Assembly (NCBI GenBank): GCA_031289115.1
Contig: JAITQC010000155.1
Span: 1 to 40,449, forward strand
Reading direction: 5' to 3'
From: Planctomycetota bacterium
Lineage (GTDB): Bacteria > Planctomycetota > SZUA-567
DNA: 40,449 nucleotides
Both the position numbers and the translations under genes were made by a program. Numbering within the stretch: the stretch's first letter is position 1; each line of letters opens with the position of its first letter. This document shows positions 1-40,449 of this stretch, one piece after another. The notes under the pieces were generated by a model. It had not been told where the DNA came from and did not search any database. It saw only the letters and a program-made list of their open reading frames with translations.

Positions 1-482
1 TCCACCAGCTTGATTTTCCGGCCTTGACTCCAGGTGTTTTAGACTAACCCGGGGTTACGCCTATAGGCGTGTCGGCAAGTTACTTAAACGTTTCCACCGC
101 AAGCGTCTGGAACAGAAAATTGTTATTATAGCCATACACTTTCAAGCATCTCTTGCTGGAATACTTGCGCTTGGGTAAGTGATTCCGGTTGTTTTTCGCA
201 AAATCTTTGGTGGTAAAGGCGTGGCTGAGTAATATAGTAACGCTTCTCCATGCGGGTTAAGCTAGTCTTCTTGTCCTTAAGCTCGGCGACAACTTGGCCT
301 ATTGCCGCCAGACCTATCCCGCCGCCGGTAGGTTGGCTTTGCCAGCGCTTTACCTGGGGGGGAAGGAGGGAAAACTTGCGCCAGGAAAAAGAGCGGTTAA
401 TATAGTTGGCTTGAACCGGTGGGGATGGCGCTGGGGAACGGTATTTTTGGCTTGGTATAATGCGCACGGGGATAAGGCAGAC

Positions 483-2234
483 ATGGGTAGCGGGAAAAAC
501 TGGCTTTTTCTTTTAGGTCTGTTGTGGCTGATCTTTCCCGGCTGTTCTCCCCGGGTGATCTGCACCGTGGAGACGGTGGTACTTCCTGACTACACTTGCC
601 AACGGATTATCCGTTTTGAAGCCAGTCCCGACCCTAACTATCCTTCCCAACGCCCGCGCCTGGGGGATTATTTCCAGTTTCCGGCGGCTGAGTTTTACGA
701 CACCTATCTGGCGCAACCGGAAAAAGCCGCTTTTCTAGGCGCCTTCGACAGTTTTGACCATATCCCACCCGACCTTACCCGTCTTACCCCTGGTACTAGT
801 CGTTTGGCTGGTAATCGTTTCGCCTTCCGGGTGGCGGCTGACCTGGTGTTTTTTGTCCTCGCCGATTTTGACGAGACCATCACCGACGTCATAGTCAGCC
901 GCGAGGATGGCGCCGCCGCTATTCGGGATCTGTTCCGGCTGGTTCTTCCCGAGGTCATGGTGGTGCTTAACGCCCGCTATGGAAGTAAGTTTGACCTTTC
1001 CCGGCTAGAGGCTTGGCTGGGGGGTGACATCCTCAACCGTCTCATCCAGCTTTACAACGGCAGCTGGGACATCCGGCGAGCCAAGCGTAGTGGAGTTACC
1101 TCGCCAGGGGAGTTTGTCGAGCTGTATGTTTTCGCCAAGGAAATGGCGGCGCGGGAGGGTCTGGAATTGGCCGACCTGGCCACCCCCGACCTGTGGCAGG
1201 AGAATATCCGGCGCCTGAAGGCTTTCGCTATCCGGAAAGCCAGGGAGATATGTCCACCCCGCCAGTCCGGCGGTGAGCAGATTTCGGATGGTTTGCTGTC
1301 TGGTAGCGCTGGTGAAGAGCTTCTAGGCGCCCTGCAGAAGGCGGTAACCGCCCGCCATGGTTCTATCAATGCCTATTTGGCAAAACTGGGCGAGGTTTTT
1401 CCCCGCGCCTTTGGCGCCTACCTCACCGGTACGGTCATGCCTATCTACACTATTCCCGATGTCACCTATTATTATCGTCTGCGCCTGCCGGGAATGGTGA
1501 TACAGACCAACGGCATCCGGGATGTGGGCGGGGACATACTGTGGAATTTCGCCGACCGCGATCTCGCCTTCACCGGCCAGTCGCTTTGGGCCCGCACCCT
1601 GTTTGTCCGCGAGTCCATCACTTCCGCCCTGGATGTCCGCGGCTTCCCTTCCTCCCTGGCGGAAGTGGAGCGTATGTTTGTCCTGTCCCTGGACGCCAAT
1701 GGCCAGATTCGGGAAAAACTCCTGCTGACGCTGCAACAGGCGGCCGGGGTTAGGAGTCTTTCTCCCCTGGAGGCCCTGGCTGGCGATCCTGGCCAGCCCG
1801 ACAGCCAGGCGGCGCGTGGTGTTCTGGAACTCCTGGGTAAATATCGGCAGCGTGGGTCTGGGGCGGCGGCGCCAAACACACCCCCGGCTCCGCCTCCAGC
1901 CACCCCTGTTCCACCTCCGGCCGCCGCTACGCCACCTGCGGCCGCTCCTACGCCGCCTCCGGCCGCCCCTGTTTCACCTCCGGCCGCCACGGTTCCACCT
2001 CCGGCTGCCGCTACGCCGACGCGGCCTCCGGTCGCTACTGTTCCACCTCCGGCTGCCCCTACGCCACCTCCGGCCTCTACCGGGGCGACAGGCGCGCCAC
2101 CCCCGGCGGGAAGTCCCCTGTCCCCTATCAAATCCCTGGATGACAGCGAAAATCCGGCAGATTCGGTGGGTGGGGATGACGGCTGGTCAACCATTGCCGC
2201 TCCACCGCTTCCCCCCCCGGCCGTCTCCCGCTAG
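483..2234 (+). CDS. Predicted lipoprotein with a Pro/Ala-rich C-terminal tail, function unknown
   Basis: ORF 294..2234; the internal ATG at 483 gives MGSGKNWLFLLGLLWLIFPGCSP, a signal peptide with a lipobox-like LIFPGC. The C-terminus is PPAAAT/PPAAPV-type repeats. Confidence 0.7.
   Translation: MGSGKNWLFLLGLLWLIFPGCSPRVICTVETVVLPDYTCQRIIRFEASPDPNYPSQRPRLGDYFQFPAAEFYDTYLAQPEKAAFLGAFDSFDHIPPDLTRLTPGTSRLAGNRFAFRVAADLVFFVLADFDETITDVIVSREDGAAAIRDLFRLVLPEVMVVLNARYGSKFDLSRLEAWLGGDILNRLIQLYNGSWDIRRAKRSGVTSPGEFVELYVFAKEMAAREGLELADLATPDLWQENIRRLKAFAIRKAREICPPRQSGGEQISDGLLSGSAGEELLGALQKAVTARHGSINAYLAKLGEVFPRAFGAYLTGTVMPIYTIPDVTYYYRLRLPGMVIQTNGIRDVGGDILWNFADRDLAFTGQSLWARTLFVRESITSALDVRGFPSSLAEVERMFVLSLDANGQIREKLLLTLQQAAGVRSLSPLEALAGDPGQPDSQAARGVLELLGKYRQRGSGAAAPNTPPAPPPATPVPPPAAATPPAAAPTPPPAAPVSPPAATVPPPAAATPTRPPVATVPPPAAPTPPPASTGATGAPPPAGSPLSPIKSLDDSENPADSVGGDDGWSTIAAPPLPPPAVSR
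1870..2100 (+). repeat. Degenerate short tandem repeats encoding a Pro/Ala-rich linker
   Basis: Repeated 'ccacctccggccgcc...' units translate to PPPAAATPPAAAPTPPPAAPVSPPAATVPPPAAATP. Confidence 0.8.
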
Positions 2235-2254
2235 GGACTAAACTCTACCTATCC

Positions 2255-2950
2255 TCAAATCAGATTGAAGGGCTTGAGGTATTTCTCCACCTCTATCCGA
2301 CGCCCGCTGGCGTCATGGACAAAAATAGAGCCCAGGATCCATCCCTCTACTGGTTTGTCCCGATCAACCCCAGCCTGGAACAGGGCTTGCGGGTCGAGGG
2401 CAAAAACCAGGTCCAGACCGTTACTCTCCGGTTTCGCCGCCCATTCCAACAGGTTGCCATTCTTCACCTCAACCCCGTAATGACCCAGCTGGAAATGGTA
2501 GGCCAGTTTATCCCGGTGACTGTCGATGATCTCCGCGAAGGAGGCGGCTGGTCCTCCTTGCCGACTGGCCGACTCCGGCGGGTTGGGCGGAAGCTGGAAC
2601 ACCAGTTCCCCATCCTGCCAGGTGTCGCTTGCGAGGCGGGCGGGGTCGAGCCCGACGGCGAGGAAGGGGGCGGCCGACACTCGGAGAATACAGTCGGCGG
2701 CAGGGGTGGTTGGCTGGCTGGTCCAGCTGAACTTGGCCGCTCCGTCCGGGGCGGTGAGATACCAGCCCTCTCCTCCGGGGAGGTCTTCCCCGGGGAGGAG
2801 GGAGAGAAGGGTGGTAAAAGAACTCTTGGCGTAAATGGCGGTGACGTCAGTAACTCCCAGGGCCCGCACCAAGCTGTCCGGGGGACGGAAGGCGAGGACG
2901 GCGGCGATGACGAGAATAGCCAGTAGCAGGATGAAATAGCTTCTTTTCAC
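2255..2950 (-). CDS. Membrane-anchored protein of unknown function, downstream of copA
   Basis: GTG start at 2950; N-terminal hydrophobic segment VKRSYFILLLAILVIAAVLAF; RBS-like 'aggag' upstream on the minus strand. Confidence 0.75.
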   Translation of the reverse strand: MKRSYFILLLAILVIAAVLAFRPPDSLVRALGVTDVTAIYAKSSFTTLLSLLPGEDLPGGEGWYLTAPDGAAKFSWTSQPTTPAADCILRVSAAPFLAVGLDPARLASDTWQDGELVFQLPPNPPESASRQGGPAASFAEIIDSHRDKLAYHFQLGHYGVEVKNGNLLEWAAKPESNGLDLVFALDPQALFQAGVDRDKPVEGWILGSIFVHDASGRRIEVEKYLKPFNLI

Positions 2951-2971
2951 AGTTTTTACTCCTCTAAGTGA

Positions 2972-3057
2972 CTAGGCCTGGCGGAGTTGAAAGCGCTTCA
3001 GGCGTAGAGTGTTGGTAAGTACCAAGACTAAATTTAGTGACAGGGCGACAGTGGCGA
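2972..3057 (-). pseudogene. Duplicated remnant of the copA 3' end
   Basis: Minus-strand translation ATVALSLNLVLVLTNTLRLKRFQLRQA* matches the CopA C-terminus AAAAMSLSSVSVLTNALRLKRFQPHQA*. Confidence 0.8.
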
Positions 3058-3117
3058 AGCGAGGAAAGCGGCCAGAGCTATAAGCGCCAGTAACAGGATG
3101 AAAAGATTTTTTTTCAC
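3034..3117 (-). pseudogene. Truncated duplicate of the 5' end of the 2255..2950 gene (27-codon ORF)
   Basis: GTG at 3117 gives VKKNLFILLLALIALAAFLASPLSPCH*, parallel to VKRSYFILLLAILVIAAVLAFRPPD of the intact gene. Confidence 0.75.
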
Positions 3118-3137
3118 AGTTTTACTCCTCTAGGGGA

Positions 3138-5627
3138 CTAGGCCTGGTGGGGTTGAAAGCGCTTCAGGCGTAGAGCGTTGGTAAGGACCGAGACTGAACT
3201 TAGGGACATGGCGGCAGCGGCTAAGATGGGATTAAGAAGCGGTCCGCCGAAAAGGTGGAGCACGCCCGCCGCCACTGGAATCCCCAGGGTGTTGTAGATA
3301 AAGGCCCAGAAGAGATTCTGCTTGATGTTACGGATGGTGCTACGGCTAAGTTGGATAGCGGTGGAGACATCCAGAAGGTCGCTATGCATCAGGACTATGT
3401 CAGCCGACTCCATGGCGACATCCGCTCCGGAACCGATAGCGATTCCGACATCAGCCTGGACCAGGGCGGGAGCGTCATTTATCCCATCCCCCACCATGGC
3501 CACTATCCGTCCACCCACCTGGAGCTTTTTAATCTGCTCCGATTTGTCCTGGGGCAACACTTCGGCAAGGACATGGTCGATCCCAACCTGGCGGGCGATA
3601 GCGTTAGCGGTGCGGAGGTTGTCGCCCGTGAGCATCGCCACTTCCATGCCCTGGCGGTGCAATTCCCGAATGGCGGCGGCACTGGAGGGTTTCACCACAT
3701 CCGCCACCGCTACCACGCCTCCCGCCTTGCGGTCTATCGCGACATACATGGCGGTTTTGCCTTCCTCAGCCAGTTTTTCCACGGTGTCGCCAAGGATTTT
3801 GACATCCACCGACAGATTGGACATGAGTAGGGCGTTACCGATCTGGACCAACTTACCCCCCACCTTTGCCTCAATACCCCGGCCGGGGAGAGCCTTAAAA
3901 TCTTCGGGGGCGGCGAGGGTAATTCCGTCCACTCCCGCCTGGCGCACTATCGCCTCACCCAGGGGATGTTCCGAGCCCTTCTCAGCCGAGGCGGTGAGAC
4001 GGAGAAGCTCCTCTTTCGTTATTCCCGGCGCCGGCACCAGGTCGGTGAGAGCCGGGTTACCCTCGGTGATGGTGCCGGTCTTGTCAAGCACCACTACCTT
4101 CACCTTGCGGGCCGTTTCCAGCGCCTCGCCGGATTTGATGAGGATGCCATTCTCCGCTCCTTTGCCGGTACCGACCATAATGGCGGTCGGGGTGGCCAGG
4201 CCAAGGGCGCAGGGGCAGGCGATAATCAAGACTGCGATAAAGATACTCAGGGCAAAGCGGATGTCGCCAGTGGCGAGGAACCAGGCCACGGCGGCGCCCA
4301 GGGCGATCAGGCACACTACCGGGACAAAAATGCCGGAGACAATGTCAGCCAGTTTGGCGATAGGGGCTTTGGAGTTCTGCGCTTCCTCCACCAGCCGGAT
4401 AATCTGGGCCAGGGCGGTTTCCTGTCCGACTCGCTCGGCCCGGAAGGTGACGGTGCCGAACTTATTGATGGTGGCGGCGTAAAGCTTGTCCCCGCTTTTC
4501 TTTTCCACCGGCATGCTTTCACCAGTGAGCAGAGACTCGTCCACCGCCGTCTCTCCCTCCACTACCGAACCGTCCACAGGTATCTTGTCTCCGGGGCGTA
4601 CCCGCAAGACATCCCCGACCACCACCTCGTCAATGGCGATCTCTTTTTCCTTGCCATCCTTTATAATGATGGCGGTGCGGGGGGCGAGGCCCATCATTTT
4701 CTTGATCGCCTCCGAGGTGCGTCCCTTGGAAATGGCTTCCAGGGTTTTCCCAAGCAGGATCAGGGCGATGATAACTCCGGCGCTCTCAAAGTAGAGACCC
4801 TCAACTTCCGGCAGGTAACCGAAGACTATTTGCACCGTCTCGTAAAGACTCCAGATAAAGGCGGCCGCGGTGCCGATGGCAATAAGCGAATCCATGTTGG
4901 GGGAGAGGGCGAGGAGAGCCCGGAACCCCACTGAATAGAAGCGCCGGCCGACATAGATGACGGGAAGAACCAGGATCAACTGGACCAGGGCGTAGTTCAG
5001 GGGATAGCGCATGGGATCAAGGAGGGCGGGTATGGGGAAGGGCAGCCACCACACCATGGAACCCATGGCTAGGTAAAGAAGGGGTATGGCGAAGAGGGCG
5101 GCGACGCTAAAGCGGGACCAGAGGGACTGGATTTCCTTTTCCTTCCGGGCCCGGTCGGCGTCGACGCCGCTTTCCGCGCTTAGCGCCTGGTAGCCGCCCC
5201 GCTCAATCGCTAGACGGATGTCAGCCAGGCTAATCTGGTCGCGGTTGTAGGTAACGGTCGCCTTTTCATTGGCGTAATTCACCGACGCCTTTTCCACTCC
5301 TTCCTGGCGGAGAAGGATTTTTTCGATCCGGGAGGCGCAGGCGGCGCAGGTCATGCCGCCGATAGGGATGACGACTTGGCCGGGTTTAGCCGCTTCCACC
5401 ACCCCGTAGCCAGCCTCGCTCACCGCCGCCCGAATGCGTTCGGGGGGGAGGAGAGTGGCATCGTAATCCACCGCCAGCTTCTCACTGGCAAAGTTGACAT
5501 TCGCCTGACTGACTCCAGGCAGTTTTTTTACCGCTTTTTCAACGCGCCTGGCGCAGGCGGCGCAAGTCATGCCGGTGATGCCGAGTTGCTCGTGGCTTTG
5601 GCTGATGCTGGGGGTGGTGCTGGTCAT
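3138..5627 (-). CDS. copA: Copper-translocating P1B-type ATPase (CopA-like) with two N-terminal HMA domains
   Basis: GMTCAACARR and GMTCAACASR metal-binding motifs, CPC in IACPCALGLATP, DKTGT phosphorylation motif, GDGINDAPAL. ATG at 5627 preceded by AGGAGA. Confidence 0.95.
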   Translation of the reverse strand: MTSTTPSISQSHEQLGITGMTCAACARRVEKAVKKLPGVSQANVNFASEKLAVDYDATLLPPERIRAAVSEAGYGVVEAAKPGQVVIPIGGMTCAACASRIEKILLRQEGVEKASVNYANEKATVTYNRDQISLADIRLAIERGGYQALSAESGVDADRARKEKEIQSLWSRFSVAALFAIPLLYLAMGSMVWWLPFPIPALLDPMRYPLNYALVQLILVLPVIYVGRRFYSVGFRALLALSPNMDSLIAIGTAAAFIWSLYETVQIVFGYLPEVEGLYFESAGVIIALILLGKTLEAISKGRTSEAIKKMMGLAPRTAIIIKDGKEKEIAIDEVVVGDVLRVRPGDKIPVDGSVVEGETAVDESLLTGESMPVEKKSGDKLYAATINKFGTVTFRAERVGQETALAQIIRLVEEAQNSKAPIAKLADIVSGIFVPVVCLIALGAAVAWFLATGDIRFALSIFIAVLIIACPCALGLATPTAIMVGTGKGAENGILIKSGEALETARKVKVVVLDKTGTITEGNPALTDLVPAPGITKEELLRLTASAEKGSEHPLGEAIVRQAGVDGITLAAPEDFKALPGRGIEAKVGGKLVQIGNALLMSNLSVDVKILGDTVEKLAEEGKTAMYVAIDRKAGGVVAVADVVKPSSAAAIRELHRQGMEVAMLTGDNLRTANAIARQVGIDHVLAEVLPQDKSEQIKKLQVGGRIVAMVGDGINDAPALVQADVGIAIGSGADVAMESADIVLMHSDLLDVSTAIQLSRSTIRNIKQNLFWAFIYNTLGIPVAAGVLHLFGGPLLNPILAAAAMSLSSVSVLTNALRLKRFQPHQA

Positions 5628-5696
5628 GGGGGATTCTCCTGAAGACGGATCTCTATTCCGGCCCAAAAAGGCTAGCGGAGGAGTCCTGGCGCTGGT

Positions 5697-6131
5697 TTAG
5701 GAACGGGAAAAATAGTCCTTGGCTCGCTTGAGGAACTCCTTGGGGACTACAACATTGTTGCCATCCATACGCCGGTTGTTTTCTCCTACCGGGATGGGGT
5801 TGCAACCCCCGCGGTTTCTTTCCAGAACGGAAATTTTAAAGGCGTTACCACAGGCTTTGCAAACCACGCTGTCGCCCTTGACATTGTAGCCCACCGGGCC
5901 ACAGGACTGGCAGGAGTTGAAAACCACCCGCACGGTGTTGTCAGGAGCGACTACGGCTATCAGTTCCATCCGAAAGTTTTCAATAACCGCCGCATAGAAA
6001 CGGGGTTTGCTGGAGAGATCGGACTGGGGAATCACCAGGTCGGCGTCGGTGACGGTCGGTAGATCTACCGCGCCAACTGGGGTAAGAAGAGCGACAAACA
6101 GGACCAGCGGGAGAAAACGACGGATTGACAT
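5697..6131 (-). CDS. DUF2318-like Cys-rich exported protein
   Basis: Signal peptide plus FNSCQSCGPVGY...VVCKACGNAFKI...RGGCNPIPV, the CxxCG/GGCNP pattern of the DUF2318 family. Confidence 0.8.
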   Translation of the reverse strand: MSIRRFLPLVLFVALLTPVGAVDLPTVTDADLVIPQSDLSSKPRFYAAVIENFRMELIAVVAPDNTVRVVFNSCQSCGPVGYNVKGDSVVCKACGNAFKISVLERNRGGCNPIPVGENNRRMDGNNVVVPKEFLKRAKDYFSRS

Positions 6132-6790
6132 GTAAAATTCCTTTCTATAAAGGAGTTGGCCGCCTAGCGGACGGGTTTTTTTAAATCCTGGTGTAGCAGG
6201 GGTATTAAGTCCATTCCCCCGTTTAAAGTTACTGGGGAGGTTTTCCCGGTTAAAAACGGGGGAAGGAGCCAGTGGTCAGGGTTTCAGCCACCACAATGTG
6301 ACTGGCGATTATTCCCCTGCGATACGGTTTGATAGTTGCAGCCTCCGGGATAAACCCGGGAGGATCCACCCTGGGAGACATTTCCTGCGAAGCAGGAGTG
6401 GTCATAAATTTCGCCCTGGGGGATCACCGGCTTGCTGTCGGTGACGGTCTGGAGATCTGCCGCGGCAACGGGGGAGAGGAGAGTGGCTAGCAGGACCAGC
6501 GGGAGAAAACGACGGATTGACATGGGAAGTTCCTTTCCATAAAGGAGTTGTCCGCCCAACGGGCGGGGTGATAAAATCCTGGTTCACCAGGGTATTTCGT
6601 CCATTCCCCCGTTTGACTGGTTGATGGGGAGGTTTTCCAGGTCAAAGTCGGGGACTGTGCCATCGTCACTGACGTCACCCACCACGATGCGGCTGGCGAT
6701 CATTCCCATCCAGCAGGTGTAGGGGTAGACGCCGGCCTCTTCCGGGGTAAACTCGATAAGGTTGTCGCCAGGCGACAGTTTCTTTTCGAT
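6022..6790. repeat. Two-copy tandem direct repeat, period about 392 bp, covering a cupredoxin-gene 3' end, the intergenic region and a DUF2318 5' end
   Basis: 'caggaccagcgggagaaaacgacggattgacatg' ends at 6132 and 6524. 'tccattcccccgttt...ggggaggttttcc' and 'ccaccacRatg...ctggcgat' also recur with the same spacing. Confidence 0.85.
6284..6523 (-). pseudogene. Chimeric remnant: DUF2318 signal peptide joined to a frameshifted cupredoxin C-terminus
   Basis: MSIRRFLPLVLLATLLSPVAAADLQTVTD... copies the start of the 5697..6131 gene. The +1 frame further on reads FIPEAATIKPYRRGIIASHIVVAE, resembling FTPEEAGVYPYTCWMGMIASRIVVGD of the 6584..7999 product. Confidence 0.75.
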
Positions 6791-7999
6791 ACTGAAGGCG
6801 GGCAGAAAAACCCGGTTGTTACAGCCGTTTAGGGATTCCGGGGTGGCGCGCAGGTTCCAGCGCACCGGCACCCCGGGACGCACCCGGATCGCCGGGTAGC
6901 GGGTGGGGGAAAGATCGGTATCCACCTGTTGCCAACCCTCACGCATAACCGCCTCGCTCGCCTCGCCAACGGAAGAAAAACCCGGGGTGGTGAATCCGAC
7001 CAGGCGTAGGCCGTTAGCCAGCATTCCCAGTCCCATCAGGAAAACCAGGATCGCTCCCACCCGCACCGCCTTGTTGAGAAATCTCCGGCCAAGGAGAGAG
7101 GCGGTCATGCCTAGGCCCATGGTGAGGGGGAGGGTGCCCAGGGCGAAAAGGAACATGGAGAGGCCACCCTGGAGCGGACTGGAGGTGGAGAGGGCGTAAA
7201 GCTGCATGGCCTGGAGGGGACCACAGGGCATAAGACCGTTAATAAGACCCACATAGAAGGGTCGGCGGTTGACTTGGCCGCTGGAGTTGCTGGAGAAAAT
7301 TTTCGGCAGCGCCGGTATGAGGCGCCTTAACCAGGGAAAGTTTCCCGCCATGTTAAGGCCCATGAGCACCATGAAGAATCCGGCAAGCACCTCGATAGCT
7401 CCCCGCAGGTTGCCGGAAAAACTTATCATTGACCCTAGTCCTCCCGCCAGGGTGCCAATTATGGTGTAGGAGGTAACCCGTCCCACTCCATAAAGGAGAG
7501 GAGAAAGGAAGGGTGAGGGGGCGGTGCCCTTTCGGCTGCCTTCGCCCAGGCCAGCCTGGGAAATGTTGATGCCGCCACACATGGCCAGGCAATGGGCGGA
7601 AGTAAGTAGACCCACCCCGAACACCATGCCGTAGCCCATGCCGGCTTCAGCCTCGGGGAAAATATTGAGCCATTCAAAGATACCTAGGCGTTCCCCCACG
7701 ATATAGAGACCCAGAATCCCGATTAACAGACCGACCGCTTCCAGAGGAGAGCGCCAGTTCAGTGAATTGCCAGAGATAGTCTGGGTTATCCGGTATTCCA
7801 TTTCTCCCAGGATAGCCCCGACCTTTTCCAGGGATATCGCCGCCGGGTCGTAAGCGAGGTCAAGCCGGTTTTTCTTGTAGCTGGCCTGGGCGCGGAATAT
7901 TCCCGCTTCGCTTCCCAGTCTTTTTTCTATACGCTCCTTACAGGAGGGGCAGACCATTCCCGACACCCCAACTTGTATTTCCACCCGATTGGCAGGCAT
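6584..7999 (-). CDS. HMA domain - TauE/SafE (DsbD_2-like) transporter - cupredoxin-like fusion protein
   Basis: N-terminal VSGMVCPSCKERIEKRL; membrane core GLLTSAHCLAMCGGINIS ... GLINGLMPCGPLQAMQLYAL; C-terminal LIEFTPEEAGVYPYTCWMGMIASRIVV. Confidence 0.85.
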   Translation of the reverse strand: MPANRVEIQVGVSGMVCPSCKERIEKRLGSEAGIFRAQASYKKNRLDLAYDPAAISLEKVGAILGEMEYRITQTISGNSLNWRSPLEAVGLLIGILGLYIVGERLGIFEWLNIFPEAEAGMGYGMVFGVGLLTSAHCLAMCGGINISQAGLGEGSRKGTAPSPFLSPLLYGVGRVTSYTIIGTLAGGLGSMISFSGNLRGAIEVLAGFFMVLMGLNMAGNFPWLRRLIPALPKIFSSNSSGQVNRRPFYVGLINGLMPCGPLQAMQLYALSTSSPLQGGLSMFLFALGTLPLTMGLGMTASLLGRRFLNKAVRVGAILVFLMGLGMLANGLRLVGFTTPGFSSVGEASEAVMREGWQQVDTDLSPTRYPAIRVRPGVPVRWNLRATPESLNGCNNRVFLPAFSIEKKLSPGDNLIEFTPEEAGVYPYTCWMGMIASRIVVGDVSDDGTVPDFDLENLPINQSNGGMDEIPW

Positions 8000-8993
8000 A
8001 TAAAATTCATCTCCTTGGAGTTATAAAGTTATCCAGCTGGCCAGGGGTTCTTTTCCGGCTGACAAAGTACTAGTGCCAGCGCCGGAAGGGGATTGCCGTT
8101 AAATTTTTATTATTTTAACTTTCCGGGAATTCCTTGGCCGCTGACGCTTAGACCCCGCGGGCGGCATTGGCTTTATAACGATCTATATATAAAGAGCTTA
8201 TGAGTACTGAAAATATTTCTGGCCCGGGGTAAAGTAGTCTTTGTTTTATTTTCGGCTGGCGGATTACCGAGGTTAAAGAACGCTTTACAGCCTGGGCTAG
8301 CGGGCCAATAAATCCGCTTGCGTTTCGTCGTGACTTAATAGTGGAAGGCTCACGCCGGAGTCGGAGGAAAGCGCCACCTTTAGCATTGCCACCTAAGCGA
8401 GAAACAGTTTTTTTCCGGGAAAATCCGTCCTTCCGGGCGTGGGAAAAAGTGGCGGCCGAAAGAGGACGCCGGGTTGTTCCCCGGTAAGGCTGGCGAAATA
8501 CCGGGTGTTTTCGTTAGGCTCCTGGGTTTATCCTCCCGGGAGGGCGAAGCTTCCCCATTTCCTGGCGTCTTTTTTTGCCTCTTCGTAGAGAGAGGGGTTA
8601 ACATACTAGAAAAACTCTTCAGCCTTTTTTGTCGCTCTAAACCCTTTAAAAACGGCGCTATATTTTATAATAAACACCTAACAGGGTTTTCGTTACTCTG
8701 ACGCCAGTTGGGGTGGCGGGATTTACCGGTAATTTTTTTTCGCCAGTTTTTTTATTTAAGGAGATTAATTGGCAATTCCCCCCGCCCCCCGGCACTAACT
8801 TTATAGGAAGGTAAGAGGGATGGCGAGGGTTGCCGAAGAGGAACGGGATGGTTATAATCACCAAGGTTGTCCAGCCCAGCGCTAGCGCCGGGACTTAGGA
8901 CAAGCGGCAGGGGAGTCGCCCTGTCCCGCCAGGGGGGAGCCACCCCGCCGGGCGCTGTCGCCTCTCGCCCCTCTCGCAGGATTTTTTGCCGCC

Positions 8994-9584
8994 ATGCCTG
9001 AAGCTGACCCCGTCGACCAGCGAATTGTTAGCCAGGTACTGGCGGGCGATAATGACGCCTTTTCCCAATTGGTGGAACGTCACAGCCAGCGAATCCATCA
9101 GCAGATGCGGACTTTTTCCCGCGATCCCCTGGTGACGGAGGAGTTGGTCCAGGATGTTTTTGTCGAGGCATTTCTCCATCTTGGCGACTGGCGGGGGGAG
9201 GCGCCGTTTGGGCATTGGTTGGCCCGGATCGCGACTTTCACCGGTTACCGCTACTGGCGGCGCCGGGAACGCCAGAAAAAGGAAATACCCCTGGAAGGAG
9301 AGCGGGAAGAGTTAAGCGCTCCGCCAGTGGAGGAAGAGACAGTGAGGGGTAACCCGGAGGCGGCCGCCATCCTTCTGCATGAGTTGCTGGCCCTGCTTCC
9401 CGCCTCTGACCGCCTTCTCCTGAGTCTGGTCTACCAGGAAGAACTTTCCACCGCCGAGATAGCCCTTCGTCTTGGCCTTAGCCGCGCCCTGGTTCCCATG
9501 CGGGTTTTCAAAGCCAAGTTGAAACTGAAACGCCTGGCGGCGAAAAAACCCTGGAAAGAGAGGTTGCAATGGATGATTTCCTGA
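8994..9584 (+). CDS. ECF-type RNA polymerase sigma factor
   Basis: QLVERHSQRIHQQMRTFSRDPLVTEELVQDVFVEAFLHLGDWRGEAPFGHWLARIA (region 2) and LSTAEIALRLGLSRALVPMRVFKAKLKLKR (region 4). Confidence 0.9.
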   Translation: MPEADPVDQRIVSQVLAGDNDAFSQLVERHSQRIHQQMRTFSRDPLVTEELVQDVFVEAFLHLGDWRGEAPFGHWLARIATFTGYRYWRRRERQKKEIPLEGEREELSAPPVEEETVRGNPEAAAILLHELLALLPASDRLLLSLVYQEELSTAEIALRLGLSRALVPMRVFKAKLKLKRLAAKKPWKERLQWMIS

Positions 9585-9856
9585 ATGATTTCACCCGCCT
9601 GGCCCAACTTGCCCGGCAGGCGACCAAAGCCCCGCCCATCGCGCCTGACCTGGTGATGCGGCGCCTGGACGGCCTGATCCCCGGCCCGGAAAGCGAGGAA
9701 GTCATTTCCTTCAGTTTCTTTATGGGTTTGGGGACGCTAGCGGCGGTGGCAGCCATAGCGGTGGGGTTTATCGCCGCCCCGGCCTGGGCGGAGATATCTA
9801 GCCCGCTACGCATTTTGGCGTCCTTGCCCAGCCTAACCAGTCTTCTTAGTCTTTGA
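9569..9856 (+). CDS. Short single-TM protein, candidate anti-sigma factor
   Basis: Overlaps the sigma gene by 16 nt; about 50-aa hydrophilic N-terminus followed by a TM segment (FSFFMGLGTLAAVAAIAVGFIAAPAWA). Confidence 0.65.
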   Translation: MDDFLNDFTRLAQLARQATKAPPIAPDLVMRRLDGLIPGPESEEVISFSFFMGLGTLAAVAAIAVGFIAAPAWAEISSPLRILASLPSLTSLLSL

Positions 9857-9866
9857 GGAATAATCC

Positions 9867-10298
9867 ATGTCCAGCCAAGTTGATATTCCTTCCCGGGTTT
9901 TCACCCCGAAACACCGCTGGAAAAAAAACCTGGTGCTGTTTATCCTGGTAGTGGTGGTTTTCCTGGCGGGCGGCGCCATCGGGGCGGGCTTAACGGTCCG
10001 CCACATCCGTGACTCACTGGCAGAAGACGACGCCACGCCAGAAATGCTTTGTCACCAGATAACCAGCCGGGTTAGCGATGCGGTCAGCCTTACTCCGGCG
10101 GAAAGTGAAGAAATTGACCGTATAGTCAGCCGCGAATTGGCTGATGTTCTTCAGCAGCGTAGCCAACTAAGTAACGCCATCCAGACCCGGATTAACGCCA
10201 TGTGTGAGGAAATCTGCCTGGTGCTGGGACCGGAAAGGACCGCCGCTTGCGGCGACTGGATGACCAGCCGTACCAGTGGCGGAGCACTGTTTGACTGA
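9867..10298 (+). CDS. Membrane-anchored Spy/CpxP/CnrX-like periplasmic protein
   Basis: N-terminal TM (LVLFILVVVVFLAGGAIGAGL), then a helical domain with LTPAESEEIDRIVSRELADVLQQRSQLSNAIQ and several Cys residues. Confidence 0.6.
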   Translation: MSSQVDIPSRVFTPKHRWKKNLVLFILVVVVFLAGGAIGAGLTVRHIRDSLAEDDATPEMLCHQITSRVSDAVSLTPAESEEIDRIVSRELADVLQQRSQLSNAIQTRINAMCEEICLVLGPERTAACGDWMTSRTSGGALFD

Positions 10299-10312
10299 AC
10301 AGGTGGTGGGGG

Positions 10313-10948
10313 ATGCGACAACTGCATGACCGGTTTTTCCGGCAGGCCAAGCGGGAGGGGAAACTGGCCCGCTCGGTTTACAAACTGGAGGAAATCGACC
10401 GGCGCGACCATATCTTCCATCCCGGCGACCGGGTTCTCGACCTGGGGGCTTCGCCAGGATCCTGGCTCGAATACATCCTGGGGGTTATTGGCCCGAAAGG
10501 ATTGGCCTGTGCGGTTGACCTTAAAGAACTCCACCCCCGGTTTAACGGCCAGGCGCATTTCCAGCAGCTTGACATCCGCCAGATGGCCGGGGACGAATTC
10601 TCCCGCCTCACCCCTCACTTCGATGTCATCGTGAGCGACATGGCTCCCAATACCTCGGGAATACACCTGGTTGACCAGGTCCGCAGCCTTGAGCTCTGTC
10701 AAAGCGCCTTCGCCCTGGCTCGCCGAATCCTACGTCCTGGCGGCAACCTGCTCCTGAAAATATTCTCCGGTCCGGATAGCCCGCGTTTCCGCCGCGAGCT
10801 CACCCAGGAGTTTCGCGAACTACGCCTGCGTAAACCTGATGCCTGCCGACAGGAAAGCAGTGAATCCTACCTGGTTGGCCTGGGTTTCACCGCCCGGGGT
10901 TTAGCCGGGGCGGCCGTTCCGGATGGAGGATCAAGTAAATGTCCCTAG
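10313..10948 (+). CDS. rlmE: 23S rRNA (uridine-2'-O)-methyltransferase, RlmE/FtsJ family
   Basis: ARSVYKLEEIDRR...GDRVLDLGASPGSWLEY...DIRQMAG...FDVIVSDMAPNTSGIHLVDQ...GGNLLLKIF...RKPDACRQESSESYLVGLGF. Confidence 0.92.
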   Translation: MRQLHDRFFRQAKREGKLARSVYKLEEIDRRDHIFHPGDRVLDLGASPGSWLEYILGVIGPKGLACAVDLKELHPRFNGQAHFQQLDIRQMAGDEFSRLTPHFDVIVSDMAPNTSGIHLVDQVRSLELCQSAFALARRILRPGGNLLLKIFSGPDSPRFRRELTQEFRELRLRKPDACRQESSESYLVGLGFTARGLAGAAVPDGGSSKCP

Positions 10949-11751
10949 GCGAAGCGGCCCTTTTCCGTTTCCGACTGACCTGGCTGGTGTGGCTGTGCGT
11001 TGGGTGGCTACTTCTATCTACCCCTTCCTCCGCTACGGCGGCGGAGGCGGCAGGTAGCGGCCGCCTGCCGCAGGTAGGAGAATGGCTGGAATACGTGGTC
11101 GCCTTCCCTCTCGACCCCCTGGAGGTGGAGATACGGAAAACCGGGACGGTACGCCTTCCTGGCGAACCGGAGAGAAGACCCCCCACTCCGGCACCGAGCG
11201 CCGGAACTAGCTCCCTCCCCCCCATGCCGGGTAGTTCGGTTGCCCCGCCTCTTTTCACCCCTCCCCTGACCTGGAAGCAGGTGCCGTTACGCCTGGAGAT
11301 CACCCAGGTGACGGAGACGGAGATACTGGCCAATCTCATCACCACCTGGACAAGGCAGGCGGTCAGCATTCCCCGGCAGAAGAAAGACCCCGAAACCACC
11401 AGCAAAACTGGGGAAGAACCACTGGTGCAAGGGGAGCGGCAACTTGACCCAGAGAGCCTGGCGACGCTTTTTGGCGACGCGCCACAACCGGGCGAACAGT
11501 CCTTCATCCTGGAAAAGGACCAGACCGGTCACTGGCTGGGAGATATGATGCTAAGCGTCGAGCGCGAGGTGTTTACTTCCGAAGCGGGTTTTGTCCGCCT
11601 GGTGAATTCCGACCTCCCCTTTGGCCTGGCGCGCTTAGCCACCGACACTCTTGACCTGGTCCTGGTTGAACACGGCCGGGGACTAGCTCCGGACTTTCCC
11701 CTTCCTGGTATTCACATCGATCCCCCCCCGGGTGAACTGTACCGGCCCTGA
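10939..11751 (+). CDS. Secreted/periplasmic protein of unknown function
   Basis: Signal-peptide-like N-terminus LTWLVWLCVGWLLLSTPSSATAAEAA; overlaps the rlmE stop. Confidence 0.65.
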   Translation: MSLGEAALFRFRLTWLVWLCVGWLLLSTPSSATAAEAAGSGRLPQVGEWLEYVVAFPLDPLEVEIRKTGTVRLPGEPERRPPTPAPSAGTSSLPPMPGSSVAPPLFTPPLTWKQVPLRLEITQVTETEILANLITTWTRQAVSIPRQKKDPETTSKTGEEPLVQGERQLDPESLATLFGDAPQPGEQSFILEKDQTGHWLGDMMLSVEREVFTSEAGFVRLVNSDLPFGLARLATDTLDLVLVEHGRGLAPDFPLPGIHIDPPPGELYRP

Positions 11752-11793
11752 GCCGGGAACCGCTGGTGCCTACCCTTAACCCTCTCCCTTTCA

Positions 11794-11833
11794 CCTTACC
11801 TCGTACCGAGGTTAGGTCTGACCAGTCTTTTTT
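11794..11833 (+). terminator. Possible intrinsic terminator
   Basis: Stem ccttacctcg / cgaggttagg (one mismatch, 3-nt loop); the T-rich run starts about 10 nt downstream, so it is weak. Confidence 0.35.
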
Positions 11834-11916
11834 CCTTTTCCTGCCGTCATGCGCCCCTTATCATGATGGACCGGTAGTGGATTAATCCCGCTTTTCCCCT
11901 TTGCCCGGAGGTTTTT

Positions 11917-13494
11917 TTGATGCCTAGTTTTGACCAGGACCAACGGCCGGAGCCGCGCTTTCAGGTCAAGGACGCCCCCCCGGGACCGGGGTTACGCCTC
12001 TACCGCCGACTTGTCTGGCTAGGAAGCTTTGTCCTGCTTTTCCTGATACTCCTGGCCGCCTTCGGGGTATTCCTCTGGTATGGCTGCCGCATAGAGCCGG
12101 AGGGGGACGAAATAGCCATTCTTATTCGCAAGACTGGCGACAATCTCCTCCCGACGGAAATAATTTCCCTGCGCGATGGCCAGAAGGGGATAAAGCTGGA
12201 AACGCTCCCCGCTGGCCGCTACTTTTACAACCCCTATGACTGGGATTGGGAAATGGCCCGAGTCACCACCGTCCCGGCGGGCGGGGGGGGGGTGGTGCCC
12301 CGCCTCTATGGCCAAGAGCTCCCGGTGGGCGAGATTATCGCCCCTCCCGGCTACAAGGGGATAGTCGAGGATATCCTCCGCCCTGGGAAGTACCGTCTCA
12401 ACCCCTATGCCGAGCAGGTCGAACTTTTTGACGCTATCTCCATCCGCCCCGGCCATGTGGGGGTGGTGGCTTTTCTTTCCGGTCTGGATCCCCTGCACGG
12501 GGAAATCTCGACTGACATGAAAAATGCCTATGTGGTCGAGGACGGGATAAAGGGGGTGCAGGAAAAGACCTTGGGCCCCGGCACTTATTACCTCCACCCC
12601 TACATGTATTCGGTGGCCGAGGTCAACCTCCAGAGCCAGCGTTTCGCCCTCCAGAACGAGGACGCCATCTCCTTCCTCACCCAGGATGGTTTCACCGTGG
12701 TGGTTGAGGGTACCCTGGAATTCGCGGTGAACCGGGACAAGGCGCCCCTTCTCACCCACCAGGTGGGCGACCTTGACGACATGTTGAAGAAAATTGTCCT
12801 TCCCAAGGCGAGAGGGTTTAGCCGTATTGAAGGCTCCAAACATCCGGCTATCGACTTCATCGTGGGCGAAACCCGCCAGGAATTCCAGAACCAGCTGGAA
12901 AGGCACTTGATAAGCCAGTGCGAACGCTGGGGTATAGAAATCCGCTCCATGCTAATCCGCAACATCACCCCGCCGGCCGAAGTTACCGCTATCATCCGGG
13001 AGCGGGAGGTGGCCTTGCAGAACCAGCTGAAAATAGCCCAGCAGATCGAGCAGGCCCGTTCCCAGGCCGAACTTACCCGCCAGGAAATGCTGGCTATCCA
13101 AAATCGGGAAAAGGTCGAGTCAGAGACCGCCGCCATTCGCGCCCGTATCCAGGCCGAGGAGGACCGTTCCGTCCGCTTGACCTCGAGCCAGCGCGAGCTT
13201 GACGTGGCGCGGTTGGAGGTAGAGGCGGCCAAACTCCAGGCCGACGCTATCCTTATCAAGGCCAACGCCGAGCGGGATGTGGTGAAAATGCGTAACGAAG
13301 CCGAGGCCGGGGTGGCCGAGGCAATGGTGTCGGCGTTTAACGGGGTGGAAAATCTCGCCCGGTTTACTTTTTACAAGAACGCCGCTCCGCGCCTCCAGTC
13401 GATTATTTCCACTGACCGTTGGCCAGGACTCGGGACTATTTTCCAACCCCTCCTGCCGCCACCGCCCGAACCGCCACCTCCGGCGGCGAAGTAA
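11917..13494 (+). CDS. Membrane-anchored SPFH/prohibitin-like protein with three N-terminal repeats
   Basis: TM near N-terminus; repeats KGIKLETLPAGRYFYNPY, KGIVEDILRPGKYRLNPY, KGVQEKTLGPGTYYLHPY; SPFH core and coiled coil (IREREVALQNQLKIAQQIEQARSQAELTRQEM). Confidence 0.8.
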   Translation: MMPSFDQDQRPEPRFQVKDAPPGPGLRLYRRLVWLGSFVLLFLILLAAFGVFLWYGCRIEPEGDEIAILIRKTGDNLLPTEIISLRDGQKGIKLETLPAGRYFYNPYDWDWEMARVTTVPAGGGGVVPRLYGQELPVGEIIAPPGYKGIVEDILRPGKYRLNPYAEQVELFDAISIRPGHVGVVAFLSGLDPLHGEISTDMKNAYVVEDGIKGVQEKTLGPGTYYLHPYMYSVAEVNLQSQRFALQNEDAISFLTQDGFTVVVEGTLEFAVNRDKAPLLTHQVGDLDDMLKKIVLPKARGFSRIEGSKHPAIDFIVGETRQEFQNQLERHLISQCERWGIEIRSMLIRNITPPAEVTAIIREREVALQNQLKIAQQIEQARSQAELTRQEMLAIQNREKVESETAAIRARIQAEEDRSVRLTSSQRELDVARLEVEAAKLQADAILIKANAERDVVKMRNEAEAGVAEAMVSAFNGVENLARFTFYKNAAPRLQSIISTDRWPGLGTIFQPLLPPPPEPPPPAAK

Positions 13495-13569
13495 CCCACC
13501 TAGCGAGTTAAGAAAGAATGAGAAGCCGTCCCTGTTTTCGGAAGGGGTGGCAAAGCCAAGGAGAGCCGC

Positions 13570-15441
13570 ATGACCCTGCGGGAAGTCGACGTCACTACCA
13601 TCACCGCCGAAAACCTTTTGCGACGCGAACCGGGTTTTTTCCGGCGCCGCCTGGGGCGGGTGGGCACCTTTATTCTTATACTTTTCCTCGCCTGGGTAGC
13701 TTGGTCCTGGGGTTTCTGCCGTTTCTATGTCGGCCCCGGGGAAATGGCCATAATAACTGCCAAATTCGGCGAGTCATTGGCGCCAGGGCAGATATTGGCC
13801 AAGGCGGGACAGAAGGGGGTGCTGGAGGATGTCCTAGGCGAAGGACGGCACATCTGGAACCCCATACTCTATAACTGGGAGATCGTGAGCGCCCAGTATA
13901 TCCCACCCGGGAAAATCGGGGTGGTTACCTCCCTTATCGGTGAAGACCTCCCCGCCGGCGACTTCCTGGCCGAGCTAGGACAGAAGGGGACGTGGAAGCG
14001 CGTCCTTGGCCCTGGCCTCTATCGTCTTAACCCCCGCGGCTATTCCATAGAAATACACGACGCCATCAGTATTCCCATGGGTTTTGCCGGAGTGGTGACC
14101 AACCTTTCCGGGGTGACGGCTCGCCCCGGCACTTTCGCCCGTCCGGGGGAAAAGGGGGTGCGTAGCGAAGTCCTCCAGCCAGGCATTTATTACAACAACC
14201 CCCGCCAGTACCAGGTGGCGGCGGTGGAGGTGGGATTAAACCAGGTGTCGCTGCAAGGCCAGACCGGCGGAATGGTGCTGACCAAGAACATCGCGGTGGA
14301 CGAAAACAACCAGATGATCCAGCGCCTGAACCAGGGCGTCCTGGCTGACCAGAAACGCCGCCGCGAGGAATACCTGGCCGAGTCACCCAAGGCGCCGTCC
14401 CCCGCTCAGGGTGAAGCGGAGGATATGCTGCTACTGGAGGAAAGTTCCTCCGAAAGTGGTTTCTTTAACGATCCTGGTTACCAGGCCCGCCAGTTACTGT
14501 CGAAAACCCTGCCTTCACCCAGGGCCTCCCGCGGGGCGACCGCCGACGGCCGTCCGCCTCTCCCCCCCAGCCGCGACGTTCTACCCGCTTTTATTCTCGA
14601 CCAGTTTGTCAATTTTCCCTCCCGGGACGGTTTTGACATCACGCTTGACATGACGGTGGAGTTTGAGCTGCGTCCCAGTAACCTCGCCACCATTTACCGC
14701 GACTACGGGGATCTGCCGCAGGTGGTGGACAAGATCCTGATGCCGCAGGTGCTCTCGGTGTCGCGCCTCAAGGGTTCGGCCTACCGGGCGGTGGATTTTA
14801 TCGCGGGCGAAGGGCGGGAAAAGTTCCAGAACGACTTGACCGACGCTCTGAAAACTTCCCTGGAAGAGAAAAACCTCACTATCCACAGCGCCCTTATCCG
14901 TAACGTCAATGTTCCGGAGCAGATTTTGGAGCCACTGCAGACTGCCAGTCTTTCCAAGGAAACCAACCTCACTAACCTGGAGAAACAGAACACCGCCAGG
15001 AAGCAAGCTGAGCTAAACCGGGAAATGTCGATGATCCAGCAGTTTGGCGAGCAGGTGATGCAGGAAACCAGCAAACTGAAGGCGGAAATCGGGGCGGAGC
15101 AGAAACGGGTGGTGGCCACTATCCAAGCCGACACTGGGCGCCAGGTGGCGGCGATCGACCGCGACACCGCGGGAGAACGGGCCACCCGCAGCATAACCCT
15201 GGGGTCAGCCGAGGCGGATAGCCTGCGGCTAGTGGAGGAGGAGCGGGCCAACGGTTTTGGCATGAAGGTGCGGGCGTTTAAGGATGAGGAGGGTTACGCC
15301 CTTTATGAGTTCGCCAGTGGCCTAAGCCCGGAACTCCGGATTAACCTTATCCACGCCGGCGAGGGTACCCTGTGGACTGACATGCGCCAGGCGACCCTGG
15401 GCGAACTGGGGGGGGCGAAAATCCTCCAGGACGGTAATTAG
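13570..15441 (+). CDS. Membrane-anchored SPFH/prohibitin-like protein, paralogue of the preceding gene
   Basis: Repeats KGVLEDVLGEGRHIWNPI, KGTWKRVLGPGLYRLNPR, KGVRSEVLQPGIYYNNPR; SPFH segment VKF/DFIAGEGREKFQNDLTDALKTSLEEKNLTIHSALIRNVNVPEQI parallel to the first paralogue. Confidence 0.8.
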   Translation: MTLREVDVTTITAENLLRREPGFFRRRLGRVGTFILILFLAWVAWSWGFCRFYVGPGEMAIITAKFGESLAPGQILAKAGQKGVLEDVLGEGRHIWNPILYNWEIVSAQYIPPGKIGVVTSLIGEDLPAGDFLAELGQKGTWKRVLGPGLYRLNPRGYSIEIHDAISIPMGFAGVVTNLSGVTARPGTFARPGEKGVRSEVLQPGIYYNNPRQYQVAAVEVGLNQVSLQGQTGGMVLTKNIAVDENNQMIQRLNQGVLADQKRRREEYLAESPKAPSPAQGEAEDMLLLEESSSESGFFNDPGYQARQLLSKTLPSPRASRGATADGRPPLPPSRDVLPAFILDQFVNFPSRDGFDITLDMTVEFELRPSNLATIYRDYGDLPQVVDKILMPQVLSVSRLKGSAYRAVDFIAGEGREKFQNDLTDALKTSLEEKNLTIHSALIRNVNVPEQILEPLQTASLSKETNLTNLEKQNTARKQAELNREMSMIQQFGEQVMQETSKLKAEIGAEQKRVVATIQADTGRQVAAIDRDTAGERATRSITLGSAEADSLRLVEEERANGFGMKVRAFKDEEGYALYEFASGLSPELRINLIHAGEGTLWTDMRQATLGELGGAKILQDGN

Positions 15442-15461
15442 GGACGCCACTCCAGAGACAC

Positions 15462-18098
15462 TCAGGTGCCGTTTCTGGCTTTTTCGACCAGACGCTCCAG
15501 GATGGTCTGTGCTTCCCCGGGCGTGAGACGCCCGGGGTCGATTTTACCCAGTTCCAGTATTATGTCCCGGGCCACCTCGGCTAGGGGGCGGGGCGGCTGG
15601 AAAAGGGCACCCTGCACTTCCCGGCCGGCCGCCCGGAGCAGGTTCTGGTTTTTCCCCAGTAGCTTGTAGTCCCGTTCAGCCGCTTGTGTCTCCAACCCCT
15701 GAAGTATCACCCGGGCCCGTTCCACCACTGCCCGGGGAATACCCGCCATACTTGCCACCTGCAAACCATAGGAACGGTTGGCCGCCCCCGGCTCTATCCG
15801 GTGGAGAAACAACATTTTTCCCTGCCAGTCCTTTACTGTCACATTGAAGTTTTTCGCCCGCTCGAGCAGACGGCCTAGCTCAGCCAACTCGTGGTAATGC
15901 GTGGCGAAAAGGGTGCGCGCTCCCACCACCTGGTGCAGGTACTCGGTTATGGCCCAGGCCAGCGACACCCCGTCGAAGGTGCTGGTTCCCCGGCCCACCT
16001 CGTCCAGGATCACCAGGGAGCGCTCGCTGGCGTTAAGGAGGATGTTGGCCGTCTCCACCATCTCAACCATGAAGGTGGATAGGCCCCGGGCCAGATCGTC
16101 GCCAGCCCCCACCCGGGTGAAGACGCGGTCGGCCAAACCGATCCGGGCTTGGCTCGCCGGTATCGCCGAACCCATGTGGGCGAGGATGAAGAGTATGGCG
16201 TTCTGGCGTATGTAGGTGCTTTTCCCAGCCATGTTGGGGCCGGTGATGATGAGCAGGCGTTGCCGCTTCTCCTCAAAAGTCAGGTCGTTAGCGACAAACT
16301 CACCCGCCGGCACCAGTTGCTCCAGAGTGGGATGGCGTCCGTCCTTTATCCAGGTCTCGAGTCCAGCGTGCACTTCCGGCATGACATAGTTGGCGGTGGC
16401 GGCTAGTTCCGCCAGGGCGGCCAGACAGTCGAGACTGGCGCAAAGCGCCGCCGCCACCTGCAGCTTTCCCACCTTTCCTGCCACTTGATCCCTGACTGAA
16501 GTGAAAATCTCCCCTTCGCGCTGGAGCAATTTGTCCTCCGCCCCCAAAACCAGGCTCTCCTGCTCCTTGAGGGCCGGGGTGAGGTAGCGCTCGGAATTGG
16601 CGAGGGTTTGCTTACGGGTGTAGTCGGCTGGAACCTTGGCCTGGTGGGTGTGGGGAATATCCAGGTAATAGCCGAAGACGCGGTTGTACCCTATTTTGAG
16701 AGAGGCGATGCCGGTACGCCGCTGCTCCGCCTCCTGGAACTTTTGCAGCCAATCTTTGCCAAGGGCGCTGGTGCGGCGTAGCTCGTCCACTTCCGGGTCA
16801 AAGCCCTCCCGGATCACCCCGCCCTCCCGGGCGCTGGCGGGCGGGGCGGCGACAATGGCTGCCTCGATCAGTTCCGCCACATCCTCCAGGGTGGTGGTGA
16901 CCGCGCTTTCCTGGAGGAGCGGGGTTTTGGCTCCGGCAAGGCAGGCCGCCAGGCGGGGGAGGATACGGCAACCTCCGGCCAGGGCGACTAGGTCCCGGGG
17001 ACTCGCCCGGTGAGCGGCGAGGCGGGCGGCGATGCGTTCCAGGTCAGGGAGGTCGGCGAGGAGGGTGCGAATTTCCTGTCGCCAGCTGTTTTCCTGCCTT
17101 AGCTCCATCACCGCCTCCTGGCGTTTCCTTATCGGCTCCACCTCCGCCAGGGGTCGCAGGAGCCAGGACCGTAGAAGCCGGCTCCCGGGGCCAGTGAGGG
17201 TGCGGTCGATAGTGGTAAGGAGAGAGTGTTTGTCCCTGCCCTGAGCGGTAGGGGGTAGGAGTTCCAGGTGATGGATGCTGTTACGGTCAAGCACCAGGTA
17301 ACCGGAATGGTCCCTAAATACGGGAGGTTTCAGGTGCGCCAGGCTGTCCTGATAGTTTTCCTCGAGGTAGGCGAGAATGGCTCCGGCCGCCCCGAGGCAG
17401 GCTGGGCGCGTAGCGATACCGAAACTGTCCAGGGTTGTGACGGCGAATTTCTGCTTTAGCCGCGTCTCGCCTTCCCGAGGGTCGAATTGATAGCTGTCGC
17501 GGCGGGTGATACCACCCCCGATACCGGTGGCTAACAGGCGGGCCAGGGGATGCTCGGGGTCGCCGGCTATCTCGCGGGGAAGGAGGGTTTCCGCTGGTGA
17601 CTGGCGGAAAAACTCGTCCTCCAGGTTTTCCCGCTCTGGAGAAACCAGGAAAAACTCGCCGGTGGAGACATCGACAAAGGCGAGGGCATAATCCTTTTCC
17701 TGCTGCGTGACCGCCGCCAGGAAGTTGTTGGCGCGGGGAGGGAGGACAGATTCATCCACCAGGGTGCCGGGGGTGACCACCCGGGTGATTCCCCGTTTCA
17801 CCACTCCCTTGGCCAGGAGCGGATCCTCCAGCTGGTCGCACACCACCACGCTTAATCCCTTGGCGACGAACTCCTTGACATAGCGGTCAATTTGGCTGGC
17901 TGGCACCCCGGCCAGGGGCGAGGCGTTGTTGCTGCGTTTGGTGAGGGTGAGGCCAAGAAGACGCGAGGCGTTAACCGCGTCCTGATTAAACATCTCGTAG
18001 AAATCACCCATCCGGAAGAGGAGGATTTTGTCAGGATGGCGGTCCTTGGCGTCCTGCCACTGGCGCATGGCTGGCGTAAGGTTGTCCGGGTCGGGCAT
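15462..18098 (-). CDS. mutS: DNA mismatch repair protein MutS
   Basis: LTPAMRQWQDAKDRHPDKILLFRMGDFYEMF; Walker A TGPNMAGKSTYIRQ; LVILDEVGRGTSTFDG; TLFATHYHEL. Confidence 0.97.
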   Translation of the reverse strand: MPDPDNLTPAMRQWQDAKDRHPDKILLFRMGDFYEMFNQDAVNASRLLGLTLTKRSNNASPLAGVPASQIDRYVKEFVAKGLSVVVCDQLEDPLLAKGVVKRGITRVVTPGTLVDESVLPPRANNFLAAVTQQEKDYALAFVDVSTGEFFLVSPERENLEDEFFRQSPAETLLPREIAGDPEHPLARLLATGIGGGITRRDSYQFDPREGETRLKQKFAVTTLDSFGIATRPACLGAAGAILAYLEENYQDSLAHLKPPVFRDHSGYLVLDRNSIHHLELLPPTAQGRDKHSLLTTIDRTLTGPGSRLLRSWLLRPLAEVEPIRKRQEAVMELRQENSWRQEIRTLLADLPDLERIAARLAAHRASPRDLVALAGGCRILPRLAACLAGAKTPLLQESAVTTTLEDVAELIEAAIVAAPPASAREGGVIREGFDPEVDELRRTSALGKDWLQKFQEAEQRRTGIASLKIGYNRVFGYYLDIPHTHQAKVPADYTRKQTLANSERYLTPALKEQESLVLGAEDKLLQREGEIFTSVRDQVAGKVGKLQVAAALCASLDCLAALAELAATANYVMPEVHAGLETWIKDGRHPTLEQLVPAGEFVANDLTFEEKRQRLLIITGPNMAGKSTYIRQNAILFILAHMGSAIPASQARIGLADRVFTRVGAGDDLARGLSTFMVEMVETANILLNASERSLVILDEVGRGTSTFDGVSLAWAITEYLHQVVGARTLFATHYHELAELGRLLERAKNFNVTVKDWQGKMLFLHRIEPGAANRSYGLQVASMAGIPRAVVERARVILQGLETQAAERDYKLLGKNQNLLRAAGREVQGALFQPPRPLAEVARDIILELGKIDPGRLTPGEAQTILERLVEKARNGT

Positions 18099-18104
18099 GG
18101 CGTC

Positions 18105-19277
18105 TCAATTCTCGGGAAGGAGTTCGCGTGAGGGTGAGCGGTATTTCCTGCCTTCGCGGGCGGCGCGTTGGGCAGCCTCCCTTTCCTCCGCTACCTCAAT
18201 ATCATGGAAGCGCCGGGTTTTCCAGGCGAATTCACTGCGTCGTCCGCCAGGGGAGTAGTAATAGCCCCAAGTGGCGCGGTGGCCGCGCAGGTCCAGGTGG
18301 AGGGTAAGGCCATGGTCGCCGGCTGGGCTGTGGTAAACGCCAATGCCACCCATGGGAATGATATGGTCGGCCTGGAGGTTTTCGATAAGGGAGACGATGA
18401 GGTAGGCGTCCTGGCGGTCCAACCGACCATTGTGGTTGAGGTCAGAGGCTTTCCCGTCTCCCTCCAGGTCGATGTAGAAGTCGAAAGCGTCGCCGTAGAT
18501 GTGGCGGCCGAAGGCGTTTGAGCCGACCCCGCGGTTATAGGCGGGGGTGCGAAACACGCTGATTAGGCGTAAAGCGCTACCCGGGATACCCTTTTCCTCC
18601 AGAGCTTGCCGCAGACGGAAAATAACCCGCCACATGGGGTAGTTTACCGGCACCATGTCGGTGTGGGGTAGCCCGGAATCCTCGGAGGGCGCCACCAGCT
18701 CCCCCAGGCGCAGGCTGGGGTAGATCTCCAGGCCCGCCGTCTCCGGGGTGATCCGTAGCCACCAGCGGGGGGGTTGGTAACTCTCCGGGTTACTCCTTAC
18801 TTTGGCGTTGCCGGAATGCTCGACTGCGCGGTAGTTGCCGATGTTCACCGCGTTCACCTGGATATCCAGGCCCTTGTCGGCTTTCACACCGCGGGCGGGA
18901 TAGGGGACATAAACACAGAGGAAGAACTCCTGCTCGGCTTCCGTCCCTCCGCTCTGGCGAAAAGCCATGAAATAGGTGCCGGGTTGGCTGGGGGCGGTGA
19001 AGAGCAGGAACGGCCCCTCCCGGAAGACACTGTTGTTTTTCAGGAGGGCGATCTGTCGGTCAGGGCGGCTGGCCATAACCCGCAGTTGCCCACCCGCCGC
19101 CATGACGATGACGGCGTTACCAGCGAAGGCGACGTCAAGTTCACCTCCACCCACCGGGTCTGACCATTGGCAGCGCACCGCCTCCTCTCCGGATTGAGCG
19201 GGCGGGCTAGTCAGGCCTAACCCCAGGACGAGGACAAAGAGGATTAGGCGAAAAGCGGTTTTCCTAGGGTGAAACAT
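18105..19277 (-). CDS. Exported DUF882/peptidase M15-like protein with a dockerin/EF-hand-like loop
   Basis: Signal peptide; LRLISVFRTPAYNRGVGSNAFGRHIYGDAFDFYID...GGIGVYHSPAGDHGLTLHLDLRGHRATWGYY; DLNHNGRLDRQD loop. Confidence 0.75.
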   Translation of the reverse strand: MFHPRKTAFRLILFVLVLGLGLTSPPAQSGEEAVRCQWSDPVGGGELDVAFAGNAVIVMAAGGQLRVMASRPDRQIALLKNNSVFREGPFLLFTAPSQPGTYFMAFRQSGGTEAEQEFFLCVYVPYPARGVKADKGLDIQVNAVNIGNYRAVEHSGNAKVRSNPESYQPPRWWLRITPETAGLEIYPSLRLGELVAPSEDSGLPHTDMVPVNYPMWRVIFRLRQALEEKGIPGSALRLISVFRTPAYNRGVGSNAFGRHIYGDAFDFYIDLEGDGKASDLNHNGRLDRQDAYLIVSLIENLQADHIIPMGGIGVYHSPAGDHGLTLHLDLRGHRATWGYYYSPGGRRSEFAWKTRRFHDIEVAEEREAAQRAAREGRKYRSPSRELLPEN

Positions 19278-19302
19278 GTTTTTCGACCTCGGTTGGTTAG
19301 GT

Positions 19303-20649
19303 TCAGGGAGTGGGGTTCAGCGGGTTATTTTTACAAATCTCCCGCAATTTTTCAATCAATTCACCATCTACCCCGATTCCCGCTAGCAAGTTCACCCGTT
19401 CCCCAGCTTGGCGGGTGACCTGCTCAAGTCCGGCCCGCGCCGCCTCTCCTAGGTTGGCGTTGGCCCCACTTAGGGAGAGCACCGCCTTAAACCATTCCGA
19501 GGCGGCCGGGAGCTGATCCAGGCGGCGGAGGAAATCGGCCAAAAGGTAAGCGTGGAACAGGGCTTCGCCAGGAGTTGGGTAGGCGGCTTCCTCCAAGGCG
19601 TCCTTCAGCAGTTCCGCCGCTTTTCCCAGATAAGCGTATTCGTCCTCCAGGATGGTCTGGCGATTGGCGATCTCCTGTTCAAGTTCGCGGCGGACCTGGT
19701 CGAGGGCGGTAGCCTTTTCCGCTGCCCGGGGCCGGCCGCCGACCACCGGCCAGAAGGGGTCCTGGCGGCTGTCGGCGTAACGCTGGTGGCTTTCCCCCGC
19801 TAACCGAGTCAGTTCCTGGCGGGCAGCTTCCCTTTCTCCCAGACGGTCATAAACGCCAGCCAGGAGTATGCTGGCGGCCAAGCGCTCGGCCGGGTTGCTG
19901 TTGGCGGGGCGTCCGGCGCGGGTTCTTCCACTTAGGCGCTGGAGGATAGGCAGAGCGGCCTGGGCGTCGGAAAGAGCCAGGTTTTTCAGCGCCCCCCGGT
20001 TCCAGCCGGTGAGCAGGGGTATTTCCGGCAGCCGGTTAAGGGCGTGGCGGGCGGCCCAGGCGGCGCGCCAGGTGAGGAAGGCTTGTTCGCCTAGGCTGGC
20101 CCGCCTCACTTCCGCTATCACCCGGGCGTTCTCGGTTCGCAGGCGATCGGGAATGGCGTCCTGGCGGTTAAAAAACTCGAGTTGGTCCGGGCCGGACAAT
20201 TCCCGGCCCCGCCACCCCAGGAGGTTGGCCTCGGCTTGGCGTAGAGCTGGGCGTAGGGTAGTGAAAACCCAGGTTCGAAACTCGGCGGACGGGGGTTGCG
20301 GGAAAGAGGCAAGGGTGGCGGCGTAGCCGCAGTCGGGACAAATTATAATGTCAGCTTGGAACGCCACCTTCCCAGGTCCAGGGTGGGGACAGAGGTCGGA
20401 GTCTTGTCCACTGGCGTCCATTTGCCAGCGGCCCCCGATGGGCTGCACCACTAGTTTGTCAACTTCGGGTATTTCCAGATGAAAACCGCAGACCGGGCAG
20501 ATGTCTGACCGGACGGGGAGGGAGACAATCTCTTCCAGACTAAGCTGGAGGCTGGGGGTGAGGGAGTCACCGGGGAACACGGGGTAAGGCTTGTCCATGG
20601 CCCCAAGGGAGACGGACAGGCTTAGAAACAGGGCGAGGAACCTTGACAT
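19303..20649 (-). CDS. Exported DUF2225-like protein
   Basis: Signal peptide MSRFLALFLSLSVSLGAM; ICPVCGFHLEIPEV and IIICPDCGYAATLASFPQPPS Cys pairs. Confidence 0.7.
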   Translation of the reverse strand: MSRFLALFLSLSVSLGAMDKPYPVFPGDSLTPSLQLSLEEIVSLPVRSDICPVCGFHLEIPEVDKLVVQPIGGRWQMDASGQDSDLCPHPGPGKVAFQADIIICPDCGYAATLASFPQPPSAEFRTWVFTTLRPALRQAEANLLGWRGRELSGPDQLEFFNRQDAIPDRLRTENARVIAEVRRASLGEQAFLTWRAAWAARHALNRLPEIPLLTGWNRGALKNLALSDAQAALPILQRLSGRTRAGRPANSNPAERLAASILLAGVYDRLGEREAARQELTRLAGESHQRYADSRQDPFWPVVGGRPRAAEKATALDQVRRELEQEIANRQTILEDEYAYLGKAAELLKDALEEAAYPTPGEALFHAYLLADFLRRLDQLPAASEWFKAVLSLSGANANLGEAARAGLEQVTRQAGERVNLLAGIGVDGELIEKLREICKNNPLNPTP

Positions 20650-20684
20650 GTCGGATATCCCTCTTTCCACCACGCCACCCGGAA

Positions 20685-22004
20685 CTAGGCGGGGCCAGTC
20701 CAGCTTTTTTCCCGGCTGGGCCGGGAAAGGGGTAGATCAAGCAAGGTGCGCCGGAGGAGGTCGAAGGCGGCGTGACAGGAACGCAGCCGCACACCCTGGC
20801 GTTCGGCCACGCTGTGGATGGCGAGACTACGGGTAAGCCCCTGGTTGTTCTGGTCCAGTCGGGAGCAGGCAAGCCAAACCGTCCCCACTGGTTTTTCCGG
20901 GCTGCCGCCCTCCGGTCCGGCGATGCCGGTGACCGCCAGACTATAGAGGGGGCGTTCGGGGTAATGGCTGGTCAGGATGGCTCCTTCGGCCATGGCGACC
21001 ACCACTTCCTCGCTCACCGCCCCCCGGTGTTCGATAAGCCCGGGGTCGACTAGTAGACGGTTCGTCTTGGCCTGGTTGGAATAACTCACGATCCCTTCCT
21101 TGAACACTTCCGAGGCACCGGGGACATCGACGAGAAAGCTACTGAGCATGCCGCCGGTGCAGGATTCGGCGAGGACGAGACAGGCCTTTTTCTGGCGTAG
21201 CGCCGACACCAGCGCCTGGGGCAGGCTCTCCTGGTCAGCTCCGAAGATGTCCGCTCCCAGCCGGGTGCGGATTTTCGCCTCGGTTTTTTTGGCCAGCGCT
21301 TCCGCCGCCTTCAGGTCTTTTCCTCTGGCGTAAAGGCGGACGGTGACAATGCCCTCGGCTACAGCCGTTCCCACTTCGGGATTGGCGCCTTCAGTCATGA
21401 GGTCTTTCAAGGCTTCGCCGATATCAGACTCGCCTCGGCCCAGGAGGTAGAGACGGCGTAGAACCACGCGGACCGGCGCCGGGCGTTCGAGGAGTTTCGG
21501 CCGCACCGTTTCGGTAAACATCTCCCGCATCTCCCGGGGCACTCCGGGCATGACAAATATATCGGCTTGACCCAGATGGGCGTGAAGACCGGGGGCTGTT
21601 CCCTGGTGGTTTGGGAGACGCTCGGCCCCGCGGGGCACCAGGGCCTGCACCCGGTTTATCTTTCCCATGGGATGGCCAAAACGCCGGAAAACAGCCTCGA
21701 TTTCGGCCATGGCGACGGCGTCCTCCTCCAAAGGGACATCCAGCGCCTCCGCCAGGGCATGACGGCTGCGGTCATCCTCGGTGGGTCCTAGCCCACCGGT
21801 GAGAAGGACCACCTGCGCCTTTTCGGCTCCCTCACGAAAGGCGGCGACTATTTCCGGGGTAACATCGCCGATGGTCCGTTTTCCCACTACCCGCCAACCT
21901 AAAAGGGTGCACTGGTTAGCCAGCCAAGCGGCGTTGGTGTCAACGGTGTGGCCAAAAAGAAGTTCGTCGCCACAGGAGATGATGAAAACGCTGGGTTGTT
22001 GCAT
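20685..22004 (-). CDS. cinA: CinA-family competence/damage-inducible protein (MoCF domain + CinA amidohydrolase domain)
   Basis: SCGDELLFGHTVDTNAAWLANQC...VVLLTGGLGPTEDDRSRHALAEAL; C-terminal LVLAESCTGGMLSSFLVDVPGAS...AVTGIAGPEGGSPEKPVGTVWLA. Confidence 0.93.
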   Translation of the reverse strand: MQQPSVFIISCGDELLFGHTVDTNAAWLANQCTLLGWRVVGKRTIGDVTPEIVAAFREGAEKAQVVLLTGGLGPTEDDRSRHALAEALDVPLEEDAVAMAEIEAVFRRFGHPMGKINRVQALVPRGAERLPNHQGTAPGLHAHLGQADIFVMPGVPREMREMFTETVRPKLLERPAPVRVVLRRLYLLGRGESDIGEALKDLMTEGANPEVGTAVAEGIVTVRLYARGKDLKAAEALAKKTEAKIRTRLGADIFGADQESLPQALVSALRQKKACLVLAESCTGGMLSSFLVDVPGASEVFKEGIVSYSNQAKTNRLLVDPGLIEHRGAVSEEVVVAMAEGAILTSHYPERPLYSLAVTGIAGPEGGSPEKPVGTVWLACSRLDQNNQGLTRSLAIHSVAERQGVRLRSCHAAFDLLRRTLLDLPLSRPSREKSWTGPA

Positions 22005-22021
22005 GGGTGTTTTCCTGGTGT

Positions 22022-22480
22022 TCAGGGGGCGAGGTCGGGTATAAGCGGCGGATAGGATGTCACTGGTACCAGATCCTCGACCGGGGGTGGAGTAGCGGAC
22101 AGCCGGGGACGCTGAGTATTTTTGCCGGTGAGTCCTCCCTCGGTGGTGAGGGAAACTAGCGGAGGCTGGATGGTTAGATTTTCAAAAGAGAGGCGCTCAT
22201 TGCCGCGTGAGAGAGGGGCTGGCCCGACGGGGGCGATAGTGGGGGCTCCGGCGTGACGGCGATCCATGTCGCTCATGGGAGGCGTGGCGCTCTCAATGTC
22301 GCGGCGGACAGATTCATCCATCCGGGCGGGATTGGTAACCTGGCTGGATAAGTTGGCTTCGTCGGGGCGAAAAAAATTCAGAGAGAATCCCGCCGCTATG
22401 CCCCAGAGGAAACAGACCAGGAGCAGGGGGGGGCGTAAATTAAAAAACTCGTCGGCTGGCGTCCGGGTGATTTCAACCAT
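22022..22480 (-). CDS. Single-TM protein of unknown function upstream of cinA
   Basis: ORF with one N-terminal TM (LLLVCFLWGIAAGFSLNFF) and a Pro-rich tail; close to cinA on the same strand. Confidence 0.55.
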   Translation of the reverse strand: MVEITRTPADEFFNLRPPLLLVCFLWGIAAGFSLNFFRPDEANLSSQVTNPARMDESVRRDIESATPPMSDMDRRHAGAPTIAPVGPAPLSRGNERLSFENLTIQPPLVSLTTEGGLTGKNTQRPRLSATPPPVEDLVPVTSYPPLIPDLAP

Positions 22481-22689
22481 GGCTGATTAGCATCCCCCGG
22501 GAGACATTGCCGGCCACCGGTATTACTGGCCAGCCACATTGGTGGCAGAAAATTGCACACGTTTACATAAGTGAAATTATCCCCAGCCGACGCGAGTGGG
22601 TCAATCTTAAAACCATTGCCGCCATCCAGGCCGGCCGGGCGGGAGCGGGAGGGCGACGCCCAAGCTGACCTTTAGCTCACTAACGCATC

Positions 22690-22718
22690 TTGACTATAGG
22701 CCGTCGATGTATTATTCT
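22690..22718 (+). promoter_or_regulatory. Candidate sigma70-type promoter for the PPC/DUF296 gene
   Basis: TTGACT - 17 nt - TATTCT at 22690-22695 and 22713-22718, about 60 bp upstream of the ATG. Confidence 0.4.
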
Positions 22719-22778
22719 TTTCTTTTTATGTAAAAATGCTATTTTTAACAATCATCCGGATGGCCATAGGAGTAATTC

Positions 22779-23180
22779 ATGAAGGCTGGCGAAGGTAGGC
22801 TGGGACGGGTTTTTGTGATTAGCCTTGAACCGGGCGATGTTTTTCCAGCCGCGGTTGAGGAATTCGCTACGGCGCACGGCATCTTCCAAGCCAGCGTGTT
22901 TTGGGCGGGAGAAGGCGGTGGTTCAACTTTACTCGCCCCCGACGCCAATGGGCGGCCGGTGTTTATTACCAAACCATCCGGAGCGACCGGTATTTCCGAG
23001 GTGGTGATTCAGGAACTCCTCGGGGTCAATGTGCGCCAGGCGTCCCGCGGCACTTCCGGCACCCGGATTGATCTGGTCAAGGGATCGATAACCCGGGTGA
23101 TGAAAAAGCCGGCCCCGGCTCCGGAGGAAACCGAATCGGGCACCGTGCCGGTGTACCTGTTTAACGCTGAATTCAACTGA
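22779..23180 (+). CDS. PPC/DUF296 domain protein
   Basis: LEPGDVFPAAVEEFATAHGIFQASVFWAGEGG...TGISEVVIQELLGVNVRQASRGTSGTRIDLVKGSITRV fits the PPC/DUF296 pattern. Confidence 0.7.
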   Translation: MKAGEGRLGRVFVISLEPGDVFPAAVEEFATAHGIFQASVFWAGEGGGSTLLAPDANGRPVFITKPSGATGISEVVIQELLGVNVRQASRGTSGTRIDLVKGSITRVMKKPAPAPEETESGTVPVYLFNAEFN

Positions 23181-23264
23181 CTCGGTCCGTTTTTCCGGTA
23201 TAGGCGTTCCCCCTTTTTGGAGAGGGAAGGTCGCCGGTTTTTCTGGATCGGCGGAGACCATTTA

Positions 23265-24215
23265 ATGGCAAATAGCAAAACCAATACCGCCTCACCAATC
23301 GCCCAGTATATTGAAAAACGCTTGGGCCGGGCGGCTTTGTCTCCCCTGAACGCTTTGGACCATATCGCCTTCGCCATTTTGTTGGAGGATGGCGCCACGG
23401 TGAAGACGGCGCTGGAGATGGTGGCGAGTTTGAAAAAGGATTTTTTCGACTGGAACGAGATTCGGGTGTCCCGCACCCAGGAGGTGGCGCGAACGCTGTC
23501 CGCCATTATCCGGGCCGACACCTCAGCCCGCCGCCTCATTGAGGAGTATAACGGGTTTTTTGAGAAAAAGGGTTGTCTCAGCTTCGATTTCCTCCGGGTG
23601 GTCAAGGTAGCCGAGGCGAAAAAACAACTACACCAAGCTTTCCCCCTTCTTCACAAGGGGGCGATTTCCCTGATCCTTTACGAGTTTTGTCCGGAGGCGT
23701 CCCTTCCTATTTCCGACGCCGCCCTGAAGCTGGCGCGGAAAGAGGGGCTGATTGGAAAATCCGCCAACCGCGAGCAATTTGTTGCCGCCTTGGCCTCGGG
23801 GGCTGTTCCCGGGGATGCGGTTTTACTGGTTCAGCATCTGGAACTGGAAGTTCACGGCAATCCTTACGGCGAAGTTCCGCCCCCTCCTGCTAAGAAAAAA
23901 TTGTGCAAGCCGGAGGACAATGGCGGCAAACGACCAGGCAAGGATCCTATAAAAGAGGAGAAGGAGATGGTGAAGGAAACCAAGAAGGACAGCAAAAAGG
24001 CTGGAGTAAAAGTGGTGAAGAGCGCCAGCAAAGCGGCGACAAAGCCGGTGAAGAAGGCCACCCCTGCCAAGCCGGTGAAAAAGACCACAGCGGCCAAAGC
24101 AGTGAAGAAGCCAGCGGCGAAGAAAGCCACCAAGCCCGCCGCCAAAGTAGCCAAAAAAGCCCCGGCGAAAAAAGTGGTGACAAAAAAGGCTCCGGCCAGC
24201 AAGGCCAAGAAATAG
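23265..24215 (+). CDS. Endonuclease III-like (HhH-GPD-related) protein with a histone H1-like Lys/Ala/Pro tail
   Basis: Helical domain (LDHIAFAILLEDGATVKTALEMVASLKKDFFDWNEIRVSRTQEVARTLSAIIRA) resembles the EndoIII fold; tail KKATPAKPVKKTTAAKAVKKPAAKKATKPAAKVAKKAPAKK. Confidence 0.6.
   Translation: MANSKTNTASPIAQYIEKRLGRAALSPLNALDHIAFAILLEDGATVKTALEMVASLKKDFFDWNEIRVSRTQEVARTLSAIIRADTSARRLIEEYNGFFEKKGCLSFDFLRVVKVAEAKKQLHQAFPLLHKGAISLILYEFCPEASLPISDAALKLARKEGLIGKSANREQFVAALASGAVPGDAVLLVQHLELEVHGNPYGEVPPPPAKKKLCKPEDNGGKRPGKDPIKEEKEMVKETKKDSKKAGVKVVKSASKAATKPVKKATPAKPVKKTTAAKAVKKPAAKKATKPAAKVAKKAPAKKVVTKKAPASKAKK
23955..24210 (+). repeat. Low-complexity Lys/Ala/Pro-coding repeat (H1-like tail)
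   Basis: Recurrent aag/gcc/gcg/aaa codons encoding KKA/PAK/VKK units. Confidence 0.85.
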
Positions 24216-24244
24216 TTTTCGATCGCCATTCAGTTTGGTATGAC

Positions 24245-24282
24245 GTCAACCGGGATCGTATCCCGGTTGACGGTGGCTTTTT
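24245..24282 (+). terminator. Intrinsic (Rho-independent-like) terminator
   Basis: Perfect 12-bp stem GTCAACCGGGAT-CGT-ATCCCGGTTGAC, then GGTGGCTTTTT. Confidence 0.8.
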
Positions 24283-24304
24283 GTAAAACAGCGGGAGAAG
24301 TGTC

Positions 24305-25177
24305 TTGCCGGAATTACGAATTGGCTTGCCCAAGGGCAGTTTACAGGAATCAACTTTCAGCCTCCTCCGGCTGGCGGGTTGGGATTTTAACGTTTCCAGC
24401 CGCAGCTATTACCCGACGGTCAATGATCCGGATATTCACGCCATGCTGGCGCGGCCCCAGGAAATGTCCCGTTATGTTGAGCGGGGCGTCATTGACATGG
24501 CAATAACCGGCCTCGACTGGACTCTGGAAAACGAGTCCGATGTGGAGATTGTCGACCGCCTGGTCTACGCCAAGGCGACCCGTAGTCCAGTGCGTTGGGT
24601 CCTGGCGGTTCCTAACGACTCACCTTTCCAGTCTCCCCGCGACTTGGAGGGGAAGATCATTTCCACCGAAATAGTCAACCTCACCCGCCGTTATTTCGAA
24701 AAGCATGGCGTGAAGGTGCGGGTGGACTTTTCCCATGGCGCCACCGAAGTAAAGGTTCCCCACCTTTCCGACGCCATTGTCGACCTTACTGAGACCGGCT
24801 CCAGTCTCTCCGCCAATAACCTGAAAATCATTGATACGGTAACCGAATCGGTGACGGTGACCATTGCCAACCGCGATGCGTTCAAGGACACCTGGAAGCG
24901 CGAGAAGATAAACGCCCTTGTCCTGATGCTTAAGGGAGCGCTGGCGGCCAAGGAAAAGGCCATCCTCAAGCTTAACGTCCCTCGGGACCGCCTGGACGCC
25001 GTTTTGGCGGTACTTCCGAGTCTTCACTCCCCGACGGTAAGCCTGCTTTCGGATGACAAATGGGCGGCGGTCGAGACCATTATCGACAAGAGCCAGACCC
25101 GCACCCTGATTCCGCGCCTGAAAACCATGGGGGCGGAAGGTCTCCTGGAGATGCCGGTGAACATCATCATTCCCTGA
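24305..25177 (+). CDS. hisG: ATP phosphoribosyltransferase, long form
   Basis: MPELRIGLPKGSLQ...ERGVIDMAITGLDWTLEN...FSHGATEVKVPHLSDAIVDLTETGSSL, with a C-terminal regulatory region. TTG start preceded by gggagaag. Confidence 0.93.
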   Translation: MPELRIGLPKGSLQESTFSLLRLAGWDFNVSSRSYYPTVNDPDIHAMLARPQEMSRYVERGVIDMAITGLDWTLENESDVEIVDRLVYAKATRSPVRWVLAVPNDSPFQSPRDLEGKIISTEIVNLTRRYFEKHGVKVRVDFSHGATEVKVPHLSDAIVDLTETGSSLSANNLKIIDTVTESVTVTIANRDAFKDTWKREKINALVLMLKGALAAKEKAILKLNVPRDRLDAVLAVLPSLHSPTVSLLSDDKWAAVETIIDKSQTRTLIPRLKTMGAEGLLEMPVNIIIP

Positions 25178-25251
25178 GTGGAATAATTGGCGTGCTTGTC
25201 ATAATGAGCCGCCACTGGAGAAACGACCTGTTTTTTCGGAGGTATTTACCC

Positions 25252-25554
25252 TTGAAAAAATGTCATCATTGCGGTGAACCCTGGAGGGAAGCGGGTTCGC
25301 CGGGTTCCCGTGAAGATTGTTTGAAGTGTGGTTATGCCCTGCACGCCTGCGGCAATTGCCGTTTTTACGACAAGGACGCTCTGGAATGGTGCCGCGAACC
25401 CATGGCTAGACAAGAAAAGCCCTTCGATCCGGTAAAATTCAACTCCTGCTCCTGGTTTCTCTTCCTCGACCCCGAGGAGGTGAACAGTGATTTGGAAAAA
25501 TCGAAAAGCGCCAGAATCGCCTTAGAGAAATTGTTTAACAGCCAAATGCGGTGA
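25252..25554 (+). CDS. Small zinc-ribbon-like protein
   Basis: Probable TTG start at 25252 with GGAGG at 25238-25242; CHHCGEPW...DCLKCGYALHACGNCRFYDKDALEWCREP. An alternative ATG is at 25204. Confidence 0.65.
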   Translation: MKKCHHCGEPWREAGSPGSREDCLKCGYALHACGNCRFYDKDALEWCREPMARQEKPFDPVKFNSCSWFLFLDPEEVNSDLEKSKSARIALEKLFNSQMR

Positions 25555-25717
25555 GGGAGGGCCGGCCTGGCGGGAAGTTTTCCTAACCAGGAGCGGCATT
25601 CAGGACTTTCGGTTGATCCCCAGCCGGAGAGTCCCGGGGTAACGTTTTTCAGCCAACCCGGGGACGCAACGCCGCCAGAGGATTGTTACCGGGTCTCTGT
25701 TTTGTACAGGGGGGTTT

Positions 25718-26470
25718 ATGGCAGGCCATAGTCATTGGGCGAATATCCAACACAAGAAAGCCTTCAACGACAAGAAAAAAGGCAAGGTCCTCTCCAAGCT
25801 TATTAAGCTTGTCTACACCGCCGTCCGGGAAGGCGGTTCTGGTAAACCGGAGGACAACCCGCGTCTCAGGCTTATCATCGACAAATGCCGCCTAGCCAAT
25901 ATGCCCAAGGACAATATCAAGCGGGCTATCGAAAAGGCGGTTGGGGGTACCGCGGGTTATGAACCCATGATTTTTGAGGGTTACGCCCAGGACGGGGTGG
26001 CGGTGGTGGTGGAGTGCCTGACTGACAACCCCCAGCGCACCGGTCCGGAGATACGCTATATTTTCGACCGGGCTGGCGCCAAAATGGGTAAGCAAGGCTC
26101 GGTTCTCCACATGTTCCAGCGTAAAGCTGTTTTCCAAGTCGACAAAAGCCTGGCCGACGAGGAAAAGTTGATGGACATCGCCCTGGATGCAGGGGCGGAG
26201 GATGTGGTGGAGCAGGACATATTTTTCGAGATATACAGCGACCCCAACTCTTATATCGGGGTGAGCGATGCTCTGGAGAAGGCCGGAATCAAGCCCCAGT
26301 TTTCCGAGGTGCAGATGATTCCCGCCAACCGTATCGAGGTTGGTCTGGAAGCGGCACAGAAGATTTCCCGCCTGATGGACGCGCTGGAGGAAAACGACGA
26401 TGTCCAGAACGTCTACGCTAATTTCGATGTGTCAGCTGAGGCGGCGGCGAAATTGGCAGCCGAGGTCTAG
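25718..26470 (+). CDS. yebC: YebC/PmpR family protein
   Basis: MAGHSHWANIQHKKAFNDKKKGKVLSKLIKLVYTAVREGG...NMPKDNIKRAIEKA. Confidence 0.96.
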   Translation: MAGHSHWANIQHKKAFNDKKKGKVLSKLIKLVYTAVREGGSGKPEDNPRLRLIIDKCRLANMPKDNIKRAIEKAVGGTAGYEPMIFEGYAQDGVAVVVECLTDNPQRTGPEIRYIFDRAGAKMGKQGSVLHMFQRKAVFQVDKSLADEEKLMDIALDAGAEDVVEQDIFFEIYSDPNSYIGVSDALEKAGIKPQFSEVQMIPANRIEVGLEAAQKISRLMDALEENDDVQNVYANFDVSAEAAAKLAAEV

Positions 26471-26473
26471 TCA

Positions 26474-27361
26474 ATGGCGGTAATGAATGGGGATAATCTG
26501 CCAGAGGGCGTGCGGCGGATAGCCAGTCGCGCTAATCAGCGTCTCCGGGAATGGGCTAGTCTAAAAAATGTCGCGGAACGTAACGCCCTCGGCCTGACTT
26601 TGGCCGAGGGCGTACGCTTGGTGGCCGAGGGCCTGGCGCCACTGCCTCCGGGTGGCTACCGGCCCGCCGCCTTGTTTTACGCCGATGCCGCGAGCGAGCG
26701 TCCGGAGCTTCCCGGCTTTCTCGCCCAAGCGAGAACGGCGGGGATCGACTGTTACAGTCTTAGTGACGACTGTTTCTCCAAGCTGTCTGGTTTGGGCGGA
26801 ACGGAGGGGATAGCCCTTCTTATGCGCCTCCCTCCCGCCAGCCGGGTTTTTCCCCTGGCCCTGACCGACCCGGGCGCCTGTTGGTTACTGGCGGCGGGCG
26901 TGCAGGATCCCGGTAACGCTGGAGCTTTGGCTCGTACCGCCTTGGCGGCGGGCGCCGACGGTTGCCTTTTTCTTGACGGTGCTGACCCTAGCTCGCCAAA
27001 ATTTCTTCGCGGCAGCATGGGAGCGGCTTTTCACCTGCCTTGCCCCCAGCTTCCCCAAGCGGTTTTTCTCCACCACTGGTGCGAAATGTCTACGCCTCCC
27101 CGGCTTCTTGCCGCCACTCCTTCAGCCGCCGCCAACCCCTTAAGCCATAATTTCCGCCAAGTTGATTACCATCCCCCCCTGGTTATCATGGTGGGCGGGG
27201 AAAGCGGTTTGACTAGTGAGCTTCTCGTCCTGGCTAGCGAAGAACTGCATATACCGCTGCGGGCGGGGGTGGAAAGCCTGAATTTGGCAGTGGCGGCGGG
27301 AATAATCCTGTTTGAGGCGGAGCGAAGCTGGTCGGGTGAAACTGGTAATCCGTTAAGTTAA
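26474..27361 (+). CDS. SpoU/TrmH-family RNA 2'-O-methyltransferase
   Basis: AAGVQDPGNAGALARTALAAGADGCLFLDGADPSSPKFLRGSMGAAFHLP ... VIMVGGESGLTSELLVLASEELHIPLRAGVESLNLAVAAGIILFE. Confidence 0.9.
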   Translation: MAVMNGDNLPEGVRRIASRANQRLREWASLKNVAERNALGLTLAEGVRLVAEGLAPLPPGGYRPAALFYADAASERPELPGFLAQARTAGIDCYSLSDDCFSKLSGLGGTEGIALLMRLPPASRVFPLALTDPGACWLLAAGVQDPGNAGALARTALAAGADGCLFLDGADPSSPKFLRGSMGAAFHLPCPQLPQAVFLHHWCEMSTPPRLLAATPSAAANPLSHNFRQVDYHPPLVIMVGGESGLTSELLVLASEELHIPLRAGVESLNLAVAAGIILFEAERSWSGETGNPLS

Positions 27362-27369
27362 TAGTATGG

Positions 27370-27682
27370 GGTAGCGCGAAAGTTACTTCCGCAAAGCGGA
27401 GGATTACGACTGGAAGCACCTTAACGCCCTGAACGATTACAACGAAGCGGAGAAATATCTGTGCGGCGTGTTTCAGAAGCGATTTGACCCGAGTAGTATC
27501 CCCGCCGCCAAGTGGCGGCAGGAGCGCGAAACGCACGTGCGGGAAAAGGGCGGGCTGAATATCGAATACGCCATTTGAAAGACCGCATCGCCGAGGTTGA
27601 ACGTTTCAGAAAGTACGCCGAGGACGTGCAGAGAGTGATTAGCCTGTCGCAGAAAAAGCAAATTCTCGAAATAGATTTATAG
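27370..27682 (+). pseudogene. Decayed gene fragment, possibly a relaxase/mobilisation protein C-terminus
   Basis: Open reading RESYFRKAEDYDWKHLNALNDYNEAEKYLCGVFQKRFDPSSIPAAKWRQERETHVREKGGLNIEYA, then a frame change to HLKDRIAEVERFRKYAEDVQRVISLSQKKQILEIDL*. No start codon. Confidence 0.4.
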
Positions 27683-27777
27683 GGATTTATAGTAGTATAC
27701 ACGGAGATGGCTTTGGCGATTAGATGTATGCGAAGAGCGCATAGCACTCCCCGGGTAGACTATATTTTTCTGATGGT

Positions 27778-28476
27778 CTAAGTGTTCAAGTAACCATCAT
27801 CATCGTGATACTTCTTCATTCCATCAAGCAACCCTGTCAAGAACCCATAAGTTTGGTTTCTGATTTCGATCAAATCCTCAAGCGAATAATCCCGACCGCA
27901 CTCGGAAAACGATAAAGTTCCATGTGCAAGCAAATTGCGTTTAGTTTTTACGTCGCTTAGTCGCTCACCGCCTTTGCATGTACGGTCTGGCTTAAAACCA
28001 ATTCCGTGATTATTGCAAACTTGCCGAATCTCTTCAGCATCTAAATTCCCGCTGATATGTAGCGCCTCTCGGTTAAGCTCAATAATTTCGCCCGTCAATA
28101 TTGAATTGACAATTTCCAATGCCTTGTCCTTGTAAGAGACATAATGAGCCATTTGGTCATAGACTTGTTTAAACTTGTAAGAGAACCAAATATCTTGAAT
28201 CTCTTTCCGAACGGTCGAGTAAGTCGCGCCATTGGCTTTTAACTTGTCGTAGATTTCTTCAATACCGTTACGCACGGTCGATTCGACGAGGTTGTAAATC
28301 ATAAGCAAGGCATTGGCTTTCAAAATTTTCAGGAAGTCGTCTTGCCTATACTTCTTGGCTGGCTCAACGGAACTCCCGAAAGATTGGGTTAATTCTTTGT
28401 CCAGTTGCCCGAGCGCATCGTAGTACAAATCAATTTCAGCAACGCGATTTGTATATGTGTCATGAGTTAACTGCAT
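27778..28476 (-). CDS. HEPN-like nuclease of the MAE_28990/MAE_18760 type
   Basis: R-x4-H motif in KRNLLAHGTLSF (27922..27939) in an all-helical protein (ANALLMIYNLVESTVRNGIEEIYDKL). Overlaps the end of the DUF262 gene. Confidence 0.8.
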   Translation of the reverse strand: MQLTHDTYTNRVAEIDLYYDALGQLDKELTQSFGSSVEPAKKYRQDDFLKILKANALLMIYNLVESTVRNGIEEIYDKLKANGATYSTVRKEIQDIWFSYKFKQVYDQMAHYVSYKDKALEIVNSILTGEIIELNREALHISGNLDAEEIRQVCNNHGIGFKPDRTCKGGERLSDVKTKRNLLAHGTLSFSECGRDYSLEDLIEIRNQTYGFLTGLLDGMKKYHDDDGYLNT

Positions 28477-29560
28477 CCGTGCGTTCCTTTCCGAATACAA
28501 GCATATCTTTCACATATTCTATCCGCCCTATTACGCGGCTTTTATTATTGCTTGCATGGGTAGTGGTATGATACTTAAAACGCTTACCATATTTTGTGCT
28601 AATATCAGACCAATTGGTAGGGACAGCAGGAGTCAAATCATTTTTCTCCCTCAATGCCAATGCCACACCCACCGCTATCGCTTCAAAGCGCGCACGAGGT
28701 ACGAATTTGCCGTTAGCGCTTCGCCTGAACCCATTAGGGAAATACTTGTCAACAAAGTCAAGCATCGCGTCAAACTCAGCTTCGAAAGCCTCCTTATCAA
28801 ACTGGTTTTTATGACTCTCAACAAAATCGTCCAAGAATTCACTTACTTCGTGTTCAAATGCCTGATAATTGTTGGTATACGCGAAGAAACGCGTTATCAA
28901 TTCAATATCTTCGTAGCGTTTTTTGGAGTCAACGCTAATCGGACACAACTTCTCAAAAAGGGACTTCTTTGAACACTTGGTCATAAATAGCATAAACTCG
29001 CCGGTGTATGCCCCTCGCCTTATTTCAGTTGGCTTCAAATCCAAAGCTGACGAATTGATTCTGTTAAAAATCTCCGCCCTTACTTCAAGTGATGTCCCTT
29101 CCTCCAATACAATGATACGCAAGGTGGTTTTGCTAAATTTGCGTTGGATAGGTGGCGGGAGCTTAGCGAACGTAAAACCGTTTAGTTTTGTGAGTTTTTT
29201 TAAGCCCGACAATACTAAATCGTTACTCAAAAATGCCTCCAATGTAGATATCCGTTGCGCCCCGTCAACAATGTCACAACGTCCATCGTCATTGTCGGAG
29301 AAAAACATAAACGGAATCGGATAACCAAGCAGTATGGACTCAACAAACCGACATCTGCGAGCATCGTCCCAAACAAAATTTCTTTGATAATCAGGGTTGA
29401 TGAAGTACTCCCCAGCCATAAACTGTGCGACCAAAAAATCTATGGCGTAGTCGCGGGTATTATAGTCAACTTCACGGCGCAAGTCCTTAATTTGATTGGT
29501 TATGCTAACGTTTTTGCTGGTTGCGATAGCGTTTGTGCCTGTTATTTTGTTATTGCTCAT
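28460..29560 (-). CDS. DUF262 domain protein (no C-terminal HNH/DUF1524 domain seen)
   Basis: FINPDYQRNFVWDDARRCRFVESILLGYPIPFMFF and VDGAQRISTLEAF (DGxQR-type motif at 29252..29266). Confidence 0.88.
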   Translation of the reverse strand: MSNNKITGTNAIATSKNVSITNQIKDLRREVDYNTRDYAIDFLVAQFMAGEYFINPDYQRNFVWDDARRCRFVESILLGYPIPFMFFSDNDDGRCDIVDGAQRISTLEAFLSNDLVLSGLKKLTKLNGFTFAKLPPPIQRKFSKTTLRIIVLEEGTSLEVRAEIFNRINSSALDLKPTEIRRGAYTGEFMLFMTKCSKKSLFEKLCPISVDSKKRYEDIELITRFFAYTNNYQAFEHEVSEFLDDFVESHKNQFDKEAFEAEFDAMLDFVDKYFPNGFRRSANGKFVPRARFEAIAVGVALALREKNDLTPAVPTNWSDISTKYGKRFKYHTTTHASNNKSRVIGRIEYVKDMLVFGKERTDAVNS

Positions 29561-30644
29561 CGCCGTTTACCTCCGCAATATGATTTAACATACTTTTGCC
29601 AATTGCTCTGCCTAACTCGACAGGAACGGCGTTGCCGATATGCCCTCCGATCTTTCGTCGATTGAACTCCTGCTCAGGGTCAACGAACGCATAGTAAGGC
29701 GGGAACGATTGCAATAATGCCCCCTCACGCAAAGTCAATGCCCTATCCTGCTCAGGGTGTCCAAAACGCCCATTACCGTAGCCATAAAACTGTGTTGTGA
29801 TTGTCGGAGATGGTGAATCCCAGCACATACGCCCGTAAATAGATATATATGATTTGCCGCTACTTTTTTTATGGCATTTCAGTTTTAGATTATCGTCCCA
29901 ATCATGCCAAGTTCCACTGGGAACTGAACTGCGTATTCTGCGCAGATTTGTAGCCGAAAGCCGTGCGGCTGTGTGCAAAAAATCCATTTGATTGTTCACC
30001 CCGGCCGCTATGCGCGGTAAATCTCCAATACTCCCCCTAACAGTAGGATAGTCTTTTTCCTTGTGCAAAGGCTCAATGAGTGTTAAATCACCTAACCTTG
30101 ATGCTAATAACACTAAACGGCTACGGTTCTGAGGCACACCATACTCGGGGCAATAAATTACCTTGTAGTTGGCTTTATAGCCAAGTTGTTTTAGGATGTC
30201 GAGGAAGTCCGCAAACACCTGTTCATCAGCCAACTCAGGTACATTTTCCATTGAAATAATATCCGGTAAAACATGTCTTGCTATATCCGCAAACGAATTG
30301 AGCAGTTTCCATTTGTTGTCGCGCTGCCACTCGTCTTTCTCACGTCCACCATTTTGCTCGCCTTTACGATAACGTTTTGTGTATTTTGAAAATGGCTGAC
30401 AAGGAGCGCAACCGACCAGTATACGCAGTGCGTTTTTGGGATATAATGCCGTCACTTCTTCGGGGCGCAACAAAGAAACATCTGCCGAAACAAACCGGGT
30501 GTTTTGGTTGTTGTGTTCGTAGGCATATCGACAGGAAGCGTCCAAGTCAATACCTGCCACAACATTAAGTCCGGCAAGACGCAACCCATGTGTCAGTCCA
30601 CCGATACCGCAGAATAAATCTACTACTGTTGGCTTTGTTCCCAT
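29550..30644 (-). CDS. DNA (cytosine-5-)-methyltransferase
   Basis: VVDLFCGIGGLTHGL (I), GCAPCQPFS (IV, 30387..30404), ISMENVPEL (VI), YGVPQNRSRLVLLASR (VIII), and IGNAVPVELGRAIG near the C-terminus (X). Confidence 0.95.
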   Translation of the reverse strand: MGTKPTVVDLFCGIGGLTHGLRLAGLNVVAGIDLDASCRYAYEHNNQNTRFVSADVSLLRPEEVTALYPKNALRILVGCAPCQPFSKYTKRYRKGEQNGGREKDEWQRDNKWKLLNSFADIARHVLPDIISMENVPELADEQVFADFLDILKQLGYKANYKVIYCPEYGVPQNRSRLVLLASRLGDLTLIEPLHKEKDYPTVRGSIGDLPRIAAGVNNQMDFLHTAARLSATNLRRIRSSVPSGTWHDWDDNLKLKCHKKSSGKSYISIYGRMCWDSPSPTITTQFYGYGNGRFGHPEQDRALTLREGALLQSFPPYYAFVDPEQEFNRRKIGGHIGNAVPVELGRAIGKSMLNHIAEVNGDEQ

Positions 30645-30697
30645 CCTATCTATTCCCCTTAGCTCTGTTTTGCGACTTGCAGAGCATTTGACACTTC

Positions 30698-30862
30698 TTA
30701 ATGTCTGTTGCACCACCTTTGCTCCATGTCGAAACGTGATTCCTCGGCCTTGGCGTGGATATAGGCAACATGTTCTGCTGTCATCATACCCTCGGTATCA
30801 CGGCTTATTTCCGTCCTGGCGTCACGAATCCATTTAAAAAAGGACGGTTCGGCGTTTTTACG
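30698..30862 (-). pseudogene. Small antitoxin-like C-terminal fragment fused to peptidase debris
   Basis: KNAEPSFFKWIRDARTEISRDTEGMMTAEHVAYIHAKAEESRFDMEQRW resembles short VapB-type/antitoxin-like ORFs. Recognition is weak. Confidence 0.3.
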
Positions 30863-30884
30863 TTTTTTTATAAGCGACAAACTC

Positions 30885-32250
30885 CTTGGGCGAAATGGAA
30901 ATTCTGGTCCGGAGCCGATTCGGGAAAAGGGCGACAGATTGTCAACCCGAGCAAGAGTATATTTTCCCATGTTGTGGGCAAACGAACCGGCGGCGAGCGA
31001 GCACACAGAGTCCGTACCCTGGTGTAGTCTGCCAACCGGATGGCTAGTTAGTAAATTTTCCCAGTTCCCGGCATATTTGCCAAGCAAAACAGCAAATTCA
31101 GCCTGAATGGCAGCCAACGCGATGGCAAACTCTGAAAACGCGCACGGGACGCCTACGTTGATGACACTAAGGGAAAGATTCCTGATCTTCACCTCGTTAT
31201 GGTGAAGTCAGACCGCCTCCCGGATGTTTGCGATCAGCTCGTTCTGTTAGGTCTCTTCTTTTTCCTGCTCCGGAAAAACAGCGGCGTTAAAAATCTTCAC
31301 CCCGCTGTGGCCGATTCAGTTTGCCGGTTCGCACTGGTTGCCGCACACGACAATTCTGGAAACAAACGTGCCATGCTTTTGGGAAAAGACATCGGCTGCT
31401 AAGGCGACCTCCGCCCACCGTGAAGCCACGGTTTTAGTAGTTCGATCGGAGCAATGCCGAATGCAGTACCCCTACCATCGCGTACTTCCTACTAGGAGCG
31501 GAATGCATCATAGAAAACGCTGTCCTCTACTTGGACTATATCCTGGGAAAGCTTGTACCTAGGCATGGGCTCAACAGAGTAGAAAGCTGAGAAAATATCA
31601 TCGCGCTCAATAGTTTGAAGCGCAGCCAGCGAAAATCCGTGCAATTTGTAAATGTGCAAATACTCGCTGTACCGGGTTTTTTTAAAGGCAATGCGGTGTC
31701 TCCGGAGGTACAACTCGAAATTTTCGGCAATAGCGGTATCTAGGTCATGATCATTGAAATTGATCAGTCTCACCTTCACATTAGTTTTCTCTTCGTTTAT
31801 GGCGACATAGGGAGTAAAGGGGCTAAGCTTCTCCAGGCAAGAGATCGCTCTTGGAAACGCTTCGGGTCTTCGTAGCCGGTCACCCACCTCATTCGCATCG
31901 GCGGTATCACATATTTTAACCAACAACTCAGTGTCGCCGTAAAGCCCAATAATGTTATTTTTCTGGGGAAACTGGAACAGGGACACTATGTCATGGCGCC
32001 GCGAATTGGCCGTCGCATCTTCACAAATCTTCGCCTTGAACACCACGGGAATGATCGACTGCGTTGTAAGCATTTTCTCAATTAGCGGCGTGACCGTGGC
32101 AAAATCCGCGGCAAGTTTTTCCGCCCTTAAGAACAAATCCTCCCCTTGTAATACCCAAGGCGGAATTATCTGCCTTCCCACTCCTTTGGTCCGCCGCGTA
32201 TCATTCTGGTGGGGCTGGGACATCTTGATAGGCAACCGGTCTTTTCGCAT
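30885..32250 (-). pseudogene. Decayed subtilisin-like (S8) serine peptidase gene
   Basis: N-terminal domain intact (252 aa, 31492..32250), then a stop. Downstream, in different frames: YAMVGVLHS / GIAPIELLKPWL (catalytic Asp region), KHGTFVSRIVV (catalytic His region, 31358..31375), NELIANIREAV*LHHNEVKIRNLSLSV, and SPFSRIGSGPEF. Confidence 0.8.
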
Positions 32251-32314
32251 GGCTTGCCCTCCTGCCTGATGCGACAGTCGTTTCGCTATTCCCTGGATTT
32301 TTCGCGGAGTGATT

Positions 32315-32809
32315 TTATTCGAGTTGGAAAAGCGTGCTAAGCAGGTGGGTACCGGCGCGGGTGCGGAAAATCTTGTCCCGCACCGAGAGGATTGCCGGGG
32401 TTGCCATCTTCCCCTCGTCACAGTTGACCAGGAAATCCGCTTCCACCAGGATTTGGTAATCCAGGGCGTCAATTTGGCTGTACTCGTGGTGATGGGCGAT
32501 CAGGAAACAGACCCGGTCAATCCGTTCCGGTGGCAGTGACTGCCGCGACAGTATCTCCCGCGCCAGGGGTGGGCCCTCGATTTGCTGGTACTGCCCATCG
32601 GCGGAGTAATACTTGGATAAACTTGGCTTTATCCCGATATCGTGGAGTATGGTGGCCACTTGGAGCCAAGCCAGGTCCTCCGGGGACATGCCTTCGGCCA
32701 GGCCGATTATTTGAGCGTATCCTGTCACCTTGAGAAGGTGGTTAAAGCGATGGCGGTCAGGATCGAAGGCGAGTATGTCCTGAAAAAGCTGGTAGATGTC
32801 AACAGCCAT
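32315..32809 (-). CDS. HD-domain phosphohydrolase
   Basis: HRFNHLLKVTGYAQIIG...ATILHDIGIKPSLSKY...RVCFLIAHHHEYSQ. Confidence 0.85.
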   Translation of the reverse strand: MAVDIYQLFQDILAFDPDRHRFNHLLKVTGYAQIIGLAEGMSPEDLAWLQVATILHDIGIKPSLSKYYSADGQYQQIEGPPLAREILSRQSLPPERIDRVCFLIAHHHEYSQIDALDYQILVEADFLVNCDEGKMATPAILSVRDKIFRTRAGTHLLSTLFQLE

Positions 32810-32838
32810 GGGTGCCTTTCGGGATACGCGGGGAAGAG

Positions 32839-33720
32839 TTAATCCTCGTAGTGCTTTTCCGCCTCCGAAGGCGGTCCGGGTGGGGTGTCGCTACTGTTGG
32901 CTTTCCAGGCGATGTTAATAAGGAGCTTTCCGCCGTCCCGGCCAAAATCGGGATATTCGCGGGTCTCCAAGTTGGAGAAGCCGGCCATGCGGGTGACGTC
33001 CCGCCAGTGGCGCCAGGTCCAGTAGGCAGGACGCCGCAGAGTAGTGGATTCCAGACGCGACTCGCCGTTTTCGTCACTGATGTAAAGAAGGCGCTCGTCG
33101 ATGTAATCGGCCGCTTTACTCCTTAGCTTCACCATGGTACAGGTCACCTTGCCGTCCCGCACAAACCATTCCACCTTTTCCGGGGGTTCGGAAAGCCATT
33201 CCCTTTCCACCCGTTCCTTGGGGCCACCCTCCGGTTCTCCCTCGGTGGCGCCGCCAAACATCAGGAAACCGCCTGGATGCAGGGCATGATAGAGGCCGAC
33301 CAGGGAAATACCCAGTTGATCCCAGGAGGGTTCGAGGTTGAGGCCGGTGACCAGGATGCCATCGAAATGGTGTGGCATATGCTTGGGGAGTTCATGCCAG
33401 GGGGAGCGGAAAAAAGTGACGGTGGCGTTTTCTTTGCCCGCGAGTTCACGGGCAAGGTTGACGGCGGTTCCCGAGATGTCGGAACCAAGAAGGGTGCAAC
33501 CCTTTTCCGCCAGATAGATGGCACGCCGCCCCAGGCCGCAGGAGGCGTCCAAAAGAACTTTGGCGTCGGTTTTTTGCGCCAGATCAGCAAAGGCGCGGGC
33601 CGCTCCACCGCCCTGGCCGTGGACAGCGGCGCGAAAACTCTGGCGCCAGCGGTCGCGGCGGAACCATTCCCAACGGTGAATTAAGTCCCAATCGGTCATT
33701 AAATCGGTGGAAATGTCCAT
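32839..33720 (-). CDS. Class I SAM-dependent methyltransferase
   Basis: KVLLDASCGLGRRAIYLAEKGCTLLGSDIS motif I region; FDGILVTGLNLEPSW; HALHPGGFLMFG. Confidence 0.85.
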   Translation of the reverse strand: MDISTDLMTDWDLIHRWEWFRRDRWRQSFRAAVHGQGGGAARAFADLAQKTDAKVLLDASCGLGRRAIYLAEKGCTLLGSDISGTAVNLARELAGKENATVTFFRSPWHELPKHMPHHFDGILVTGLNLEPSWDQLGISLVGLYHALHPGGFLMFGGATEGEPEGGPKERVEREWLSEPPEKVEWFVRDGKVTCTMVKLRSKAADYIDERLLYISDENGESRLESTTLRRPAYWTWRHWRDVTRMAGFSNLETREYPDFGRDGGKLLINIAWKANSSDTPPGPPSEAEKHYED

Positions 33721-33860
33721 ACGTTAGTTTTCCGTTCTAGGCGACCTGATAAACCCGCTGGTGTTTTGGCTACCCCGTATCCCGGAGTTGGTTGTCACCG
33801 GGACTCCCTCCGGCCGGGTAGTGCCTTGCCGCCCGCGGTTGTCGGGCGCGGCAGTGGTTT

Positions 33861-34919
33861 TCAGGGATGCGAACCTGGGAAATCCAGACCCATTTTCTCG
33901 GGAAACCCGAACATCAGGTTGAGATTTTGCAGAGCTGTCCCGGCCTGGCCTTTCAGCAAATTGTCGATATGGCTTATCACCCGGAAGAAACCGGTGCGTT
34001 CATCAACCGCTACAGTAAGGATGCAACGGTTGGATTCGCGAACGTCGGCGGTGGAGACGGCTTGGTTGGAGTCGACCACCCGGACAAAGGCGGAGGTGGC
34101 GTAGGCTTCTTGGTAAAGGGCGAGGGTCTTGGCTTGGTTCACGCCCGGCGCCAGGCGGCCATACACTGAACTCAGCATTCCCCGGGTCAGCGGCACCACC
34201 TGGGGGGTGAAGGTAATTTTCACTGGCCGGGTCGCTAGCCGGGAAAGCTCTTCCTCGATTTCCATGACATGCTGGTGGCCAGCGAGGCGATAGGCCCCCA
34301 TGCTTTCATAGCGTTCGGGATAATGGTGGGCGGGGGTGGGTTTTTTCCCCGCCCCGGATATGCCGGACTTACTGTCACAAACAAGCGTGTCCAGGTCCAG
34401 AATGCCCTCCCGCACCGCCGGAGCGAGGGCGAGGATGACTGACACGGCGAAACAGCCGGGATTCCCCACCAACCGGGCGGTGGCTATTTCCGAGCGGCGG
34501 GTTTCCGATAGACCGTAGACGCTTTCCTTGAGGAGATCCGCTGATTTGTGCCGGGGATCCCTGCCAAGGCGGGTGGCGTACTCGCTATATAATTCGGCGC
34601 TGTTAAAACGGAAGTCGCCGGAATAGTCAAGGAAGCGGCGCCCGGCTGCCAGTTCCCGCGGGGCCAGAACTTGTCCCACTCCGTCCGGGGTGGCGGCGAC
34701 CACAACCTCGGCGGGGGAGTCCTGGAATTCCGGGGAATCGGGGGAGAGGATGGGTAGGTCGCAGTAACCGACAAGGTAGGGCCAGACCTGGGAAAGTTGT
34801 TTGCCAACATCCTGGATGGCAGCGATAGCGGTGAGTTGCAACTCGGGATGGCCGAGAAGAAGCTCGACCATCCCCAGCCCCCCGTAGCCGGTGGCGCCGA
34901 TGACTTTAACCCTCGGCAT
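33861..34919 (-). CDS. argC: N-acetyl-gamma-glutamyl-phosphate reductase
   Basis: VIGATGYGGLGMVELLLGHPE; LVGNPGCFAVSVILALAP; SGISGAGKKPTPAHHYPERYESMGAYRLAGHQHVMEIEEEL. Confidence 0.95.
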   Translation of the reverse strand: MPRVKVIGATGYGGLGMVELLLGHPELQLTAIAAIQDVGKQLSQVWPYLVGYCDLPILSPDSPEFQDSPAEVVVAATPDGVGQVLAPRELAAGRRFLDYSGDFRFNSAELYSEYATRLGRDPRHKSADLLKESVYGLSETRRSEIATARLVGNPGCFAVSVILALAPAVREGILDLDTLVCDSKSGISGAGKKPTPAHHYPERYESMGAYRLAGHQHVMEIEEELSRLATRPVKITFTPQVVPLTRGMLSSVYGRLAPGVNQAKTLALYQEAYATSAFVRVVDSNQAVSTADVRESNRCILTVAVDERTGFFRVISHIDNLLKGQAGTALQNLNLMFGFPEKMGLDFPGSHP

Positions 34920-34976
34920 ACTTGTCTCTCCCGAGCGTGGGGTTGGGTTGTCGAAGGCGGGAGCTCATCGGAGCAC

Positions 34977-35390
34977 TCATTCTTTCCGGGCTGGGGCCGA
35001 CTGCCATTCCACCCGCGGGGCGTCGCCCCAGAGATCCTCCAGGCGGTAGAATTCTCGAGCGGCCGGCTCAAAAATATGGACTATGATATCGCCATGGTCA
35101 AGGAGAGTCCAACTGGTTTCCGGAACCAGCCGGCTAAGGCGAGTGCGCCCGGCCTGGATCAGCGCCTTGTCAGCCGCCTTGGCGATACCATGCAGGCGCT
35201 GGGTGCTGCTGGCGGTGGCGATGATGAAAAAGTCGGCGTAATCGGCGATGCCGCGGATATCCAGCAGTAAAAGGTCTTCAGCCCGTACGGCCTCCATGGC
35301 GTTGGCAGTGGCGATGGCGATGTTACGGATTTCCGCGTCTATTTTTGCCGCCTTTGCCGCCGTTTTGTCCAAACCCTTTCTTTCCGCCAT
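34977..35390 (-). CDS. rsfS: Ribosomal silencing factor RsfS
   Basis: EDLLLLDIRGIADYADFFIIATASSTQRLHGIAKAADKAL...SWTLLDHGDIIVHIFEPAAREFYRLEDLW. ATG at 35390 with an upstream RBS. Confidence 0.93.
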   Translation of the reverse strand: MAERKGLDKTAAKAAKIDAEIRNIAIATANAMEAVRAEDLLLLDIRGIADYADFFIIATASSTQRLHGIAKAADKALIQAGRTRLSRLVPETSWTLLDHGDIIVHIFEPAAREFYRLEDLWGDAPRVEWQSAPARKE

Positions 35391-35525
35391 CCAAACCTCT
35401 CCTCGGAACAGCCGCAGGCTAATAAGGCCACCCCGCCTCGAGGCGAGGACTACCACTTGGTAATTTTAAACCCTCTTCTCCCGAATGCAACGGCAATCTC
35501 GCCCTTGTCCTGTCGGACAAGAGAT

Positions 35526-36332
35526 TTAAATGGAGTGGGTGGAAATATGTCGCTGGGTGAACTTCTCCTTCAGGAAATTCAGGGTGTGCTGGTGGATCTG
35601 GCAGACCCGGCTTTCCGAAAGGTCGAGGATGGCGCCGATTTCCTTCAGGTTGAGGTTTTCATAGTAATAGAGGACCAGCACCTTTTTCTCGTCTTCGGAC
35701 AGACCCCGTAGCGCCACCTCCTTTATCTCGGCCCGGATCAACTTTTCCAGGGGGTCGGGGGCGTTGGTGTCGGGTATCGTTTCTATAGGACCAATCTCGT
35801 TGTCGTCGCTATCGTCCCATTTGCGGTCCAGCGACACCATGGACTTGACATGGACCTCCTGCATGAGGCTGTCGTAATCCTTGCCGGAGAGGTTGAGGTA
35901 TTCCGCCAACTCGTATTCAAAGGGCGGGCGACCCAGTTCAAGCTCCAACTCCTCGCGGGCTTTTCGCACATCGCTCACCTTTTTCCTGACTTGCCGCGAT
36001 GGCCAGTCCTGGCGGCGCAACTCGTCAACAATCGCCCCATAGATGCGGCGGTTGCAGTAAGTCGAGAATTTCACGCCTTCGTCAGGATTAAACTTGCGGA
36101 TAGCGTCCAGGAGCCCGAAATTTCCGTAGCTGATGAGATCCTGCACCTCCAGATGGGTTGGGAGGTGTTTCGCCGCCTGTTCGGCCATGTGGAAAACCAA
36201 GGGAAGGTAGTTTTCGATAAGAACGCTACGCGTCTCATCGTCCCTGGTTTTAATATAACGCTGCCACAGTTCCGTCTCCTCTTCCTCGCTTAAGGGCGGG
36301 GGAAGCTTGTAACTCTCGGTGTACTCGTTCAT
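35526..36332 (-). CDS. fliA: FliA/WhiG-family RNA polymerase sigma factor
   Basis: LVFHMAEQAAKHLPTHLEVQDLISYGNFGLLDAIRKFNPDEGVKFSTYCNRRIYGAIVDELRRQDWPSRQVR; LNLKEIGAILDLSESRVCQIHQHTLNFLKEK. Confidence 0.93.
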   Translation of the reverse strand: MNEYTESYKLPPPLSEEEETELWQRYIKTRDDETRSVLIENYLPLVFHMAEQAAKHLPTHLEVQDLISYGNFGLLDAIRKFNPDEGVKFSTYCNRRIYGAIVDELRRQDWPSRQVRKKVSDVRKAREELELELGRPPFEYELAEYLNLSGKDYDSLMQEVHVKSMVSLDRKWDDSDDNEIGPIETIPDTNAPDPLEKLIRAEIKEVALRGLSEDEKKVLVLYYYENLNLKEIGAILDLSESRVCQIHQHTLNFLKEKFTQRHISTHSI

Positions 36333-36387
36333 GACAGATTCTCCTCGAAACATTTACTCTTCCCATGTGACAATATCAGCGGGTCGG

Positions 36388-36702
36388 CTACTGGGGTGTC
36401 CCCTCCTCCGCGCTGTCTTTGGTCATCCGATCATAATTGGCCCGGGCGCGATATTTCTTTTCGATGTCGCGGCCGCGTCTTTCCGCCAGTACTTCCTGCA
36501 CCAGGGCCATTCCCAGGGTTGAGACGAAAAAACCGAGGAGTAGAAAGGCGACGGTGATGTATATCCCCACCTCCCAGGCGGTCTCGGCCGTCATCACCGA
36601 CTCGGGCGGCAAGCCGGAAAACCAGCGTTGGTAGATCCAGCTACAGAGAAAGGACAAGAGGCCAAGAAGAGCGAAAAAGCCGCCCAGTTTTTTGATTAAC
36701 AT
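36388..36702 (-). CDS. Small two-TM protein between flhF and fliA
   Basis: KLGGFFALLGLLSFLCSWIYQRW and GIYITVAFLLLGFFVSTLGMALV; start overlaps the flhF stop by 7 nt. Confidence 0.7.
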   Translation of the reverse strand: MLIKKLGGFFALLGLLSFLCSWIYQRWFSGLPPESVMTAETAWEVGIYITVAFLLLGFFVSTLGMALVQEVLAERRGRDIEKKYRARANYDRMTKDSAEEGTPQ

Positions 36703-38051
36703 GACAGGTCACCTCCGTTACGGTCCCGTCCCGCCACCTGGAGGCGGCCGTTAACCAAGATATAGGTGCCGGTGACCAGACCGGCTAGAGGAGCGCTTTC
36801 CGCCGTAAGAAAAGAATCCTTGTATTTCTGGCCGGTAGTCACGTAACTGATACCGTCCCCTAGGGCGGCCGCCAGGGTGAGCAGCGTCCCATAGGAGGGG
36901 ATCTCGTCCAGTTTACTCAGGATCAGCCGGTTGAAATTGAGCGGGCGGAAGCGTTCGGTGATGTCGGCGATGTTTCTTGAGGCAGTGACGCTAGCCAGGA
37001 CCAGATGGGTCTCGTCCGGTTTTGCCGCCTCCAGCATGTCAGCCAACTCGTCCAGGCCTGACTTGTCGCGGGGCGAGCGGCCGCCAGTGTCGATAAGGAT
37101 CAGGTCAAGGTCAGACATCGACTCTATCAGGTGACGCATGTCTTCTGGACTACTGGCGGTTTCGGCCGGCATAGTCATAATCTGGCCGAGATTTTTCAAT
37201 TGGTAGTCAGCCGCCGGGCGGCTGCGGTCCTCATTAATCAGGCCCACCTGGCGTCCGCGCAGGGAAAAGTCCACTGCCAGTTTAGCGACGGTGGTTGATT
37301 TGCCGACCCCGGTGGGGCCAATGAACGCCACCACCGTAGGTCCATCCTCGCGTAGGAGGATGGGGCCAGCGACAGGAATGCGTTTGGCGATTTCCCGGGT
37401 GAGGGCGTTATGGAGTGCGATAGTCCCCTCCGAAAGCACTTTTTCATCCAGGTCCAGATTTTCCACCAGCTCCCGGGCCACTTCGGAATCGACATCGTCA
37501 TCGACTAGGATCTGGTAAAGCTTGAGGAGTTCCGGCCCCACCTTTGGCAACCCACCCCGGCCCTGCAGGGAGAAGAGGCGGTGCATTTCGTTTCGCATCT
37601 CGCGGTAGTCGCGGTTGATTTCGTCGCGGAATTCCCGGTTGTCGCGGGTCACTTCCGTCATGACATGCTTGATGTCCTGCAGGTGTCCGGCGAGGCCATG
37701 GCTGGTTTCGCCAAGCTCGGCTGGGGCGAGACGTTGACTCGCCACCATTTTCCGGCTTTGTTCGGCCAGTGACTCGGCCTTGGCGTAAGTCTTGAGGAGG
37801 GGGTGGATAGGGCCGTCGGTTTTGACTTTGGCCGGGGCTTCCTTGTCAGGTAAGGGGTTTATCGCCACCTCAAGCTCTACCTCGGAATCGCCACCGAGTT
37901 TGTTCATCGAAAGTAGCGACAAGAGGTTTTTGTGCGTGACTCGACGGCGATCAACTATGGTGAAGTTGCTGCCCAGTTTGGCCTTAGCCATATTGACCGC
38001 CTCGGTAACGGTTCGGCCGGTGAATATATGGGTTTTGCTTTTTTTCGCCAT
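36696..38051 (-). CDS. flhF: Flagellar biosynthesis SRP-like GTPase FlhF
   Basis: KTHIFTGRTVTEAVNMAKAKLGSNFTIVDRRRV; GPTGVGKSTTVAKLAVDFSLRGRQVGLINEDRSRPAADYQLKNLGQIM; DLILIDTGGRSPRDK. Confidence 0.93.
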   Translation of the reverse strand: MAKKSKTHIFTGRTVTEAVNMAKAKLGSNFTIVDRRRVTHKNLLSLLSMNKLGGDSEVELEVAINPLPDKEAPAKVKTDGPIHPLLKTYAKAESLAEQSRKMVASQRLAPAELGETSHGLAGHLQDIKHVMTEVTRDNREFRDEINRDYREMRNEMHRLFSLQGRGGLPKVGPELLKLYQILVDDDVDSEVARELVENLDLDEKVLSEGTIALHNALTREIAKRIPVAGPILLREDGPTVVAFIGPTGVGKSTTVAKLAVDFSLRGRQVGLINEDRSRPAADYQLKNLGQIMTMPAETASSPEDMRHLIESMSDLDLILIDTGGRSPRDKSGLDELADMLEAAKPDETHLVLASVTASRNIADITERFRPLNFNRLILSKLDEIPSYGTLLTLAAALGDGISYVTTGQKYKDSFLTAESAPLAGLVTGTYILVNGRLQVAGRDRNGGDLSC

Positions 38052-38190
38052 AATCAGTCACTCACTCTTTCACTTGCCCATTCTGTTTTTGTTTTTTCGC
38101 CAGTCCCCATCGTCTCCGGTCCCATCCCTCACGCTTGTCTTGCCGCCTTCTATGTCCCATCTGCCTATCCACTGCTAACCCTGGGTTCTC

Positions 38191-40410
38191 CTAACTGGCA
38201 GGCGAAAACAGCGTGCCAGCCTCTACTTTCACCATACCAACTGAAATGGGTTCATAATCCTGGAGAATTTCGTTAAAAGACATCACCGCCAGCATGGGTA
38301 TGCGCGCTAAGGTTAGACGCTTCATGTGTAGGCGTAGTTGCGGATTGGTGAGCATGAGCGGACTGTGTCCGGACTGTACCTGGCGCTGCACCTCGGTGGA
38401 AATAGCCTCAATGATCTTTTGCGAGGCGGCTGGCCTGAGGGTTAGGTATGATCCGCTGTCAGTGTGTTCAATCCGCTGCTGCAACTGCTCCTCGAGGCGG
38501 GGATCGAGGGTGACCACATGGATTTTCTTGGTGCCAGGGGCGGCATATTCGCTGCAAAGCCAGCGTTTCAGCCCATTCCTGGCGAATTCGGTCAGAATGT
38601 CGGGATCCTTGGTGCGGCGACCGAAATCGGCAAGAACCTCTAGAATGGCGGCGAGATTGCGGATTGACACCTTTTCCTGGAGGAGGTTTTGGAGAACTTT
38701 CTGGACATCGGTTATTGAGAGAATCTTGGCGTCGATGACCTCTTCCACCGTGCCGGGTGAATTTTCTTTGACCGCGTCCAGGAGGCGTTTGACCGCGTCC
38801 TTGGTCAGTAGTTCGGCGGCCCGCGCCTTGATCACCTCGGTAAGGTGGGTGGCAACCACGGTTTCGGCGTCCACCACGGTGTAACCGATGCGCTCGGCGT
38901 ATTCGCGGTAGTCGGCGGTTATCCATACTGCCGGCATGCCAAAAGCGGGTTCCACTGTCTCATCGCCATCTAGCTTTTCCGTGGCGGCTCCCGAGTCTAT
39001 GGCCATGAAGCGGTCCGCCTCGGCAGTGCCGCGGGCGGCCGGGGCGTCAAAAATCTTTACCACGTACTCGTTGGCCTCCAGCTGGATGTTGTCGCGGATA
39101 CGAATGGGGGGGACGATAATCCCCAGTTCCTGGGCCAGTTGCTGGCGGATAAGCTGTACCCGGGCCAGGAGTCCGCCACCCCCGGACTGCTTGGTGTCAA
39201 CCAGCGGTACCACCCCATAACCCACTTCCAGGGTCATGGTGTCGACCTTCAGGAGATTCTCCACCTTTTCCGGTTCGACCGGTTTAGCCTCTTCCTCTTT
39301 CGCCTTCGCCTTAGCTTGCTCCCGCTCCTCTTCCATGGTCGTTTCGGCGCTCTGGCGGGCTATATACCATAGGCCGAAGCATATCGAGGAAATGAGGAGG
39401 AGGGGGAAGGGCGGGAAGGGGGTGATCCGGACAAGGCCGGACAAACCTATTACTCCCATTATGAGAGAGGCCAGGAGAATGGGTTTGTGCTGGCCAAAGA
39501 ACTGGCCCATGACTTCCTGGCCAAATTCCATGCGCCCGGCGCTACGGGTGACCAGGAGGCCGGAGCCAACGCTTATCAGGAGGGAAGGTATCTGGGCGGA
39601 AAGACCGTCCCCGATGGTAAGGATGGTGTAGACCCGGGCGGCGTCGCTGAAGGTCATGCCGTGAATGGCGATTCCGATGATGAAGCCGACGCCGATATTT
39701 ATGAAGGTGATGATTATTCCAGCCAAGGTGTCGCCAGCCACAAATTTTGAAGCACCATCCATGGCGCCATAGAAGTCGGCCAGTTGCTGGATTTCTTGAC
39801 GGCGCTTCGTCGCCTCTGGCAGGTCAATGGTGCCGGCGTTAAGGTCGGCGTCGATGGCCATTTGTTTTCCTGGCATGGCGTCCAAGGTGAAGCGGGCCGC
39901 CACTTCGGCGATACGGGTGGCACCCTTGGTTATGACCAGGAACTGGACCAGCATCAGGATGGCAAAGATGGTGAGACCGACCGCCATGGAGTCGAGACTG
40001 GTCGAACCGGTGCCGCCGCCGCCGACAAAGGCCCCGAAGGTGGCGATTAATTCCCCGGCGGCGCCTAGACCTTCGCCGCCGCGACTAAGGATCAGCCGGG
40101 TGGAGGCGATGTTAAGGGCCAGCCGATAGAGGGTGAGGACAAGGAGAACGGAGGGGAAGCTACTGAAATGCAGGGGCTGCGCGACATAAATGGTCATCAT
40201 CAGGAGGATGATGCCTAGGAGAATGTTAATGCCGATCAAGATATCCATCAGGAACGGTGGCAGGGGCATGATCATGATGGAGAGGGCGGAAATGACGAAT
40301 ATGGCGATGAAAACGTTGCGGTTGCTACGGAAATAGCGTGTCAGGGTGACCTGGAGCGAGCCCAGGGCCATTCTAAAAGGATCGGGTTTCCTGACCGCTC
40401 CGGCACTCAT
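38191..40410 (-). CDS. flhA: Flagellar type III export protein FlhA
   Basis: IMPLPPFLMDILIGINILLGIILLMMTIYVAQPLHFSSFPSVLLVLTLYRLALNIASTRLIL; MPGKQMAIDADLNAGTIDLPEATKRR; SLLISVGSGLLVTRSAG. Start at 40410, or alternatively 40431. Confidence 0.96.
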   Translation of the reverse strand: MSAGAVRKPDPFRMALGSLQVTLTRYFRSNRNVFIAIFVISALSIMIMPLPPFLMDILIGINILLGIILLMMTIYVAQPLHFSSFPSVLLVLTLYRLALNIASTRLILSRGGEGLGAAGELIATFGAFVGGGGTGSTSLDSMAVGLTIFAILMLVQFLVITKGATRIAEVAARFTLDAMPGKQMAIDADLNAGTIDLPEATKRRQEIQQLADFYGAMDGASKFVAGDTLAGIIITFINIGVGFIIGIAIHGMTFSDAARVYTILTIGDGLSAQIPSLLISVGSGLLVTRSAGRMEFGQEVMGQFFGQHKPILLASLIMGVIGLSGLVRITPFPPFPLLLISSICFGLWYIARQSAETTMEEEREQAKAKAKEEEAKPVEPEKVENLLKVDTMTLEVGYGVVPLVDTKQSGGGGLLARVQLIRQQLAQELGIIVPPIRIRDNIQLEANEYVVKIFDAPAARGTAEADRFMAIDSGAATEKLDGDETVEPAFGMPAVWITADYREYAERIGYTVVDAETVVATHLTEVIKARAAELLTKDAVKRLLDAVKENSPGTVEEVIDAKILSITDVQKVLQNLLQEKVSIRNLAAILEVLADFGRRTKDPDILTEFARNGLKRWLCSEYAAPGTKKIHVVTLDPRLEEQLQQRIEHTDSGSYLTLRPAASQKIIEAISTEVQRQVQSGHSPLMLTNPQLRLHMKRLTLARIPMLAVMSFNEILQDYEPISVGMVKVEAGTLFSPAS

Positions 40411-40449
40411 ACCAACACCACTTCCTCTCATTGATGCCCGTAACTGGGG

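What the first reader, a model, noticed from the sequence alone, without database searches (positions are those of the whole stretch)
27778..30644. Compact C5-methyltransferase / DUF262 / HEPN operon without a recognisable restriction enzyme: candidate defence module
Seen: three minus-strand genes with overlapping ends. The methyltransferase stop overlaps the DUF262 start by 11 nt, and the DUF262 stop overlaps the HEPN start by 17 nt. Key motifs look intact: PCQ, ENV and QNRxR in the methyltransferase, DGAQR in the DUF262 protein, R-N-L-L-A-H in the HEPN protein. The DUF262 protein (366 aa) shows no C-terminal HNH/DUF1524 nuclease domain of the GmrSD type. Known: DUF262 proteins occur in modification-dependent and other anti-phage systems, and R-x4-H HEPN proteins are commonly RNases or toxins. 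Inference: DNA modification marks self, DUF262 senses DNA state, and the HEPN protein is the effector, possibly abortive. This would differ from a standard type II R-M system.
Basis: partly seen in the sequence, partly recalled or inferred. Interest (0 to 1): 0.78.

Follow-up and report, generated by a model that had tools for sequence, protein, structure and literature searches.

The report
Methylation-linked RNase defence operon
Three overlapping bacterial genes, a DNA-marking enzyme, a sensor-like protein and a likely RNA-cutting toxin, form a widespread anti-virus module whose gene arrangement was noted in 2013 and which, as far as I could find, has never been tested.

Summary
In detail: coordinates, 11- and 17-nt overlaps and all motifs check out. 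It is a real, mobile, recurring module. Of 80 genome loci collected only by DUF262 similarity, 78 have a PF18737 HEPN gene directly downstream and 74 a C5 methyltransferase (MTase) beside it; most remaining cases are contig edges or masked sequence. DUF262 and HEPN co-diverge tightly (r = 0.87). The MTase is a looser partner (r = 0.32), replaced by other C5 subfamilies several times; in some genomes the pair sits in DISARM-like or Druantia-like loci. The likeliest reading: DUF262 is a ParB-fold NTPase sensor, HEPN an RNase effector, and the MTase marks self DNA. Which DNA state triggers it is unproven. Losing the MTase before the effectors is about as common as the reverse, so strict antidote logic is not supported, and a licensing model stays open. 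The arrangement is not new: Anantharaman 2013 lists MAE_28990 HEPN 'in operon with a ParB nuclease and DNA methylase genes', and PD-T4-2 is a tested DUF262 + HEPN anti-T4 system. New member of a known, untested kind; the exchangeable MTase and the embedding in larger systems appear unreported.

The parts
29550..30644 (-). C5-cytosine DNA methyltransferase, 364 aa from ATG 30644 (388 aa from GTG 30716); motifs GCAPCQPF, MENVPE, PQNRSR
   Evidence: PF00145 7.9e-52; PADLOC DrmMII 2.2e-91 and MTase_II 9e-85; conserved target-recognition region in the canonical family
28460..29560 (-). DUF262 / GmrS-N protein, 366 aa, DGAQR motif, helical C-terminal half without a nuclease domain; predicted ParB/Srx-fold NTPase sensor
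   Evidence: PF03235 4.6e-26; PADLOC NsnA 6.7e-65 and PD-T4-2_A 2e-38; DG[ASTV]QR in 94/94 relatives; AF2 pLDDT 90.1, Foldseek BrxU and ParB-CDP/CTP
27778..28476 (-). MAE_28990-family HEPN protein, 232 aa from ATG 28476 (240 aa from TTG 28500), RNLLAHG motif; predicted RNase effector
   Evidence: PF18737 3.7e-21, PF18735 4.7e-8, both over cut-off; R, N, H and G of RNxxxHG at least 97% conserved in 91 relatives while mean column conservation is 47%; AF2 pLDDT 94.5
29550..29560 (-). 11-nt overlap of MTase stop and DUF262 start (translational coupling likely)
   Evidence: sequence
28460..28476 (-). 17-nt overlap of DUF262 stop and HEPN start
   Evidence: sequence; at most a 20-nt gap or an overlap between DUF262 and HEPN in 92 of 95 loci

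Best explanation
A horizontally acquired anti-phage module of the DUF262-HEPN type. DUF262 (ParB/sulfiredoxin-fold NTPase with DGAQR pocket) and the HEPN protein act as one unit: DUF262 senses a DNA state and holds or releases the HEPN protein, a predicted metal-independent RNase (R-x4-H) that stops translation in the infected cell. The C5 methyltransferase marks the host's own DNA so that resident DNA does not set off the pair; unmarked phage DNA does. It would work like a restriction-modification system whose effector cuts RNA rather than DNA. Shown: gene content, co-evolution of DUF262 and HEPN, conserved active-site motifs, association with C5 MTases, mobility. Inferred: RNase activity, sensing of unmethylated DNA, abortive outcome.
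For: Co-occurrence 78/80 HEPN and 74/80 C5 MTase in loci chosen on DUF262 alone; in the phylum sample, all 3 HEPN hits sit beside DUF262. DUF262-HEPN distance correlation 0.87, MTase-DUF262 0.32 overall and 0.73 within the canonical MTase type. The adjacent MTase is of the C5 class although the subfamily changes (canonical, alternative, divergent) several times on the DUF262 tree; this points to 5mC as what matters. The target-recognition region is as conserved (0.53-0.57) as the catalytic core (0.52) in the canonical type, so one target is probably kept. Vsr genes, which repair 5mC deamination, accompany several loci (L014; L016, L078; L035, L119), implying the host genome is methylated. DUF262-HEPN pairs without MTase branch outside the MTase-bearing clade, so the MTase was probably added to an older pair. 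DUF262 fold matches BrxU and CTP-bound ParB. Plasmid, prophage and low-GC context; none of 15 same-family genomes has the HEPN. A DUF262 + HEPN system (PD-T4-2) gives tested T4 defence.
Against: The MTase can be lost with DUF262-HEPN intact: frameshifted in P2-like phage P24B2 and identical E. coli prophages, absent in L006, L054, L094; effector-first decay is no more frequent (L045, L065, L083, L090). Host Dcm or another MTase could stand in, but this was not shown. The HEPN model has no solved-structure match below E 1e-3, so RNase activity rests on the motif and family. If DUF262 read a specific unmethylated site, MTase swaps would need matching changes, which were not tested.
Confidence: 0.55

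Rival explanations
1. Modification-licensed system, as in SspABCD-SspE: DUF262 binds the host's own 5mC-marked DNA, hydrolyses NTP and thereby arms the HEPN effector; without the MTase the system is simply off.
For: SspE's DUF262 is activated by the host's phosphorothioate mark (PMC10952713). MTase loss with intact effectors is tolerated in several genomes and decay is about symmetrical. Several C5 MTase subfamilies can serve.
Against: DUF262-HEPN pairs without any MTase persist (L006 in 8 E. coli genomes at 100% identity, L120-L123), which would be useless under strict licensing. How non-self would be told from self is then unclear.
Confidence: 0.17
2. Ordinary type II-like restriction: DUF262 or the DUF262-HEPN complex cleaves unmethylated DNA directly, and HEPN is a subunit or DNase.
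For: One PADLOC 'Type II restriction enzyme' model matches all 16 DUF262 proteins (about 1e-12). Anantharaman 2013 called this ParB-type protein a 'ParB nuclease'.
Against: No known nuclease domain in sequence or fold; the conserved DGxQR is the NTP pocket of DUF262 NTPases. The only strongly conserved catalytic-type motif in the partner is the R-x4-H of HEPN RNases.
Confidence: 0.13
3. Back-up suicide arm: DUF262-HEPN guards a neighbouring methylation-based defence and fires when it is disabled, as PrrC does for EcoprrI.
For: The pair sits inside DISARM-like (DrmA/DrmB/DrmMI) and Druantia II-like (DruE2) loci next to a C5 MTase and Vsr. Anantharaman 2013 proposed this role for HEPN in R-M systems.
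Against: In the window and most relatives the MTase is alone, with no other restriction component to guard.
Confidence: 0.1
4. DUF262-HEPN detects phage DNA modification or another phage cue, as PD-T4-2 may against T4, and the MTase is a separate accessory.
For: MTase-less pairs exist and PD-T4-2 acts on T4, whose DNA carries glucosyl-hmC.
Against: MTase association in 74/80 loci, repeated replacement by other C5 MTases rather than plain loss.
Confidence: 0.08

Closest known systems
MAE_28990 HEPN + ParB (DUF262) + DNA methylase operons of Anantharaman et al. 2013 (PMC3710099, Table 1)
   Same: Same three gene families in one operon, catalytic HEPN motif
   Different: There only a table entry; no mechanism or experiment for this type, no account of MTase exchange
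PD-T4-2 (Vassallo et al. 2022, PMC9519451)
   Same: Short DUF262 protein (PD-T4-2_A model 2e-38) with a HEPN protein; anti-phage activity tested natively and in K-12
   Different: Two genes without MTase; HEPN classed as PF18735 rather than PF18737
Menshen (NsnA-NsnB-NsnC)
   Same: DUF262 protein is best matched by NsnA (6.7e-65)
   Different: No NsnB (AAA/DUF3696) or NsnC; HEPN instead. The mapping of the names NsnABC to Menshen is from memory
GmrSD / BrxU / SspE
   Same: DUF262 domain with DG(A/Q)QR-type NTP pocket; BrxU is the best PDB fold match
   Different: No DUF1524/HNH nuclease domain
DISARM / Druantia II C5 MTases
   Same: Window MTase matches DrmMII (2.2e-91) and DruM models
   Different: No Drm or Dru genes among the window genes scanned; in other genomes DUF262-HEPN does sit inside such loci

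Membership tests
MAE_28990 HEPN / ParB / methylase operon (Anantharaman 2013) | HEPN of the MAE_28990 family with active-site motif | tested here: met
   PF18737 3.7e-21; RNLLAHG
MAE_28990 HEPN / ParB / methylase operon (Anantharaman 2013) | In operon with ParB-type (DUF262) protein and DNA methylase | tested here: met
   overlapping genes; ParB/Srx fold; PF00145
PD-T4-2 | DUF262 component of PD-T4-2_A type | tested here: met
   PADLOC PD-T4-2_A 2e-38, though NsnA scores higher
PD-T4-2 | HEPN partner of PF18735 type, two-gene system without MTase | tested here: not met
   PF18735 only second to PF18737; no PADLOC PD-T4-2 HEPN match; MTase present
PD-T4-2 | Protection against T4 | not testable with these tools
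   needs phage assay
Menshen | NsnA plus NsnB and NsnC | tested here: not met
   Only NsnA-like DUF262; compare true NsnABC in L124
GmrSD type IV restriction | DUF262 plus DUF1524/HNH nuclease | tested here: not met
   DUF262 met, no DUF1524/HNH in sequence or fold
Type II restriction-modification | C5 methyltransferase | tested here: met
   PF00145 with all main motifs
Type II restriction-modification | Cognate DNA-cleaving endonuclease | tested here: inconclusive
   No known nuclease fold; a weak PADLOC REase_II match of DUF262 (1.2e-12)
Type II restriction-modification | Effector harmful without methylation | tested here: inconclusive
   MTase-first and effector-first decay about equal
HEPN RNases | R-x4-6-H motif conserved | tested here: met
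   at least 97% conserved R, N, H in 91 relatives
HEPN RNases | RNA cleavage | not testable with these tools
   needs biochemistry
DISARM | DrmA, DrmB and MTase | tested here: not met
   MTase matches DrmMII but no Drm genes in the stretches scanned around the operon

The most novel reading that the evidence does not exclude
A methylation-based immune module whose effector is an RNase: a ParB-fold NTPase switch reads the C5-methylation state of DNA and unleashes a HEPN RNase, with an exchangeable C5 methyltransferase that is its own gene in most genomes and is shared with DISARM- or Druantia-type loci in others.
Probability: 0.45. Interest if true: 0.8.

Novelty: new member of a known kind. 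Interest (0 to 1): 0.55.

Why it matters
If the sensing model holds, self-marking by 5mC would be read by a ParB-type NTPase to trigger RNA cleavage, joining restriction-modification and abortive infection in a 3-kb portable module present in at least ten phyla, on plasmids and in P2-like prophages. It makes the open question of what DUF262 NTPases sense directly testable, since deletion of one gene (the MTase) separates the antidote, licensing and accessory models.

Tried and rejected
Viral-contig scan with the single DUF262 protein gave no relatives. PDB sequence and fold searches of the HEPN protein gave nothing significant; in the viral library only another MAE_28990 HEPN matched. NsnA was at first unexplained in the literature search; PADLOC NsnB/NsnC hits in L124 tied it to Menshen. 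The 2025 Menshen paper (PMC12065111) is not held, so whether it mentions HEPN or MTase variants is unknown. The idea that MTase loss is always last (strict R-M logic) was tested and not supported. A remnant at 27375-27575 looked like a relaxase tail, but no match was found in plasmids or elsewhere in the genome: dropped. Promoter and terminator scans were at chance level.

Full report
OBSERVATION. The three genes lie where stated, on the minus strand, with overlaps of 11 and 17 nt and intact motifs. Families: PF00145 (MTase), PF03235 (DUF262/GmrSD_N), PF18737 (HEPN_MAE_28990). The stretch has 42-47% G+C against mostly 51-64% elsewhere in the window. None of 15 sampled genomes of the same family has the HEPN gene; only 3 of 392 in the phylum do. 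This points to horizontal gain.

CO-OCCURRENCE. I aligned 16 DUF262 relatives, most of them taken from plasmids and phages by DUF262 similarity alone, and scanned GTDB genomes; the best 80 of 407 relatives were kept. HMM annotation of these 80 shows a HEPN gene directly downstream in 78; of the two others L056 is masked by N there and L045 lacks it. A C5 MTase is adjacent in 74: 62 of the canonical type, 8 of an alternative and 4 of a divergent subfamily. Of the other six, L035 has an MTase 1.3 kb beyond the HEPN gene, L046 is cut at the contig edge with the MTase tail visible, L081 starts at a contig edge (an MTase fragment lies elsewhere in its genome), L075 is decayed, and only L054 and L094 truly lack it. 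The host phyla include Bacillota, Cyanobacteriota, Bacteroidota, Planctomycetota, Acidobacteriota, Spirochaetota, Verrucomicrobiota, Myxococcota, Thermodesulfobacteriota and Pseudomonadota, plus Actinomycetota plasmids.

WHO BELONGS WITH WHOM. Pairwise distances correlate at 0.87 for DUF262-HEPN but 0.32 for DUF262-MTase (0.73 within the canonical MTase type). On the DUF262 tree the MTase subfamily changes several times: one supported clade of 11 has no canonical MTase at all, and there are separate changes at L092, L074+L078 and L016. The MTase also changes place (upstream same strand, or downstream opposite strand). So DUF262-HEPN is the core and the C5 MTase an exchangeable partner. With DUF262-HEPN pairs that lack an MTase (L120-L123, L006) and a Menshen DUF262 as outgroup, the MTase-bearing group nests inside: the MTase joined an older two-gene system (quick tree with long branches, so treat as tentative).

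LARGER SYSTEMS. In L119 (the genome of L003) the pair lies between DrmA/DrmB and DrmMI genes, with a C5 MTase and Vsr nearby; L033 has DrmA-DrmB-x-DUF262-HEPN-MTase; L074 has a DrmD/DrmA-like helicase; L078 has DruE2-MTase-DUF262-HEPN-Vsr. Vsr also occurs in L014, L016 and L035 (in L016 and L078 read from the sequence, not scanned). Vsr repairs mismatches from deaminated 5mC, so its presence suggests that the host DNA is methylated (inference).

STRUCTURE AND MOTIFS. DUF262: AF2 pLDDT 90.1; Foldseek hits BrxU (2.3e-4, prob 1.0), ParB with CDP/CTP, sulfiredoxin; the C-terminal half is helical with no nuclease match. DG[ASTV]QR in 94/94. HEPN: AF2 pLDDT 94.5, R, N, H, G of RNxxxHG at least 97% conserved in a family that otherwise averages 47% per column. 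The canonical MTase's target-recognition region is as conserved as its catalytic core, so the group probably shares one target, unidentified here.

MECHANISM. Best reading: sensor (DUF262) plus RNase effector (HEPN) plus self-mark (MTase). What is shown is architecture, co-evolution and motif conservation. What is inferred is RNase activity, activation by unmethylated DNA and an abortive outcome. The main weakness: MTase loss is tolerated. P2-like phage P24B2 and identical E. coli prophages carry a frameshifted MTase with intact DUF262 and HEPN, while related prophages have it intact; a plasmid version without MTase is 100% identical in 8 E. coli genomes. E. coli's own Dcm might stand in, which I could not test. 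Counting all loci, MTase-first loss (L003, L006, L012, L054, L094) is about as common as effector-first decay (L045, L065, L083, L090). This leaves SspE-like licensing open.

PRIOR ART. Anantharaman et al. 2013 (PMC3710099) list MAE_28990 HEPN as active and 'in operon with a ParB nuclease and DNA methylase genes', name DUF262 as ParB, and propose suicidal RNase action of HEPN in R-M systems. Vassallo et al. 2022 (PMC9519451) show PD-T4-2 defends against T4; Mariano and Blower 2023 (PMC10952713) list it with DUF262 and PF18735 HEPN. Searches for papers joining the families found no experimental study of the three-gene type, but subscription journals, preprints and the 2025 Menshen paper were not available.

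VERDICT. Real, conserved and probably defensive; a new member of a known but untested kind. The exchange of C5 MTases, the tight DUF262-HEPN pairing and the embedding in DISARM- and Druantia-like loci are the parts that look unreported.

Noticed in passing
31492-32472 (-): Truncated ietS-like gene: matches only the first 243 of 781 positions of PADLOC IetS (4.4e-55); no IetA family hit among the neighbouring genes scanned. Remnant of another defence system next to the operon.
   Followed up: partly
L119, L033, L074, L078: DUF262-HEPN pairs sit inside DISARM-like (DrmA/DrmB/DrmMI/DrmD) or Druantia II-like (DruE2) loci beside a C5 MTase, often with Vsr.
   Followed up: partly
L012, L128-L130: P2-like E. 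coli prophages carry the module between the portal and replication endonuclease genes; in one lineage the MTase is frameshifted while DUF262 and HEPN stay intact.
   Followed up: partly
L035:7168-8025 (-): Unidentified 285-aa protein between Vsr and a C5 MTase next to DUF262-HEPN; no Pfam match. Possibly a restriction enzyme.
   Followed up: no
L065:6238-7718 (+): Tandem broken copies of the HEPN gene with an intact MTase.
   Followed up: no
G000:C171:1-624 (L133): A second, partial C5 methyltransferase at a contig edge of the window's own genome.
   Followed up: no
27375-27575 (+): 67-aa open stretch that looks like a gene remnant between the rRNA methylase gene and the operon; no match in plasmids or elsewhere in the genome.
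   Followed up: partly
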